Below, one piece after another: positions 1 through 64,000 of a stretch of DNA of 64,000 nucleotides (its first letter is position 1; every line of letters begins with the position of its first letter). Source of the stretch: Halopseudomonas aestusnigri (GTDB lineage Bacteria > Pseudomonadota > Gammaproteobacteria > Pseudomonadales > Pseudomonadaceae); assembly GCF_002197985.1 (NCBI RefSeq), contig NZ_NBYK01000008.1, forward strand, positions 85,334 to 149,333, read 5' to 3'. The translations under genes were made by a program, and so were the position numbers. The notes below the pieces were generated by a model, which was not told the DNA's origin, ran no database searches, and was given only the letters and a program-made list of their open reading frames with translations.

Positions 1-9
1 GGGCGGCCG

Positions 10-42
10 CGAGCTGCAAGCCTCAAGCTATAAGCTGCAAGC
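10..42. repeat. degenerate 7-bp tandem repeat array
   Basis: Successive units resembling AGCTGCA, AGCCTCA, AGCTATA and AGCTGCA repeat with a period of 7 bp. The same unit family recurs at 271-317, 19002-19055 and 19161-19190, always between genes. No function is evident. Confidence 0.6.
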
Positions 43-73
43 AAACCCGGCCTTGGTGCCGGGTTTGTTTTTT
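43..73 (+). terminator. Rho-independent terminator of a gene left of the window
   Basis: A perfect 9-bp stem (AAACCCGGC at 43-51, GCCGGGTTT at 58-66) with a 6-nt loop is followed by G and six T. The T-run reads on the plus strand, so it ends a transcript entering from before base 1. Confidence 0.85.
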
Positions 74-177
74 GGGCTGGAAGCTGGAAGCCAGGAGCTT
101 GCGCGGGTGGCTGGATTAAGCGAAGGACCGTTGCCAAGTACTTCGCGTTGGCATGAACAGCACCCAACTGCGCGCCC

Positions 178-210
178 TGATGGTTCCCACGCTCCGCGTG
201 GGAACCATCA
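178..210. repeat. 15-bp perfect inverted repeat (dispersed GGTTCCCACGC hairpin)
   Basis: TGATGGTTCCCACGC (178-192) and GCGTGGGAACCATCA (196-210) form a perfect 15-bp stem around TCC. Hairpins built on this core recur in intergenic DNA of many Proteobacteria. Apart from the repeats and hairpins listed, bases 1-331 contain no convincing gene. Confidence 0.7.
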
Positions 211-230
211 AACCTGCGCCACCGTGAAGC

Positions 231-264
231 AAAAAAAACCGCACGACTCACGCCGCACGGTTTT
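231..264 (-). terminator. Rho-independent terminator after the stomatin gene
   Basis: Inverted repeat AAAACCG (235-241) / CGGTTTT (258-264). On the minus strand it runs into a T-tract (complement of 231-238), about 70 bp after the stop of the stomatin/NfeD operon. Confidence 0.6.
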
Positions 265-270
265 CTCTTC

Positions 271-317
271 CAGCTTCAGGCTTCAAACCTGTAGCTTGTA
301 GCTTGTAGCTTGTAGCT
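271..317. repeat. 7-bp tandem repeat array (GTAGCTT)
   Basis: Three exact GTAGCTT units plus a partial one (291-317) follow degenerate units from 271. The array ends 15 bp after the stomatin stop codon and belongs to the same family as the array at 19002-19055. Confidence 0.65.
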
Positions 318-331
318 AAGCCGCTTGCGGC

Positions 332-1252
332 TTACTTGCGAGCCGTCTCCAGCGTCTTGGTAATCGCTGCGACGGCCGAGCCGATATTGCTCAGTTCGGC
401 CGGCAGGATCATGGTGTTGTTGGTTTGCGCCAGCTTGCCGAATTCCTTCACATACTGTTCGGCAACCCGCAGCGAAACGGCTTCCTGGCCACCCTGGGTA
501 TTGATCGCCTCGGCAACGCGACGCAGACCTTCGGCGGTAGCGGTCGCGATCAGCTCGATCTCGCGGGCCTTACCTTCGGCTTCGTTGATCTGACGCATCT
601 TGTCGGCTTCGGACAGGTTGATGGTTTCCTGCTTCTGACCTTCGGAAATGTTGATCTTGGCTTCCCGCTCGCCTTCGGACTGGGCCACGACGGCACGACG
701 TTCCCGCTCGGCGCGCATTTGCTTCTCCAGCGCATCCAGAATGGTTGCCGGCAGTTCGATATCGGCAATTTCGTAGCGCAGCACTTTCACGCCCCAGGGC
801 TTGGCGGCTTCATCCAGTGCCTCAACCACCTGGACGTTGATGGTTTCACGCTCTTCAAACGTCTTGTCCAGGTCAATCTTGCCGACTACCGAACGCAGAG
901 TAGTCTGCGCCAGTTGAATGGAGGCGTAGCGGTAGTCATTGATGCCGTAGCTGGCCAGCTTGGGATCAACCACCTGCAGGTAGATCACGCCGTCGACTAC
1001 CACCTGAATGTTGTCCTTGGTCACACAGGCCTGGCTCGGCACGTTTATCGCCTCTTCCTTGAGCGTATGCTTGTAGGCCACCCGGTCGATAAACGGGATC
1101 AGGATGTGAAAGCCCGCTTCGAGGGTCTTGGCGTACTTGCCCAGCCGCTCGACGATAAAGGCCGAACGCTGCGGCACGATGCGGGCGGTTTTGGTGAGGG
1201 TAATGATGACCAGCACCAGAAACCCGAGTGACAGCATTGTTGCGATTTCCAT
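332..1252 (-). CDS. qmcA: SPFH-domain (stomatin/prohibitin) membrane protein, QmcA-like
   Basis: A 306-aa membrane-anchored SPFH/Band-7 protein thought to organise membrane microdomains and influence membrane-protein turnover. It has one N-terminal transmembrane segment (about residues 5-22), then the stomatin core (IVPQRSAFIVERLGKY; LRSVVGKIDLD) and a charged coiled coil rich in Ala/Glu (about 180-255). An upstream in-frame ATG at 1282 exists, but the ATG at 1252 has AAGGAG 8 nt upstream and begins right before the membrane segment, so it is preferred. It lies downstream of the NfeD gene on the same strand, the classic stomatin-NfeD pair. The family is clear; the exact role in this organism is inferred. 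Confidence 0.9.
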   Translation of the reverse strand: MEIATMLSLGFLVLVIITLTKTARIVPQRSAFIVERLGKYAKTLEAGFHILIPFIDRVAYKHTLKEEAINVPSQACVTKDNIQVVVDGVIYLQVVDPKLASYGINDYRYASIQLAQTTLRSVVGKIDLDKTFEERETINVQVVEALDEAAKPWGVKVLRYEIADIELPATILDALEKQMRAERERRAVVAQSEGEREAKINISEGQKQETINLSEADKMRQINEAEGKAREIELIATATAEGLRRVAEAINTQGGQEAVSLRVAEQYVKEFGKLAQTNNTMILPAELSNIGSAVAAITKTLETARK

Positions 1253-1278
1253 ATGAAAAGCTCCTTGGTCCGAAAAGA

Positions 1279-1755
1279 TCATTTATTGTTGTCGGGATGG
1301 GACGCACTGACCCGCAGGACGATGCCCGCATGATCCGTCACCCAGGCCGACTCGCCGCTCTTGAGCGGGTCAGACGACTCCGCATCCCATTTGGCTCCGT
1401 TAAGCTGCACGTGACCGACGCCATCAACAAAGTCGGTCAGCACACGCACGCGCATGCCCAGCAGACCTGCGTCGTCCTGATCCCTGGCGGCCAGATCGAC
1501 TTCGCTGCCACGCAGCCAGCGCTGGAAGCGGCGGCGCAACAGCCAAAGCGCCAATATGCTCGACAGCGAAAATACCGTCACCTGAGCAGGCAGCGAATCG
1601 ATCAGGCCAAGCAGCGTCAGCAGCCCGACCAGCAGTGCCCCAAGGCCAAAGAAGGCCGCAATCAAACCGGGGATGAAAAACTCCGAGGCCAGCAACAGCA
1701 GGCCCAGCAACAACCAGAACGCGTAACTTTCCAGATAACCCGTCAACATCTGCAC
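1279..1755 (-). CDS. NfeD family membrane protein
   Basis: A 158-aa short-form NfeD protein. Hydrophobic segments (about residues 8-30 and 35-70, including LLLASEFFIPGLIAAFFGLG) are followed by a soluble C-terminal OB-fold-like domain (about 95-150). Members of this family partner SPFH proteins, and this gene sits directly upstream of one on the same strand, so the two are probably co-transcribed. The short form lacks the ClpP-like serine protease domain of long NfeD proteins. Confidence 0.85.
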   Translation of the reverse strand: MQMLTGYLESYAFWLLLGLLLLASEFFIPGLIAAFFGLGALLVGLLTLLGLIDSLPAQVTVFSLSSILALWLLRRRFQRWLRGSEVDLAARDQDDAGLLGMRVRVLTDFVDGVGHVQLNGAKWDAESSDPLKSGESAWVTDHAGIVLRVSASHPDNNK

Positions 1756-1903
1756 TCCCTGCCCTTTTGTTCAGACTGCAGGAAGACTACCAGATGGACA
1801 GATCGCACGCCCCGGGAAAAACACCGGAGCGTTACCGGGTAGGCAAACTGGCCCCCTGATTTCAGTCTGGTACCCTGAAGACATCATCAACAGGGAGTTA
1901 CGC

Positions 1904-2992
1904 ATGACCGATCGCCTGATTACCCGCCTGCTATTGTGTCTGCTGCTGCTCGCGCCGCTGGCCGGCGCCACCGAGACCGGCAGCACCAGCCAGCCACCGC
2001 TCAGGGTCGGGATTACCGAGGTCCCGCCCTTTGTCATCGCCGATGGCAAGGGCGGCTGGGAGGGGATCAGCATCGACCTCTGGCGCAGCATTGCCGAGCA
2101 GAAGGGGTGGGCGTTCGAGTTTCGTCAAATGGGCTTTACCGAGCTGCTGCAGGCGGTCGAAAGCGGTGAGATCGATATCGCCGTGGGTGCGCTGACCATG
2201 ACCTCCGAGCGCGAACAACGCTTCGATTTCAGCCACCCGTTCTATCAGACCGGTCTGTCTATCGGTGTTGCACGCGCGCCCAAGTCAGGTCTGCTGCAAA
2301 GCCTGCGGGCGCTGTTCAGCTGGAGTTTCCTCAGTGTCGTCGGCGGTCTGGCCCTGCTGCTGCTCGCGGCAGGCACCCTGCTCTGGCTGTTCGAGCGCCG
2401 TCGCAACCCCCAACAGTTCGGCGGCAGCGCAACCGAAGGCATCGGTGCCAGTTTCTGGTGGGCAGCAGTGACCATGACCACCGTTGGCTACGGCGACAAG
2501 GCACCGGTCACCTTTGCCGGCCGGCTGGTTGCACTGATCTGGATGTTTGCCGGCCTGATCATGGTCGCCAGCTTTACTGCGGCGATCACCAGTGCGCTGA
2601 CCGTCAGCAACCTGCAATACCAGATACGCGGGCCACAGGATTTGCCCGGCAGCACCGTGGCGACCATCGCAGGCACCGCGAGCGCCCGTTATCTCGACGA
2701 GCAGCGCATCGTTTCACACGCCTATCCGGATCTCACCGGTGCCATGCAGTCGGTCACCGCAGGCGAGACCGACGCCGTGGTCTACGACCGCCCCCTGATG
2801 CAGTACCGCAATCAGCAGCTCGGGCGAGAGCGGCTGGAGTTGCTGCCCGGCGTGTTTGATCAGCAGCTTTACGCGCTGGCCATGCCTGCTGGCAGTCGCC
2901 TGCGAGAACCGCTGAACGAGGCAGTGCTGCGGCTGACCGAGTCCGCCGACTGGCGGCTGATTCAGCGCGCCTACCTCGGCGAACAGCTATAG
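1904..2992 (+). CDS. prokaryotic ionotropic glutamate-receptor-like potassium channel
   Basis: 362 aa. A signal peptide (about 1-22) is followed by the first lobe of a periplasmic amino-acid-binding domain (about 32-125), a membrane helix (about 141-163), a pore loop carrying the potassium filter TTVGYGD (192-198), a second membrane helix (about 205-232) and the second ligand-binding lobe (about 240-360). After the filter, SFTAAITSALTV resembles the SYTANLAAF gating motif of animal glutamate receptors. This is the architecture of Synechocystis GluR0: a ligand-gated K+ channel made by inserting a two-helix pore into a binding protein. The start has GGGAG upstream. The ligand is unknown. It is transcribed alone, divergent from the NfeD operon. 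Confidence 0.9.
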   Translation: MTDRLITRLLLCLLLLAPLAGATETGSTSQPPLRVGITEVPPFVIADGKGGWEGISIDLWRSIAEQKGWAFEFRQMGFTELLQAVESGEIDIAVGALTMTSEREQRFDFSHPFYQTGLSIGVARAPKSGLLQSLRALFSWSFLSVVGGLALLLLAAGTLLWLFERRRNPQQFGGSATEGIGASFWWAAVTMTTVGYGDKAPVTFAGRLVALIWMFAGLIMVASFTAAITSALTVSNLQYQIRGPQDLPGSTVATIAGTASARYLDEQRIVSHAYPDLTGAMQSVTAGETDAVVYDRPLMQYRNQQLGRERLELLPGVFDQQLYALAMPAGSRLREPLNEAVLRLTESADWRLIQRAYLGEQL

Positions 2993-3059
2993 CGAGTCAA
3001 GCCCTGAATTGCCGTTCATCGGATTAACAAGCTGAATGGCCCCGTCGCAGAGCCAATGA

Positions 3060-4160
<1,101 letters not shown>

Positions 4161-4164
4161 GTAC

Positions 4165-4192
4165 GCGGGCCGCCAGCTTCGCGGCGGCCCGC
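4165..4192 (+). promoter_or_regulatory. intercistronic hairpin between lipase and foldase
   Basis: Perfect 10-bp stem GCGGGCCGCC (4165-4174) / GGCGGCCCGC (4183-4192) without a T-tract, just after the lipase stop and 25 bp before the foldase ATG. It may set the lipase:foldase ratio by partial termination or by protecting the upstream mRNA; this is inference. Confidence 0.5.
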
Positions 4193-4216
4193 TTCCCCGA
4201 CCTGCCCGAGTACATC

Positions 4217-5224
4217 ATGAAAGCGCTTGTCTATCTTCCTTTACTCGCCGCCGCACTGCTGCTCGGCTGGCAGCTGAGTCAACCTGCGCAGGAACCGGAG
4301 ATCGAGGCGGCCGACAGCCAGCTCGCCCCGAACCCGACGCCGCGCTCAGACGGCCCTCCGGCCGGCCTGCTGCGCAGCGCGCCCGTCGCGAGCCCGGCTG
4401 CCGTCGCGCCATCGCTGCGAGGCACCGATATCGACGGCCGGCTGCAGGCCAACCCCGATGGCAGCCTGCTGATCAGCGACCAGCTGCGGCACCTGTTCGA
4501 CTACTACCTGAGCACCGCTGGCGAGCAGTCGCACGCCGACATCGTGCGTCAGCTGCAAGCCCTGATCAGCGCCAGCCTGCCGGACCCGGCCCGCGGTCAG
4601 GCGCTGGACCTGCTGCAGCGCTATCTCGCCTATCAGCAGCAGTTAATCACACTTGAACAGACCTTTCCGGTCGCCGCCGATCTGGATGCGCTGTGGGCGC
4701 GCCAGGACGCCGTGCAACGCCTGCGGGCCGAGCTGTTCAGTGCCGAGGAGCACCAGGCGTTTTTTGCCGGCGAGGAACTGTATAACCGCTTCACCCTGGA
4801 GCGTCTGGCGATCTTACGCAACCCTGAGCTGAGCGACACCGACAAGGCCTATGAAGTCGAGGCATTGCGCGAGCGCCTGCCCGAGGACTTGCAGGCGCTG
4901 CTGGTGCCGCAGATTCATCAGGACCTGCGCCAGCAGACCAGCGCCTTGCGCGACAAGGGCGCCAGTGAGGCCGAGGTGCGGGCGCTCAGGCTGTCGCTGG
5001 TCGGTCCGGAGGCAACCGACAGGCTGGAAACACTGGATCAGCAACGCGCCGCCTGGCGGCAACGTGTGAGCGACTTCAACCGCGAGCGCGAGGCGATTCT
5101 CAGTCAGCCGGGACTGGCCGACAGTGATCGCGCCAGCGCGGTACAGGCGCTGCTTGAGGAGCGCTTCGACCACACCGAACAGCTGCGCCTCAGCGCCATT
5201 GAGCCAACGGCACCCGAGAGCTGA
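4217..5224 (+). CDS. lifO: lipase-specific foldase (lipase chaperone)
   Basis: 335 aa. An N-terminal membrane anchor (about residues 5-20, LPLLAAALLLGWQL) is followed by an Ala/Pro-rich linker and a helical periplasmic domain. GTDIDGRL and the foldase signature (RHLFDYYLSTAGEQ, near residues 92-105; family pattern RxxFDYxLSxxGE) are present, and the C-terminal half is Gln/Leu/Arg-rich helices that wrap around the lipase. It is the steric chaperone for the preceding lipase and stays in the inner membrane. Gene order lipase-foldase is the usual one. Confidence 0.95.
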   Translation: MKALVYLPLLAAALLLGWQLSQPAQEPEIEAADSQLAPNPTPRSDGPPAGLLRSAPVASPAAVAPSLRGTDIDGRLQANPDGSLLISDQLRHLFDYYLSTAGEQSHADIVRQLQALISASLPDPARGQALDLLQRYLAYQQQLITLEQTFPVAADLDALWARQDAVQRLRAELFSAEEHQAFFAGEELYNRFTLERLAILRNPELSDTDKAYEVEALRERLPEDLQALLVPQIHQDLRQQTSALRDKGASEAEVRALRLSLVGPEATDRLETLDQQRAAWRQRVSDFNREREAILSQPGLADSDRASAVQALLEERFDHTEQLRLSAIEPTAPES

Positions 5225-5261
5225 AGCTGCCATACTGGGGCTCCCGACACAGGAGCCCGCT

Positions 5262-5912
5262 ATGCGTCAAACCCTCTTGCTGATGCTGACAGGCTTGCTG
5301 GGCAGCGATATCTGCGCTGCCCAAAGCTATGATCCAGCCGACATCGTTCAGTGGCCCGAGCGCACCTTCACCCAGCCGACCGACTATCAGCTGGCAGAGC
5401 GCGACGGTCAGACCCTGCTGCGCGCCGATTGCAGCGCCGGCCAGGCCAGCGCCCGTTATCTGGAACACCCGGTTGACCTGCGAGAGACACCGATCCTGCG
5501 CTGGTCCTGGAGCATAAGCCAGCCGTTCAGCCAGCTCGACGAAACCCGCAAGCAGGGCGACGACTATCCGGTACGGCTCTATGTGGTCAGGGACGGCGGC
5601 CTGTTGCCCTGGCGCACGCTGGCGGTGAATTACGTCTGGTCGTCCGGCCAGCCGACCGGCAGCCAGTGGCCCAACGCCTTCACCGCCAACGCGCAGATGC
5701 TGGCAGTCAGCAGCGGCGCACCGGGCGCTACAGCACTGGTGCAGCTGGAACGGAATGTCAGGGAGGATTTCCAGCGTCTGCACGGGCAGACGCTGGATCA
5801 GATCGACGGGCTGGCGATCATGACCGACTGCGACAACAGCGGTCAGACCGTCACCGGCTGGTACGGCACCATCGAGTGGCTGCCGGCTACTTCTGGCGCC
5901 ACTGGCCGTTAA
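5262..5912 (+). CDS. DUF3047 family periplasmic protein
   Basis: 216 aa, matching the DUF3047 family by motifs such as LRWSWSISQP, YPVRLYVV and IDGLAIMTDCDNSG. A short signal peptide (about 1-20, ending CAAQ) predicts a periplasmic protein. AGGAG stands 7 nt before the ATG at 5262; a longer frame from 5124 overlaps the foldase and lacks a signal peptide. The function of the family is not known. Its 3' end overlaps the 3' end of the convergent ydbL-like gene by 26 bp. Confidence 0.8.
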   Translation: MRQTLLLMLTGLLGSDICAAQSYDPADIVQWPERTFTQPTDYQLAERDGQTLLRADCSAGQASARYLEHPVDLRETPILRWSWSISQPFSQLDETRKQGDDYPVRLYVVRDGGLLPWRTLAVNYVWSSGQPTGSQWPNAFTANAQMLAVSSGAPGATALVQLERNVREDFQRLHGQTLDQIDGLAIMTDCDNSGQTVTGWYGTIEWLPATSGATGR

Positions 5913-6234
5913 GTTTGATGTACTGCCCGCGCGGGGTACGGTCAATCGCCTTCTGGCCGGCAATCAGCTCGACGTCATTCAGCGAAATGCCGTTGTCGCG
6001 GGCCACCTTCTGGTACTCCGCCTTGCGCGCCGCGTTGATCTGCTGCGCCACCTCGGCGGCGTTACCCGACGCCCGCACCACGCCCAGATAACCGTTGGAC
6101 TGCTCGCCGAGCAGCCCCGCTTCCTTGGCTGCCGGCAGGGCCGACATCGCCTCGTTCAGGCTCAGCGCCCAGGCCGAACCGCTGCCGATCAGCAGCGCCA
6201 GCAGGCAACAGGTCAGATATATCGTCTTGCGCAT
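5887..6234 (-). CDS. ydbL: YdbL-like DUF1318 periplasmic protein
   Basis: 115 aa. A signal peptide (about 1-23, ending SAWA) is followed by a small DUF1318 domain (LNEAMSALPAAKEAGLLGEQ; ARKAEYQKVARDNGI). In E. coli, YdbL is the periplasmic helper of the YdbH-YnbE intermembrane bridge and limits YnbE multimerisation. Here it is the last gene of the same three-gene set on the minus strand, 23 bp after the ynbE-like gene. The 3' end overlaps the convergent DUF3047 gene. Confidence 0.85.
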   Translation of the reverse strand: MRKTIYLTCCLLALLIGSGSAWALSLNEAMSALPAAKEAGLLGEQSNGYLGVVRASGNAAEVAQQINAARKAEYQKVARDNGISLNDVELIAGQKAIDRTPRGQYIKLNGQWRQK

Positions 6235-6257
6235 TGTCTTGTTCCTTATTCGCCGGC

Positions 6258-6449
6258 TCAGAACAGACCGCTGGATTCGTCAAAGACGTCGTCCAGTTGG
6301 CGGTCCACCTTGACGTAGATTTCGTGCTCGATCTTCACATTCAGATTGATGTTGATCGGCTCACTCGGCGCAGCCAGCTGCACCGTGGGTCCGGCACAGG
6401 CGACCAGCAGGCCGGCCAGTGCCGCGATCATCAGACTTCGCCCGTACAT
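6258..6449 (-). CDS. ynbE: YnbE-like outer-membrane lipoprotein
   Basis: 63 aa. A lipoprotein signal with lipobox LLVAC (Cys18) is followed by a short Gln/Val/Asn-rich beta segment (PININLNVKIEHEIYVKVD). YnbE of E. coli is a small outer-membrane lipoprotein that stacks onto the C-terminus of YdbH to complete a lipid-transport bridge. It lies 12 bp after the ydbH-like stop codon, between the ydbH- and ydbL-like genes, which supports the assignment. Confidence 0.85.
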   Translation of the reverse strand: MYGRSLMIAALAGLLVACAGPTVQLAAPSEPININLNVKIEHEIYVKVDRQLDDVFDESSGLF

Positions 6450-6461
6450 AGGCGCTCCTCG

Positions 6462-9035
6462 TCAGGGTTGCTCTATCCGCTTTTTGAGCAGGTATTGCTG
6501 CACCCGTTGTTCAATGATGTCACTGACCTTGCCACTGAGTTGCAAGCTGGCCAGCAACGCCGGAATGTTCTCCTGCAGATTGATGTTCAGGTTGACCTGC
6601 CGCCCCTGCTGAAAATCGGGGTTGCTGCCCTGCAGGCGCAGCGCCAGCGTCAGATCACCGCCTTCGGCCAACTCTACCTGACTGCTCAGTACAGTGTAAT
6701 GAAATTCCTCCAGTGCTCCGGCCAGCTCGCGCATGCTCGGGTTGCTGGCCGCCAGTCGCTGCAGCTTGTCGGACTGGTAACGCAGCACACCACCGGGCGC
6801 GCGCGCCGCAACCGCGCCCTGATCGACCAGCAACTGGCCATCACGCAACAGCACCGGCAGTCGTCCATCCAGCGTACCTCCGCCACTGAGCCCCTCCGTT
6901 GGATAGACTTCGAACAGGCGGCCCAGTTCCAGCCCCTGCAGCACCAGCTCTGCACGCTGTTCGGGCTGCGCCATGTCCAGCGTGGCCGGGGTCAGCGATA
7001 CCCGTCCGCCCAGCAGCGCCAGCGTCAGCCGTTGCGCGTCCAGCGTGCCAGCCAGCGGCTGGTCCAGCGCACCACGATAAGCCAGATCAGCAGCGAGCGG
7101 ACCTGCAGGGATACCCGCATCGAGTTCCGTCATTTGCAGATCCGCCAGCACGGCGCTGAAGCGATCACCTTGCAACGAAACCTGCACCGGCGTTGTCAGC
7201 CCACTGAAAGCGGTCCGATCATAAATCCCCTTGGCACCACTTAGCCGCGCACTCAACCGGGCACGCAGCCCCTTGCCACTGTCGCCCGCCTGCAGCTCGG
7301 CATTAAGCTGACCGCTCGACAGGCTAAGCAGCGCAGGCCAACTGGCCAGGGTCTGCTCAAGCGGGTTACCTGCGCGGAAATAAATCGGCGCCAGCGTGCC
7401 GTCAAGCTGCCACTGGCCATCGCTGCTGAAATTCGCCTGATGATCGAGCTGCAGGCCGGCCGCGTTGGCCACCTGCCCGCGCCAGACCAGCGCGCCATCC
7501 TGCCACTCCCAGTCACCTGAGAGCGACCAGCTTTGCGGTTTGAACTGTGCGTGCTCGACCCGGTTGATCTCGGCGGCAAGTTCGCCGGTGGCGCTCGCTG
7601 ACTGGCCCTCATCCAGCGGCAGGGTGATCGCCAGAGTGCCTACCCGCGCAGAGGTCGCCGTCAGCGCAAGCTCGGCCGCCGGCAATTGCAGGCGCTGCCA
7701 GCCCAGTTCTCCGGCCTTGCTCAAACCGATGGTTGCCGACCGGGCATTGGCCTGCAATTGCAACGGTAAACGCGCGGTAACCGAGCGCGCCGCCAACTCC
7801 GGCAGGACCAGCCGTGGCAGTTGCAGCTGCACCAGCAGCGCGTCGCTATTGATCTGCCAATCAGCCAACCCCTGCACTTGCAATGGCCCATCCAGCTGGG
7901 CGGTGCCGCCGCTGGGCAAGGTCGCGTCAGCAGAAAGCTGCAGCGCCAAAGGCTGCCCCAGCACCAGCTGTTGCTCGCTGGCCGGTTGCAGCCGCAACGC
8001 TACCTGCGCCGGCTGCAACGCGCTCGGCAGCTGCTGCAGTGTCGCCAGCAGGTCAGGCACCAACACCATGTTCAGTTGTGCGTCGGGTAACGCCCAGCGG
8101 CCTTGATCACCGCTCAGTTGCAGACTCATCTCACCGGTCAGCGAGCCCACCCCGGCAATCGCCCAAGGCTCAGGCAGCACGACGTTCGCCTGCAGGGCAA
8201 CCGCCCCGCCCAGCCAATCCTCAACGCGGGCGGGCTTCTCTGCCGGATGCAGCTGCCAACTCAGATCGGCCTGAGCCGCGGTCGGTATCTGCTCGAACGG
8301 CAAGGCGCCCAGCGTCAGCCAGCGGCCGAGATAGCCGAACAGCCAGGGTGTCTGCGGCCAGTCGGGAATTGCCAGCTGCCCCTGCCACGCGTGCCCCTGC
8401 TGCCACTGGCTGTCGAGCCGAGCAGCCGGCTGGCCATCAATCGCCAGCGCGGCCTGCAGCGCGACACGCTCGGCGTCCAGCTGCAGGCGCGGGCTCAGCG
8501 CCAGCTGCTGGCCTTCCAGATCCAGCAGCAATTGGCTGGACAGGGTTGTGCTGCCGACAGAGCGCTCACTATCCAGCCGCCAGCTGCCGGCCAGCAGGCA
8601 CTGCCCCGTGCGACAGGGCAAGGTTGCCTGAATCTGCTGCAAACGTGCGGAATCAGGCAACCAGCGCGCCAGCGTGCGCCAGAAGGTTTCGTCGCCGAGA
8701 AGCACTAGAGGAGAGTCGGTTTCCGACGCCGATGGGGCCTGCTCGGCCGCCGGCAGGTTCAGGACCAGTCGATCCGCCTCGGCACGCTTGAGCATAACGC
8801 CTGACCGCCAGCCTGGCGCCAGCGCCAGTTGCTGCAGCTCGAAGGTGCTGCCGTTGTCCAGCGTCAGCGTCAACTCATCCAGCGTAAGCGCACCGGAATG
8901 CCAACCAGGCCCAGCCCATGTCAGCTCGCTGATACCGGCGCGCTGCAGCTGCTGGTGCAGATACAGGCGCCCGAGCAGCCCTGCCAGCACCAGCAGCAAC
9001 CCAAGCAGCAGAAAAATGGAAACGCGTCGACGCAT
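6462..9035 (-). CDS. ydbH: YdbH-like AsmA-superfamily intermembrane phospholipid transport protein
   Basis: About 857 aa. An N-terminal membrane helix (about residues 4-25) anchors a very long repetitive beta-strand domain typical of the AsmA/TamB/YhdP/YdbH group, which forms a hydrophobic groove carrying phospholipids from inner to outer membrane. The C-terminus (about the last 150 residues) is the YdbH-type dicarboxylate-transport domain. A GTG at 9065 would add ten residues; the ATG at 9035 directly precedes the membrane anchor and is preferred. It is the first gene of a ydbH-ynbE-ydbL operon. Known E. coli biology: YdbH is partly redundant with TamB and YhdP. Confidence 0.85.
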   Translation of the reverse strand: MRRRVSIFLLLGLLLVLAGLLGRLYLHQQLQRAGISELTWAGPGWHSGALTLDELTLTLDNGSTFELQQLALAPGWRSGVMLKRAEADRLVLNLPAAEQAPSASETDSPLVLLGDETFWRTLARWLPDSARLQQIQATLPCRTGQCLLAGSWRLDSERSVGSTTLSSQLLLDLEGQQLALSPRLQLDAERVALQAALAIDGQPAARLDSQWQQGHAWQGQLAIPDWPQTPWLFGYLGRWLTLGALPFEQIPTAAQADLSWQLHPAEKPARVEDWLGGAVALQANVVLPEPWAIAGVGSLTGEMSLQLSGDQGRWALPDAQLNMVLVPDLLATLQQLPSALQPAQVALRLQPASEQQLVLGQPLALQLSADATLPSGGTAQLDGPLQVQGLADWQINSDALLVQLQLPRLVLPELAARSVTARLPLQLQANARSATIGLSKAGELGWQRLQLPAAELALTATSARVGTLAITLPLDEGQSASATGELAAEINRVEHAQFKPQSWSLSGDWEWQDGALVWRGQVANAAGLQLDHQANFSSDGQWQLDGTLAPIYFRAGNPLEQTLASWPALLSLSSGQLNAELQAGDSGKGLRARLSARLSGAKGIYDRTAFSGLTTPVQVSLQGDRFSAVLADLQMTELDAGIPAGPLAADLAYRGALDQPLAGTLDAQRLTLALLGGRVSLTPATLDMAQPEQRAELVLQGLELGRLFEVYPTEGLSGGGTLDGRLPVLLRDGQLLVDQGAVAARAPGGVLRYQSDKLQRLAASNPSMRELAGALEEFHYTVLSSQVELAEGGDLTLALRLQGSNPDFQQGRQVNLNINLQENIPALLASLQLSGKVSDIIEQRVQQYLLKKRIEQP

Positions 9036-9164
9036 CGTCCCTACACCCAACCGGAATCCGCCCACAGGTTAGCACGCAGCCGACCCAAGACGCCTGCCAG
9101 CACCCCATTGCATTACCCAGCCCGCTTAGGCAGGCTGAACACCTGCCCACAACCGACGCGCACC

Positions 9165-10601
9165 ATGCTCACAACAAACCTGCTCCGCCTCGGCGTTCTG
9201 CTGCTCGCCACCGCGATCCTTGTCGCTTGCCTGATCGCCGCCTGGCGCCCGATGCCCGCAGGCCTGTCTGCCAGCACCCCACTGCGCCCGGCAGACGACG
9301 CCCTGCTGCTGTTTGATCAGACCTGGCGCGACAGCAACGGCGACGAACAGATCCGGCAAGAGATCATGGACCATATCCTCGCGCTGATCGGCGAGGCCCG
9401 TGAGCTGCTGGTGATCGACATGTTCCTGTTCAACGACTTTGCCGGCACGGACAGCTATCGACCACTGTCGGCCGAGCTGACCGAGGCACTGATCCGCGCG
9501 CGCCAGCAGCATCCCGAGATGCCGGTGGTATTGATCACCGACCCGTTCAACACCCTGTACGGCGGTCTTGAACCTGCCCACTTCGCACGACTGCGCGCCG
9601 CCGGAGTAGATTTGGTCATGACCGATCTCAGCCGGTTGCCGGCGTCCAACCCGCTGTGGACCGGCATCTGGAGCCTTTGCTGCAGCTATCTGGGCAACAG
9701 CACCGAAGGGGGCTGGCTGCCGAACCCGGTTGGCCCGGGCAAGGTCACCCTGCGCAGCTACCTGCACCTGCTGAACTTCCGCGCCAACCACCGCAAGACG
9801 CTGGTGGTCGGCACCGGCAGCGAATGGAAGGCGCTGGTTACCTCGATGAACCCCCATGACGCCAGCAGCCGGCATGATAACAGCGCCGCGCAGTTCAGCG
9901 GCGCCGCGGCGCTGGACCTGCTGCAGACCGAACGCGCGGTTGCGCTGTTGTCCGGCTATCCGGCCGCGATCAACTGGCCGTCTGCGCCGGCGCTTGATAC
10001 CAGGCCCGCGGCTGGCAACCAGCTGCAGGTGCTGACCGAGGGCGAAATCGAACGGGGGCTGCTGCAACTGATCAACTCGGCGCAGGGTAACGACCAGCTC
10101 GACGTTGAGGTGTTTTATCTGTCGTCACGGCCCATCATTGAGGCGCTGATCGCTGCCCGGGAGCGCGGAACCCGGATACGCGTGATGCTTGACCCCAACC
10201 GCGATGCCTTCGGCCGCGAGAAGAACGGCATTCCCAATCGACAGGCGGCATGGGATCTGCACGACGCCGGCATTGAGGTTCGCTGGTGCGCGACCGTCGG
10301 GGAGCAGTGTCATCGCAAGTGGGTTCGTCTGGACAGGGCTGACGGCAGTGCCGAGCTGATCACCGGTTCCGCCAACTTCACCCGGCGCAACCTGCACGAC
10401 CTCAATCTGGAAACCAGCGTACGGCTGGTCAGCCGCAGCGACGACCCGCAGATCAGCACCCAGCGAGCCGACTTCGAGCGCCAATGGCAGAACGCCAACG
10501 GTGCGGTCTACAGCCTGCCCTACGCAGACTTTGCCGATCACAGCCGTTGGCGCTATCTGGTCTATCGCTTTATGGAAGCGAGCGGCCTCTCAACCTTCTG
10601 A
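9165..10601 (+). CDS. phospholipase D-like (HKD) protein, membrane anchored
   Basis: 478 aa from the ATG at 9165, which begins a hydrophobic segment (about 6-24, LGVLLLATAILVACLIAA). Two PLD half-motifs are present. The first, NHRKTLVVG, has His and Lys but Gly where Asp is usual, followed by TSMN. The second, CHRKWVRLDRADG, has the complete HxKxxxxD and GSANF. Proteins of this type cleave or transfer phosphodiesters, for example cardiolipin synthases and phospholipases. The mature part faces the periplasm. Divergent from ydbH. Substrate not predictable. Confidence 0.8.
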   Translation: MLTTNLLRLGVLLLATAILVACLIAAWRPMPAGLSASTPLRPADDALLLFDQTWRDSNGDEQIRQEIMDHILALIGEARELLVIDMFLFNDFAGTDSYRPLSAELTEALIRARQQHPEMPVVLITDPFNTLYGGLEPAHFARLRAAGVDLVMTDLSRLPASNPLWTGIWSLCCSYLGNSTEGGWLPNPVGPGKVTLRSYLHLLNFRANHRKTLVVGTGSEWKALVTSMNPHDASSRHDNSAAQFSGAAALDLLQTERAVALLSGYPAAINWPSAPALDTRPAAGNQLQVLTEGEIERGLLQLINSAQGNDQLDVEVFYLSSRPIIEALIAARERGTRIRVMLDPNRDAFGREKNGIPNRQAAWDLHDAGIEVRWCATVGEQCHRKWVRLDRADGSAELITGSANFTRRNLHDLNLETSVRLVSRSDDPQISTQRADFERQWQNANGAVYSLPYADFADHSRWRYLVYRFMEASGLSTF

Positions 10602-10630
10602 GCGCCGCCGGGCGCCCATATCCGGGACGG

Positions 10631-10675
10631 CCGCACCACCGTGCGGTCGTGACCACGGACACGGCGTGCCGTGTC
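10631..10675. repeat. REP-like double hairpin left of the IS110 element
   Basis: Two hairpins: CCGCAC/GTGCGG (10631-10646) and GACACGGC/GCCGTGTC (10658-10675). The segment TGACCACGG-CACGGC matches a second copy at 12058-12084 on the other side of the IS, so the transposase gene is bracketed by REP-like sequence. Confidence 0.65.
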
Positions 10676-10679
10676 TACG

Positions 10680-11985
10680 AAACGGTATTTTTACCCGGCT
10701 CAGTGCGCACAGTTAAGAACCGCCGAGACCCGCAACACCACACCTATCAGCACCCCTGGCGTAGATACCGTCTTCCCGGTCAGTGTGCAAGCGCTCTGAT
10801 CGGGTCGAACGGCTGACCTGATTTCAGTACGCCGTAGATGATGTGCAGCAGCTTACGCATGGCGGCGCAGACGACTAGCCGACCTGTTTTCCCGCGTTCC
10901 GCCAGCCTTACTTTCATCGCTTTGATGACCGGATTGTAGGTCATCGCCGAGAGGGCTGGCATGTACAGCGCTGCGCGTAATCGGCCTGACCCGGTGCGCG
11001 AGATGATCGTCTTGCCTTTGTACCGCCCGGACTCCTGCAAGCGTGGGTTAAGACCACAGAACGCTACCATTTGCCGGGCGCTATCGAACCGCAATGGGTT
11101 ACCCAGTTCTGCCAACAGCAAGGCTGAGGTGCCGTCGCTAACGCCATCAATGCTCTTCATTAGTTGCTTTTGTTCTCGCAGCCCCGGGTCATTGTCGATG
11201 TGATCGTTAATCGCCTTGCTGATCAAGGCTATCTGACCGTCCAGGTGCTCCAGATGAATGCGGATGGAGGCTTGGGCTGATTCTGCGCTAACGTCCAGAC
11301 GGTTGCGCTCCATCTGCGCCAACTCCTGCAGATCGGCAAGCCGACGTACCAGGCCGCGTAGCTGACGGATGCTCTCTGGCTCGGGCTCCCAAGGACGCAG
11401 CTCTTCCAGATGGCGCTGTGCGTAGCGGGCGATCAACTTGGCGTCAGTCTTGTCGGTTTTAACCCGGCGCAGCTCGCTTTGCGCATATTTGGCGATGCGT
11501 GCAGGGTTGATGACACAGACCTGATAGCCCCGCTGATGCAGATGCGTCGCCAGCGCTTCGTGGTACACGCTGGTTGCCTCCATCAGCACCCAGCAATGTG
11601 GCTCGGCGTGCTTCTCTAACCATTGGTCAAACTGCTTGAAGCCTTCGGGGGTGTTCGCCAGCTTGGCCTTGGTGCGGTATTTATCGCGCTCCAGCGGTTT
11701 GGCGATGTCGAAGGTGTGCTTGGCGATGTCGATTCCGATAACACAGGTCATGGGGGCCTCCGGCTCTGTTGACAGGCGATCGTCACCACACTCTGTTCTA
11801 CCTTGCGAATACGTGCTCAGGCGCTCAGCGCCGGCACCAGATACCGTTCGAACTGTCTGAGTGTGTTGGCAGGAGACGGCCCATCTACAGACCAAGCTCT
11901 TGAGGCTTCAGGGGCACGACGACCTGTCACCTGCCGCCCGATGATCAGTCGGGGACCATGGTCACAGGGACCAAAGTCAACATAC
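10680..11985 (-). mobile_element. IS110-family insertion sequence (approximate limits)
   Basis: A single IS110-type transposase gene with about 100 bp of non-coding DNA on its 3' side and about 235 bp on its 5' side, placed between REP-like palindromes at 10631-10675 and 11989-12084. IS110 elements lack classical terminal inverted repeats and often use REP sequences as targets, so exact ends cannot be fixed from one copy. The limits given are the inner edges of the REP copies. Confidence 0.7.
10780..11751 (-). CDS. IS110 family transposase
   Basis: 323 aa, full length for the family. The N-terminal DEDD RuvC-like domain starts with GIDIAKHTFD and contains DKTDAKLIARYA. The C-terminal Transposase_20 domain contains SALLLAELGNP, MVAFCGLNPRLQESG and the serine-containing region SRTGSGRLRAALYMPAL. 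An upstream in-frame ATG at 11895 adds 48 unrelated residues and is rejected. IS110 transposases are RNA-guided recombinases that use a bridge RNA from the element's non-coding end. No frameshift or stop is seen, so the gene may be functional. Confidence 0.93.
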   Translation of the reverse strand: MTCVIGIDIAKHTFDIAKPLERDKYRTKAKLANTPEGFKQFDQWLEKHAEPHCWVLMEATSVYHEALATHLHQRGYQVCVINPARIAKYAQSELRRVKTDKTDAKLIARYAQRHLEELRPWEPEPESIRQLRGLVRRLADLQELAQMERNRLDVSAESAQASIRIHLEHLDGQIALISKAINDHIDNDPGLREQKQLMKSIDGVSDGTSALLLAELGNPLRFDSARQMVAFCGLNPRLQESGRYKGKTIISRTGSGRLRAALYMPALSAMTYNPVIKAMKVRLAERGKTGRLVVCAAMRKLLHIIYGVLKSGQPFDPIRALAH

Positions 11986-11988
11986 AAG
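11752..11988 (-). other. IS110 non-coding end, candidate bridge-RNA region
   Basis: About 235 bp upstream of the transposase contain no convincing reading frame, although a gene-free stretch of this size is unusual here. In IS110 elements this side can encode the structured bridge RNA that pairs with target and donor DNA. A 10-bp palindrome (GACCATGGTC, 11954-11963) and other self-complementary stretches are present. The RNA is inferred from family knowledge, not demonstrated by a covariance match. Confidence 0.35.
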
Positions 11989-12084
11989 GGGCGCGGCATG
12001 CCGCGCCCGCGGGCGTTGCGCTTGCATCGGTCGGCCCGGGAAGCCGCCGTGCGAGCATGACCACGGGCACGGCATGCTGTGCCC
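11989..12084. repeat. REP-like hairpins right of the IS110 element
   Basis: Two palindromes with the core CACGGC-AT-GC.GTG: GGGCGCGGC/GCCGCGCCC (11989-12008, 9 bp perfect) and GGGCACGGC/GCTGTGCCC (12065-12084, one G-T pair). The second abuts the gabT stop codon and could also act as its transcript 3' end. Similar hairpins occur at 10658-10675 and 25648-25673. Confidence 0.7.
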
Positions 12085-13356
12085 CTACAGCTCGGCGAAG
12101 CAAGCGGCGATGATGTCCATGCCGGCGTGCAATTCGACGTCGGTCGCGGTCAGCGGCACCAGAATGCGAATCACGTTGCCGTATTGGCCACAGGACAGCA
12201 GGATCAGCCCCTTGTCCCGCGCGGCGGCAACAATACGGCCGGTCAGATCTGCATCCGGCGCACCGTCGGCGGTGAACAGTTCGCAGGCAACCATGGCTCC
12301 CAGGCCGCGCACATCGCCGATACGCTTATCGTCTGCCGCCAGTGCTTTCAAGCGGCCGGTGAGGATCTCGCCCACGGTACGGCTGCGCGCCAGCAGGTTT
12401 TCCTCTTCAAACACCTCCATCACCGCCAATGCCGCAGCACAGGCCAGCGGGCTGCCGGCGTAGGTACCGCCCAGGCCGCCGGGGGCGATGGCGTCCATTA
12501 CCTCCGCACGACCGCACACGCCTGCCACCGGAAAGCCACCGGCGATGGACTTGGCGAAGGTAGTCAGATCGGCAGCGACGCCCATCTGCTCCATGGCGAA
12601 AAAGGTGCCGGTCCGGCCAGCGCCGGTCTGCACCTCGTCTGCCACCAGCATGATGCCGTGCTGGTCACACAGCGCGCGCAGGCGCTGCATGAAGGCCGGG
12701 CTGGCGACATAGAAACCGCCCTCGCCCTGCACCGGCTCGATGACAATGGCGGCGATATCCTGTGGCTGGGCGTCGTTCTTGAAGATCCGCTCGATACTGG
12801 CAATCGCGTCATCGTCACTGACCCCGTGCAACGGGCAGGGGAACTGGGCGCGATAGACACCACCCGGCATCAGGCCCATACCTGCCGAATAGGGCACAAC
12901 CTTGCCGGTCATCGACAGGGTCATCATGGTGCGGCCGTGGTAGGCGCCGGTGAAGGCAATCACACCCGCGCGGCCGGTCGCGGCACGGGCGATCTTGACC
13001 GCGTTTTCCAGCGCTTCGGAGCCGGTCGTCACCAGCAGGGTCTTCTTCGCGAAGTCGCCGGGTACCTTCTCGTTAAGGCGCTCGCACAGGGCAATGTAAG
13101 GCTCATACGCCAACACCTGAAAACAGGTGTGGGTGAACTGATCCAGCTGACGGCGCACGGCATCCATCACCTTGGGGTGACGGTGGCCGGTATTGAGCAC
13201 CGCAATGCCGCCGGCAAAGTCGATGTACTGTCGGCCTTCCACATCCCATACGGTCGCGTTTTCCGCACGCTGCACCGCAATCGGGTGAATCTGGCTTACA
13301 CCACGCGCGACAGCATTGTGCCGCCGCTGCATCAGGGACTCGTTGGTCTTGCTCAT
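12085..13356 (-). CDS. gabT: 4-aminobutyrate aminotransferase
   Basis: 423 aa, class-III PLP aminotransferase that moves the amino group of GABA to 2-oxoglutarate, giving succinate semialdehyde. GSEALENAVKIARAATGR binds cofactor phosphate, GAYHGRT stacks on the ring, ADEVQTGAGRTG carries the PLP-binding Asp, and FAKSIAGGFP contains the Schiff-base Lys (about residue 267). The ATG at 13356 gives the usual N-terminus MSKTNESLMQRR; the frame extends upstream to 13410 without family similarity. It is the second gene of a gabD-gabT operon, 63 bp after gabD. Confidence 0.95.
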   Translation of the reverse strand: MSKTNESLMQRRHNAVARGVSQIHPIAVQRAENATVWDVEGRQYIDFAGGIAVLNTGHRHPKVMDAVRRQLDQFTHTCFQVLAYEPYIALCERLNEKVPGDFAKKTLLVTTGSEALENAVKIARAATGRAGVIAFTGAYHGRTMMTLSMTGKVVPYSAGMGLMPGGVYRAQFPCPLHGVSDDDAIASIERIFKNDAQPQDIAAIVIEPVQGEGGFYVASPAFMQRLRALCDQHGIMLVADEVQTGAGRTGTFFAMEQMGVAADLTTFAKSIAGGFPVAGVCGRAEVMDAIAPGGLGGTYAGSPLACAAALAVMEVFEEENLLARSRTVGEILTGRLKALAADDKRIGDVRGLGAMVACELFTADGAPDADLTGRIVAAARDKGLILLSCGQYGNVIRILVPLTATDVELHAGMDIIAACFAEL

Positions 13357-13419
13357 AACCGCCTCGCGGGAAGTAAGGGGAGCAAACGGCTCCCCGTCAG
13401 GTTGGTGCACAGGGGCGGC

Positions 13420-14880
13420 TCAGATGCCGCCCAGACAGAGGTACTTGATCTCGATGTATTCCTCGATGCCGTACTTCGAACCTTCGCGGCCAAGACCGGA
13501 GGCCTTCATGCCGCCGAACGGCGCGACCTCGGTGGAGATCAGGCCGGTATTGATGCCCACCATGCCATACTCCAGCGCCTCGGCAACGCGGAATACGCGG
13601 CTCAGATCACGGGCATAGAAGTAGGCCGCCAGGCCAAACTCGGTATCGTTGGCCTGACGAATCACGTCAGTCTCGTCGCTGAAGCGGAACAGCGGCGCCA
13701 GCGGGCCGAAGGTCTCTTCGCGGGCCACGGCCATGCTGCTGTCCACGTCGGTCAGAATGGTCGGCTCGAAGAAGAAGCCGCCCAGTTCATGCGACTTGCC
13801 ACCAGCGATGACCTTGGCGCCCTTGTCGGTCGCATCCTTGAGATGGCGCTGCACTTTTTCCACAGCGCGGGCGTCGATCAACGGCCCGGTCGTGACGCCC
13901 GCTTCGGTGCCGTCACCGACCTTCAGCTTGGCCACAGCGTCAGCCAGCTTGGCAGCGAAGGCGTCGTAGACCGAATCCTGTACGTAGATACGGTTGGCGC
14001 AGACGCAGGTCTGACCGGCGTTGCGGTACTTGGAGATCATCGCGCCCTCGACCGCGGCATCCAGATCGGCATCCTCAAAGACGATGAAGGGTGCGTTGCC
14101 GCCCAATTCCAGCGACAGCTTCTTCAACGTCGGAGCGCACTGCTCCATCAGCTTGATGCCAACACCGGTGGAGCCGGTGAAGGACAGCTTGCGCACCACC
14201 GGGTTGCTGCACAGTTCATCACCCACTTCGCGGGAGCGATCCACATCGGCAGTGACCACGCTGAACAGGCCCGCCGGCACGCCGGCCTGCTCGGCCAGGT
14301 GGGCCAGCGCCAGCGCCGAGAACGGCGTTTGCGGGGCCGGCTTGAGTACCATCGCACAGCCGGCGGCCAGCGCCGGACCGACCTTGCGGGTAATCATGGC
14401 TGCGGGGAAGTTCCAGGGCGTAATGGCCGCGGTCACACCGACCGGCTCCTTCTGCACCAGAATGCGCTTGTCGGCCTGATGACCGGGAATCACGTCGCCA
14501 TAGACCCGTTTGGCCTCTTCGGCGAACCATTCCAGGAAGGAGGCGGCATAAGCCACTTCGCCACGGGCCTCGGCCAGCGGTTTGCCCTGTTCTGCGGTCA
14601 TGATGCGCGCCAGGTCTTCCTGGTTCTGCATCATCAGCTCAAACCACTTGCGCAGTACCTGCGCGCGTTCCTTGGCGGTGCGCTGACGCCATTGCTGCTG
14701 CGCCTCGCGGGCCGCTTCAATGGCGCGACGGGTTTCTTCGCCGCCCATGTTCGGCACACTGCCAAGTCGTTCATGGGTCGCCGGATTGGCGATCTCGGTA
14801 CGGGCGCCCTTGTCGGCCTCGCACCAGTGACCGGCAACATAGGCTTGCTGGCGAAACAGGTCAGGGCAATGCAGTTCCAT
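13420..14880 (-). CDS. gabD: NADP-dependent succinate-semialdehyde dehydrogenase
   Basis: 486 aa, typical GabD length. It oxidises succinate semialdehyde from GABA to succinate for the TCA cycle. Motifs: PWNFPAAMITRKVGPALAAGC, Rossmann FTGSTGVGIKLM, catalytic Glu in LELGGNAPF and catalytic Cys in GQTCVCANR. GAGGA lies upstream of the ATG. It is the first gene of the gabDT operon; the 160 bp before it contain a perfect palindrome suited to the neighbouring MarR regulator. Confidence 0.95.
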   Translation of the reverse strand: MELHCPDLFRQQAYVAGHWCEADKGARTEIANPATHERLGSVPNMGGEETRRAIEAAREAQQQWRQRTAKERAQVLRKWFELMMQNQEDLARIMTAEQGKPLAEARGEVAYAASFLEWFAEEAKRVYGDVIPGHQADKRILVQKEPVGVTAAITPWNFPAAMITRKVGPALAAGCAMVLKPAPQTPFSALALAHLAEQAGVPAGLFSVVTADVDRSREVGDELCSNPVVRKLSFTGSTGVGIKLMEQCAPTLKKLSLELGGNAPFIVFEDADLDAAVEGAMISKYRNAGQTCVCANRIYVQDSVYDAFAAKLADAVAKLKVGDGTEAGVTTGPLIDARAVEKVQRHLKDATDKGAKVIAGGKSHELGGFFFEPTILTDVDSSMAVAREETFGPLAPLFRFSDETDVIRQANDTEFGLAAYFYARDLSRVFRVAEALEYGMVGINTGLISTEVAPFGGMKASGLGREGSKYGIEEYIEIKYLCLGGI

Positions 14881-14938
14881 CCGAAAAGTCCTCGTAACAG
14901 GGAGTGCTTCGGCTGTCGTAACGCATTTAAAACAGCCT

Positions 14939-14956
14939 TGTTTGATATTTCAAACA
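14939..14956. promoter_or_regulatory. candidate MarR operator in the gabD promoter
   Basis: TGTTTGA (14939-14945) and TCAAACA (14950-14956) form a perfect 7-bp inverted repeat around TATT, an 18-bp AT-rich site of the size MarR proteins bind. It lies 59 bp before the gabD start and 87 bp after the marR-type gene. Confidence 0.6.
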
Positions 14957-15042
14957 TGCTAAGCGTGCGGACGCGCGCAGGCAATACCCGGACAAAGAAA
15001 AAAGCGATGGGACAATCGATGCCCGCGAACCGGGCACCGGAA

Positions 15043-15510
15043 TCAGGCGGCGGTTTCGCCGTCGAACAGTTCGGGGCGTACCTGCTGACCTTCTTCAAGC
15101 AGCCCGGCAACCCGCTGCAAACTGGCCAGCAGCATCAGTTGCTCCCAGTCTGCCAGTTGGCCAAAGCGCTCAAGGAAGGCGCCCGGCAGCAGCGCGGGTT
15201 CGGCCTGAATGGCCGCCAGCCCCTTTTCGGTCAGGGCCAGATGCACCTTGCGCTTGTCGCTGGTACTGCGCACCCGATGCAACAGGTCGCGACTTTCCAG
15301 ACGATCAATGATGGTACTGAGCGTGGCTTGCGATACACTCACCTGCCGCGCCAGATCTCCCAGGGTGCTTTCTCCCATGGCCTTGATGCTGTGCAGAATG
15401 AGCAGTTGAATGGGCGTCAGGCCACTGTGGCGACCAAGACGCTTGGCGTGAATCTCGCTGGCGCGCTGCAAACGGCGCAAGGCAAGATAAAGATCGTGCA
15501 TCATATGCAT
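15043..15510 (-). CDS. MarR family transcriptional regulator
   Basis: 155 aa. Winged-helix MarR fold: SGLTPIQLLILHSI (helix 1-2), STLGDLARQVSVSQATLSTIIDRLESRDLLHRV (recognition helix), then the wing with RSTSDKRKVHLALTEKG, where DKR is the family signature. GGGAGGT lies 8 nt before the start codon. It is encoded immediately upstream of gabDT on the same strand, with a palindrome between them, so regulation of GABA catabolism and of itself is likely but inferred. The ligand is unknown. Confidence 0.9.
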   Translation of the reverse strand: MHMMHDLYLALRRLQRASEIHAKRLGRHSGLTPIQLLILHSIKAMGESTLGDLARQVSVSQATLSTIIDRLESRDLLHRVRSTSDKRKVHLALTEKGLAAIQAEPALLPGAFLERFGQLADWEQLMLLASLQRVAGLLEEGQQVRPELFDGETAA

Positions 15511-15753
15511 GCGTTATACCTCCCGACGACGAAGACGCTCCTTACAAAAGTTACAGCAAGAAAAAGAGCATCTCCCATAAAAACCTTAATAACGCGCAAA
15601 GATACACCCAATTTACTTTCACTTCAAAGCAATAAGCCTCGTTCGGCTCCCCCAAATCCCCCCTGCCATTCCAGCTGCCCTGACAAGAGCCCCCCTGATA
15701 GACTGCTGTCAGACACCGCCGCTCAGGCGAAACACATCCGATAACAACAGTCC

Positions 15754-17835
15754 GTGCCGATGAAACCCACTTCGTTCCGAGTCGTGATCAGCAGCGCGTT
15801 GCTCTGCACAACCCACCCCGCGTACAGCGCCCCAGATGCGCTCAAACTGCCCTCCCAGACCGTGCTCGGTGCCAGCGATGACAGCCGTGACCTGAGCCTG
15901 CCACTGGCGCGCAGCAGCCTGTTCGCCGAGCAGCTACCAACAGCCAATCTCGGCGCCAACCTGTCAGAACCCCTGCAAAGGGTGCCGGGCCTGCTTGCGC
16001 TGAACCGCCAGAACTACGCTCAGGATGTACAGATTTCATCCCGCGGCTTCGGCGCCCGTGCCCAGTTCGGCGTGCGCGGCGTGCGCCTGCTGCAGGACGG
16101 CATCCCACTGACCATGCCCGACGGCCAGGGCCAGCCAGCGTTATTCGATCTCGATAACCTGCAACGCATCGAAGTGCTGCGTGGCCCGCTCAGCAGCCTG
16201 TACGGCAACGCCTCTGGCGGCATCATTCAAGGCTTCAGCAGCGAAGGCAGCTACTACCCTACCCTGAGTAGCCGCAGCAGCATCGGCAGCGACGGACTCT
16301 GGCGAGAACGCCTGAAGTACGGCGCTCAATATGGCGACCTGAATGTCGCCGCCAACGTTTCCCGGCTCGAAACCGACGGTTACCGCGACCACAGCGAAAC
16401 CCGCCGCGACATGGCCAACCTGCGTCTGGGCTGGGATATCGACGATGCCTCCAGCCTGACCCTGCTGTTCAGTGCGCTGGACCAGCCGGATACCCAGGAC
16501 CCGCTGGGCCTGACCGCCGCCGCGCTGGCCGCTGACCGCCAGCAGGCCGTCGCCCAGGCCGAGCGATTCGATACCCGCAAAAGCGTCAGCCACCAGCAAG
16601 CCGGGATGAACTACCAGCGCCGTCTGGCCAACGATGACCAGATCACCGTAATGGTCTACGGCGGCGAGCGCGACGTGCAGCAGTTTCTGGCTTTCCCAGG
16701 CGATTCGCAGTACTCCGGCGGGGGCGTCATCGAGCTTGATCGCCGTTTCGGCGGCAGCGAACTGGGCTGGCAACGCGACACATCGGTGTTCGCGTTGCCG
16801 GTCACGCTGGCCGCGGGCCTTGGCTGGAATTATCAGGGCGAAGGCCGCAAGGGCTTTGTAAACCAGTTCGGCCGCAAGGGTGGTCTGCAACGTGACGAGT
16901 TCAACCGGGTAGAAAGCCGCGAAGCCTACCTGATCAGCACCTGGCAGCTGGCACCGCGCTGGAGCCTGACTGCCGGCGCGCGCTACAGCAAGGTCAACTT
17001 CGATTCCGACGACAAGTACCTGGTCGACGGTCAGGACGACAGCGGTTCGGTCCGCTACGACGAAACCACGCCGGCACTCGGGTTGAGCTACCAATGGACA
17101 CCGACCGTCAGCGTCTACGCCGCCGTTGGCAAGGGATTTGAAACACCGACCGCACAGGAACTGGCCTACCGTCCGAACGGCAGCGGCCTGAATCTGGACC
17201 TGCGCCCGAGCACCGCCGATAACGCCGAGATTGGCTTCAAGCTGCGCCGTGACCGGACGCAGATGGATGTGGCGCTGTTCCATACCCGGGTCGACGATGA
17301 AATCGTCACCGGCGAGCCGCAGCTGAACACTGACCGCTCCACCTATGCCAATGCAGGAAAATCGACCCGTCGCGGCGTCGAGCTGAGCGTCGAGCAGCAG
17401 CTTGCCTCAAGCCTGACGGGCTACCTGGCCTACACCTGGCTGGACGCGCGTTTCGACCGCTACATCAACGGTAACGGCGATGATCTGGCCGGCAACCGTC
17501 TGCCCGGCGTACCGCGCCACAGCCTCTACGCCGAGCTGGCCTGGCAACCGAACGAACAGGTGAGCACCGCGCTGGAAATGCAGAGCCTGAGCCAGCGCTA
17601 CGCCAACGACGACAACAGCGCCGAAGCCGCAGGCTATGCGGCCTTCAACTGGCGCGCCAGCTACCGCCAGCAGCTCGGCAATCTGCAGCTGGAACCGTTC
17701 GTCCGCATCGACAACCTGACCGACCGCGAGTACATCGGCTCACTGATCGTCAACGGCGCCGGCGCACGCTACTACGAACCGGCGCCGGAGCGCAGCTGGC
17801 TGCTTGGCCTGGACGTACAGTACCGCTGGGACTGA
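15754..17835 (+). CDS. pqqU: TonB-dependent outer-membrane receptor, PqqU/YncD-like
   Basis: 693 aa. Signal peptide (about 1-25), plug domain with NRQNYAQDVQISSRGFGARA, GVRLLQDGIPLTMPDGQGQ and IEVLRGPLSSLYGNASGG, then a 22-strand barrel with VGKGFETPTAQELAYRP and NAGKSTRRGVELS, ending in the strand VQYRWD. These stretches resemble E. coli YncD, identified as the PQQ importer PqqU, better than siderophore receptors. An alternative ATG lies at 15760. No PQQ-biosynthesis gene is in the window, so a role in scavenging PQQ is an inference from similarity. Confidence 0.8.
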   Translation: MPMKPTSFRVVISSALLCTTHPAYSAPDALKLPSQTVLGASDDSRDLSLPLARSSLFAEQLPTANLGANLSEPLQRVPGLLALNRQNYAQDVQISSRGFGARAQFGVRGVRLLQDGIPLTMPDGQGQPALFDLDNLQRIEVLRGPLSSLYGNASGGIIQGFSSEGSYYPTLSSRSSIGSDGLWRERLKYGAQYGDLNVAANVSRLETDGYRDHSETRRDMANLRLGWDIDDASSLTLLFSALDQPDTQDPLGLTAAALAADRQQAVAQAERFDTRKSVSHQQAGMNYQRRLANDDQITVMVYGGERDVQQFLAFPGDSQYSGGGVIELDRRFGGSELGWQRDTSVFALPVTLAAGLGWNYQGEGRKGFVNQFGRKGGLQRDEFNRVESREAYLISTWQLAPRWSLTAGARYSKVNFDSDDKYLVDGQDDSGSVRYDETTPALGLSYQWTPTVSVYAAVGKGFETPTAQELAYRPNGSGLNLDLRPSTADNAEIGFKLRRDRTQMDVALFHTRVDDEIVTGEPQLNTDRSTYANAGKSTRRGVELSVEQQLASSLTGYLAYTWLDARFDRYINGNGDDLAGNRLPGVPRHSLYAELAWQPNEQVSTALEMQSLSQRYANDDNSAEAAGYAAFNWRASYRQQLGNLQLEPFVRIDNLTDREYIGSLIVNGAGARYYEPAPERSWLLGLDVQYRWD

Positions 17836-17844
17836 GCCCAAACA

Positions 17845-18993
17845 TCAGGCGCGGTCGATGCTGACCGCGTCGAACGCCCCGGGCCGGCGCGCCAGCAGCA
17901 CGAAGATCAGCGCGGCAATGGCCATCATGATCGGCAGTGCGTGGCCGGTCAGCCACTGGCTGACCGCGCCCGTCAGCATCGGCCCGAGCAAACAGCCAAG
18001 ACCCCAGAGCATGGCGATGTGGGCATTGGCGCGCACCAGTTCATCATCCCGGTAACGCTGCCCAACCAGGATGATCGACAGGGTATAGAGCGCGCCGGCA
18101 CTGGCGCCAAACAGCACCAGCACCGGCCAGATCAGCACCGTATGCAGCACTAGCGGCAAGGCAATACTGCTGAGCAGCAATATCAGCCCGCAGAACCTGA
18201 ACAGCGCGGTGCGCGAGACTCGATCCGCCAGCGCGCCGACCGGCACCTGCAGCACCGCATCGCCGACCACCACGGTGCTGACCATGATCAGCGCCAGCTG
18301 CTGGGCAAAGCCCTCGCGGATCAGATAAACCGGCAGCAACGTCAGGGTCATGGTTTCAAACCCCGCAAACAGCACCATCGCCCAGGCAATCGCCGGCAGC
18401 TGACGGATGAAACGGCGCAGGCCACGCCCGCCTGCGGCGGCCGCATCCACCACCGGCGCACCGGTGACGGTCATCAGCATCAGACTGCCAAACACCAGCA
18501 GCCCGGTGGACAGCCAGAAACCGCTGTCCGCCTCGGTGCCGATAAAACCCAGCAGCAGCGGCCCGCACAGTTGGCTGAGGGCAAAACCGCTGCCGTATAC
18601 CGCCACCAGCCGCCCGCGCAGGCGATCCGGCACAATCTGATTGATCCAGCTTTCGCCAAGGATAAAGGTCACCGTCAGCGAAATACCCAGCACCAGCCGC
18701 AGCAGCAGCCAGACCGAATAGCTCGGCCAGATCGCCAGCAGCGCAACCGATACCGCACTGCAGACCATTACCAGGCGCAGGGTATTCTCCGAACCAAGCC
18801 GCCCCGCCAGCCGCCCGCTCAAACGCGAGCCCAGCACAATACCCACCGCCGGCATCCCCGCCATGACGCCAATGGCAAAGGTGCTGTAGCCCCATTCGTG
18901 CAGGCGCAGCGACACCAGCGGCAGAGTCACGCCAAGCGCCAGCCCGACGATCACCACCGCGGCGGTGACAACGGTGTAGGTTTTCCAGTTCAT
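17845..18993 (-). CDS. MFS transporter (YcaD-like)
   Basis: 382 aa with about 12 hydrophobic segments, GSRLSGRLAGRLGSENTLR (the loop 2-3 MFS signature region) and GESWINQIVPDRLRGRLVAVYG. Resembles the YcaD-type subfamily of uncharacterised major-facilitator carriers. Start chosen at ATG 18993 (MNWKTYTVVTAA), because the longer reading to 19053 translates a 7-bp repeat array into a repeated peptide. The ribosome-binding site is poor and is squeezed between the repeat array and the ATG. Converges with pqqU (9 bp gap). Substrate unknown. Confidence 0.85.
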   Translation of the reverse strand: MNWKTYTVVTAAVVIVGLALGVTLPLVSLRLHEWGYSTFAIGVMAGMPAVGIVLGSRLSGRLAGRLGSENTLRLVMVCSAVSVALLAIWPSYSVWLLLRLVLGISLTVTFILGESWINQIVPDRLRGRLVAVYGSGFALSQLCGPLLLGFIGTEADSGFWLSTGLLVFGSLMLMTVTGAPVVDAAAAGGRGLRRFIRQLPAIAWAMVLFAGFETMTLTLLPVYLIREGFAQQLALIMVSTVVVGDAVLQVPVGALADRVSRTALFRFCGLILLLSSIALPLVLHTVLIWPVLVLFGASAGALYTLSIILVGQRYRDDELVRANAHIAMLWGLGCLLGPMLTGAVSQWLTGHALPIMMAIAALIFVLLARRPGAFDAVSIDRA

Positions 18994-19001
18994 AGGGGTC
19001 T

Positions 19002-19055
19002 CAAGCCGCAAGCCGCAAGCCGCAAGCCGCAAGCCGCAAGCCGCAAGCCGCAAGC
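19002..19055. repeat. exact 7-bp tandem repeat CAAGCCG x 7.7
   Basis: Seven perfect CAAGCCG copies plus CAAGC, beginning 9 bp before the MFS start codon. Identical head-to-tail units imply recent slippage. The array sits where the MFS gene's leader and ribosome-binding site should be. Confidence 0.95.
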
Positions 19056-19160
19056 GAAACAGGGTGAGTTAGGCGGCTAGGCCGTCAAGTGTTTTGCAAC
19101 GTCCCGCAGCGTTATCAAGCTTTAGCAAAGCCCGCGTGATTCAAGCCCACACGGGTTTTA

Positions 19161-19190
19161 CTTGCAGCTTGAAGCTTGCCGCTTGCCGCT
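19161..19190. repeat. degenerate 7-bp repeat (GCTTG-type)
   Basis: Units CTTGCAG, CTTGAAG, CTTGCCG, CTTGCCG in tandem, on the complementary orientation of the array at 19002-19055 and just after the aldehyde dehydrogenase gene. Same family as the arrays at the left end of the window. Confidence 0.65.
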
Positions 19191-19210
19191 GCTCCAGGCA
19201 GCGCAGCTGC

Positions 19211-20710
19211 TTAGAGCTTAATCCAGGTCGCCTTCAGTTCGGTGTACTTGTCGAAGGCGTGCAGCGACTTGTCGCGGCCGTTACCGGACTGCTTGAAGCC
19301 ACCAAAGGGCGCGGTCATGTCGCCGCCGTCGTACTGGTTGACCCAGACACTGCCTGCGCGCAGCGTACGCGCCGCACGGTGCGCCTTGGACAGGTCGCTG
19401 GTCCAGACTGCCGCGGCCAGACCGTAGATGGTGTCGTTGGCGATCTGCATGGCTTCGTCGAAGCTGCTGAAGCCGATGACCGACAGCACCGGCCCGAAGA
19501 TTTCCTCGCGGGCAATCCGCATGCTGTTGGTGACGCCATCGAACACGGTGGGCTCGACGAACAGCCCGCCGGTTTCTTCCATCACCCGCTTGCCACCGAG
19601 CTTCAGAGTTGCACCGTCGGCGTGACCGGTGTCGATATAGCGCAGCACGGTTTCGATCTGGGTGGTATCGACCAGCGCACCCACGCTGGTATTCGGATCC
19701 AGCGGGTGACCCGGTGCCCAGCTGCGCTTGAGCGCCTCAACCACCTTGGCGACGAAGGCCTCGCGGATCGACTCCTCCACCAGCAGACGCGATCCCGCGG
19801 TACAGACCTCGCCCTGGTTGTAGGCGATGGCGCTGGCAGCGGCTTCAGCCGCGGCGTCCAGATCCGGCGCGTCAGCAAACACTACGTTCGGACTCTTGCC
19901 ACCGGCCTCCAGCCAGACGCGCTTCATGTTCGACTCGCCGGCGTAAATCATCAACTGCTTGGCTATGCGGGTGGAGCCGGTGAACACCAGGGTATCGACA
20001 TCCATGTGCAGCGCCAGCGCCTTGCCGACGGTGTGGCCGTAACCGGGCAACACGTTCAGTACGCCCGCCGGGATACCAGCCTCAACCGCCAGCGCAGCGA
20101 CACGGATGGCGGTCAACGGGGACTTCTCCGACGGTTTCAGAACCACCGAGTTACCGGTTGCCAGTGCCGGGCCCAGTTTCCAGCTGGCCATCAGCAGCGG
20201 GAAGTTCCACGGCACAATGGCCGCAACCACACCGACCGGCTCGCGGGTCACCAGACCCAGTTCGTCGTGGGCGGTAGGTGCCACTTCGTCGTAGACCTTG
20301 TCGATTGCCTCGGCACTCCAGCGGATCGATCGGGCGGCACCGGGAATGTCGACCGCCATGGAATCGCCAATCGGCTTACCCATGTCGAGGGTTTCCAGCA
20401 GCGCCAGCTCCTCGCTGTGCTGTTCGATCAGATCGGCAAAACGCTGCATGATGCGCTTGCGCTGTACCGGCGCCTTGCGTGACCAGACGCCGCTGTCGAA
20501 CACCGCACGGGCATTGGCCACCGCCTGGTCGGCATCGGCCTGATCGCAGCTGGCAATCTGCGCCAGCACGCGACCGTCGATCGGCGATACGCAGTCAAAG
20601 GTCTCGCCGCTGATCGCCGGCTGATATTGGCCGGCCACAAACGCCTGGCCCTGAATCTGCAGCGCGGCCGCGCGCTGCTCCCAGTCCTGCCGACTGACTG
20701 CCTTGCTCAT
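19211..20710 (-). CDS. kauB: aldehyde dehydrogenase, PuuC/KauB type
   Basis: 499 aa. NAD(P)-dependent oxidation of amino- or guanidino-aldehydes arising from polyamines, agmatine or putrescine. Motifs: PWNFPLLMASWKLGPALATG, Rossmann FTGSTRIAKQLM, Glu in LEAGGKSPN, catalytic Cys in NQGEVCTAGSR. AGGAG stands 7 nt before ATG 20710; the frame runs further upstream into the promoter region but without similarity. It is divergent from an omega-aminotransferase gene, and the two activities fit one pathway: amine to aldehyde, aldehyde to acid. Whether the true substrate is 4-guanidinobutyraldehyde, 3-aminopropanal or a relative cannot be told. Confidence 0.85.
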   Translation of the reverse strand: MSKAVSRQDWEQRAAALQIQGQAFVAGQYQPAISGETFDCVSPIDGRVLAQIASCDQADADQAVANARAVFDSGVWSRKAPVQRKRIMQRFADLIEQHSEELALLETLDMGKPIGDSMAVDIPGAARSIRWSAEAIDKVYDEVAPTAHDELGLVTREPVGVVAAIVPWNFPLLMASWKLGPALATGNSVVLKPSEKSPLTAIRVAALAVEAGIPAGVLNVLPGYGHTVGKALALHMDVDTLVFTGSTRIAKQLMIYAGESNMKRVWLEAGGKSPNVVFADAPDLDAAAEAAASAIAYNQGEVCTAGSRLLVEESIREAFVAKVVEALKRSWAPGHPLDPNTSVGALVDTTQIETVLRYIDTGHADGATLKLGGKRVMEETGGLFVEPTVFDGVTNSMRIAREEIFGPVLSVIGFSSFDEAMQIANDTIYGLAAAVWTSDLSKAHRAARTLRAGSVWVNQYDGGDMTAPFGGFKQSGNGRDKSLHAFDKYTELKATWIKL

Positions 20711-20790
20711 GTTCTGCTCCTCGCTGCTGTTGCGCTGAAGGGAATTGAAATTCCGGCAACAGTAATTCAGTCCGCGGGAATAATTCAATA

Positions 20791-20862
20791 TTTTTGACAA
20801 ACGATGATAAAAGAACCGCTCTGTTTCGCTAAACCCCCCTTTGACGTTTGTTATTTTTGACA
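20791..20862. promoter_or_regulatory. divergent promoter/operator region of kauB and the aminotransferase
   Basis: TGACAAACG (20795-20803) and CGTTTGTTA (20845-20853) form an 8-of-9 inverted repeat, and TTTTTGACA occurs twice in direct orientation (20791-20799 and 20854-20862). The AT-rich patch stands out in GC-rich surroundings between two divergent catabolic genes, so a shared operator and TTGACA-type -35 boxes are likely. Confidence 0.5.
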
Positions 20863-20951
20863 TAGACTTTCCTGCATCAGCGCCACCGCCCACCCCTCCC
20901 GACGATGACGTTGCAGTCTGCCTCACTTCACCCCTCAGCCAGGATTGCATC

Positions 20952-22289
20952 ATGACCAGCTTGCAGCACCCGACACCCGCCCAGGACCTCAGCCTTGACC
21001 CGTTCTGGATGCCCTTTACCGCGAACCGTCAGTACAAGGCCAAGCCCCGGCTGCTGGCCAGCGCGTCCGGCGTCTACTACACCGACGTCGAAGGACGCCA
21101 GGTGCTCGACGGCACTTCGGGGCTGTGGTGCTGCAACGCGGGTCACGGTCGTCGCGAGATCTCCGAAGCCGTCAGCCGCCAGATCCAGCAGATGGACTTT
21201 GCGCCTACGTTCCAAATGGGCCACCCGCTGCCGTTCCAGCTGGCCGAGCGGCTGAGTGAGCTGGCCCCGGCAGGCCTGAACCGGGTGTTTTTCACCAACT
21301 CGGGGTCCGAGTCGGTCGATACCGCCCTGAAGATTGCACTGGGCTATCAACGCGCCATCGGCCAGGGCACCCGGACCCGCCTGATCGGCCGTGAGCTGGG
21401 TTATCACGGCGTCGGTTTTGGCGGCGTATCGGTCGGCGGCATGGGCAACAATCGCAAGGCGTTCATCCCGCAACTGCCGGGGGTAGACCACCTGCCGCAC
21501 ACCCTGGATCTGGAGCGCAACGCCTTCACCAAAGGGCTGCCGACCTTCGGCATCGAGCGTGCCGAGGCCCTGGAAGCGCTGGTGACCCTGCACGGCGCCG
21601 AGAACATTGCCGCCGTCATCGTCGAGCCGATGTCGGGCTCGGCGGGCGTCATCCTGCCGCCCCAGGGCTATCTGCAGCGGCTGCGCGAGATCACCAGCAA
21701 GCACGGCATTGTGCTGATCTTTGACGAGGTCATCACCGGTTACGGCCGCGTTGGCGCGCCCTTCGCCTCGCAACGCTGGGGCGTCACGCCGGACATCATC
21801 ACCACCGCCAAGGGCCTGACCAACGGCTCAATCCCGATGGGCGCGGTGTTTGTTGCCCAGCATATCCACGACGCCTTCATGCAGGGCCCGCAGGGGCTGA
21901 TCGAGTTCTTCCACGGCTACACCTACTCCGGGCACCCGGTGGCTGCCGCCGCCGCGCTGGCAACGCTCGATATCTATGCCAACGAACAGCTGCTGACCCG
22001 CGCTGCCGAGCTGGAAGACTACTGGGCAGACGCGCTGCAAAGCTTGCGCGACCTGCCGAACGTGATCGACATCCGCAACACCGGACTGGTCGGCGCCGTG
22101 CACCTGGCCAGCCGTCCTGACGCCCCCGGTGCCCGCGGCTACGAGGTGTTCGATGGCTGTTTCTGGGAAGGCGCAATGGTGCGTTGCAGCGGCGATATCA
22201 TTGCCATGTCGCCGCCGCTGACCGTGGAGAAGGCCGAACTGGATCGTCTGGTCGACACCCTCGCCACCGTGATTCGCCGCACCGCCTGA
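20952..22289 (+). CDS. bauA: omega-amino acid:pyruvate aminotransferase (BauA-like)
   Basis: 445 aa, class-III PLP aminotransferase close to P. aeruginosa beta-alanine:pyruvate aminotransferase (about 448 aa). Motifs: DPFWMPFTANRQY, FTNSGSESVDTALKIAL, GYHGVGFGGVSVGG, VEPMSGSAGVILPPQGYL, IFDEVITGYGRVG and the Lys of TTAKGLTNG. Start at ATG 20952 matches the family N-terminus. Acts on omega-amines such as beta-alanine or diaminopropane-derived acids with pyruvate as acceptor. Divergent from kauB. Confidence 0.88.
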   Translation: MTSLQHPTPAQDLSLDPFWMPFTANRQYKAKPRLLASASGVYYTDVEGRQVLDGTSGLWCCNAGHGRREISEAVSRQIQQMDFAPTFQMGHPLPFQLAERLSELAPAGLNRVFFTNSGSESVDTALKIALGYQRAIGQGTRTRLIGRELGYHGVGFGGVSVGGMGNNRKAFIPQLPGVDHLPHTLDLERNAFTKGLPTFGIERAEALEALVTLHGAENIAAVIVEPMSGSAGVILPPQGYLQRLREITSKHGIVLIFDEVITGYGRVGAPFASQRWGVTPDIITTAKGLTNGSIPMGAVFVAQHIHDAFMQGPQGLIEFFHGYTYSGHPVAAAAALATLDIYANEQLLTRAAELEDYWADALQSLRDLPNVIDIRNTGLVGAVHLASRPDAPGARGYEVFDGCFWEGAMVRCSGDIIAMSPPLTVEKAELDRLVDTLATVIRRTA

Positions 22290-22297
22290 GCTTGTAC

Positions 22298-22323
22298 GGC
22301 TGCCGTCGGGAACGACGGCAGCC
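22298..22323. terminator. hairpin after the aminotransferase gene
   Basis: Perfect 10-bp stem GGCTGCCGTC / GACGGCAGCC with loop GGGAAC, 8 bp after the aminotransferase stop. No T-tract follows, so it may be an RNA-stabilising or weak terminator structure. A related hairpin is at 36563-36593. Confidence 0.5.
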
Positions 22324-22344
22324 AGAACCTTACAGGGAACCATC

Positions 22345-22707
22345 ATGAGCATTTCCAGCATCATTGATTTCGCCACTGCCGACACCCCGGCAGAGCACTA
22401 CCGCCCGGACGCCGCCAAGATCATCAGCGGCGATCCGGCACAGAGCGTACGCAACCATTACAGCAGCCCGGACGGCCAGTTCAGCACCGGTATCTGGGAG
22501 GCCGAACCCGGTCACTGGACCGTCAGCTACAGCGAGCACGAGTACTGCGAGATTCTCGAGGGCGAGTCGGTACTGCACGACGCCGACGGCAACAGCCGGG
22601 TGCTGCGCACCGGCGACCGCTTCGTCATCCCCGCCGGTTTCAGCGGCAGCTGGGAGGTCCGCGTGCGCACCCGCAAGGTCTATGTTATCTACGAACCGGC
22701 CAGCTGA
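22345..22707 (+). CDS. cupin domain protein (DUF861 type)
   Basis: 120 aa, single cupin barrel of the DUF861/ureidoglycine-aminohydrolase-like group: SPDGQFSTGIWEAEPGHWTVSYSEHEYCEILEGES and RTGDRFVIPAGFSGSWEVR. The Glu/His pattern fits a small metal-binding cupin. It follows the aminotransferase by 55 bp on the same strand, so co-transcription is possible; proteins like this often accompany amine-catabolism genes. No reaction can be assigned. Confidence 0.85.
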   Translation: MSISSIIDFATADTPAEHYRPDAAKIISGDPAQSVRNHYSSPDGQFSTGIWEAEPGHWTVSYSEHEYCEILEGESVLHDADGNSRVLRTGDRFVIPAGFSGSWEVRVRTRKVYVIYEPAS

Positions 22708-22786
22708 TCCGCACCCGCGCCGGTTTGACGTATTACGCCCCACCACCTAGGTTGGGAGAAGCCACACCATACGGCGGGAGCAACCG

Positions 22787-23542
22787 GTGACGCGTCTTGT
22801 CTTTCTTGTCAGCCTGTTATCACTGTCACTGACGGTACCTCCAGCCTGTGCCCAGGAGCCGGCTCCGCTCGAGTTCGCGCTGGCCGACTTCCCGCCGTAT
22901 TTCCAGCTCAACGACCAGGGGGAGCCCGGCGGCCCGGTACTGGCGCTGGCCGACGCGCTGTTTGCCGAGGCCGACTTGCCCTTTGCCACGCGCGGTTACC
23001 CCGCCGCCCGCCTGTACAGCAGGCTGCAGCAGGGGCAGACCATCGTTTCCATGGGCGGCGAAGGGCACCCGGGCATGCTGGTCGGCGCCCTGCAGGGCAA
23101 TGTCCCGGTGTTCAATCTGGCCCTGAATATCTACCGCAAGCCGCAGCAACCGGCCATCCATAGCCCGGCGGGGCTGGCAGGCAGCAGCGTGATTCTGATT
23201 GGTGCCTACCGCTATGGCGCACTCGGAGAACAGCTCAAGGCCCCCGGCTCAAGGGTCAGGATCGCCTACGCCAACAGCCACTCCGGGGCGTTGCAAATGC
23301 TCTTGCACGATCGCGCACCCTATCTGCTTAACTATGACGATCCGATGCGCAGCCTGATCGAAGCACTGCCGGCCGACAGCATTGCCAGTGACCCGCTGGT
23401 GCGTATGGATGTCTACTTTTTCATATCCCGCGCCCATCCCGATGCCGAAGGCCTGCGTGATCGGCTGGACGCCGCACTGCGCAGGGTGAAACAGCGCGGC
23501 GACGTGCAGCGTATTCTGTCAGCGGCACCGTATCCGCATTGA
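22787..23542 (+). CDS. orphan periplasmic solute-binding protein (SBP_bac_3-like)
   Basis: 251 aa with a signal peptide (about 1-20, ending AQEP) and the two-lobe fold of amino-acid-type binding proteins (EFALADFPPYFQLNDQGEPGG; YPAARLYSRLQQGQ). GTG start with CGGGAG upstream. No permease or ATPase is adjacent, so this may be a stand-alone sensor or a distant transporter's subunit. The ligand is unknown. Confidence 0.8.
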   Translation: MTRLVFLVSLLSLSLTVPPACAQEPAPLEFALADFPPYFQLNDQGEPGGPVLALADALFAEADLPFATRGYPAARLYSRLQQGQTIVSMGGEGHPGMLVGALQGNVPVFNLALNIYRKPQQPAIHSPAGLAGSSVILIGAYRYGALGEQLKAPGSRVRIAYANSHSGALQMLLHDRAPYLLNYDDPMRSLIEALPADSIASDPLVRMDVYFFISRAHPDAEGLRDRLDAALRRVKQRGDVQRILSAAPYPH

Positions 23543-23732
23543 TCCTGAGCCCTGCCTGATTACAAAACACAGTGGTCTAAACGTGACCAGCCGGTTACAT
23601 TTCTCGTCAGCACTGACATCGAAACCAACAATCCAATAGTCCCATTGATCGGGCAGCGGCTTTCAATAGCCAGGTAGCGCCCGATTACGCCCCTGTTGCA
23701 GGAGCTCAGGACACAGCCAGGAGTCCAGTCTG

Positions 23733-25640
23733 ATGTCGCGTTTACCGGTCATTGTCGGCTTCGGCGGCTATAACGCCGCCGGCCGCAGCTCTTTCCACCA
23801 CGGTTTTCGGCGCATGGTGATCGAGTCCCTGCCCGCTGCCGAGCGGCAGGAGACACTCGCAGGTCTGGCCGTACTGATGAAGCTGGTGAGCGTCGAGAAC
23901 GATCAGTATGTCGATACCGACGGCCAGCCACTGACTCTCGCCGACATTGAGCAGCGTTTTGGCCAGCAGATCCTCGACGGCACCCTGGTACGCCGCATCG
24001 AAAAGCGCTATCTGGACGTTGATGCCGCCCACTGGCAGAAGAATCTGACCGTTACCGGTGAAGCCGGCAAGCCCTTCTCCTTCATTACCCTGAGCAAGCA
24101 GCTGCCCGAGCCGCTGCCGAGCGACTGGGTGGTTGAACCGCTGAACGACACCGAAGTCATGGTCACCGTGTATGACGGCTGCGATCTCAAGGTCGACAGC
24201 TTCCGCGCCCTGCCGGTGAAGTCGGCCGGTCAGTTGCCCAGTGGCCTGGAGCCCGGTGAGCTGTACGCCTCGCGCTTTCATCCGCGCGGCCTGCAGCTGA
24301 CCATCGTTGCCGCCACTGACGCCCTGCGCTCGGTCGGCATCGACTGGCAAACCATCGCCAACAGCGTCGAACCCGACGAAGTCGCGGTGTTTGCCAGCAG
24401 CGCCATGAGCCAGCTTGACGAAAACAGCTTCGGCGGCCTGATGCAGTCGCGCCTGAAAGGCGGCCGGGTCAGCGCCAAGCAGCTGGCGCTGGGCCTGAAC
24501 AGCATGCCGGCCGACTTTATCAATGCCTATATTCTCGGCAGCGTCGGCACCACCGGTGCCATCACCGGCGCCTGCGCCAGCTTCCTCTACAACCTGCAAA
24601 AAGGCAGCGACATGATCACCAGCGGCCGCGCCCGCGTGGTACTGGTCGGCAACGGGGAAGCGCCGATTACCCAGGAATGCATCGAGGGTTACGGCGCCAT
24701 GGGCGCACTGGCAACCGAAGACGGTCTGCGCCAGATTGGCGGCAGCGACGAGGTCGACTTCCGCCGTGCCAGCCGCCCGTTCAGCGCCAACTGCGGTTTT
24801 ACCCTGGCAGAGTCCGGCCAATTCTTTGTGCTGATGGACGACGCCCTGGCGATGGAGATGGGCGCAGATATTCACGGCGCGGTGCCGGACGTGTTCATCA
24901 ACGCCGACGGCTTCAAGAAATCGATTTCCGCACCCGGCCCCGGCAACTATCTGACCATGGCCAAAGCGGTCCACGCGGCCATGCAGATCGTTGGCCCGGA
25001 GGCGGTGCGCCAGCGCAGTTTTATTCAGGCTCACGGCTCCAGCACCCCCGCCAACCGGGTAACCGAGTCGGAAATTCTCGACCGCGTGGCCGAGGCGTTC
25101 GATATCAGCAGCTGGCCGGTCGCGGCGGTGAAAGCCTACGTCGGGCATTCACTGGCCAGCGCCAGTGCCGATCAGTTGGCCGCAACCCTCGGCAGCTTCA
25201 AGTACCAGATTATCCCGGGCATCAAGACCATTGATCAGGTCGCCGATGATGTGCACCAGCAGCGTCTGCTGATCAGCACCCGCGATATCGACCGCAGCCA
25301 GCTGCCGCTGGAAGTCGCCTTTATCAACTCCAAGGGCTTTGGCGGCAATAACGCCAGTGCCGTGGTGATCGCCCCGACGGTCGTCGAGCGGATGTTGAAA
25401 AAACGTTACGGGGCCGAGGCATTCGAGGCCTGGCAGCAGCGCCGCGAACAGACCCGCGCCGCGGCCGATGCCTACAACCAGCGCGCGCTCAAGGGCCAGC
25501 TGGATATCATCTATAACTTCGGGCAGAACATGATCGACGAGTCGGCAATCGAGATCAGCGACGCGCAGATTCAGGTGCCCGGGTTCAGCAAGGCGCTGAC
25601 CTTCCGCACCGATGAGCGCTTCAAGGACATGCTGGACTGA
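23733..25640 (+). CDS. fabY: beta-ketoacyl-ACP synthase FabY
   Basis: 635 aa, the large KAS protein known from P. aeruginosa (PA5174, about 634 aa). It condenses acetyl-CoA with malonyl-ACP to start fatty-acid synthesis, replacing FabH. It begins MSRLPVIVGFGGYNAAGRSSFHHGFRR-like, has the active-site Cys281 in TGACASFLYN, and two catalytic histidines in QAHGSSTPANR and AVKAYVGHSLAS. AGGAG precedes the ATG. Transcribed alone with a 190-bp upstream region. A REP-like hairpin follows the stop. Confidence 0.92.
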   Translation: MSRLPVIVGFGGYNAAGRSSFHHGFRRMVIESLPAAERQETLAGLAVLMKLVSVENDQYVDTDGQPLTLADIEQRFGQQILDGTLVRRIEKRYLDVDAAHWQKNLTVTGEAGKPFSFITLSKQLPEPLPSDWVVEPLNDTEVMVTVYDGCDLKVDSFRALPVKSAGQLPSGLEPGELYASRFHPRGLQLTIVAATDALRSVGIDWQTIANSVEPDEVAVFASSAMSQLDENSFGGLMQSRLKGGRVSAKQLALGLNSMPADFINAYILGSVGTTGAITGACASFLYNLQKGSDMITSGRARVVLVGNGEAPITQECIEGYGAMGALATEDGLRQIGGSDEVDFRRASRPFSANCGFTLAESGQFFVLMDDALAMEMGADIHGAVPDVFINADGFKKSISAPGPGNYLTMAKAVHAAMQIVGPEAVRQRSFIQAHGSSTPANRVTESEILDRVAEAFDISSWPVAAVKAYVGHSLASASADQLAATLGSFKYQIIPGIKTIDQVADDVHQQRLLISTRDIDRSQLPLEVAFINSKGFGGNNASAVVIAPTVVERMLKKRYGAEAFEAWQQRREQTRAAADAYNQRALKGQLDIIYNFGQNMIDESAIEISDAQIQVPGFSKALTFRTDERFKDMLD

Positions 25641-25647
25641 TTTGCCC

Positions 25648-25673
25648 GCGGGGTACGGCCTGCCGTGCCCCGC
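25648..25673. repeat. REP-like hairpin between fabY and adenine deaminase
   Basis: GCGGGG-ACGGC / GCCGT-CCCCGC with one mismatch, between two convergent genes. The centre (ACGGC..GCCGT) matches the REP-like hairpins around the IS110 element. It may end both transcripts. Confidence 0.6.
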
Positions 25674-25680
25674 TCCCGCC

Positions 25681-27150
<1,470 letters not shown>

Positions 27151-27204
27151 CTGAATCCCCCCGGGCACCCGGCTACGCGGCCCTGCGGGTTCGCTGCGTT
27201 GCTC

Positions 27205-27276
27205 GATTTATCGGGGAGCCACAAAACTCGGCTCTACGAGCCTCAGACATCCTGTGGCTCTTTATCCCGATAAATC
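27205..27276. repeat. long bulged hairpin
   Basis: GATTTATCGGG (27205-27215) pairs with CCCGATAAATC (27266-27276), then AGCCACA (27217-27223) with TGTGGCT (27253-27259), closing with GGCTC-TAC-GAGCC (27230-27242). Lies 55 bp to the right of the 264-bp element. Confidence 0.6.
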
Positions 27277-27422
27277 TGCGCTACTCGCCCGCGTAAACGG
27301 GACGAAACCCGAGTGCACACTCCACCATCCACGCATTCAGCAGCAACACTTGGCGCAGTGCCTCGGCACTCACCCTGAAACGTCGTAAAGTATTGAAGGC
27401 AAGCGCGCTAGAGAGCACTCAA

Positions 27423-28082
27423 TTACTTACGAGCCCGAATCGCCGCCATAAACGCAGCCATCTCGGCATCGCGATCGGCAGCAACCTGCTGCACGTTGGG
27501 GTTCTGCGCCAGCAGTTCCAGCAGCGCTGCGCCCTGCGGCAGTTCGGCCTTGAGGTCGATATCGAACAGTTTCTGCGCGACAGTGCAAGCCAGATCAAAG
27601 CTGTAGAGGAAGAACAGGTCGGCGATGGTCATTTCGCTGCCGGCCACATAGGGCGCAAAGCGGGCATGACGGGCCAGGGTGGCAACACCGGCCAGCAACT
27701 CGACGCGGGCCTTGTCCTTGATCGCCTGATCGACCTTGCCACCGAAAAACACTTCCATGAAGCAGGAACGGGCCGGCAGTTCGATATACAGCTCGATCTC
27801 CTTGGTCAGCGCCCGCACCACCCCGCGCTCATAGGGGTCGCTCGGCAGCAGCGGCTTGCCACCCTGGGTTTCCTCGATGTATTCGAGGATGACATTGGTT
27901 TCGTTGAGAAAGCCCTTGTCGGTCTCCAGTACCGGAACCTTGCCGCGCGGACTGATTGCCAGAAACTCGAGGTCCTGGCTGCCATGCACGTGATTGATTT
28001 CGAACTCGACGCCCTTTTCCAGCAGCGCCAGCTTGACCATGTTGAAGTAGTTGCTGGCGGCAAAGCCGTGTAGTCTGATCAT
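27423..28082 (-). CDS. glutathione S-transferase family protein
   Basis: 219 aa from ATG 28082, which has GGAG nine nt upstream; a second ATG at 28097 lacks a ribosome-binding site. N-terminal thioredoxin-like domain (about 1-80: LHGFAASNYFNMVKLALLEKG, GKVPVLETDKGFLNETNVILEYIEE) and C-terminal helical domain (about 90-215). Conjugates glutathione to electrophiles or acts as a peroxidase or isomerase; substrate unknown. Divergent from the TIGR02647 gene. Confidence 0.88.
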   Translation of the reverse strand: MIRLHGFAASNYFNMVKLALLEKGVEFEINHVHGSQDLEFLAISPRGKVPVLETDKGFLNETNVILEYIEETQGGKPLLPSDPYERGVVRALTKEIELYIELPARSCFMEVFFGGKVDQAIKDKARVELLAGVATLARHARFAPYVAGSEMTIADLFFLYSFDLACTVAQKLFDIDLKAELPQGAALLELLAQNPNVQQVAADRDAEMAAFMAAIRARK

Positions 28083-28240
28083 CCTGTTGTTCTCCATTGT
28101 TAGGCGGAAGTGGCGACACCGTGACGCGCCCTGATTTGTACCCGCTCAGGTGATAATGCGCCAGTGTCATCATGGCTCTGAATGCGCCAACAACGACACC
28201 CGGCTAGACTGACTGCAAACCCGATAAAAAAGGCCCCGCC

Positions 28241-28483
28241 ATGCTGACATCCGACGAAATCATCGAAATCAACCTGCTCAGCCAGTTCAACCTGGCCAAC
28301 TCCCTGGAAGGACTCAAGATCCACAGCCACGATGCAGATCCGGCGATTGTCGCCGCCGCCGAGCGTCTGTTTGCCAAGGGCCTGATCACCCAGCACGACG
28401 GCGGCTATCTGACCAGCCTAGGCCTGGACGCCGCCGAACACAGCCAGACCCTGCTGACCATTCTGCGTACTGCTGCATCCTGA
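28241..28483 (+). CDS. TIGR02647 family small protein
   Basis: 80 aa, matching the small conserved Pseudomonas family TIGR02647 (MLTSDEIIEINLLSQFNLAN; LFAKGLITQHDGGYLTSLGLDAAEH). The second half looks like a winged-helix C-terminus with a wing around DGGYLT, suggesting nucleic-acid binding, but no function is proven. It stands 8 bp before cyaA, as next to cyaA in P. aeruginosa, so it is probably in the same transcript. Confidence 0.85.
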   Translation: MLTSDEIIEINLLSQFNLANSLEGLKIHSHDADPAIVAAAERLFAKGLITQHDGGYLTSLGLDAAEHSQTLLTILRTAAS

Positions 28484-28491
28484 CACGCCAC

Positions 28492-31332
28492 ATGCAGTCG
28501 CACGGTGAAATCCAGCCACGCATTGAAGAGGGCATTGACCGCAAGGCTCTGAATACCCTGCGCAAGCGCTTCATGACACTCAACGCCACGCGCTTGCGCC
28601 GGGTTCTGCAGGCACTGCCCACCCGGCAGTACAACGTGCTGCAGCTGATCCCGCTGCTGTTTGACGTCAACTATCCCTTGTTGCCCGGCTTTGTTTCCCG
28701 CGACACGCCCTGCGGGCTGGCCAATTTCGAACCGGAAACCGCCGGCCTGCAGGTGGCCCAGAGCCTGACCCGCAGCTTCCAGTACCGCCGCCATCCCGCA
28801 GGCTTCACGCCGCATATTCAGGGTCTGTACCTGATGGGCAGTGGCGGTACCATCGGCCAATCCGAACAAAGTGACCTGGATATCTGGGTCTGCCACACCC
28901 CCAATCTGTCTGCCGCCCAGCGCGACGAGCTGAGCCGCAAGTGTCAGGCGATCAGCGACTGGGCAGCGACCCAGAGCTGCGAAGCCCACTTCCACCTGGT
29001 GGACCCGACCCACTTCGCCCAGGGCGCGCGCGAAAACACCCTCGGCATCGAGGACTGCGGCACCACCCAGCACTACCTGCTGCTGGACGAGTTTTATCGC
29101 ACCGCCATTTTGCTCGGCGGCCGTTTTCCGCTGTGGTGGCTGGTGCCGGTATACGAGGAGGCGCGCTACGCCCACTACACCGACCAGCTGATCAGCAAAC
29201 GCTTTATCAAGCAGGCCGACAGCCTCGACTTCGGCCATGTCGCCAGCATCCCCGCCGGCGAATTTGTCGGCGCCGGCCTGTGGCAACTGTTCAAGGGCAT
29301 CGACTCGCCCTACAAATCGGTGCTCAAGCTGCTGCTGACCGAGGTGTACTCCAGCGAACACCCGCAGGTGCGCTGCCTCAGTCTGGATTTCAAGCAGGCC
29401 ATTTTTGCCGGTCAGCTGGACGAGGACGAGCTGGACCCCTACGTCATGCTGTACCGCAAACTCGAGCGCTACCTGGTCAACCGCGGCGAATCCGAGCGAC
29501 TGGAACTGGTGCGCCGCTGCCTGTACATCAAGGCCAATGTGCGCCTGAGCCGGCGCAGCGGCATGATGGACTGGAAGCGCAATATCATGGAAAAGCTGGT
29601 GCGCGAGTGGCACTGGGGCTCGCGTCAGCTGCAGCAGATGGACGACCGCACCCAGTGGCGCATCCGCGAGGTCAGCGCCGAGCGCCGCCAGCTGGTCAAC
29701 GAGCTGACCCACAGCTACCGGCTGCTGTCGCAGTTTGGTCGCAGCCAGGATGTGATCAATCAGGTCAGTGCCCGCGACCTGTCACTGCTCGGCCGACGTC
29801 TGTATGCCGCCTTCGAGCGCAAGGCAGGCAAGATCGAGTTCATCAATCCCGGCATCAGCCCGGATTTGAGCGAACCGGTGCTGACCATCAGCCAGAACCT
29901 CTCGGCAGACGAAGGGGAGCCCTACTGGAGCCTCTACCGCGGCACACTGAACGTGCAGGAGCTGAGCGACCATCTGCCACTGAAACGGTCGAGGCAACTG
30001 CTGGAGCTGCTGGCCTGGGGGCAGCGCAACGGCGTGATTGACGGGGCTACCCGCTTTGCCCTGCATCCGGGCGACAGCGCCCTGACCGAGTACGAACTCA
30101 ACAGTATCGTGCATTGCCTGCGCCAGCAGTTTCCACTGCCGTTGCCGGCACTCACCGAAACCGCCCTGTCGCGTGCCAGCGAACCCTGCAAGGTGCTGCT
30201 GCTGGTCAATATCGGCCTCGACCCGCTACCCGGCAACAGCCAGAAAAACCTGCACCTGATCAGCAGTCATACCGATGCGCTGGGCTACTCGGGGATGCGC
30301 GACAACCTGATTCTGAGCATCGATCAGATCACCCTGAACAGCTGGAACGAGCTGTTGGTGCATCAGTACAGTGGCGAAGAAGCCTGCATGCAGGCCCTGC
30401 AGGACTACCTTACCAGCGGTCGCGAACATCAACGCCTGCCCGAGCTGGAGGTACGCTGTTTCTGCCGCAACCGGGCCAGCGCGATCGCCGAACGTGTAGA
30501 GCAGCTGTTTCGTGACGCCTCAAACCACCTGCTCTCGGGTCAGCCAGAGCGCTTCCTGCTGCAGTTGCAAAACGGCTACCGGGCGCTGGAATGGCAGGAT
30601 GAGCAGATCCGCATGCAGACCCTCACCGACCGTGAACAACTGCTGCGCTACCTCGGCAAACCCACACCACGCTACAGCAAGCTGGCATTGGACACCTACG
30701 CCCTGCAAGGCCAGGACCTGGCGCTGATCCTGCCGCAGGACCAGCCAGGGCGCATCCAGCTGTTCTACCGTCTCAAGCCGCAGGGATATGCCGAGATCAG
30801 CCTTCTGGATGAACGCGGCGCGCTATGGAGCACACGCCAGAGCTACCGCGACGAACAGACCCTGCTGCTGCCGCTGCTGCGGTTTCTGCAGAGCATTCGG
30901 CAGCGCCGCCAGGCCAACCAGCCACTGGACAGCAGCGTCAACGAAGGGGATCTGCTGGTATACGCCATTCTGCCGGCCCTTGATGGTCATCCGCTGCGCG
31001 TCGAGCAGCGCCCGCTGCCGCGTGGCGGCATGGATCCCGACATCTACGCAGTCCAGGCGATCGCCGAGCCCGGCGGCAGCCGCGGTCCGCGGGTCACCAT
31101 TTTCTGCGATCACCGGGAGTTCTCCGAGCTGGAGTACGGCGAACGCCTGTACCGGGAAGTGGCGGGCCATATCCTCAGCCAGCGCCGCCACCGCGAAGCC
31201 TATCCGTGCTACATAACCGATCTGGACCTGTCCGCCATCGACCCGGGCGGGCGCATGCAGACTGTTCAATACCTGCGCTATCGGCAGCAGCTGGAAACGG
31301 CATTGAACGACGCCATGCAGGCGCTGGCCTGA
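28492..31332 (+). CDS. cyaA: class I adenylate cyclase
   Basis: 946 aa, full length for the class. Makes cAMP from ATP; in Pseudomonas it feeds Vfr-type regulation. The catalytic N-terminal half has the nucleotidyltransferase signature GSGGTIGQSEQSDLDIWVCH (about 117-136) with its metal-binding Asp pair, plus IPAGEFVGAGLWQLFKGID. The C-terminal half is the regulatory region. ATG at 28492 is 8 bp after the TIGR02647 stop. Its 3' end is close to the convergent DUF1289 gene. Confidence 0.95.
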   Translation: MQSHGEIQPRIEEGIDRKALNTLRKRFMTLNATRLRRVLQALPTRQYNVLQLIPLLFDVNYPLLPGFVSRDTPCGLANFEPETAGLQVAQSLTRSFQYRRHPAGFTPHIQGLYLMGSGGTIGQSEQSDLDIWVCHTPNLSAAQRDELSRKCQAISDWAATQSCEAHFHLVDPTHFAQGARENTLGIEDCGTTQHYLLLDEFYRTAILLGGRFPLWWLVPVYEEARYAHYTDQLISKRFIKQADSLDFGHVASIPAGEFVGAGLWQLFKGIDSPYKSVLKLLLTEVYSSEHPQVRCLSLDFKQAIFAGQLDEDELDPYVMLYRKLERYLVNRGESERLELVRRCLYIKANVRLSRRSGMMDWKRNIMEKLVREWHWGSRQLQQMDDRTQWRIREVSAERRQLVNELTHSYRLLSQFGRSQDVINQVSARDLSLLGRRLYAAFERKAGKIEFINPGISPDLSEPVLTISQNLSADEGEPYWSLYRGTLNVQELSDHLPLKRSRQLLELLAWGQRNGVIDGATRFALHPGDSALTEYELNSIVHCLRQQFPLPLPALTETALSRASEPCKVLLLVNIGLDPLPGNSQKNLHLISSHTDALGYSGMRDNLILSIDQITLNSWNELLVHQYSGEEACMQALQDYLTSGREHQRLPELEVRCFCRNRASAIAERVEQLFRDASNHLLSGQPERFLLQLQNGYRALEWQDEQIRMQTLTDREQLLRYLGKPTPRYSKLALDTYALQGQDLALILPQDQPGRIQLFYRLKPQGYAEISLLDERGALWSTRQSYRDEQTLLLPLLRFLQSIRQRRQANQPLDSSVNEGDLLVYAILPALDGHPLRVEQRPLPRGGMDPDIYAVQAIAEPGGSRGPRVTIFCDHREFSELEYGERLYREVAGHILSQRRHREAYPCYITDLDLSAIDPGGRMQTVQYLRYRQQLETALNDAMQALA

Positions 31333-31344
31333 CGACCGGCGGGC

Positions 31345-31542
31345 TCAGCGCGATGCGGCGGATGGGTTCTGCCAGGCCGCGCGGCGCTGCGCCGCTGCAT
31401 CAATGATCTCGCACTGACGACGGTCGGACGCCTTGCCCCACTCAAGGATTTCATCCAGCAGACGGCCGCAGCCCATGCACAAATCGCCGTCCAGGCAGCA
31501 CTTGCGAACGCAGGGGGAAGGCTGGCGCCCGCGGCTGCTCAC
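31345..31542 (-). CDS. DUF1289 family protein
   Basis: 65 aa small cysteine-rich protein: SPCVRKCCLDGDLCMGCGRLLDEILEWGKAS carries the CxxxC...CxGCxR pattern of DUF1289, probably binding a metal or Fe-S centre. The start overlaps the cyaY stop by 4 bp, so it is translated together with the frataxin homologue. That partnership suggests a link with iron handling, which is inference. Confidence 0.85.
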   Translation of the reverse strand: MSSRGRQPSPCVRKCCLDGDLCMGCGRLLDEILEWGKASDRRQCEIIDAAAQRRAAWQNPSAASR

Positions 31543-31883
31543 AACGACTCCGCGTCGATATCCAGCTCGACATCTTCACCACTGAACTCTTCCAGCACGC
31601 CAGCCAGTACCTCACCCAGCGTGCCTTCACCGCTGTCATGCAACCAGCCGCGCTCGGGATCAAAGTTGAAGTGCAGCGTGCGGTCCGGGGTCGCCAGCCA
31701 CAGCTCGCGTGACGCCGGCTGGCGGCCGATCACCAGGCGCTGCCCCTCCGGCAGTATCAGCACCAGCGAACCGTCAATGTGCTCCATCTCCAGATCCAGG
31801 TCGCCGCCGTCAAGGGCGTGCTCGATCAGGTCCTGCACCCGATCCACGGTCTGGTGAAATGCCGCTTCGCTCATGTCCTGCAT
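31539..31883 (-). CDS. cyaY: frataxin-like iron-binding protein
   Basis: 114 aa (usual about 105-110). Frataxin homologue that modulates iron-sulfur cluster assembly through IscS. The first helix is acidic (FHQTVDRVQDLIEHALDGGDLDLE), followed by the sheet with LVLILPEGQRLVIGRQPASRELWLA. The acidic ridge and the C-terminal EEFSGEDVELDIDAE fit iron binding. The start may be the ATG at 31883 or the fourth codon. Divergent from lptM and lysA, as in other Pseudomonas. Confidence 0.93.
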   Translation of the reverse strand: MQDMSEAAFHQTVDRVQDLIEHALDGGDLDLEMEHIDGSLVLILPEGQRLVIGRQPASRELWLATPDRTLHFNFDPERGWLHDSGEGTLGEVLAGVLEEFSGEDVELDIDAESL

Positions 31884-32005
31884 TGTCTGTCTCTCATCTG
31901 GCTCGGGCGCCTGTGCGCCGTTTTCCGTCCGCCCGGCCGCTGGCTGATGCGTCCGACCGGGTGGCTGGGTATACTGCCGGGTATTCTACCTGTAAGGATT
32001 TCAAC

Positions 32006-32146
32006 ATGAAGCCATTCGCTGCGGCCCTGTTTACGCTCCTGGTTCTCACCGGTTGCGGTCAGAAAGGCCCTCTCTACCTGCCCGAGGACACGGCTGCCAC
32101 TTCCGCGGTCCAAACCGAGACCACCGAGCAATCGACCGAGAAGTGA
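32006..32146 (+). CDS. lptM: small lipoprotein LptM (YifL)
   Basis: 46 aa. A lipoprotein signal (MKPFAAALFTLLVLTGC) with lipobox LTGC is followed by the invariant GQKGPLYLPED. LptM in E. coli binds the LPS translocon LptDE and promotes LptD disulfide maturation. AAGGA lies 7 nt before the ATG. It is the first gene of the lysA-dapF-xerC operon, 7 bp before lysA. Confidence 0.93.
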   Translation: MKPFAAALFTLLVLTGCGQKGPLYLPEDTAATSAVQTETTEQSTEK

Positions 32147-32153
32147 TGCATCC

Positions 32154-33407
32154 ATGACCGCGTTTGATTATCGCAACGGCGAACTCTACGCCGAAGGCGT
32201 CGCCCTGTCCGCTATTGCCGAGCAATACGATACTCCCTGCTTCGTATACTCCCGTGCTGCCATCGAACAGGCCTATGACGCCTGGGACAGCGCGCTGGAG
32301 GGCGTTCCCCATCTGGTTTGCTTCGCCGTCAAGGCCAACTCCAACCTGGGCGTGCTGAACCTGCTGGCCCGCCGTGGTGCCGGATTCGACATCGTTTCCG
32401 GTGGCGAACTGGAGCGCGTGCTGGCCGCCGGCGGTGATCCGGCCCGGATTGTCTTCTCCGGACTGGGCAAGACCGCTGCCGAGATGCGCCGTGCGCTGGA
32501 AGTCGGTATCCACTGCTTTAACGTCGAATCCGCCGCCGAGCTGGAGCGTCTGCAGCAGGTCGCTGCGGAGCTGGACGTCAAGGCCCCGGTTTCGCTGCGG
32601 GTCAACCCGGATGTGGATGCCAAGACCCACCCGTATATTTCCACCGGGCTGAAGGAAAACAAGTTCGGCATCGACATCGCCCAGGCACCGGCTGTCTACC
32701 GCCGCGCCGCCGAGCTGAGTCACATCGAGGTCTGTGGCGTTGATTGCCATATCGGCTCCCAGCTGACCGACGACACGCCGTTTATCGACGCCCTGCAACG
32801 CCTGCTGCAACTGATCGACGGCCTGGCAGCGGAAGGCATCAGCATTCGCCACCTCGACCTCGGCGGTGGCCTCGGCGTGACCTACCGTGACGAAGTGCCG
32901 CCGAGCCCCGGCAGCTACCTGGCCAAGGTCCGCGAGGCGCTGGCCGGCCGCGACCTGACCCTGGTGTTCGAGCCGGGCCGCTCGATCGTGGCCAACGCCG
33001 GTGTACTGCTGACCCGCGTCAACCTGCTCAAGCCGACCGAACACAAGAACTTCGCGATCATCGATGGCGCCATGAACGACCTGATCCGTCCGGCCCTGTA
33101 CAGCGCCTGGATGGGCATCGACGCGGTCAAGCCGCGCAGTGACGTTGCCGTGCAAACCTGGGATCTGGTCGGCCCGGTCTGCGAGACTGGCGACTTCCTC
33201 GGCAAGGACCGCGAGCTGGCGCTGGCCGAAGGAGACCTGCTGGCCGTGCGCTCTGCCGGTGCCTACGGCTTTGTCATGAGTTCCAACTACAACACCCGCC
33301 CACGGGCCGCCGAAGTCCTGGTCGACGGCGAAACCACCCATCTGGTCCGTCGCCGCGAAACCGTCAGCGAGCTGCTGGCCGGCGAATCACTGCTGCCCGA
33401 GGCCTGA
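32154..33407 (+). CDS. lysA: diaminopimelate decarboxylase
   Basis: 417 aa PLP enzyme, fold-type III. Converts meso-diaminopimelate to L-lysine and CO2, the last step of lysine synthesis. Schiff-base Lys in CFAVKANSN, phosphate-binding [20 protein letters not shown], and active-site Cys/Glu in [13 protein letters not shown]. Located between lptM and dapF with 1-7 bp gaps. Confidence 0.97.
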
Positions 33408-33408
33408 G

Positions 33409-34239
33409 ATGCTGCTGCGATTCACCAAGATGCACGGGCTGGGCAACGACTTCATGGTCATCGACCTGGTCACCCAGCACGCCCAGCTGTCAGCCAAGCA
33501 GATCCGTCAGTGGGGCGACCGCCACACCGGCGTTGGCTTTGACCAGCTGCTGCTGGTCGAGCCGCCGAGCACACCCGATGCCGACTTCCGCTACCGGATT
33601 TTCAACGCCGACGGCAGCGAAGTCGAACAGTGCGGCAACGGTGCGCGCTGCTTTGCCCGCTTCGTACAGGACAAGCGCCTGACCGCAAAGCAGACCATCC
33701 ACGTCGAAACCGCCGGCGGTCCGATCGTACTCAAGGTAAACCGTGACAAGCAGATCACCGTCGACATGGGTGCGCCGCGTTTCGTGCCGGCCGAGATCCC
33801 GTTCCAGGCCGACGCCGAAGCCTGCGAGTACAGCCTCGAGGTTGGCGGTGAGACCCTGCAGGTCGCCGCCGTATCCATGGGCAACCCGCATTGCGTTACC
33901 CTGGTATCGGATGTACGCGACGGCACACTGGAGCGCCTTGGCGCCCTGATCGAAGCGCACCCGCGCTTCCCGCGCAAGGTCAACGCCGGCTTTATGCAGG
34001 TGGTTGACCGCCAGCACGCCCGTCTGCGGGTATACGAGCGCGGCGTCGGCGAGACCCAGGCCTGCGGCACCGGCGCCTGCGCTGCTGCCGTTGCCGGTAT
34101 CCGTCTCGGTCTGCTCGACTCACCGGTACAGATCGACCTGCCCGGCGGCCGCCTGCAGATCGAGTGGGCCGGCCCGGGCCAACCGGTACTGATGACCGGC
34201 CCCGCCACCCGAGTTTACGAGGGACAGATCCGCGTATGA
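33409..34239 (+). CDS. dapF: diaminopimelate epimerase
   Basis: 276 aa. Interconverts LL- and meso-diaminopimelate using two cysteines as acid and base: [10 protein letters not shown] and [16 protein letters not shown]-terminal [15 protein letters not shown] is typical. Begins one base after the lysA stop and overlaps the DUF484 gene by 4 bp (ATGA), so the operon is tightly coupled. Confidence 0.97.
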
Positions 34240-34940
34240 AGGAACAGCAGACACCGCAGCCGGAACAGATCAACGCCGAACAGGTCGCAGACTTCCTGCG
34301 TCGCCACCCGGCCTTCTTCGTCGAGCACGACGAACTGCTGGCCGATCTGATCGTCCCGCACGAGGCCGGCCATGCGGTGTCGCTGGTGGAGCGTCAGGTC
34401 AAGCTGCTGCGCGAGCGCAACATCGATGTACGCCATCGGCTCAATCAGTTGATGGACACCGCCCGCGAGAACGACAGACTGTTCGACAAGAGCCGTCGAC
34501 TGATTCTCGGCATGCTGGAAGCGCAGAGTCCGGATCAGGTGATTGCCACGCTGGAAGACAGCCTGCGCACCGACTTTCAGGTACCCCATGTCAGCCTGAT
34601 CCTGTTTACCGAGGCCGATCGCTACAGCAACGCCCACTGCGTCACCCACGCGGCGGCCAAGGAGGCCATTGGCCACCTGCTGGACAGTGACAAGCCGCTG
34701 GCCGGCGCGCTGCGTCCTGCCGAGCTGAGCTTCCTGTTCGCCGAGTCAGCCGAACAGGTGGCCTCCACCGCGCTGGCACCGATCCGCTACCAGGGTCTGC
34801 ATGGCGTGCTGGCACTGGGCAGCGAAGACGCCCAGCAGTACCGCAGCGCCACCGGCACCCTGTTTCTGGGCTACGTCGCCGACGCGCTTGCCCGCGTGCT
34901 GCTGCGCCAACGCCCGCTGGCCGATGAAACCCACGCCTGA
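34236..34940 (+). CDS. DUF484 family protein
   Basis: 234 aa. N-terminal helical part (about 1-85: [20 protein letters not shown]) followed by a GAF-like domain (about 90-225), the architecture of DUF484. Always encoded between dapF and xerC in Pseudomonas; function unknown, perhaps signalling through the GAF domain. Start by ATGA overlap with dapF. The last 17 bp overlap xerC. Confidence 0.9.
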
Positions 34941-35847
34941 GCCGGCCGGCGTCGCCGACCCAGATATCAGCGGGTTTCTCGATCACCTGCGCATTGAGCG
35001 CAGGCTGTCGCCGCGTACCGTCGAAGCCTACCGCCACGACCTGCTCAGCCTCGACCTGTACCGGTCCGAACGCAGCTTGCCCGGCTGGGGCCAGCTGGAC
35101 ACCCAGCACCTGCGCCACTTCATCGCCAGCCAGCATCAGCATGGGTTGGCACCGCGCAGCCTGCAGCGCCTGCTGAGCGCCATTCGCAGCTTTTACCGCT
35201 TTCTCCAGCGCGAAGGGCGCAGCCGCCAGAACCCGGCGCAGGATCTGCGCGCGCCCAAGGCGCCGCGCACCCTGCCACGCACCCTCGACGCCGACCTGAC
35301 CGCACAGCTGCTCGACAACACTGGCGAAGACGACTGGCTGCAGCGCCGCGATCAGGCCATGCTTGAGCTGTTCTACTCCTCCGGCCTGCGGCTGTCGGAG
35401 CTGGCTGGGCTAGACATGGCCGACCTCGACCTGTCGCAGGGCGAGGTGCGGGTCACCGGCAAGGGCAACAAGACGCGCGTTTTGCCGGTCGGGCGTATGG
35501 CGCGCCGTGCCCTGCGCGACTGGTTCAGCGTGCGCCCGGCGCGCGAAGGGGCGCAGCAGCCGGTGTTCGTCAGCCAGCGCGGCAGCGCACTGACCCCGCG
35601 CGCCATCCAGCTGCGCCTGCGCCGTCGCGGCATCGAGCGCATCGGCCAGCATCTGCACCCGCACATGCTGCGCCACTCCTTCGCCAGCCACATGCTCGAA
35701 TCCTCCGGCGACCTGCGCGCCGTGCAGGAGCTGCTCGGCCACGCCGATATCAGTACCACCCAGATTTACACCCATCTTGATTTCCAGCACCTGGCGCAGG
35801 TGTATGATCAGGCCCATCCCAGAGCCAAACGCAAGGCAGACAAATGA
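34924..35847 (+). CDS. xerC: tyrosine recombinase XerC
   Basis: 307 aa. With XerD it resolves chromosome dimers at dif. N-terminal SAM-like domain (about 10-95: [23 protein letters not shown]), catalytic domain with Arg in [11 protein letters not shown], Lys in [24 protein letters not shown] and nucleophile Tyr in [10 protein letters not shown]. Start at ATG 34924 overlaps DUF484; the longer frame from 34801 is a shadow of that gene. Confidence 0.96.
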
Positions 35848-36554
35848 TTCAACTGGTGACCTTTGACCTCGACAACACCCTGTGGGAAACCGAATCGGTG
35901 GTAGCCAATGCCGAGCGGGTGCTGGCCGACTGGCTTGGCAAGCAGGCACCGGATTACACCGCCGCCCGTGACAAGGAGGCCCGCAAGGCGCTGCTGGCCG
36001 AGGTACTGGATGCCGACCCCGAACTGCGCCACCGGGTCACCGCCCTGCGCATCGCGGTGCTGGAGCTGGGCCTGCGCAAGGCAGGCTATTCAGCGGACGA
36101 GGCAAAGCGACTGGCCCTGGCAGGCTTCGAGGTATTCATCGACGCACGGCACCGGCTGGAATACTTTCCGCATGCCGAACTGGTGCTGGAACTGCTGTCA
36201 CGCCAGTACCAGCTGGCGTGTATCTCCAACGGCAACGCTGACGTACGCCGGCTGGGTCTGGACCGCTACTTCAGCATTATTGTTTCGGCCGACGAAGTGG
36301 GCCTGAGCAAGCCGCATCCAGCGCCCTTTGTCACCGCACTGGAACGGGCTGGCGTGGAGCCGCAGCAAGCGGTCCATATTGGCGATCATCCGGGTGATGA
36401 CATCCAGGGAGCACTGGATGTGGGCATGCATACCCTGTGGTTCAACCCACAGGGTAGTGCCTGGGCAGGCCAGAAACGGGCCCATGGCGAAGTGCGCTGC
36501 CTGAGCGAGATTCCGCCCTGGCTGAACCGCTACCAGCGCTACGCCAAGCGCTGA
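35844..36554 (+). CDS. HAD-superfamily hydrolase (YigB-like)
   Basis: 236 aa. DFDxDxT-type motif 1 is present as FDLDNTLW (about 8-15), motif 2 as CISNGNAD, motif 3 Lys in [10 protein letters not shown] and motif 4 as [12 protein letters not shown]. The cap helical region lies at about 20-95. E. coli YigB dephosphorylates FMN and sugar phosphates, and its gene is likewise next to xerC. ATGA overlap with xerC. Last gene of this operon. Confidence 0.9.
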
Positions 36555-36562
36555 ACGGTGGC

Positions 36563-36593
36563 TACGGCAGCGTCAGATAGGACGGCTGCCGTA
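36563..36593. terminator. hairpin between HAD hydrolase and sutA
   Basis: TACGGCAG-CGTC / GACGGCTGCCGTA with a one-base bulge and loop AGATAG. It lies between convergent genes and contains the sutA stop codon; it probably ends both transcripts. Similar in sequence to 22298-22323. Confidence 0.5.
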
Positions 36594-36890
36594 CTTGCTC
36601 TCAGGCTTTCTCGGCGGATCAGAGACGACGTTGTCGTCAATCTGCTGGACCTTGCCGCCTCGGGCCATGAATTCTTCGATCTGACGGGCCAGCATCTCGC
36701 GCTCACGCTCCTTGGCTTCCATCGACGCCCCTTCCAGGTCATCCGCCGAGGACGATGCCTTCTTGCGTGACTTGCCGCTGGAAACCGGTTCGCCGTCGTC
36801 ACCGTCATCGCTGTCGTCTACCACATCATCCTGATCGTCGACCTCGGAGTCGTCCATACCATCCAGATCGTCGTCCAGATCATCACTCAT
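36573..36890 (-). CDS. sutA: RNA-polymerase-binding regulator SutA
   Basis: 105 aa. N-terminal tail of Asp/Glu/Ser (about 1-45), a short basic patch (KSRKK), one central helix (AKEREREMLARQIEEFMARGG) and a C-terminal tail ending SKYGSRPI. This matches P. aeruginosa SutA, an intrinsically disordered factor that binds RNA polymerase beta and boosts rRNA and maintenance-gene transcription in slow growth. Position between the xerC operon and the amtB-comM group is also that of P. aeruginosa sutA. The acidic tail is highly biased in base use. Confidence 0.88.
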   Translation of the reverse strand: MSDDLDDDLDGMDDSEVDDQDDVVDDSDDGDDGEPVSSGKSRKKASSSADDLEGASMEAKEREREMLARQIEEFMARGGKVQQIDDNVVSDPPRKPESKYGSRPI

Positions 36891-36998
36891 GCCTGAATCC
36901 TCACAGTGGAAAACAGGCTATATATAGTTCATCGAGGGGATTTGGCTAGTCTTGCGAAAAAAAATTTTCGCCTGTAGTGCCTGCCCTAGACAGCCAGC

Positions 36999-37841
36999 CT
37001 ACAACACAGCCCCCTCGCTCAGGCGCGCCAGCTGATCCAGATCAGTCTGCACCCCGGACGTTTCCCGAATGCGGGTCAGAATCTCGCGCTTGAGGGCGAT
37101 AAATTCCGGCTCCAGCTTCATATCCTGATGCCGCACCTTGGGCAGCGGCACCTCGTAGACGCTGTCGATTCGCCCCGGACGCGGCGCCATGAGCACGATG
37201 CGGGTGCCCAGATAAATCGCCTCCTCCACATCGTGGGTGACGAACAGGATGGTGCTCTTCTCCAGCCGGTGTACATGCAGGATCAGATCGTGCATCACCT
37301 CGCGGGTCTGCGCATCGAGCGCGCCGAAGGGCTCATCCATCAGCAGAAAATCCGGCCGCGGCATCAGCGCGCGGGCAATCGCCACCCGCTGCTGCATGCC
37401 GCCGGACAGCTGACTGGGATAGGCGCCGGCAAAGTTCTTCAGCCCCATCAGGTTGAGCAGCGCATCGGCGCGGCCGCTGGCGGCCTCAACGTCGGACTGG
37501 CTGTGTACCGAGTCGGCGATGACCTTGAGCTGGCGGCAGAACTTGATGTTCTCGGTGACCGTCAGCCACGGGTAGAGACTGTAGTGCTGGAATACCATGG
37601 CGCGGTCCACACCGGGGCCGTCAATCGGCTCGCTACGCAGCAGAATGTCGCCGCTGCTGTGGGTTTCCAGCCCGGCCATGATGCGCAGCAGGGTCGACTT
37701 GCCGCAGCCGGAAGCGCCGACAAAGGTGATGAACTCGTTGGGCTGCACTTCGAGGTTGACGTCGCGCAGCGCCTCGATGGTCTGGTTGCGGGCGGCGAAC
37801 TGCTTGCCCACGTTGCGAATGCTGATACAGGACTGGTCCAT
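36999..37841 (-). CDS. ABC transporter ATPase, nitrate/taurine type
   Basis: 280 aa. Walker A GASGCGKST, Q-loop with FQHYSLYPWLTV, signature LSGGMQQRVAIARAL, Walker B FLLMDEPFGALDAQT and H-loop FVTHDVEEA. Belongs to the SsuB/TauB/NrtD group. AGAGGT lies 7 nt before the ATG. It is the last gene of the eleven-gene operon that begins with a guanidine-I riboswitch; together with the permease just upstream and the binding protein at the operon's start it makes one importer split across the operon. Confidence 0.92.
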   Translation of the reverse strand: MDQSCISIRNVGKQFAARNQTIEALRDVNLEVQPNEFITFVGASGCGKSTLLRIMAGLETHSSGDILLRSEPIDGPGVDRAMVFQHYSLYPWLTVTENIKFCRQLKVIADSVHSQSDVEAASGRADALLNLMGLKNFAGAYPSQLSGGMQQRVAIARALMPRPDFLLMDEPFGALDAQTREVMHDLILHVHRLEKSTILFVTHDVEEAIYLGTRIVLMAPRPGRIDSVYEVPLPKVRHQDMKLEPEFIALKREILTRIRETSGVQTDLDQLARLSEGAVL

Positions 37842-37845
37842 GGGC

Positions 37846-38688
37846 TTACCTCTTCTGCCAGTGGAAGGCGCGGCGACCGAGCCAGCGGAACGCCTGGTCG
37901 GTCAACAGACCGATGAGGCCGATCAGCAGGATGCCGGCGAAAATCTTGTCGGTGTGCATATAGCGCTGGGCGCGCAGAATGGCGTAACCAAGCCCCGAGT
38001 TGGAAGCCACCAGTTCGGCCACTACCAGATAGGTCCAGGCCCAGCCGCAGGTGATGCGAAGGGTATCGAGCAAGGCCGGACGGGCCGAGGGCAGCACCAC
38101 CAGGCGGATGATCTCGCTGCGCGAGGCACCCATGGTCTGCGCCGCTTCAATCTGCGCCATCGGTACCCGGCGAATGTCTTCTGCGGCCATCAGCACCATC
38201 TGGAAGAATGTACCGATGAAGATGATGAGAATCTTCGAGCCCTCGCCGATCCCGACCCAGAGCATCACCAGTGGAATAAAGGCGACCGCCGGCATATAGC
38301 GGATAAAGTCGATCAGTGGCTCCAGCGTTGCCTGCACCGGCTTGTAGGTGCCCAGATACAGCCCCAGCGGCAGAGCGATCGTGGCCGAGAGCAGAAAGCC
38401 GGCCATGACCCGGTACACGCTGATCCAGATGTCGTCCCACAGGCCGTCTTCCTGCCACCAGCTGATAACCCGCTCCAGCACCGCGCCGGGGCCGGGCATG
38501 AACAGCGGATCGTTCAGACCGAGCGCGCTGTACAGCCACCAGATGAAAAACGGCGCGGCCAGACCAAAGGCGGTCAGCAGGGCACTGGTGCGTGAGGACA
38601 GGCTGCCGCGCACGACCCACCAGCGCGAGCGGGGTTTGTGCTTGACTGCAACCGCGGGGGTTTCGGGTAGGGGGGCTGGTGCATTCAT
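37846..38688 (-). CDS. ABC transporter permease, nitrate/taurine type
   Basis: 280 aa with about six membrane helices and the permease EAA loop (MAQIEAAQTMGASRSEIIRLVVLPSA). A hydrophilic N-terminal tail of about 30 residues precedes the first helix (LTAFGLAAPFFIWWLYSALG). Overlaps the preceding 252-aa gene by 4 bp (ATGA) and is 4 bp from the ATPase gene. Inner-membrane channel of the operon's importer. Confidence 0.92.
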   Translation of the reverse strand: MNAPAPLPETPAVAVKHKPRSRWWVVRGSLSSRTSALLTAFGLAAPFFIWWLYSALGLNDPLFMPGPGAVLERVISWWQEDGLWDDIWISVYRVMAGFLLSATIALPLGLYLGTYKPVQATLEPLIDFIRYMPAVAFIPLVMLWVGIGEGSKILIIFIGTFFQMVLMAAEDIRRVPMAQIEAAQTMGASRSEIIRLVVLPSARPALLDTLRITCGWAWTYLVVAELVASNSGLGYAILRAQRYMHTDKIFAGILLIGLIGLLTDQAFRWLGRRAFHWQKR

Positions 38689-39443
38689 ACCAGTGTCTCC
38701 GTGGTGAGGTGCTGCAGACGCGGCAACGAGGTCGGGCGCCAGCCATTCTCGGGTGGATAGATACCGACCCAGGCGACCGGCAGCGCATTCCAGCGCGCCG
38801 GATCGGCGGGTACGGAAAACAGGCCGCCGGTGGCGGCGGGCAAGGTGCTGAACAAAATCTGCCAGGGCCGCGCGCCGCCCTGAATACGGCCGAAGGTCAG
38901 CTCGCAGCCAAGCAGGTGTTCAGCGCTGCGGGCGCAGTCGTGTTGCAGGTATTCGGACAGAGAACGGCCACGGCCCAGACGCAAGGGGCGGTCCGCGGCG
39001 AACATAAAGTAGTCACCGGCGCGCAGCAGGCAGGCCTGACGACCGGAGCCGTCGGCGCTCTGCAACCAGGTTTCTGCGACCGGGCCGCGCGAGTCCGGCA
39101 AACGGTGCCAGATTTCCAGATAGCTGTCGTCCAGTGCGGTCTCGTGCACCTCATCACTGCTGACGAACTGCATGTTGCCAATATCAGTGCCGCTGTCCGG
39201 GTGAAAGTCGATGATGCGGTGCCACTGGCAACGGCCAAGAGTGGCCTCGGTCAGGCCGACAAAGCCCGCCTGTGCAGCGCGCTCAAACGGCAGTTTCGGT
39301 GTCGGGTCGGGAATCCGCAGATCCGCGTGCAGATGCGCACTCTGCAGCCAGAACACCCGGGTTGTGGTGTCCTCGGTGCCGTCGGACAGACGCAGCAGCG
39401 TGCGCTGCCAGACGCCGTGATAGGCCTCGGGAACGGCGTTCAT
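38685..39443 (-). CDS. unrecognised 252-aa protein in the guanidine-riboswitch operon
   Basis: No family recognised. The protein has no signal peptide or membrane segment and a beta-rich pattern. WQRTLLRLSDGTEDTTTRVFWLQSAHLHADLRIP at the N-terminus and CQWHRIIDFHPDSGTDIGNMQF in the middle hold several His/Asp/Trp that could line a ligand pocket. The second half (YLEIWHRLPDSRGPVAETWLQS) looks like a repeat of the first, as in double-barrel folds. Start by ATGA overlap with the MBL gene, so translation is coupled; a longer frame to 39584 lies inside that gene. Its place between hydrolase and transporter genes suggests a role with the same substrate. Confidence 0.75.
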   Translation of the reverse strand: MNAVPEAYHGVWQRTLLRLSDGTEDTTTRVFWLQSAHLHADLRIPDPTPKLPFERAAQAGFVGLTEATLGRCQWHRIIDFHPDSGTDIGNMQFVSSDEVHETALDDSYLEIWHRLPDSRGPVAETWLQSADGSGRQACLLRAGDYFMFAADRPLRLGRGRSLSEYLQHDCARSAEHLLGCELTFGRIQGGARPWQILFSTLPAATGGLFSVPADPARWNALPVAWVGIYPPENGWRPTSLPRLQHLTTETLV

Positions 39444-40222
39444 GCATGGTACTCCGGGAAGCGTTTGAGGGTGCGCCAGAACGCCATGTCGTGGTTGGGC
39501 CACAGCTGCGCGCCGGTCTCGCCGGCGATGCGTTTCAGCTTGCGGATGCTCTCCAGCGCCATGTCCTCGCGGTCGCGCCAGCACAGGCCGGGCGCGATTT
39601 CATCATCGAGGTTTTCAGTCAGGTCAGCCGCATCACCGGTGAGGATCACCGGCGCGCCGGTCGGCAGCTCGATCATCAGCGACATGTGCCCGGCGGTGTG
39701 GCCGGGGGTATTGATTGCCCGCAGGCCGGGCAGCAGATCGTACTCATCCTGCTGCAGGCGCCAGCGCACATTGCCGGCGAAGTCGTCGGCGAAATAAGCG
39801 TTATCAGCCGGCTCCCGGGCAGCGTGCAACTCGTCTTCGTGAACGTGTACTTCCGCGCCGCAGACGTCGCACAGGCCACCGGCGTGATCAAAGTGCAGGT
39901 GACTGAGAAACACCATGTCGATGTCCTTGCAGGTCAGCCCGAGCTTTGCCAGATGAGCTTCGAGGCGCTGCTCTTCGCTCATCTGCGGCGGCCCCATGGG
40001 AAACTCCACCGGGTCGTACCAGCGGGCGCGTAGCGCAGGATCGCTCAGCTTGTTGTAGTCACAGCCGACGTCGAACAGCACCCGGCCCTGTCTGGTCTCG
40101 ATCAGAAAGGCCAGAATCGGCGCCTCGATCTGCACGCCGTGGCCACGGCCACGGGTCGAGATTGATTTGTCGTAATGGTGGGTCGCGGTCAGCAGCGGCC
40201 AGAGTTTCTGCACCTGAGTCAT
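39440..40222 (-). CDS. MBL-fold hydrolase, N-acyl-homoserine-lactonase family
   Basis: 260 aa metallo-beta-lactamase fold. Metal motif HLHFDHAGG (about 107-115), later His in NTPGHTAGHMSL, Asp in LTGDAADL and His in LWPNHDM. Belongs to the AttM/AiiA-like lactonase group, which open lactone or related rings. The operon context (importer, creatininase- and isochorismatase-like hydrolases, guanidine riboswitch) argues for a catabolic ring-opening or ester hydrolysis rather than quorum quenching. 4-bp overlaps with both neighbours. Confidence 0.88.
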   Translation of the reverse strand: MTQVQKLWPLLTATHHYDKSISTRGRGHGVQIEAPILAFLIETRQGRVLFDVGCDYNKLSDPALRARWYDPVEFPMGPPQMSEEQRLEAHLAKLGLTCKDIDMVFLSHLHFDHAGGLCDVCGAEVHVHEDELHAAREPADNAYFADDFAGNVRWRLQQDEYDLLPGLRAINTPGHTAGHMSLMIELPTGAPVILTGDAADLTENLDDEIAPGLCWRDREDMALESIRKLKRIAGETGAQLWPNHDMAFWRTLKRFPEYHA

Positions 40223-40866
40223 GCTGCCTCCTGCAGTGCGCTGAGCAGCGCCGCACTGTCACAGGTCTCGCCAAAGATGCCGCCCTCGACACCGATCATC
40301 GCCAGCGCGGCGGCGTGCAGCTCGGGATGCGCGGAGGCGCAGGCGTCGCTGACGGTCAGACAGTTGAAGCCGCGGTCAATCGCGCTGCGCAGGGTCGAGC
40401 TGACACAGACCTCGGTGGTTACCCCGGTAATGATCAGCGTGTCGATACCGCGGCTGCGCAGGATCAGTTCCAGGTCGGTGGCAGCAAAGGCGCAGTAGCC
40501 GGGCTTGTCGATCACCGGCTCGCCGACCTGTGGCTGCAGCTCGTCGATCAGGTCATGGCCGTACTCGCCACGCACCAGCAGCCGACCGAGTGGGCCCGCT
40601 GCGCCAATCGGTGCGCCACTGCGCTCGGCGCGGATGCGTTTCCAGGCAGGCAGGTCGGACAAATCGCTGCGATGCCCTTCGCGGGTGTGCACCACCAGCA
40701 TGCCGCTGGCCCGCGCCGCTGCAAGCAGGCGCTGCTGAGCCGGAATCGGCGCACGCAGGCAGGCGATATCCAGCCCGGCCTGATCGGCGTAGCCGCCAGG
40801 GGCGCAGAAGTCGCGCTGCATGTCGATCAGCAGCAGCGCGGTACGTGACGGCAACAGCGGCAGCAT
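40219..40866 (-). CDS. isochorismatase-like cysteine hydrolase
   Basis: 215 aa. Triad Asp in LLIDMQRDF, Lys in VIDKPGYCAF and nucleophile Cys in GVTTEVCVSSTLR. Family members split amide or urea-type C-N bonds, among them nicotinamidase, ureidoacrylate hydrolase, biuret hydrolase and guanylurea hydrolase of metformin degraders. Because the operon starts with a guanidine-I riboswitch, a guanidine- or urea-type amide is an attractive substrate, by inference. Start at ATG 40866, one base after the creatininase stop. Confidence 0.88.
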   Translation of the reverse strand: MLPLLPSRTALLLIDMQRDFCAPGGYADQAGLDIACLRAPIPAQQRLLAAARASGMLVVHTREGHRSDLSDLPAWKRIRAERSGAPIGAAGPLGRLLVRGEYGHDLIDELQPQVGEPVIDKPGYCAFAATDLELILRSRGIDTLIITGVTTEVCVSSTLRSAIDRGFNCLTVSDACASAHPELHAAALAMIGVEGGIFGETCDSAALLSALQEAA

Positions 40867-40867
40867 C

Positions 40868-41638
40868 TCAGGCCTCCAGCTTGAATTCGTGACGCACCGC
40901 AGCGGCGATGCCGGTGGTGATGTCATCGGCCATGCGTGCGCCCTTCTCGGCGGTCGACCCCAGCGCCGAGGACAGCACCCCGGACGGCGGCACCCACTCG
41001 GTGCGGGTCGGGTACATGTCGTAGGGCGGAAAGTCGGCCGGCGGATCGTTCGGGATCTTGTCGAGGCTGACCAGATGCGGCAGGTAATGCAGCATCAGCG
41101 AGGTCTCGATTACCGCGGCGTGCTCCAGCGCAAAGCCGGGGAAGCCGTCGGGGAAGATATCGTCCAGCGTTTCTTCCTTGCAGAAATCCCAGTGCTCCAG
41201 ACGCATGACTTCAAGATCAGAGGCCGGCCCCAACTCGCGCAGCGCCAGCTGGATGCCCTCGGTGACAAACCAGGTGTTCTCGTAGTGCCCCAGCACCAGC
41301 ACCAGGCGCTTGACGCCGTGGCGGGCGAACTCGCGTACCGCATCCTGCACCAGGGCAATGAGGGTTGCGCCATCCAGGCTGGTGGTGCCGCAAAAGTGCT
41401 GGCCGCCGCCGCACTTGGGCTGCGACTTGTAGCCGTAGGCCAGTGCCGGCGCGACGATGCCGCCGATCTGCGCGGCCACATCGGCGCTCAGCGCGGTCGA
41501 CAGCAGCGCATCGGTACCCAGCGGCAGGTGCGGGCCGTGCTGCTCGGTCGCGCCGCAGGGCAGAAACACCACCGCACCCTGCTCGACCCGTTGCTGGTAT
41601 TCGACCCAGCTGATCTGATCCATATAGACACTTGCCAT
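40868..41638 (-). CDS. creatininase family hydrolase
   Basis: 256 aa. CGATEQHGPHLPLGTDALLS contains the metal-binding Glu, His and Asp of the creatininase family, and LGHYENT a further His/Glu. Creatininase itself opens the cyclic guanidine creatinine to creatine, so presence downstream of a guanidine-sensing RNA is striking. Other members act on different amides (for example formamidopyrimidines), so the substrate is not certain. TGATG overlap with the EamA gene. Confidence 0.9.
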   Translation of the reverse strand: MASVYMDQISWVEYQQRVEQGAVVFLPCGATEQHGPHLPLGTDALLSTALSADVAAQIGGIVAPALAYGYKSQPKCGGGQHFCGTTSLDGATLIALVQDAVREFARHGVKRLVLVLGHYENTWFVTEGIQLALRELGPASDLEVMRLEHWDFCKEETLDDIFPDGFPGFALEHAAVIETSLMLHYLPHLVSLDKIPNDPPADFPPYDMYPTRTEWVPPSGVLSSALGSTAEKGARMADDITTGIAAAVRHEFKLEA

Positions 41639-42519
41639 CAGGACAATCTCCTCGTCAGTTGCACGGGTGAACGCTCGGGCCAGCCGGCCATCACCGCCGC
41701 CAGCGTGACCATGCCGGCCCCCAGCCAGGTTCGCGGTGCGATCACCTCATCGTTGAACCAGGCCACCGACAGCACGGCGGCGATCAATTCGAAGACCACC
41801 AGCACGGCAGCGCGGCTGGCCTCCAGGTGGGTCACGCCGTATTGCGCGCCCAGGGTGGCGAGCAGCAGCCAACCCACCGCAAACAGTGCAATCCACAGCC
41901 AGATCGTCGGCGCCAGCGCCGGCAACCCCTTGGCAAACAGCAGGCAGGCGGCACCGGCAAACAGGCTGCTGCCAACGAAGGCGGCGACCGTTTTGCTCAA
42001 CATCGGCACCCGATCCGCCGCCCGCGTCGCCAGGTTGTTCAGGGCGAAGCCCAACCCCGCGCTCAGCGCCAGCCAGTCGATCGCAGTGAGACTGGCGAAG
42101 GTTTGCGCATTGACGCCCAGCGTCAGGCCGATGCCCCCGAGCGCCAGCACCAGCGCGGCGATACGCAGCGCGGTCAGCCGCTCACACAGCAGCAGCCAGC
42201 CGCCGAGCACGCCCCACACCGGCGCCAGATAGAACAGCAACATCACCCGCACCAGATCCTCGGCCAGCGACAGCGATGACAGCAGCGCAGCATTCGCCCA
42301 ACCGCCAAACAGCACAATGCCCACCAGCCCCCAGCGCTGCTGCCACCAGCCAGCGCGCTGCCAATACAGCAGTGGCAGGGCAACCAGCGCGATCAAGCCG
42401 TAACTGGCGAGCACCATGGGGAAACCGTCGATACCCTGCCCGGCGAACCACTGCAGCGGCAGCCAACTGGTGCCCCAGAGCACCGTTGCCAGGATCAGTA
42501 CCCATTCCGGACGCAGCAT
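41638..42519 (-). CDS. EamA/DMT-family transporter
   Basis: 293 aa with ten membrane helices in two EamA repeats (about 5-135 and 145-280). ATG at 42519 shares one base with the SDR stop (TGATG). The frame is open far upstream (to 43512), but that part is a shadow of the SDR genes. DMT carriers export metabolites; guanidine-I riboswitches often control DMT-superfamily guanidine exporters of the SMR type, though this is the larger EamA type. It may export the substrate or a toxic intermediate. Confidence 0.88.
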   Translation of the reverse strand: MLRPEWVLILATVLWGTSWLPLQWFAGQGIDGFPMVLASYGLIALVALPLLYWQRAGWWQQRWGLVGIVLFGGWANAALLSSLSLAEDLVRVMLLFYLAPVWGVLGGWLLLCERLTALRIAALVLALGGIGLTLGVNAQTFASLTAIDWLALSAGLGFALNNLATRAADRVPMLSKTVAAFVGSSLFAGAACLLFAKGLPALAPTIWLWIALFAVGWLLLATLGAQYGVTHLEASRAAVLVVFELIAAVLSVAWFNDEVIAPRTWLGAGMVTLAAVMAGWPERSPVQLTRRLS

Positions 42520-43274
42520 CAGCCACCCATCCAAGCGCCACCGTTGGCGCCGAGCACCTGCCCGGTAAAGAAACTCGCTGCCGGTGACAGCAGGAAGCAG
42601 ACCGCCGCGGCAATCTCCTCCGGCTGTCCGAGGCGCGCAGCCGGAATGGCCAGCTCCTTGGCAATCCACTCTTCGCTCATGTGCTCCAGCGAGACCATCG
42701 CGGTCTCCACCGGCCCGGGCGCCACCGCGTTGATGCGAATAGCGGGCGCAAACTCGCGCGCCAGCGCCTTGGTCATGCCGATCACACCGGCCTTGGCGGT
42801 GCAGTAGGCAACGTAGTTTTCGCGTCCCAGCTGACCCAGCTCGGAGGCGATATTGACGATGGCCCCGCGCCCCGCCCCGCTCATGCTTTCCAGCGCGCAG
42901 CGGCAGCAGCGGTAGACGCCATCCAGATCGACCGCCATGATCCGCCGCCAGTCGTCTTCCGAGGTGTCCAGAAAGCCCTGCTCCTGAATGATCCCGGCGT
43001 TGTTGACCAGCCCGTGCAGGGGGCCGGTGGCGGTGATGCAGGCGAACATTTCCTCCACCGCGTCCGGGTCGCTGACATCCGCTTCGATGGCCACCGCCCG
43101 GCCACCGGCCGAGCGAATCTGCTCCACCAGATCGGCGCTGGCTCCGGCCTGGCCCAGGTGGTTGATCCAGACCTCCGCGCCCTGCCCCGCCAGCATCAGC
43201 GCGCAGGCGCGGCCAATGCCGGTAGCCGCACCGGTGACGAGAATGCGCTGGCCCTTCAATTCGACCTTCAGCAT
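42519..43274 (-). CDS. SDR-family oxidoreductase (second of two)
   Basis: 251 aa. TGAATGIG binds NAD(P), NNAG stabilises the core, and the active site has Ser in NIASELGQ and YCTAK (Tyr/Lys). Classical SDR oxidising or reducing an alcohol/ketone. It overlaps the other SDR by one base (TGATG). Two tandem SDRs after a desaturase-like oxygenase would suit stepwise oxidation of a hydroxylated intermediate. Acidic residue after beta-2 not clearly assigned, so cofactor preference is open. Confidence 0.9.
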   Translation of the reverse strand: MLKVELKGQRILVTGAATGIGRACALMLAGQGAEVWINHLGQAGASADLVEQIRSAGGRAVAIEADVSDPDAVEEMFACITATGPLHGLVNNAGIIQEQGFLDTSEDDWRRIMAVDLDGVYRCCRCALESMSGAGRGAIVNIASELGQLGRENYVAYCTAKAGVIGMTKALAREFAPAIRINAVAPGPVETAMVSLEHMSEEWIAKELAIPAARLGQPEEIAAAVCFLLSPAASFFTGQVLGANGGAWMGG

Positions 43275-44065
43275 CAGTGCATGACCTCCCCGCGACTGAC
43301 CACAATGGCCTGCCCGGTAATGGCGGCCGAGGCCGGCGCGCCGAGAAACAGAAAGGTGCCGGCCAGATCGGCCGGAGTGAGCAATTCGGGAATCGCCTGC
43401 GCGGCAAGGATGTGTTCCAGCTCCTCGGCCTCGCTGCGGCCACTGCCCTGCGCCATGTTGCGCAGGGACGCCATCGCGGCCTCGGTGCCGACCCAGCCGG
43501 GGCACACGGCATTAACGCGGATACCCTGCCCGCCCAGCTCCCACGCCAATGAACGGGTCAGGCCGATCACCGCGTGCTTGCTGGCAACGTAGGCGGAGAA
43601 TCCGGCCACCGCACTCAGCCCCCAGATCGAGGACTGGTTGATCACGCTGCTGCCCTTGCCGAGCAGCGGCAGCAGTGCGCGGGTCAGGCGCAGCATCGAC
43701 ACCACGTTGTTATCCAGCTGGTGCTGCCAGCGCCGGTTGGCGTCGGCGGCGCTATCACTTAGCGGCGTTGGCTGTTCCATACCCGCGTTATTGATCAACA
43801 CAGCCACCTGCGGCTGACGCTGGGCCAGTCGGCTGGCGTAATCGGATACCGCCGCATCATCGTTCAGATCCAGCACCCGGCCGTGCACCTGCGTCACCGC
43901 CGAGAGCTGCTCGACGGTCGCAGCCAGCGCCGGCGCATTGCGGTCGACCAGCTCCAGCCGCGCGCCCTGCTCAGCAAACGCCTGCGCCAGACCCAGCCCG
44001 ATGCCACTGGCGGCACCGGTAATCACCACGGTGCGGCCCTGATAATCCAGCGTCTGCATGCTCAT
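43274..44065 (-). CDS. SDR-family oxidoreductase (first of two)
   Basis: 263 aa. Cofactor motif TGAASGIG, Asp in LELVDRNAP at the end of beta-2 (NAD preference), NNAGM, and active site SSIWGLSAVAGFSAYVASK (Ser, Tyr, Lys). The two SDRs are only moderately similar and so are not a recent duplication. Overlaps the desaturase gene by 4 bp (ATGA). Confidence 0.9.
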   Translation of the reverse strand: MSMQTLDYQGRTVVITGAASGIGLGLAQAFAEQGARLELVDRNAPALAATVEQLSAVTQVHGRVLDLNDDAAVSDYASRLAQRQPQVAVLINNAGMEQPTPLSDSAADANRRWQHQLDNNVVSMLRLTRALLPLLGKGSSVINQSSIWGLSAVAGFSAYVASKHAVIGLTRSLAWELGGQGIRVNAVCPGWVGTEAAMASLRNMAQGSGRSEAEELEHILAAQAIPELLTPADLAGTFLFLGAPASAAITGQAIVVSRGEVMH

Positions 44066-45087
44066 ACCGCCGTCAGGAAGGACACGCCCACCGCGCCGTA
44101 GAAGTTCTCGGCACGCTTGGGACCATCAACGAATTCGCCGTAGTCATCGCTCAGCACCCGGCGGACGCGGTGGCGGTGGAAGCTGCTGAGCAGCTCGCTC
44201 ATCGGCACTACTTGACGGTAGGCATCGCCGTACAGCTCTGCGTGCAGGTTGGGCAGGCGATACCAGGGCGCGACGGGTTTCTCGTGGTGGGCGTTGTGAT
44301 AGGCGAAGTTGAGCAGCAGCAGGTTGAGCGACGGCCAGCGCAGCGACACCACATTGCTGAAGGTATTGAGCTGCTCATAGGCGCGGTCACGCAGCTTGTC
44401 GGCCGGGATCTTGCCGTCCTCTTCCAGCACCGCGAAAGCGTCGTAGGTGTGCTGATAGGCGTCGGCAAACCGCAGCACGGTGACCATGATCAGCCAGGCG
44501 ACGCAGTAGAGCACCAGCGCACTGAACGACAGCCAGCCGAGCAGGGCAAACAGCGCGGTACGGATCAGCAGCACCGTCAGCACCTTGCCGCGGCGGGCAC
44601 GGTGTTTCTCGCTGTGGCTGATAAACGGCAACAGCACCACGTAGAAGTGCATGATCAGCTCGACCGCCGGAACATAGGCCCACTCAAGCGCGAGAATCAG
44701 CTTGCGTGCCCAGTTCGGCAGGCCGTTGATGAATGCCTTGCTGTCGAAGGTGATGACGTCGGCACGGTCGACGTGATGGCGCATGTGCTTGCGCCGCAGG
44801 TCCTGAAAGTCGGCGTAGCAGCCGCCGGTCATCCAGCTGAAGACCTCGCCGGCCAGCGCGTTGTGGGCTGGCTTGCTGAAAATGGTGCCGTGGGCAAATT
44901 CGTGAATCAGGTAGGCGCCGATGATCATCGCGTGCGCCAGCAACAGCAGCCCGCCCAGCTTGGCCAGCCAGAACGGGGTCAGCAGCAGACCGAGGCCGAT
45001 CAGGTAGCCGCCGACGCTGTAGGCGATCGCCAGACTGTTCCAGACCCGGCCATCGGCGTAACGGTAAAGTAGTTTGGACGTGGACAT
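44062..45087 (-). CDS. membrane fatty-acid-desaturase-like diiron enzyme
   Basis: 341 aa. Three histidine boxes of the desaturase/hydroxylase superfamily: HEFAHG, RKHMRHH and HNAHHEKP, set between hydrophobic pairs (about 20-60 and 170-205). Such enzymes use O2 and two irons to desaturate or hydroxylate CH2 groups. Being the second gene of a guanidine-riboswitch operon rather than near lipid genes, it may hydroxylate an alkyl chain attached to the imported compound. Substrate inference only. Confidence 0.88.
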   Translation of the reverse strand: MSTSKLLYRYADGRVWNSLAIAYSVGGYLIGLGLLLTPFWLAKLGGLLLLAHAMIIGAYLIHEFAHGTIFSKPAHNALAGEVFSWMTGGCYADFQDLRRKHMRHHVDRADVITFDSKAFINGLPNWARKLILALEWAYVPAVELIMHFYVVLLPFISHSEKHRARRGKVLTVLLIRTALFALLGWLSFSALVLYCVAWLIMVTVLRFADAYQHTYDAFAVLEEDGKIPADKLRDRAYEQLNTFSNVVSLRWPSLNLLLLNFAYHNAHHEKPVAPWYRLPNLHAELYGDAYRQVVPMSELLSSFHRHRVRRVLSDDYGEFVDGPKRAENFYGAVGVSFLTAV

Positions 45088-45138
45088 GATTCCTCCGCAA
45101 GTCCCGATCAGGGCAGGCGCAAGCGCCTGCCCGTGGTC

Positions 45139-46146
45139 TTACTGGGTAAGCTCAGTGACAAAACTGGCGTCGAAGGTGTCGGCAAAATCCGGGATCGCCG
45201 GGATTTGCTTGTTCTTCAGCAGCAGGTCGGCGATCACCGCACCACTGCCGTAGAACGACGTGGTTTCGCTGGACTCGACAAAGTTCTGGCCCATCTCGGA
45301 CAGCGGGATGTTGTAGACGCCTTCCATCTGCTCCAGCGCCTCGGCACCGCTCACGCCCAGCACCTTGCCGATGATCTCTGCGCTCTCTTCCGGGTGCGCC
45401 TGCATGTATTCCAGGCCGGCCTGATAGCCCTTGATCATGGCGGTGATGGCTTCGGGGTTTTCCTCGATCTGCTCTTCGGTGAAGGCCAGCACGTCGGTGA
45501 TCAGGCCCGGTGCGTCCTTGGAGGAATACACCACGTGGAATTTGTCGCCGCCGCCCATGGCGAGGATCTGCGATACGTTCGGCTCGTAGGTCACGCCAAT
45601 CGGCAGACTGCCGGAAGCCATTGCGCTGGGAATGCCTTCAGGCGTCATGTTGACCGACTGGATGTCCTTCTCGCCCATGCCGTTGATCTGCAGCGCGTAG
45701 GCCAGCAGAAAGTCGGACGGTGACAGCGGGTTGAAACCCACCTGTTTGCCCTTGAAATCGGCGACGCTGGTGATGGATTTGTCGGCAACGATGGCGTCAC
45801 CGCCGTAGGAGAAGTCGATCGGCATCACCACCCGGTGCGGCAGGCCCTTGGCCACCGAACCGACCACCTGGTCGTAGGTCAGCATCGCGCCATCGACAGC
45901 GTTACCCGCCATGGCAGACGGCAGCAGCGCCGGGTCATTGAAGAACTGCAACTCGACATTCAGACCAAACTGGTCGTACAGATCGAGTTTGTCAGCCACA
46001 TAGAACGGACCGTAACCGGCCCACACAACGGTACCGATGGTCATGGAGTCGGCGGCGTGTGCGGCAACAGGAGACAGGGCGGCAGCGGCAGCCAGACTGA
46101 TGCCGGCCAGGGACTTGCGGACAAAGCTGAAGCGTGGGGCGGTCAT
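45139..46146 (-). CDS. ABC transporter substrate-binding protein (NitT/TauT type)
   Basis: 335 aa with a Sec signal peptide (about 1-32, ending AHAADS). NMT1/TauA-like two-lobe fold: TVVWAGYGPFYVADKLDLYDQFGLNVE, FFNDPALLPSAMAGNAVDGA, GVTYEPNVSQILAMGG. GGAG 8 nt before ATG 46146. First gene of the operon, 53 nt after the guanidine-I aptamer; relatives in other guanidine operons import guanidine or related nitrogen compounds. Permease and ATPase are at the distal end of the operon, 7 kb away. Confidence 0.93.
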   Translation of the reverse strand: MTAPRFSFVRKSLAGISLAAAAALSPVAAHAADSMTIGTVVWAGYGPFYVADKLDLYDQFGLNVELQFFNDPALLPSAMAGNAVDGAMLTYDQVVGSVAKGLPHRVVMPIDFSYGGDAIVADKSITSVADFKGKQVGFNPLSPSDFLLAYALQINGMGEKDIQSVNMTPEGIPSAMASGSLPIGVTYEPNVSQILAMGGGDKFHVVYSSKDAPGLITDVLAFTEEQIEENPEAITAMIKGYQAGLEYMQAHPEESAEIIGKVLGVSGAEALEQMEGVYNIPLSEMGQNFVESSETTSFYGSGAVIADLLLKNKQIPAIPDFADTFDASFVTELTQ

Positions 46147-46198
46147 GGGTACAACTCCTACACAGTGAGAAAAGGCGCACGGGGACAACGTCGTCATG

Positions 46199-46296
46199 AC
46201 GGTCTCCCGGGCTTTTATCCCGCCGTGTAGCCCTCATTCCTTGAGAGCCGGAAAACTCTCGGACCAGACACTTGCCACGCAAGCCGGAACCCTAGT
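46199..46296 (-). ncRNA. guanidine-I riboswitch (ykkC subtype 1)
   Basis: Reading the minus strand: CTAGGGTTCCGG (5' stem), variable hairpin CTTGC-GTG-GCAAG, CTGGTCCGAGAG (46256-46267), and ACGGCGGGATAAAAGCCC followed by GGGAGA (46203-46226). These are the invariant blocks of the ykkC RNA; the A-rich AAAAGCCCGGGAGA binds guanidinium in subtype 1. It ends 53 nt before the ABC binding-protein ATG. Guanidine binding normally turns expression on. Subtype-2 ykkC RNAs (ppGpp, PRPP) share blocks, but their typical genes are absent here. Confidence 0.88.
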
Positions 46297-46329
46297 TCGC
46301 CTGAGTACCACTCCAGTGTGTGATGCGTC

Positions 46330-46349
46330 ATGAGTCAATGACGACTCAT
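46330..46349. promoter_or_regulatory. inverted repeat upstream of the guanidine riboswitch
   Basis: ATGAGTC (46330-46336) and GACTCAT (46343-46349) form a perfect 7-bp repeat with a 6-nt spacer, and a half-site GACTCA follows at 46363. This lies about 35 bp upstream of the aptamer, where the promoter should be, so it is a candidate operator. Confidence 0.45.
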
Positions 46350-46522
46350 CCCGTTTCACTGAGACTCAATGCACGGTTGGTGCCAGCTTTTTGATACCTG
46401 TCGGAAATGATCTATTTATCAGCCAGTTGCGAGCATTGCTGGCGACGGCGCTGATGCAATGACCACCTGACGCCCTGCAAACTCGCCCTGATTTGGGGCG
46501 AGCGCCCCGGGATGCACCCGGT

Positions 46523-46948
46523 TCAGTCGCACTGTCCCTGCAAGGTTGCCAGCACCCGGCGACTGCCGGCATGCTCCCGGTGTTCCCCGAGATAGAGACC
46601 TTGCCAGGTGCCAACTGCCAGCCTGCCAGCGGTCACCGGCAGGGTCAGTTGCACACCCAGCAGGCTCGACTTGATATGCGCTGTCATGTCGTCCGGGCCT
46701 TCGTAGGTATGCTTGAAGTACGGCGCATCATCCGGCACCGCGCGGCGGAAGAAGGCCTCGAAGTCGCCGCGCACCAGCGGGTCGGCGTTCTCGTTGACGG
46801 TCAGCGACGCCGAGGTGTGTTGCAGCCACAGATGCAGCAGTCCGACGCGCACATCCGTCAGCTCTGGCAGCGCACGCAGAATCTCGTCATCGATCAGATG
46901 AAACCCGCGCGCACGGGGCTTGAGGCGAATTTCTCTCTGCAGCCACAT
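46523..46948 (-). CDS. yjbQ: YjbQ family protein (UPF0047)
   Basis: 141 aa, complete: [25 protein letters not shown] and [26 protein letters not shown] are hallmark stretches with conserved His, Asn and Glu. Some members have weak thiamine-phosphate synthase activity; the physiological role is uncertain. ATG at 46948, 26 bp downstream of the next gene on the same strand. Confidence 0.92.
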
Positions 46949-46974
46949 ATACCTTTACCGCTCCCGGCCTAGTC

Positions 46975-47436
46975 TCACAGGTCCTGGCTGCGCTGGACCT
47001 GCTCGGCCAGCCGCAAGGTTTCGTGCTCTTCCATGGCCAGCAGATCCTGCATCAGCTCGCGACCACCTGCCGTTTCCGCCCGGCCCTGCAGGTAGCGATA
47101 CAAGTCCAGCGCATCGTTGTGCAGATCAAACACCATGGCGCACAGCGCACCGTAGTCCAGCCCGGCAAAGCTGGGCCGGGTATTGAGCAGGCGCACGCGC
47201 GGGTTGTCGGTAAAGTAGTCGTAGACCCAGCTGTCCAGTACCTGGATATCAGCCTGCTGCTCAAAGCGCAGCACCATCTGCTGAATGCGGCGCTCGTGCT
47301 CGCCCAGGTACTGCAACAGCGCGCGCATGCGCTCGCCGGTCCCGCTGTCTGCGGCGCCAGCCTCCAGACTGCTGGCCAGATGACCGTGCAGCTGCTGTGT
47401 CCACTCAATCAAATCGCGATAGGTTTCCGCCTTCAT
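46975..47436 (-). CDS. ferritin-like helical-bundle protein
   Basis: 153 aa, all helical by pattern, with acidic/His pairs typical of ferritin-like diiron sites: LGEHERRIQQMV in the second helix and AMEEHETLRLAEQV in the last. No signal peptide. GGAGG 6 nt before ATG 47436; an upstream ATG at 47469 lacks one. Function unknown; could bind iron or copper. It lies between yjbQ and the glutaredoxin-MauE gene, both on the same strand. Confidence 0.65.
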   Translation of the reverse strand: MKAETYRDLIEWTQQLHGHLASSLEAGAADSGTGERMRALLQYLGEHERRIQQMVLRFEQQADIQVLDSWVYDYFTDNPRVRLLNTRPSFAGLDYGALCAMVFDLHNDALDLYRYLQGRAETAGGRELMQDLLAMEEHETLRLAEQVQRSQDL

Positions 47437-47497
47437 CAAGCCTCCTGCTGTCGCGCAACAAGTGTGCATGTCGAGGTGTCAGTGTATGCGTCTGGAA

Positions 47498-48238
47498 CTA
47501 CTTGATCAGCATCCAAATCGCCATGCCCACCATCATCAGGTTTTCGGTCAGCGAAATGAAACCCAGCGGCACATTACTGTCGCCACCCACGCAGGCGCAT
47601 TTCAGTTCGCGTCGCTCGACATACACCGCCTTGAATACCGAGACCGCGCCGACCACACCGATCAGCATAGCCACCGGAATGGCCAGCCACAGCAGCGCAC
47701 CGGCAATCATCAGAATACCGGCCAGTGCCTCGCCGAAGGGGTAAAGATAGGCATAACGCACCCAGCGCTGCGCCAGCAGGTCATAACCGAGAAACATGTT
47801 GGAGAAGCTTTCAAGGTCACGCAGCTTGAGTATCGCCAACACACACATCGATATAGCGACGAACCATTCCAGCGTGCGCACACCGAATAGCGTGCCCAGC
47901 GCGGCCCAGCTGACACCCAACGCCATCAGCGCAGTGCAGGCAAAGACCGCGATAACCGGCTGATAGGTCACCTCATCCGCTTCCTTGACCGGCTTGCCGA
48001 AGTACCGTCGCAGCTCGTCGTAGCCGCCGACGCGCTTGCCGTCGATAAAAGCCTGCGGCGTGGTATCCACGTCGTATTCGCGCTGAAATGCGTCGGTTTC
48101 CTCGCGACTGGTCAAGTGATGGTCTTGCACCTTGAAACCCTCACGCTTGAGCAGATCGAGGGACTTTAGCCCGAAGGGGCAAAGGTGGTTTTTCATCACC
48201 ATGCGATAGAGTGTCGCTTCATGCGGTCGATCCGTCAT
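47498..48238 (-). CDS. glutaredoxin-MauE fusion membrane protein
   Basis: 246 aa. Residues about 8-85 form a glutaredoxin/GST-N domain with the redox motif CPFG and cis-Pro in TTPQAFIDGKRVGG. Residues about 95-245 contain four membrane helices of the MauE/DoxX family with a Cys pair (ELKCACVGG) on a loop. This joins a thiol carrier to a membrane electron or disulfide relay in one chain. Encoded next to copper-resistance genes, so a role in disulfide or metal handling is plausible. Confidence 0.82.
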   Translation of the reverse strand: MTDRPHEATLYRMVMKNHLCPFGLKSLDLLKREGFKVQDHHLTSREETDAFQREYDVDTTPQAFIDGKRVGGYDELRRYFGKPVKEADEVTYQPVIAVFACTALMALGVSWAALGTLFGVRTLEWFVAISMCVLAILKLRDLESFSNMFLGYDLLAQRWVRYAYLYPFGEALAGILMIAGALLWLAIPVAMLIGVVGAVSVFKAVYVERRELKCACVGGDSNVPLGFISLTENLMMVGMAIWMLIK

Positions 48239-48389
48239 CGGGTCACTCCTGCTGTCCGGTTTGTGTCATCTGGGCAGTGCCTGCACCGGCTGGCACAACG
48301 CCGCCCCAGCGGCACAGGACACGACCACCCTGACCTTGCGACTGCGATACCGGCTGCGAGGTTCCAGCCGGCAACACAGCACTGCGTAG

Positions 48390-49109
48390 CTAGAACATCA
48401 GCCTTACGCCCGCGATCGCAAACCAGCCGTCGCGATCTTCACCGTCCTGCACGGCAAAGTCGGCGCTGCGCCCGAAAGCCCGCTCGTAATGCACACCCAG
48501 ATAAGGCACGACGGCACGATCAAGCAGGTCGTAGCTCAGCCGCAGCCCGGCCTCCATCCCGCGCAGGCCACGACCAACCCCAACTGCTTCGTCATCCGAG
48601 AGGGCGGCATCGAACTCCAGCTCAGGGGTCAAGTGCAGGCGGTTGGTCAGCAGCAGCTCGTATTCCAGCGCGAGGTCCAGCGACAGATCGCCATGCTCAC
48701 TCAGGTACAGATTGCTGTCCATCTCCAGCCAATAGGGCAGCAGACCACTCAGGCCGACGAAGACGTAGTGCCGGTTCTCGCCGTCCGGGGTGTCGAAACG
48801 CAGCCCGCCACGCAGATCGAGAAAGTCGCTGACCGGGGTTTGCAGCGCCAGGCGGTTGTCGAGAGTTTCCCAGCTGTCATGGTCAAAGTCGTACTCGGCT
48901 TCGCTCAGCCAGAGCGCCTTCAACTCATCGGTGCCCCACCAGGCTTCGGTGCTCCAATACCCCAGCTCTTCACCACTATCGCCGTAGCGGTACTCCAGTG
49001 CATCGGCCTGCAGGCCGTAGAAGAAACCATGGTGCATGGAGTGACGCATTTCCTCGGCACCCGCTGATGCCGAGGCCGACAGCAGTAGCGCCGTCATCAG
49101 GCGCTTCAT
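48390..49109 (-). CDS. copB: copper resistance outer-membrane protein CopB
   Basis: 239 aa CopB family: signal peptide (about 1-18), a short Met/His stretch (MRHSMHHG), then an outer-membrane barrel (YRYGDSGEELGYWSTEAWWG; NRLHLTPELEF), ending with Phe. The metal-binding N-terminus is much shorter than in plasmid-borne CopB. Overlaps the copA stop by 4 bp, the standard copAB order. Confidence 0.92.
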   Translation of the reverse strand: MKRLMTALLLSASASAGAEEMRHSMHHGFFYGLQADALEYRYGDSGEELGYWSTEAWWGTDELKALWLSEAEYDFDHDSWETLDNRLALQTPVSDFLDLRGGLRFDTPDGENRHYVFVGLSGLLPYWLEMDSNLYLSEHGDLSLDLALEYELLLTNRLHLTPELEFDAALSDDEAVGVGRGLRGMEAGLRLSYDLLDRAVVPYLGVHYERAFGRSADFAVQDGEDRDGWFAIAGVRLMF

Positions 49110-50767
49110 GAGTCACCTCCTTCGGGGCCACCCTCAACAATCACGGTGCGGAACATGCCCGCCGCCGCGTGATAGGACAGGTGGCAATGGAAGGCCCACT
49201 TGCCCGGCGCGTCGACCTCGGTCTCCATATAGACGGTCGTACCGGGTGCCACACTGATCACGTGCTTGACCGGATTCCACTGGCCTGCGCCAACGTCGAG
49301 GATCGACCACATGCCATGCAGGTGCATCGGGTGAGTCATCATGGTTTCGTTGACGAACTTGAAGCGTACCCGCTCGCCGTACTGCAGGCGAATCGGTTCG
49401 GCGTCCGACTCCTTGATGCCGTTGATCGACCAGGTATAGCGCTCCATATTGCCAGTCAGCCGCAACTCGATCTCGCGTGTCGGCTTACGCTCTTCATACA
49501 ACGGCTTCTGCGCACGCAAGTCGGCATAGGACAGGAAACGGCCATCGTTATAGGCCTGGGGAACCAACCCGCTGCCCTCGGCGTAGAACGGATCAGCGGG
49601 CAGTTCGGCAGCCCGTCCCTGGCTCATGCTGCCGTGATCCATACCGGCCATATCGTCGTGGTTAATGCCGCTGTCATCCATATCCGCCATGTCACCGTGG
49701 CTCATGCTGCCATGATCCATACCTGCATGCGCCATGCCCATATCAGCCATGGTCAGCAACGGTGCCGGACGCAGCTCGGGAATCTCGCCCAGCATGCCCT
49801 CACGCGGTGCCAGCGTGCCGCGGGCAAAACCCGAGCGCCCCATGGATTCGGCGAATACCGTGTAGGCCCGATCTTCCTTGGGCTGAACGATGACATCGTA
49901 CGTCTCCGCCACACCGATACGCAGCTCATCCACGGTCACCGGCTGGACGTTGTTGCCGTCCGCCTGCACCACGGTCATCTTCAACCCCGGCAGGCGCACA
50001 TCAAAATAGGTCATCGCCGAGGAGTTGATCAGCCGCAGGCGCACACGCTCGCCCGGCTTGAACAGCCCGGTCCAGTTCTGCTCCGGACCCTTGCCGTTGA
50101 TCAGGCCGGTGAAGCCCTGCACATCCTCGATGTCGCTGGACATCATGCGCATGTCGCCCCACATCAGGCGATCCTTGAGCGTCGCCGCCAGCCCCTGTTC
50201 CCTGGTGTCGCGCCAGAAGTCACCGACGGTCTGCTGCTGGCGGTTGTAGTAATCCGCCGACGTCTTGAGGTTACGCATGATGCGGTCACCCGAGTGCGGG
50301 TGCTTGTCGGTCAGCTGCACCACGTACTCGCGGTCATAGCGAAACGGCTCACGCCCGTTCGGCTCGATGATGATTGCGCCATAGGCGCCGTCCGGTTCCT
50401 GAAAGCCGGAGTGACTATGAAACCAGTAGGTGCCGGACTGCGTGATCGGAAAGCGATAGGTGAAGGTTTCACCCGGCGCGATGCCCGGATAACTCAGTCC
50501 GGGCACACCGTCCATCTGGTACGGCAGTATCAGCCCGTGCCAGTGCACCGAGGTCGGCTCATCGAGGTTGTTGGTGACATGGATGGTGACGTCTTCGCCT
50601 TCGCGAAAGCGCAGTACCGGCCCCGGCGATGCACCGTTGTAGCCAATGCCCTGCTTGCGGAAGTCGCCGGTGTCGATGGTCACCTCGTCGACGGTGAGCC
50701 GGTACTCACCGGCCCAGCTCAGAGCCGGCAGCAGTGCCAGCGCCGAGAGCAGTGCGCTACTCGACAT
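49106..50767 (-). CDS. copA: multicopper oxidase CopA
   Basis: 553 aa. Oxidises Cu(I) in the periplasm. Copper ligands: HWHG, FHSHSGFQ, HPMHLHGMW and HCHLSYHAAAGM. A Met/His-rich insertion (about 335-390) with MDHGSMSHGDMADM-type repeats binds extra copper. A short hydrophobic signal (LLSALALLPALSWA) is seen without an obvious twin-arginine motif at this start; most CopA are Tat exported, so a start further upstream or loss of the motif is possible. Overlaps the cupredoxin gene by 11 bp. Confidence 0.93.
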   Translation of the reverse strand: MSSSALLSALALLPALSWAGEYRLTVDEVTIDTGDFRKQGIGYNGASPGPVLRFREGEDVTIHVTNNLDEPTSVHWHGLILPYQMDGVPGLSYPGIAPGETFTYRFPITQSGTYWFHSHSGFQEPDGAYGAIIIEPNGREPFRYDREYVVQLTDKHPHSGDRIMRNLKTSADYYNRQQQTVGDFWRDTREQGLAATLKDRLMWGDMRMMSSDIEDVQGFTGLINGKGPEQNWTGLFKPGERVRLRLINSSAMTYFDVRLPGLKMTVVQADGNNVQPVTVDELRIGVAETYDVIVQPKEDRAYTVFAESMGRSGFARGTLAPREGMLGEIPELRPAPLLTMADMGMAHAGMDHGSMSHGDMADMDDSGINHDDMAGMDHGSMSQGRAAELPADPFYAEGSGLVPQAYNDGRFLSYADLRAQKPLYEERKPTREIELRLTGNMERYTWSINGIKESDAEPIRLQYGERVRFKFVNETMMTHPMHLHGMWSILDVGAGQWNPVKHVISVAPGTTVYMETEVDAPGKWAFHCHLSYHAAAGMFRTVIVEGGPEGGDS

Positions 50768-51266
50768 CGATGCCCCCCATCATGCCGGCCTGATAGTGCC
50801 CGGGCACATTGCAGGCAAATTCCAGTTGGTCGGCGTGGTCGAACTTCCAGACCAACTCAGCCTCCTGCCCCGGCTCCAGCAGCAGGCTGTTGGCATGATC
50901 GTGCGCCATACTGTGCCCACCGCCCATGTCCATCTTCATCAACTCGCGATTGAGGTGGTCGCCCCGGATAACGCCATGGTCGACCATCATCTGCATCTGT
51001 CCCTGATGAGCTTCGTGCATGGCCGCCGTGCCGATATTGAATTCGTGGACCAGGGCGCCTTCGTTGCGCACCTTCAGGCGCACGGTCTCGCCTGCTGCAA
51101 ACGACAGCTGCTCAGGCTCGAAGTAGTTGTCGTGCATGACTACCTCGATGGTCCGCGTTACCTGCTGCGGGTCACCGGGCTGCCCGCCGGCGCCGGAAGC
51201 AGCGCCTGCAGCGGTCGTTGCACTCAGCAGCAGCGCTGCTGCCAGTCCGTTCAATATGCGATTCAT
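50757..51266 (-). CDS. periplasmic cupredoxin (CopI-like)
   Basis: 169 aa. Signal peptide (about 1-22, AAGA), then a plastocyanin/azurin-like fold with type-1 copper ligands His (LVHEFNIG), Cys and His (FACNVPGHY) and Met (AGMMGG). A His/Met-rich loop (MKMDMGGGHSMAHDH) adds metal sites. GGAG precedes ATG 51266; the longer frame to 51404 covers promoter DNA. First gene of the cupredoxin-copA-copB operon. Confidence 0.9.
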   Translation of the reverse strand: MNRILNGLAAALLLSATTAAGAASGAGGQPGDPQQVTRTIEVVMHDNYFEPEQLSFAAGETVRLKVRNEGALVHEFNIGTAAMHEAHQGQMQMMVDHGVIRGDHLNRELMKMDMGGGHSMAHDHANSLLLEPGQEAELVWKFDHADQLEFACNVPGHYQAGMMGGIDVE

Positions 51267-51384
51267 GCTGTCTCTCCTGTTAACCGACGGGGCGACGTTC
51301 GACACAGAATTGACAACCACCCCGGTTGCCGATGCAATCTCTGCCCCATCATCTCGGTGCTGGACCCAAGATTGCCGAGCGAAA

Positions 51385-51400
51385 CTGAATCCTGACTGAA
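51385..51400. promoter_or_regulatory. tandem half-sites, PhoP-box-like
   Basis: CTGAA (51385-51389) and CTGAA (51396-51400) repeat with an 11-bp period (on the other strand NTTCAG-N5-NTTCAG), the spacing OmpR/PhoP-type regulators need. It lies 26 bp before the response-regulator gene and about 120 bp from the divergent copper operon. Confidence 0.5.
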
Positions 51401-51426
51401 CCACTTGGATAAAAAGGAACCAGCCG

Positions 51427-52092
51427 ATGCGCCTGTTGCTGGTGGAAGATGACGACTTGCTGCGCAGCAGCCTGCAGGACAGCCTGAGTCAGGCCGGATT
51501 CGCGGTCGACGCAACCGGCTCGGCGGTGACCGCCGAACAACTCGGACTGCAGGAAGACTACCGGCTGATCGTGCTGGACATCGGCCTGCCCGACGGTGAC
51601 GGCCTGCAACTGTTGGCGCGCTGGCGCGACGCCGGGCGCGACCTGCCGATTCTGTTGCTGACCGCCCGCGACCGCTGGCAAGACAAGGTCAATGGCCTGA
51701 AGGCCGGTGCCGACGACTACCTGACCAAGCCCTTCCATCCGGAGGAACTGCTGGCCAGGCTGCAGGCCCTGCTGCGCCGCAGCGAAGGCCGCAGTCACAC
51801 GCAGATCCGGGCCGGCAATTACCTGCTCGACGAGGAGCGCCAGCGGGTGCGCACCCCGGACGGCCAATGGCATCCACTGACCGGTACCGAGTTCCGTCTG
51901 CTGCGCTGTCTGATGAGCCGTCCGAATCGCTTGCATCCAAAGGAAGCACTGCTGGAGCAGCTCTATAATCTGGACGCCGAGCCCACGCTCAATACCATCG
52001 AGACTTACATTCGCCGACTGCGCCTGCTGATCGGCCGGGACGCCATCAAGACCCAACGGGGGCAAGGCTATGTCTTTTCTGCCGACGACTAG
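51427..52092 (+). CDS. PhoP-like response regulator
   Basis: 221 aa OmpR-family regulator. Receiver with acidic pair EDD (7-9), phospho-acceptor Asp in VLDIGLPDGDG, LTARD and Lys in DYLTKPFHPEELLARLQALLRR; winged-helix domain with TGTEFRLLRCLM and RGQGYVF. RDRWQDKVNGLKAGADDY is especially close to PhoP. AAGGA before the ATG. Divergent from the copper operon and overlapping the kinase gene by 23 bp, so it may control both. Confidence 0.9.
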   Translation: MRLLLVEDDDLLRSSLQDSLSQAGFAVDATGSAVTAEQLGLQEDYRLIVLDIGLPDGDGLQLLARWRDAGRDLPILLLTARDRWQDKVNGLKAGADDYLTKPFHPEELLARLQALLRRSEGRSHTQIRAGNYLLDEERQRVRTPDGQWHPLTGTEFRLLRCLMSRPNRLHPKEALLEQLYNLDAEPTLNTIETYIRRLRLLIGRDAIKTQRGQGYVFSADD

Positions 52093-53413
52093 GCGCACCC
52101 GCTCGATCCGCACCACCTTGCTGCTTTGGCTGCTGCCGTTTGCCACCCTGTTCATGCTGCTCGCGTGGTATCTGCATGGGGCACTGCTGGATCGCATGTC
52201 CCGCGACTTCGTGCGCGAGCGCCTGCAGCAGGAGGTGGCCATGATCGAGCAGCAACTCGGCTCTCCCGCCGGGCTGGAGGCGCTCGACAGCAACTATTTC
52301 GGTGCACTGTCACATCACTTGTTTGTGCTCAGGATCGGCGAACACGCGCGCCTGTCACATCCACAGTGGTCCGATCTGCTGCTGCCCTGGCTGGACTTGC
52401 CAGATCAGGGGCTGATCGAACTGCACGGCGTCCCCGAGGGCGAACCGGTGGCCCACCGCTATATGGCCTGGCGCACCGAAACGCAGATCAACGGCCAGCC
52501 GGTCACCATTGTCGCAGCCGAGGACTATAGCCAGCTGCAGGCCAGCGCCCACGAGCTGCATCTGTGGACTGCCGCGGTCGCGATTGGACTGCTGGCCGTC
52601 CTGTTTGCCCTGATTCTGCTTGCCGTACAGCTGTCGATGCGCCCGGTACGCCAACTGCAGCAGGACCTCAAAGCGCTCAAGCAAGGGCACCTGCAACGGC
52701 TCGGAGACGCCGTACCGCAGGAGTTCAGCGGTCTTATCGGTCAGCTCAATCAACTGCTCGACACCCTGCAACATCGGCTGCAGAAGGTTCGCGAAGCGAA
52801 CGCCAATCTGTCCCACCGAATCAAGACACCCATCGCCGCAATCAACCAGTTGATCAGCAGCGACCAACCGATCACACCCGAGGCCCGCAGCCAGATCAGC
52901 CAGCGCCTGGACGACATCAGTCGCCAGCTCGACAGCAGCCTGCATGCCAGCCACTCCGGGGGGCCACTGGCAGGCAGCAGCTGCCAGCCGCTGGAACAGG
53001 CCCGCGAGCTGCTGTGGATGCTCGGCCGCCTGCACAGTCATATTGAATTCGAACTGGACTCCAGTCTCGCCGAGTCCGCCCGCTGGCCGGTGGAAGAGCA
53101 GGACTTCAGCGAACTGCTGGGCAACCTCGCCGATAACGCCGGCAAATGGGCACACAGCCGCGTTCGGGTGCGCCTGAGCGAGCAGGCCGATCAGCGTATT
53201 CTGGAGGTCCACGATGACGGGCCGGGCGTAGCGCCCGAGGAGCGCAGCCAGCTCGGCACCCGCGGCTGGCGACTGGACCAGCAGATGCCGGGGCACGGCC
53301 TTGGGCTGGCGATTGTGCGGGACCTGGCAGCACGCTATCAGGGCGCTGTGCAGTTTGAGGCCAGCCCACTGGGGGGCTTGCTGGTGCGGGTCGAGATTCC
53401 CACACAGGCCTGA
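52070..53413 (+). CDS. PhoQ-like sensor histidine kinase
   Basis: 447 aa. Two membrane helices (about 17-38 and 167-190) flank a periplasmic sensor of about 125 residues. HAMP region, then H-box NLSHRIKTPIAAI with phospho-acceptor His, N-box GNLADNAGKWA, DDGPGV and GHGLGLAIV. The RIKTP/LADNAGKW variants resemble PhoQ. Signal unknown (divalent cations, peptides or copper). Overlaps the regulator gene. Confidence 0.9.
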   Translation: MSFLPTTRRTRSIRTTLLLWLLPFATLFMLLAWYLHGALLDRMSRDFVRERLQQEVAMIEQQLGSPAGLEALDSNYFGALSHHLFVLRIGEHARLSHPQWSDLLLPWLDLPDQGLIELHGVPEGEPVAHRYMAWRTETQINGQPVTIVAAEDYSQLQASAHELHLWTAAVAIGLLAVLFALILLAVQLSMRPVRQLQQDLKALKQGHLQRLGDAVPQEFSGLIGQLNQLLDTLQHRLQKVREANANLSHRIKTPIAAINQLISSDQPITPEARSQISQRLDDISRQLDSSLHASHSGGPLAGSSCQPLEQARELLWMLGRLHSHIEFELDSSLAESARWPVEEQDFSELLGNLADNAGKWAHSRVRVRLSEQADQRILEVHDDGPGVAPEERSQLGTRGWRLDQQMPGHGLGLAIVRDLAARYQGAVQFEASPLGGLLVRVEIPTQA

Positions 53414-53429
53414 CCCTGCCCACTCACGG

Positions 53430-53548
53430 GAAGGTCGAGTTCTCACTCGACCCGCAACGCTCCCTGCATCACCAAGGCCGAGCTCCGGCTCGACCAGCAG
53501 ACCTTCGTGCACACCCATGGCCGAGCTGGAGCTCGGCCCTCCCGAGCG
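53430..53548. repeat. cluster of three related hairpins
   Basis: GGTCGAG..CTCGACC, CCGAGCTCCGGCTCG and GGCCGAGCTGGAGCTCGGCC lie within 120 bp, all built on CGAGC. They lie between the kinase stop and the amtB terminator and could end the kinase transcript. No open frame of note. Confidence 0.55.
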
Positions 53549-53570
53549 GCACTGCAATGGTTACAGGCAT

Positions 53571-53602
53571 AAAAAAACGGGGCGCCGAATGGGCGCCCCG
53601 TC
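53571..53602 (-). terminator. Rho-independent terminator of glnK-amtB
   Basis: Minus strand: perfect 10-bp stem ACGGGGCGCC / GGCGCCCCGT, loop of 5, then seven T (complement of 53571-53577). It lies 25 bp after the amtB stop. Confidence 0.9.
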
Positions 53603-53626
53603 TGGTGTTGCGTGTTCTACCAGCGA

Positions 53627-54874
<1,248 letters not shown>

Positions 54875-54925
54875 TTTAAGCCCCCCATATAGGCTTGGTT
54901 ACTGCTGTCTGTTGAACAACCCGCC

Positions 54926-55309
<384 letters not shown>

Positions 55310-55319
55310 CTATGCCGAG

Positions 55320-55517
55320 TTAGAGGCTTTTAGAAACGGACAAAACAAAAGTGCTGTCGCAGTCGTCAGAATCGCCGACACGCCCTGCACATGCCGGCGC
55401 ACTCATCTCGACACAGGCAGAGATCAATTGCGTCCCTGCCCCCGCTGGCAGCGCCTGGGTGTTCCCGATGCCTAACCGCGGATTACGGGTCAAACCTGCC
55501 AGGGTCAATCGCTTCAT
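55320..55517 (-). CDS. possible 65-aa leader peptide before glnK
   Basis: ATG at 55517 has a good GGGAG seven nt upstream and opens a 65-codon frame (MKRLTLAGL...) lying entirely between the sigma-54 promoter and glnK, so it would be on the glnK mRNA. Four cysteines occur in its second half. No family is recognised and composition gives little support; it could be an untranslated leader instead. Confidence 0.3.
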   Translation of the reverse strand: MKRLTLAGLTRNPRLGIGNTQALPAGAGTQLISACVEMSAPACAGRVGDSDDCDSTFVLSVSKSL

Positions 55518-55612
55518 TATTGTGCTCCCGATGTGATCGCTCACGATTCTGACTGCGCCCCGATGCAGTGCCCCGTAGAGGGACATGCCGCCGGGAACAG
55601 CTGGAGCAAGCT

Positions 55613-55630
55613 TTGCAGAAACCCTGCCAA
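55613..55630 (-). promoter_or_regulatory. candidate sigma-54 promoter of glnK-amtB
   Basis: Minus strand TTGGCAGGGTTTCTGCAA: the -24 GG and -12 GC are exactly 10 bases apart and the flanks fit TGGCA-N7-TGCA. Start of transcription is expected near 55603, giving a leader of about 340 nt before glnK. Confidence 0.6.
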
Positions 55631-55703
55631 TTTTGTTTTCCCTTTAATTTTCAATTGGTTGCAAATAAACAGGGACAGCCGACCATCATCAACGCACAAC
55701 CCA

Positions 55704-55733
55704 TGCACCAGCATAGTGCACAAGCGTGGTGCG
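55704..55733 (-). promoter_or_regulatory. overlapping NtrC binding sites
   Basis: TGCACCAGCATAGTGCA (55704-55720) fits TGCACCA-N3-TGGTGCA with one change, and TGCACAAGCGTGGTGCG (55717-55733) is a second, weaker copy. They lie about 100 bp upstream of the predicted sigma-54 start site, the usual enhancer distance. Confidence 0.65.
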
Positions 55734-55836
55734 CGCGCACAAAGTACGCACAAGCACGGCGCGGATTTCGGCGAGCCGGATCGGAGTGCTACACTTGCAG
55801 GCCCGTCAGCCCTCTTGACCCGCAGGTAACAGGCAT

Positions 55837-56082
55837 ATGCTGCACAAACTGGTGATAGACACCGTCAGCGCTCAGGCAACCAAACTGCTGATGAGCGAAC
55901 AGGGGCTACCCAATGTGGAAGTCGAGAAGCATCTCAAGGCCTTGCTGCAAAGCGCGCTGAGCAAGCTGGATGTGGTCAGCCGCGACGAGTTCGACACCCA
56001 GCAGGCCGTGCTGATGCGCACCCGCGAGCGCCTGGAAGCGCTGGAAAGACGCGTCAGCGAGCTGGAAGCCAAAACCCCCTGA
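55837..56082 (+). CDS. ubiK: ubiquinone biosynthesis accessory factor UbiK
   Basis: 81 aa. N-terminal amphipathic helix and C-terminal coiled coil (RTRERLEALERRVSELEAK), the YqiC/UbiK form. Binds lipids and UbiJ to assist aerobic ubiquinone synthesis. Transcribed away from glnK, 83 bp before comM on the same strand, as in P. aeruginosa. Confidence 0.92.
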   Translation: MLHKLVIDTVSAQATKLLMSEQGLPNVEVEKHLKALLQSALSKLDVVSRDEFDTQQAVLMRTRERLEALERRVSELEAKTP

Positions 56083-56165
56083 TGCCCCTTGGCAGCAGCC
56101 TTGCTGCCAACCCACTCGTTATCGCCTGACCCTCGGCAGTATCAGGTATTGATCAAGGAGCGATC

Positions 56166-57671
56166 ATGTCCCTGGCCACCATCCACAGCCGCGCGCGTCT
56201 GGGTATCGACGCGCCGGCCGTCCAGGTCGAAGTCCATCTTGCCAACGGTATGCCCAGCCTGACCCTGGTCGGCTTGCCGGAAACGGCGGTCCGTGAAAGC
56301 AAGGACCGGGTGCGCAGCGCGTTGCTGAACGCGCAGCTGGAGTTCCCGGGCAGCAAGCGCATCACCATCAGCCTGGCGCCCGCCGATCTGCCCAAGGATG
56401 GCGGCCGCTTTGATCTGGCCATCGCCCTCGGGCTGCTGGCGGCAAGCGGGCAGATTCCGGCGCAGGCGCTGGCCGACTGCGAGTGCATTGGCGAGCTGGC
56501 GCTGTCCGGCGAGCTGCGACCGATCCAGGGCGTGCTGCCGGTGGCGCTGGCCTGCCGCGATGCCGGTCGCAAGCTGATTCTGCCGGCCGCTAACGCGGCC
56601 GAGGCCGCACTGGTCAGCGGGATCGAACTGATCGCTGCCGATCATCTGCTGCCGCTATGTGCGCACTTGCGCGGTGACCAGCGCTTGCCCGACCTCCCGC
56701 CGACAGCGGCCTCAGCGCCAGCCAGGCATGCCGACCTCGCCGACGTACAGGGACAGGAGCAGGCCAAAAGGGCGCTGATCATCGCCGCAAGCGGCGGTCA
56801 CAACCTGTTGCTGTTTGGGCCACCCGGAACCGGGAAGACCCTGCTGGCCAGCCGTCTGCCCGGCATTCTGCCGCCACTTGAGGAACAGGAAGCACTCGAG
56901 GTCGCGGCAATTCAATCAGTCTGCGACCGCACGCCGCTGAGCGCCTGGCCTGCGCGCCCCTTTCGCTCGCCCCATCACGGTGCATCCGCTGCGGCGCTGG
57001 TTGGCGGCGGCAGCCAGCCACGCCCCGGTGAAATCAGCCAGGCACATCATGGCGTGCTGTTTCTGGATGAGTTGCCGGAGTTCGATCGCAAGGTACTGGA
57101 GATGCTGCGTGAGCCACTGGAGTCCGGTGCGATTCACATCGCCCGCGCCCGCGAGCAACTGCGCTTTCCTGCCCGATTTCAACTGGTAGCGGCGATGAAC
57201 CCCTGCCCCTGCGGCTATCAGGGTGACCCATCGAGCCGCTGCCGCTGCACGCCGGAGCAGGTTCAGCGCTACCGCAGCAAGCTGTCGGGCCCCCTTTTGG
57301 ACCGCATCGACCTGCATCTGGCAATGCGCAACGAGCCATTCAGCCTGCAGGGTAACAACGAGCCCGGGCGGCCGAACAGCGCGACTGCTGCGGCGCAGGT
57401 GGCAGCCGCCAGGGCGCTCCAGCTGAATCGGCAGCAGGGCCTCAATGCCCATATGGGACTGGAGAGCTTGCGTACGCACTGCACGCTGAGCGACGCCGAT
57501 GGTCAGTGGCTGGAGCAGGCGGTCACCCGCCTTGGGCTGTCCCATAGGGCCAGTCACCGGGTACTCAAGGTCGCGCGGACGCTGGCGGATCTGGACGCCG
57601 TGGCGCAGATCAGCCGTTCACATCTGGCAGAAGCGTTGCAGTATCGGCAGCTGGACCGCCAGCCCGGCTAG
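56166..57671 (+). CDS. comM: ComM/YifB AAA+ helicase (Mg-chelatase-like)
   Basis: 501 aa. N-terminal ChlI/Lon-like domain (about 20-190: GMPSLTLVGLPETAVRESKDRVRSAL), AAA+ core with Walker A GPPGTGKT (about 218) and Walker B GVLFLDELPEF, Cys cluster NPCPCGYQGDPSSRCRC, C-terminal helical lid. ComM is a hexameric branch-migration helicase acting in natural transformation and homologous recombination. GGAG before the ATG. Confidence 0.93.
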   Translation: MSLATIHSRARLGIDAPAVQVEVHLANGMPSLTLVGLPETAVRESKDRVRSALLNAQLEFPGSKRITISLAPADLPKDGGRFDLAIALGLLAASGQIPAQALADCECIGELALSGELRPIQGVLPVALACRDAGRKLILPAANAAEAALVSGIELIAADHLLPLCAHLRGDQRLPDLPPTAASAPARHADLADVQGQEQAKRALIIAASGGHNLLLFGPPGTGKTLLASRLPGILPPLEEQEALEVAAIQSVCDRTPLSAWPARPFRSPHHGASAAALVGGGSQPRPGEISQAHHGVLFLDELPEFDRKVLEMLREPLESGAIHIARAREQLRFPARFQLVAAMNPCPCGYQGDPSSRCRCTPEQVQRYRSKLSGPLLDRIDLHLAMRNEPFSLQGNNEPGRPNSATAAAQVAAARALQLNRQQGLNAHMGLESLRTHCTLSDADGQWLEQAVTRLGLSHRASHRVLKVARTLADLDAVAQISRSHLAEALQYRQLDRQPG

Positions 57672-57732
57672 AGAAAAGGTATGCAATAACTGGCAGGCGC
57701 GAACAGGTGGACTATAGTCAGTAGCAGCGGGG

Positions 57733-57769
57733 CGGCACCGGTGTCGAGACGCTGGCGCCAGCGGTGCCG
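57733..57769. terminator. hairpin between comM and the GGDEF-EAL gene
   Basis: CGGCACCG (57733-57740) and CGGTGCCG (57762-57769) with an inner palindrome CGCTGGCGCCAGCG. Placed between convergent genes; probable bidirectional transcript end. Confidence 0.5.
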
Positions 57770-57798
57770 GTCGTCGCCTTGCGTTCAACCTGCAGCAA

Positions 57799-59520
57799 TC
57801 AGGAAATCAGCGACAGACCGGTTGCCGATCCGCACTCTTCCTCACGCCCCATCGCGTAGGCATCCATGAAGTAACACAGCTCCTCGAATGCCAGCGCCGG
57901 ACTGATGAAATAGCCCTGTACCTGATCACACCCAAGACTGCGCAGAATTTCCAGCTGGTCGCGATATTCGACGCCTTCGGCAACCACTTCCAGCCCCAGG
58001 CTGTGCCCCATGTCGATCATCGCCCCCACCAACTGACGATCGGCCGTACGCTCGGCAATCGCCTTGACGAAACTGCGATCAATTTTCAGCAGGTTGATCG
58101 GCAGGCTGTGCAGGTGAACGAACGACGAAAACCCGGTGCCGAAGTCATCCAGCGAAAAACGCAGCCCCAGGCCGGTCATCCCGTCCATGGTCATCAGCAC
58201 CTGCTCCGGCTGCTGCATGACCGCGGTCTCGGTCAGCTCGAACTCCAGCCAGTGCGGATCGATGCCGGTGCGCTCAAGCAAGCGCTTGACCGTCGACAGC
58301 AGCGCGCTGTCCTGGAACTGGCGGAACGACATGTTCACCGCCACGTGCACCGGCGCCATATTGCGCTTCTTCATCTGGGCCAGATCGTGGCAGGCGCGGG
58401 CAATGACCCAATAGCCCATTGGCACGATCAGGCCGGTCTCCTCGGCCAGCGGAATGAATTCGTTGGGCCCGAGCAGACCGCGCTCGGGATGACGCCAGCG
58501 AATCAGCCCCTCAAGGCCAACGATCTTGCCGCTGCCGAGATCGACCCGCGGCTGATAGTGCAGCTCAAACTCACCGCGCCGCAGCGCATGGCGCAGCGAC
58601 GCCTCAAACTCGATCAGGCTGTGCGCCTGCAGATTGATGCGCTCGTCATAAAAGTGGAAATTGCAGCCGCGCTGCCCCTTGGCCTGCAGCATCGCCAGAT
58701 TGGCGTGCAGCAACAGACTGTCGACGGTCTGACCACCCTCAGGATAGGTGGCAATACCGACACTGCAGCCGAGCAGCATGCCTTCACTGTTGACGTTGAA
58801 GGGCTCGGCCAGCTCATTGATGATCTTCTGCGCGATCTGCAGCAGGTTGCTGGACGAGCCGTAATCCTCGACTACCAGAGCAAACTCGTCGCTGCCCATG
58901 CGGCCGATGGTGTCGGTGTTGCGCAGCACCGAGCGCAGCCGCTCGACCACTTCGCAAATAATGGCGTCGCCGGCACTGTGGCCGAGGGTATCGTTGACGT
59001 GGCGAAAGTTGTCCATGTCGACACAGAACACCGCCAGCGGCTGATTGGTACGCAGGGCGCGGCGCATGCCCTGCTTGAGGCGATCCTGAAGCATCTGCCG
59101 ATTGCAGGTGCCGGTCAGCGGGTCGAAGCTTGCAGCCCGTTCAAGGGCACTGCGCAGCCGGTGGCGTTCAATGGCGTACTGCAGGCAACGCACCATCTCG
59201 CTGGCTGACGCCTGCTCCCAGAGACTGTCGTTCAAGCCGCTGTTAAACCCGGAGAAGTCCGGTTCGCTGACCAGGTGAATGACGGGGACACCACAGTCCT
59301 GCAGCAGGGAAAGATTCGCCGAACGCGACAGTACCGCCTGCACCTCACCCTGATTGATTCGGGTCTGCAGCTGATGCCAGTCATCCATACGCTCCAGCAC
59401 GAAGGGCAGACGTGCCAATGCCGATAGCCGCCGACAGAGCTGCACGTAGGCTCCGTGGTCGCTATCGAGCATCACTACCCGCTGCGTCGCACTGTCATCG
59501 CTCAACTGGCGATCCCCCAA
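57799..59520 (-). CDS. GGDEF-EAL protein, probable c-di-GMP phosphodiesterase
   Basis: 573 aa. N-terminal receiver-like region (about 1-125) lacks the phospho-acceptor pattern. GGDEF domain (about 135-300) has GRMGSDEF instead of GGDEF, so cyclase activity is unlikely. EAL domain (about 310-560) keeps EGLIRW (EAL variant), VNMSFRQF, FELTE, LDDFGTGFSS, LKIDRSFV and AEGVE, so cleavage of c-di-GMP is likely. No membrane helix. The start is uncertain: TTG 59520 or ATG 59472. Confidence 0.85.
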   Translation of the reverse strand: MGDRQLSDDSATQRVVMLDSDHGAYVQLCRRLSALARLPFVLERMDDWHQLQTRINQGEVQAVLSRSANLSLLQDCGVPVIHLVSEPDFSGFNSGLNDSLWEQASASEMVRCLQYAIERHRLRSALERAASFDPLTGTCNRQMLQDRLKQGMRRALRTNQPLAVFCVDMDNFRHVNDTLGHSAGDAIICEVVERLRSVLRNTDTIGRMGSDEFALVVEDYGSSSNLLQIAQKIINELAEPFNVNSEGMLLGCSVGIATYPEGGQTVDSLLLHANLAMLQAKGQRGCNFHFYDERINLQAHSLIEFEASLRHALRRGEFELHYQPRVDLGSGKIVGLEGLIRWRHPERGLLGPNEFIPLAEETGLIVPMGYWVIARACHDLAQMKKRNMAPVHVAVNMSFRQFQDSALLSTVKRLLERTGIDPHWLEFELTETAVMQQPEQVLMTMDGMTGLGLRFSLDDFGTGFSSFVHLHSLPINLLKIDRSFVKAIAERTADRQLVGAMIDMGHSLGLEVVAEGVEYRDQLEILRSLGCDQVQGYFISPALAFEELCYFMDAYAMGREEECGSATGLSLIS

Positions 59521-59807
59521 GGTTCGAGAACAACACTGACACTCACCATCCCACCCTCCAGCTAGCCAAGCTATCTACTTGATTTGGCTGACATCTTTCT
59601 GGAAGCCACTGCGAAATCAGGCAGGGCTGACAGCGTCACATTACGTCTCGAAAGGCAAAGATTCTTTTAAATTTAGATATATACAGCATTTTTGTGAAGT
59701 TACTTATAGCGAAATTTTGCGTAATTACCAAGCTTCACCCGCACCGCTCATCCGGTCTCAACACGAAAACTGCTACTATTGCCCGCCCGTTCAGGAGTAT
59801 CAAAGCC

Positions 59808-61817
59808 GTGTCACGCCTCAACCCCCGCCAACAGGAAGCCGTCGAATATATCAGCGGGCCGCTGCTGGTACTGGCAGGGGCCGGTAGCGGCAAGACCAGT
59901 GTGATCACACGCAAGATCGCCTATCTGGTCAAGGAGTGCGGTATCCGCGCGCAAAACATCATCGCCGTGACCTTCACCAACAAGGCCGCACGCGAGATGA
60001 AGGAGCGGGTCAGCCAGCTGATCAAGGGACCGGACGCCCGCGGCCTGACCGTCTCGACTTTCCACAACCTCGGTCTGAACATCATCCGCAAGGAGCATCA
60101 GCGACTCGGCTACAAGCCCGGCTTCTCGATCTTCGATCAACAGGATGCCACGGCATTGATTACCGATCTGATGCACAAGGATTACGGCGCCGAAGACGGC
60201 ATCGAAGGCATCCAGGCACAGATCTCCAACTGGAAGAACGACCTGATCCTGCCGGATGAAGCGCTGGCCAAGGCCAAGACCCCGCAGGAGCAGACCGCCG
60301 CCAGCGTATACATGCACTACCAGCGCACCCTCAAGGCCTACAACGCGGTCGACTTTGACGACCTGATCCTGATTCCGGTGGTGCTGTTTCGCGATAACCC
60401 CGATGTGCTCGAGAAGTGGCAGTTTCGCATCCGCTACATGCTGGTCGACGAATACCAGGACACCAACGCCAGCCAGTACCTGCTGGTCAAGATGCTGGTC
60501 GGCGCGCAATCGCGCTTTACCGTAGTCGGCGACGATGACCAGTCGATCTACGCCTGGCGCGGCGCCCGCCCGGAAAACCTGGCGCTGCTCAAGGAAGACT
60601 TTCCGCAGCTCAAGGTGGTCATGCTGGAGCAGAACTACCGCTCAACCAGCCGTATCCTGCGCGCCGCCAACACCCTGATCGCCAACAACCCGCATGTGTT
60701 CGAGAAGCAACTGTGGAGCGAGCTGGGCTACGGCGAGCCGCTGCGCGTGATCCGCTGCCGCAACGAAGAAGCCGAGGCCGAGCGGGTCGCGGTCGAGATC
60801 CAGAACCAGCACCACCAGCACAAGCGTGCCTGGCGCGACTTCGCGATCCTCTACCGAGGCAATCACCAGGCGCGCCTGATCGAACTCAAACTGCAGCACC
60901 ACCAGATCCCCTACCACCTGTCCGGCGGCACCAGCTTCTTTAGCCGGCAGGAGGTCAAGGACCTGATGTCCTACCTGCGCCTGCTGGTCAACCAGGATGA
61001 CGACAACGCCCTGCTGCGGGTCATCAACGTCCCGCGCCGCGAGATTGGCCCGGCCACCCTGGAAAAGCTCGGCACCTACGCCAACGACCGTCAGATCACC
61101 ATGTATCAGGCCTGCACCGAGATCGGGCTGGGCGAGCGCCTGGATGCCCGTTACACCGAAAAGCTGCAGCGCTTCATCACCTGGCTCGACGGCATTCGCA
61201 AGCAGTGCTACGAAGGCGACCCGATTGAAACCCTGCGACGCATGGTGCTCGATCTGGACTACGAGAACTGGATTCGCCAGAACTGCTCCAGCGACGAGAT
61301 CGCCGCCAAGCGCATGGGCAACGTCTGGTTCCTGCTGGACTCGATCAAAAGCATCCTGGAAAAGGACGAAAGCGGCGAGAGCAACATCGAAGATGCCATT
61401 GCCAAGCTGGTCCTGCGTGACATGCTCGAACGCCAGGAAGAGGAAGAGGACTCCGACCGGGTGCAGCTGATGACCCTGCACGCCTCCAAGGGTCTGGAGT
61501 ATCCGCACGTGTTCATCTTGGGTATGGAGGAAGAGATTCTCCCCCACCGCTCCAGCATCGAAGCCGACAGCGTCGAAGAAGAACGCCGGCTGGCCTATGT
61601 CGGCATTACCCGTGCGCGCAAGACGCTGACGTTTACCTTCGCTGCCAAGCGCCGCCAGTTTGGCGAAGTCATCGACTGTGCACCCAGCCGCTTCCTGGAC
61701 GAAATTCCGTCCGAGGATCTGGAGTGGGAAGGCACCGAGGAAGCACCGGTCGAGCAGAAGCAGGCCCGCGGTAAAGCGGCACTGTCCAACCTGCGCGACC
61801 TGCTCAAAGGCTCCTGA
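59808..61817 (+). CDS. rep: ATP-dependent DNA helicase Rep
   Basis: 669 aa. UvrD/Rep superfamily-1 helicase that clears proteins ahead of replication forks. Motif I GAGSGKTSVIT (about 23-33), Ia TFTNKAA, II VDEYQDTN, III GDDDQSIYAWRGA, IV EQNYRS, V TLHASKGLEYPHV, VI RRLAYVGITRA. GTG start at 59808 with AGGAG 10 nt upstream; the frame is open to an ATG at 59694, but the family N-terminus fits the GTG. Confidence 0.95.
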   Translation: MSRLNPRQQEAVEYISGPLLVLAGAGSGKTSVITRKIAYLVKECGIRAQNIIAVTFTNKAAREMKERVSQLIKGPDARGLTVSTFHNLGLNIIRKEHQRLGYKPGFSIFDQQDATALITDLMHKDYGAEDGIEGIQAQISNWKNDLILPDEALAKAKTPQEQTAASVYMHYQRTLKAYNAVDFDDLILIPVVLFRDNPDVLEKWQFRIRYMLVDEYQDTNASQYLLVKMLVGAQSRFTVVGDDDQSIYAWRGARPENLALLKEDFPQLKVVMLEQNYRSTSRILRAANTLIANNPHVFEKQLWSELGYGEPLRVIRCRNEEAEAERVAVEIQNQHHQHKRAWRDFAILYRGNHQARLIELKLQHHQIPYHLSGGTSFFSRQEVKDLMSYLRLLVNQDDDNALLRVINVPRREIGPATLEKLGTYANDRQITMYQACTEIGLGERLDARYTEKLQRFITWLDGIRKQCYEGDPIETLRRMVLDLDYENWIRQNCSSDEIAAKRMGNVWFLLDSIKSILEKDESGESNIEDAIAKLVLRDMLERQEEEEDSDRVQLMTLHASKGLEYPHVFILGMEEEILPHRSSIEADSVEEERRLAYVGITRARKTLTFTFAAKRRQFGEVIDCAPSRFLDEIPSEDLEWEGTEEAPVEQKQARGKAALSNLRDLLKGS

Positions 61818-61828
61818 GCCGGAAAGCA

Positions 61829-61855
61829 AAACGCCCCGCACAGGGCGGGGCGTTT
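61829..61855. terminator. bidirectional terminator between rep and cytochrome c5
   Basis: Perfect 11-bp stem AAACGCCCCGC / GCGGGGCGTTT with a 5-nt loop between convergent genes; T-rich on both sides. Confidence 0.85.
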
Positions 61856-61876
61856 AGAGCCGCGAGAAAGACCGGA

Positions 61877-62299
61877 TCAGAGACCGGACATTTCCTTGAT
61901 CGCCGCCATCAGCTCATCGTCAGAGCAGTCGCCGCAAGTACCTTTCGGCGGCATCGCGTTCAGACCGGCAATGGCGTTCTTCAGCAACTCGTTCAGGTCA
62001 CCGCCGTGACGGGCAGTCCAGGCAGCGGTGTCGCCAATCTTCGGAGCGCCCAGTACGCCGGCGCTGTGGCAGGCAGAGCAGAACTTACCGACTACATCGG
62101 CACCGGAGCGCGGGCCCGCCGCCGCCGCAGCGCCACCACCAGCAACCTCGTCAGCACACGGATCACCTGCCAGGCAGACGGTACCGTAAGGCTTCAGACG
62201 TTCAGCGATAGCCTCTTCGTTCGCGGTGGCAGCGAACGCATTACCGGCAACTACGGCCAGCATGGCCGCCGAGGCCAGCAGAATCTTCTTCAAAGTCAT
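61877..62299 (-). CDS. cytochrome c5
   Basis: 140 aa. Signal peptide (about 1-23, ending AFAATA), one heme site FCSACHSAG (CxxCH), distal Met in LNAMPPKGTCGDC, and the extra Cys pair CGDC typical of class-I c5. Periplasmic electron carrier to terminal oxidases. Start at ATG 62299 (MTLKKILL); in-frame ATGs up to 62311 are possible. Confidence 0.92.
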   Translation of the reverse strand: MTLKKILLASAAMLAVVAGNAFAATANEEAIAERLKPYGTVCLAGDPCADEVAGGGAAAAAGPRSGADVVGKFCSACHSAGVLGAPKIGDTAAWTARHGGDLNELLKNAIAGLNAMPPKGTCGDCSDDELMAAIKEMSGL

Positions 62300-62556
62300 C
62301 ACCTTGTGCATCCTCATCATGGCTATAAGTGTTGCGCCCAAGTGCATTGCCCGGACAATGTGCGCGAGTATACCGATAAACCCCCACCCGACAAAGTACC
62401 CGACTTGCCACAGCACGCAAGGAATCCACCCTGAGGCATGGACGCGGCCCCGTTCAATGCGTATCATTGCCGCGCTGAAACGCACCTGCCGCCGACTGCA
62501 ACACGCAAAGGCAGCCAGGGTGCGGCCAAAGGTCGCAACGACCGCAACAGCGCAAC

Positions 62557-62633
62557 GCACTCGTAGCTCAGCTGGATAGAGTACTGCCCTCCGAAGGCAG
62601 GGGTCGTGGGTTCGAATCCCGCCGAGTGCGCCA
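62557..62633 (+). tRNA. tRNA-Arg (anticodon CCG)
   Basis: 77 nt. Acceptor stem GCACTCG/CGAGTGC, D-loop AGCTGGAT, anticodon stem CTGCC/GGCAG with loop CTCCGAA (anticodon CCG), TTCGAAT T-loop, encoded CCA end. Reads Arg codon CGG. Confidence 0.97.
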
Positions 62634-62685
62634 TCTCCCCTTGAAGAAAACGCTTTCCCGGTAGCCCCCTTCTTCTATCCTGACC

Positions 62686-63840
62686 CTAATACCTGTCCTG
62701 CTTTCCCTTGCCTTTCTTGACGGAACGCACGAACTTTCCAAACGCCCTGTCCTTCCTGCGTTTTTCAAGATTCGACATCTCGTGAAACTCGGATTCCTTC
62801 TTGAGCTTGAGATAGTTTTGGAAATGCTCAGGGTCCAACTCCTCGTTAGCGATGCCTTCCCGAATAGCGCAGCCCGGTTCGCTGGTATGCGTACAGTCGG
62901 CAAACCGACATTTGTGCGAATACGCCCGGATATCACTGAAGCTGTCGTCGATACCTTCACTGACGCCAAGCATCCCCAATTCGCGCATACCAGGCATGTC
63001 GATCAAAGACCCACCTTGCTCAAGCACGATAAGCTGGCGCCGGGTGGTGGTATGTCTGCCCTCGCCGGAAGCGCTGACTGCGCTGGTAGTCAGATCGCAG
63101 TCACCGACCAGAGAATTGATGAGCGTCGTCTTGCCTACGCCGGATGAGCCGAGCAGACAGCAGGTTTTACCTGGCTCAATCAGTTCGCGAACCTGGTCGA
63201 CGCCATTGCCGCTGACATTGCTCAGGGCGATGACTCTGGCGCCTATCCCGGCGTCGCGAATCCTCGAGATCAATTGCTCCAATTCAACCGGACTGACCAA
63301 ATCGCTCTTGGTCAGCAGTATCACTGGCTCGATACCCCCTTCGCGCGTTATCACCAGATAGCGTTCCAGTCTTCGCACATTGAAGTCAACGTGGCAGGAC
63401 TGAACAATGAAGGCCAAATCGATATTGACGGCAATCATCTGGAACTCACCTTTGGCGCCAGGCTTTCTCCGCCGCAGAAACGACGTGCGCGGCAGCACCT
63501 CAAGGATGCTCGCATGGGCACCGGAGTCGTGATACCTGACGCTCACCCAGTCACCAACGCAAGGCAGATCGACAGAAGATGCGCTGGCGTAGATGGCTTT
63601 GCCCGTCAGCCTGGCAGGCACTTCGCTCTCGGCATTCCTGACGGTGTACTGATCGCGATCAACAGCAGTCACCCTGGCGATGGACTCGCCGTGACGACAA
63701 TATCTGTCAGGAGGTGATAAATCCTTATGGCGATCGCATGCGGCAGGCGCAGAACAGCCTGAGTCACCGCATGCATCGGTAGAGTGGCAATCATGGGCAA
63801 GCTTATGAAGAGCCGCTTGCTTCGGCTTGGACGTAGTCAT
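62686..63840 (-). CDS. rsgA: ribosome small-subunit GTPase RsgA (YjeQ-like)
   Basis: 384 aa, longer than most RsgA (about 300-350). OB-fold (about 55-120), circularly permuted GTPase with TKSD (G4), GSSGVGKTTLIN (G1), and DMPGM where DTPG is usual (G3), then zinc site HKCRFADCTHTSEPGC. Matures the 30S subunit. The extra N-terminus has five Cys and several His within residues 16-50. Start at ATG 63840; the frame continues to 63924. Confidence 0.88.
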   Translation of the reverse strand: MTTSKPKQAALHKLAHDCHSTDACGDSGCSAPAACDRHKDLSPPDRYCRHGESIARVTAVDRDQYTVRNAESEVPARLTGKAIYASASSVDLPCVGDWVSVRYHDSGAHASILEVLPRTSFLRRRKPGAKGEFQMIAVNIDLAFIVQSCHVDFNVRRLERYLVITREGGIEPVILLTKSDLVSPVELEQLISRIRDAGIGARVIALSNVSGNGVDQVRELIEPGKTCCLLGSSGVGKTTLINSLVGDCDLTTSAVSASGEGRHTTTRRQLIVLEQGGSLIDMPGMRELGMLGVSEGIDDSFSDIRAYSHKCRFADCTHTSEPGCAIREGIANEELDPEHFQNYLKLKKESEFHEMSNLEKRRKDRAFGKFVRSVKKGKGKQDRY

Positions 63841-63922
63841 GTGGAAAATCCATTTGCAGTAATCAGGACGAACAAAACCCGCAAACCACCGCTGGTGGCC
63901 TGCAATTGTTTGTGAACGCGAC

Positions 63923-63956
63923 AACCTGAATCCCCTGCGTGTGCAGGGTTCGGGTT
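63923..63956. repeat. hairpin upstream of rsgA
   Basis: CCCTGC-GTGT-GCAGGG with outer pairs AACC.GAA/TTC.GGGTT. May be a leader structure of rsgA or the end of a transcript entering from the right. Nothing else is recognised in 63841-64000. Confidence 0.45.
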
Positions 63957-64000
63957 ATCGGATTACTGCAATCTCCAACATCCAAACCTCGATAAATGAT

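Follow-up and report, generated by a model that had tools for sequence, protein, structure and literature searches.

Why should a guanidine-I riboswitch precede a set of genes that includes none of the enzymes typical of guanidine operons? The question is raised by an eleven-gene operon in the window (the whole stretch of 64,000 nucleotides analysed, from Halopseudomonas aestusnigri), and it touches on the natural origin of free guanidine, which the accessible part of a review presents as an open question (PMC12186494). Our analysis indicates that this is quite probably a guanidine-induced, guanidine-releasing catabolic operon, which would act on a substituted guanidine through a desaturase-type diiron enzyme.

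Organization of the operon and its leader

The preliminary description of eleven genes on one strand behind a guanidine-I riboswitch is borne out by the aptamer match and the gene coordinates (Table 1), and Pfam concurs with its gene classes for ten of the genes. Two details are corrected: the start of SBP is now placed at 46146 (the list of open reading frames permits 46197 as well), and the aptamer reaches 46306. Start-stop overlaps at most junctions were likewise recovered, at 7 of 10 as read from the coordinates: four bases at FAD/SDR1, ISO/MBL, MBL/UNK and UNK/PERM, and one base at SDR1/SDR2, SDR2/EamA and EamA/CRN, with gaps of 1 base at CRN/ISO, 4 at PERM/ATP and 51 at SBP/FAD. Consistent with the earlier claim, Pfam and NCBIfam profiles detect no Gca (guanidine carboxylase), CgdA/B or AtzF (allophanate hydrolase) among the eleven genes. 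No terminator downstream of ATP was returned by a consensus scan of positions 36850-37050; inspection by eye shows a repeat, GCGAAAA...TTTTCGC, accompanied by a T run.

Table 1. Features of the operon and its leader (positions in the window)
Feature	Position	Strand	Evidence
Guanidine-I riboswitch aptamer RF00442	46202..46306	-	84.9 bits (gathering 63), full-length match
Candidate anti-aptamer strand CUGUGUAG, abutting SBP Shine-Dalgarno	46158..46165	-	8/8 pairs with aptamer CUACACGG
Eleven-gene operon	46146 down to 36999	- (all)	guanidine-I aptamer at head
SBP, NMT1-type periplasmic binding protein, importer	45139..46146	-	PF09084, 85.2 bits
FAD, desaturase-type membrane diiron enzyme, proposed hydroxylase	44062..45087	-	PF00487, 115.3 bits
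SDR1, short-chain dehydrogenase	43274..44065	-	PF13561, 170.4 bits
SDR2, short-chain dehydrogenase	42519..43274	-	PF13561, 207.6 bits
EamA-type membrane carrier	41638..42519	-	PF00892, 50.6 bits
CRN, creatininase-like metallohydrolase, Phe at W174 position	40868..41638	-	TIGR04448, 381.6 bits; creatininase structures; residues
ISO, predicted guanylurea-hydrolase-type cysteine amidohydrolase	40219..40866	-	65% identity to pMET-2 cysteine hydrolase; Tyr/Glu pocket residues
MBL, metallo-beta-lactamase-fold hydrolase, lactonase-like	39440..40222	-	PF00753, 54.9 bits
UNK, MgdL-family beta-barrel protein, proposed N-(hydroxyalkyl)guanidine lyase	38685..39443	-	MgdL homology, Asp-x-Arg
PERM, importer permease	37846..38688	-	PF00528, 99.3 bits
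ATP, importer ATPase	36999..37841	-	PF00005, 112.8 bits

The invariant core of the aptamer is common to 14 other elements. In the window leader, the 8/8 match to the aptamer strand is reached in 1% of shuffled spacers. On average, a fraction of 0.22 of shuffled spacers does as well as the observed pairing. Only 5 of 22 rows from other loci reach 7/8 pairs, the anti-aptamer strand is not preserved in most betaproteobacterial loci, and the folds of the whole leader show no unusual stability (z -0.81 and -1.62). The pairing of CUGUGUAG with CUACACGG is thus a weak indication of a possible translational switch. Two sources disagree on methylguanidine, which is grouped with guanidine as an inducer in one (PMC12186494) and to which guanidine-I is found blind in the other (PMC12508155); this disagreement over the signal for the RNA counts against the guanidine-release reading.

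Distribution of the cluster and its tie to guanidine carboxylase

Strong UNK homologs (E below 1e-50) are present in 18 of 144 genomes, that of the window included, and 17 of them have a guanidine-I match at their cluster; in the eighteenth (G019) the cluster is broken by a contig end. A set of 80 loci was fetched from the genome collection with FAD, and the hosts of the cluster are gamma- and betaproteobacteria and Acidithiobacillus. Homologous clusters do not mostly lack the riboswitch, an outcome considered earlier: of the 77 loci that extend far enough upstream, 67 have guanidine-I at the cluster head. One of these, L086, has no SBP; in the other 66, the aptamer end and the point where SBP homology begins are 29-95 bases apart. 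This constancy argues for guanidine release, while the 10 testable loci where no guanidine-I was found at the head count against it. In L062, neither an aptamer nor Gca or AtzF is in view.

Gene content was counted over 64 complete loci. CRN or MBL is present in all 64, although CRN is absent from 12, and SDR1 and SDR2 never occur without CRN. The EamA carrier is present in 50. UNK and ISO are each absent from 8, which also counts against guanidine release. Reduced sets exist in L095 (SBP, FAD, MBL, UNK, PERM, ATP) and L086 (FAD, EamA, MBL, UNK).

Several features of the neighborhood argue for guanidine release. In 32 of the 80 loci, Gca and/or AtzF genes are found no more than 10 kb away, and genes for P-II and an ammonium transporter directly follow the cluster in L107. 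A Gca-like gene (at least 59% identity, more than 1000 bits) is found in 18/18 cluster genomes versus 40/126 others, a co-occurrence inflated by kinship and to that extent weighing on the other side; within the genus the counts are 13/13 and 12/24. The genome of the window itself has a second guanidine-I operon, on contig C3, with Gca- and CgdA/B-type genes. This operon has its own, separate importer, and the window SBP is 27% identical to its SBP. As far as the accessible text of PMC12508155 and PMC12186494 describes it, the guanidine carboxylase operon (Gca, CgdA/B, AtzF) shares the guanidine-I class and an ABC importer with the window operon and adjoins the FAD-type cluster in many loci, but all of its enzymes are missing from the window operon. 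No substrate-specific neighbor was recognized among the ORF groups listed for the 80 loci (at most 46, N-termini only, with three L107 proteins annotated), a coverage that makes this a weak negative. A Gcw_chp protein was also seen among the neighbors in L107.

Enzymes encoded by the operon

UNK, initially described as an unrecognised protein, matches no Pfam or NCBIfam family but belongs with MgdL (28% identity, 66.6 bits; hhalign 99.5%), which the available part of PMC12508155 describes as the guanidine-releasing N-(hydroxymethyl)guanidine lyase of Vreelandella boliviensis. The catalytic D49/R51 of MgdL (Asp-x-Arg) correspond to D41/R43 in UNK, and the Asp is kept in 62/62 loci and the Arg in 61/62. 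The AF2 model (pLDDT 89.5) consists mainly of strands in a beta-barrel fold, and its best PDB matches are YLR301w (E 4.8e-4) and a lipocalin-like protein (E 5.1e-4). On this sequence evidence UNK is an MgdL homolog, and we propose that it acts as an N-(hydroxyalkyl)guanidine lyase. The V. boliviensis mgdH-mgdL pair, as far as the same source text goes, has in common with the window operon a guanidine-I head, a hydroxylase with an MgdL-type lyase, an importer and, as predicted for the window operon, the supply of a guanidine carboxylase. However, its hydroxylase MgdH is a 2-OG dioxygenase and not of the desaturase type, it sits within the carboxylase operon, whereas the carboxylase genes of the window genome are on another contig, and the window operon has additional SDRs, CRN, ISO and MBL, besides the low identity of UNK to MgdL.

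ISO and the cysteine hydrolase BB_00025 of pMET-2, very probably a purified guanylurea hydrolase, share 65% identity across 205 residues. Its Asp-Lys-Cys triad is kept in all readable loci (D 61/61, K 60/60, C 60/60). At the positions of BiuH K145 and Q215, ISO has Tyr in 57/60 and Glu in 59/59 loci, and BB_00025 has the same two pocket residues; the comparison took in one proven enzyme. ISO is therefore predicted from sequence to be a guanylurea-hydrolase-type amidohydrolase. It is not assigned as a biuret hydrolase (NF050097, 277.1 bits against a cut-off of 370; K145/Q215 replaced by Tyr/Thr and Glu). The gene neighbors of the pMET-2 hydrolase differ, comprising a nucleoside deaminase and an importer; the 12.6 kb displayed include none of FAD, SDR, CRN and UNK. 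The initial view that no known guanidine enzyme is encoded here has to be revised, as UNK falls with MgdL and ISO with guanylurea hydrolase, and the activities known for these two relatives release guanidine.

Nine tested histidines of FAD are kept in 80/80 loci. Searches of PDB sequences, run with FAD and with an alignment, had no match. That no characterised close relative was found here, and that the AF2 model is too poor to use (pLDDT 57.9), counts against the guanidine-release reading. Among NCBIfam profiles, FAD aligns over the greatest length with GntB (NF041365), the arginine hydroxylase of guanitoxin synthesis, which is also desaturase-type, but a score of 22.4 bits (cut-off 380) leaves FAD outside that family. 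CRN exceeds the creatininase cut-off (235 bits) and keeps the active-site positions compared, with the one exception of E34 in L058. At W174 of the Pseudomonas putida creatininase, an important position, it has Phe in 54 and Tyr in 3 of 57 loci. It thus resembles creatininase (creatinine amidohydrolase; 1j2t, 3a6e) but departs from it at W174 and in its placement amid oxidative enzymes. MBL keeps seven metal-site positions in 55/55 loci.

Proposed function and alternatives

From the observed gene content, riboswitch family, homologies, conservation and neighborhood we infer the activities, step order, transport and regulation that follow. SBP, PERM and ATP would take up a guanidine that bears an N-substituent, not guanidine as such, and FAD would hydroxylate a carbon adjoining a guanidino nitrogen, giving a hemiaminal. 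Two fates are proposed for this product: cleavage by UNK to guanidine and an aldehyde, or SDR oxidation to an acylguanidine, from which ISO would release guanidine along with an acid. CRN and MBL may be alternative ring-opening hydrolases, and their resemblance to such enzymes suggests a small cyclic substrate or intermediate. The freed guanidine would switch the riboswitch on and be consumed through the second operon of this genome, the one of guanidine-carboxylase type. As a tentative first guess, the substrate is creatinine or a cyclic acylguanidine akin to it; it could otherwise be methylguanidine alone or another alkylguanidine. Rather doubtful is a complete oxidative creatinine pathway, in which FAD would form 5-hydroxycreatinine, an SDR would oxidise it to the dione, CRN/MBL would open the ring, ISO would yield methylguanidine, and FAD with UNK would release guanidine. 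It had been suggested at the outset that a substituted guanidine is imported, hydroxylated and hydrolysed, ending in guanidine or urea; the homologies of UNK and ISO, the neighboring Gca/AtzF genes and the second operon favor such a route with guanidine as its product, and urea release found no specific support.

Demethylation of methylguanidine only, with FAD substituting for MgdH, UNK acting as MgdL and the hydrolases clearing by-products, fits the homology of UNK and the small sets of L095 and L086, but we consider it unlikely, as it explains neither the presence of CRN or MBL in all complete loci nor the fact that SDR1 and SDR2 never occur without CRN. Textbook creatinine use, where CRN would yield creatine, then urea and sarcosine, with guanidine as a side signal for the riboswitch, draws on the creatininase score and active-site residues of CRN; it is kept as a weak, very unlikely rival because W174 is lost in 57/57 loci and CRN is missing from 12/64, and it leaves UNK, ISO and the guanidine carboxylase neighbors unexplained.

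The closeness of ISO to the probable purified enzyme could make it the key enzyme of a guanylurea or biguanide pathway. This is highly improbable, given the 8/64 loci without ISO and, on chemical reasoning, the lack of need for an oxygenase and SDR in guanylurea hydrolysis. A non-catabolic role, in which the operon would detoxify or make a guanidino compound and EamA would serve for export, accords with the frequency of that carrier. It has a very slight probability, given that the genes of a binding-protein importer stand at the two ends of the operon and that guanidine carboxylase or allophanate hydrolase genes are near in 32 of 80 loci.

The desaturase mentioned in the accessible part of PMC12186494 is NapI. 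If the oxidative creatinine pathway is true, it would amount to an enzymatic route that yields methylguanidine, together with a desaturase-type diiron enzyme that releases guanidine; no description of either was found in the openly licensed literature, though earlier mention elsewhere is possible. The cluster links guanidine-I control with an oxygenase of the desaturase type, a creatininase-like enzyme and two homologs of guanidine-releasing enzymes, and gives functional leads for proteins annotated merely as “hypothetical protein” or “cysteine hydrolase”. It thereby represents a concrete and widespread candidate source of free guanidine.

Operon structure and riboswitch in the window

A full-length guanidine-I aptamer (RF00442) heads eleven minus-strand genes in the window, with overlaps at seven of the ten junctions. 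The families named for these genes in the preliminary description were borne out by Pfam and NCBIfam for every product except UNK, which has no match in either. Halopseudomonas oceani carries the same cluster (L041), its eleven proteins being 90.9-99.2% identical to those of the window, a similarity that suggests close kinship between the host and this species. The aptamer segment CUACACGG can pair at 8/8 positions with CUGUGUAG, which abuts the Shine-Dalgarno sequence. At least 7/8 pairs are possible in 41 of the 48 aptamers with ACACGG (window included); shuffled window spacers give 7/8 pairs in 20% and 8/8 in 1%, and 20 other aptamers lacking ACACGG give weak matches. At most, the pairing is a reasonable candidate for a translational switch in Pseudomonadaceae.

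Features located in the window and in related loci
Feature	Locus	Coordinates	Strand	Score
Guanidine-I aptamer	Window	46202-46306	minus	84.9 bits (gathering 63)
Eleven-gene operon	Window	46146-36999	minus	
UNK	Window	38685-39443	minus	
tRNA gene (RF00005)	Window	62557-62630	plus	65 bits
Smallest cluster variant	L086	9733-13500		
Guanidine-II riboswitch	L111	2449-2493	plus	34.7 bits (gathering 32)
Guanidine-II riboswitch	L093	8230-8275	minus	32.5 bits (gathering 32)
Xylose-isomerase-like TIM-barrel protein (PF01261)	L111	7905-8762		35.4 bits
2-OG dioxygenase and MgdL-like genes	L022	362-2394		

Distribution of the gene set

Strong UNK homologues (E < 1e-50) occur in 18 of the 144 genomes searched, own included, and 17 of these have a guanidine-I match at the cluster, which in the eighteenth (G019) is broken off by a contig end. 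Scanning a species-level genome collection with an alignment of the desaturase-type membrane diiron enzyme FAD gave 145 encoding stretches. The best 80 of these, kept as loci, belong to Pseudomonas, Stutzerimonas, Halopseudomonas, Paraburkholderia, Thiomonas, Thiobacillus, Sideroxydans, Gallionella, Aquabacterium, Acidithiobacillus and others. Fifteen aptamers, 14 from clusters of this kind and one from another contig of the window's genome (C3), were made into a covariance model. Among these best 80 of 145, 77 loci have enough upstream contig, and in 67 of them the model detected an aptamer heading the cluster (67 being 72 matches minus the window and four second elements; L058, L093 and L102, too short upstream, were left out). 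The refuting condition of the preliminary description, a riboswitch usually lacking from homologous clusters, does not hold. Because this model was itself made from cluster elements, Rfam's own model was run as a check on 15 non-Pseudomonas loci, and agreed in 15/15 (10 with, 5 without aptamer).

Eight of the ten aptamer-less loci (L106, L107, L108, L111, L113, L114, L116, L119) lie downstream of, and on the same strand as, the allophanate hydrolase gene atzF; in L096 atzF and the guanidine carboxylase gene (gca) adjoin on the opposite strand, and near L062 only the gene of a guanidine-type binding protein is in view. L062 (Tepidiphilus succinatimandens) keeps all eleven cluster genes, and an upstream guanidine-I element was not found even at E 10; a side reading is that riboswitch control was lost or rewired there. 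In the same eight loci a TIM-barrel gene lies between atzF and the gene of the binding protein SBP; in L117 it is located elsewhere. P-II and ammonium transporter genes follow the cluster in L107, in line with nitrogen scavenging. With flanks of 10 kb, which make the count a minimum, Gca and/or AtzF is visible in at least 32 of the best 80 of 145 loci. Guanidine-II riboswitches adjoin the guanidine carboxylase genes in L111 and L093. A Gca-like gene (at least 59% identity and > 1000 bits, not counting the fragments of G014 and G027) is present in 18/18 cluster genomes against 40/126 others, a co-occurrence inflated by kinship across the 144 genomes; within the genus the figures are 13/13 and 12/24 (Fisher 0.0023).

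Gene sets were counted in the 64 loci whose sequence extends far enough in both directions (16 others excluded); pseudomonads dominate these loci, and the counts are uncorrected for phylogeny. FAD is in 64/64, by selection, and SBP in 63/64. The creatininase-like CRN and the metallo-beta-lactamase-fold MBL are both present in 35 loci, CRN only in 17, MBL only in 12, and neither in 0 (Fisher 0.026). SDR1 (44/44) and SDR2 (48/48) were seen only together with CRN. The isochorismatase-like ISO and UNK are each found in 56/64; an ISO homologue lies on the opposite strand in L088, L090 and L115. We read the core as importer, FAD and a ring-opening hydrolase, usually joined by a lyase and an acylguanidine amidase, with the SDR step coupled to CRN. 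The smallest variant (L086, and L036 of the same genome) has guanidine-I followed by FAD, EamA, MBL and UNK, without SBP.

Enzymes of the cluster

CRN scores as a creatininase (381.6 versus a cut-off of 235). Of the creatininase active-site positions compared, eight are kept, E34 being Gly in 1/57 loci (L058); the W174 position holds Phe in 54/57 and Tyr in 3/57, and one solved creatininase sequence likewise has Phe. The seven metal-site positions of MBL are kept in 55/55 loci, and the nine tested histidines of FAD in 80/80 (best 80 of 145). The longest NCBIfam alignment of FAD is to the arginine hydroxylase GntB, far under the cut-off; no solved structure was matched by sequence search, and its AF2 model is too poor for use.

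NCBIfam places ISO near biuret hydrolase, under the cut-off. Its best plasmid matches (tblastn, 66.5%) are cysteine hydrolases on three Pseudomonas plasmids, among them pMET-2 of Pseudomonas mendocina MET, whose enzyme is 65% identical over 205 residues. The pMET-2 gene adjoins a nucleoside deaminase gene, which fits, by our own identification, BB_00025, described as a purified guanylurea hydrolase with very low biuret activity (PMC9800807). Biuret hydrolase BiuH is described as depending on K145 and Q215 (PMC5806882, PMC7948467). At these positions ISO has Tyr in 57/60 loci (Thr in 3) and Glu in 59/59, and the pMET-2 enzyme likewise has Tyr and Glu, whereas Lys and Gln are found in a homologue from Pantoea. 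We infer that this Glu may hold a guanidinium.

Weak UNK matches led to a related 313-residue protein in L022, encoded beside a 2-OG dioxygenase, the sort of pair described as MgdH, which hydroxylates methylguanidine, and MgdL, which splits N-(hydroxymethyl)guanidine and whose model is a beta-barrel, D49 and R51 being the catalytic residues (PMC12508155). An 18-base primer stretch from that paper matches 3/82 genomes of one genus. In L140, the ends of both proteins agree with the translated primers, an AtzF-like gene is next, and MgdL residues 49/51 are D/R; we take this genome to be Vreelandella boliviensis or a very close relative. Against this MgdL, UNK shows 28% identity (66.6 bits; E 9e-18 when compared with it alone), and hhalign of the UNK family against the same protein gives 99.5%. 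D49/R51 align with UNK D41 (kept in 62/62 loci) and R43 (61/62); W12, W74, E110 and W112 are kept in 62/62. The UNK AF2 model is good (pLDDT 89.5), its only PDB fold matches at E 0.001 being YLR301w and a lipocalin-like protein. Pairs in which an MgdL-like gene comes after that of a 2-OG dioxygenase also occur in L121, L124, L132 and L135 (Pfam for L022 only), in other pseudomonads and other families, and such an mgdHL-like module seems more widespread than the halophiles mentioned in PMC12508155 would suggest.

Proposed pathway and signal

FAD would hydroxylate the position next to a guanidino nitrogen, and the hemiaminal would be split by UNK; alternatively, an SDR would oxidise it and ISO would hydrolyse the resulting acylguanidine. 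CRN or MBL would open a ring. Creatinine can be fitted as a substrate to all these enzyme classes. From creatol to methylguanidine, the later steps go via a dione and an oxamate. Creatol (5-hydroxycreatinine) is described as a methylguanidine precursor (PMC3775425), and methylguanidine formed from creatinine would next take an MgdH/MgdL-type route. The guanidine-I element of V. boliviensis is reported to bind guanidine but not methylguanidine (PMC12508155), which makes guanidine itself the likely signal of this operon, although a general statement on guanidine riboswitches counts methylguanidine among their inducers (PMC12186494).

The genome has a further guanidine-I element on contig C3, followed by a separate binding protein, permease and ATPase and two urea amidolyase associated proteins (NCBIfam), presumably CgdA/B. 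The latter name denotes the carboxyguanidine hydrolase subunits (PMC12508155). A 1204-residue carboxylase there, above the TIGR02712 'urea carboxylase' cut-off, is taken for guanidine carboxylase from its operon context; no AtzF is seen in the 1.2 kb visible past its gene. As the C3 binding protein is 27% identical to SBP, the window importer probably takes a substrate other than guanidine.

The operon is real and conserved, and is very likely a guanidine-releasing, nitrogen-scavenging system, in which, against the openly licensed literature, the oxygenase and the gene set are new and the principle is known.
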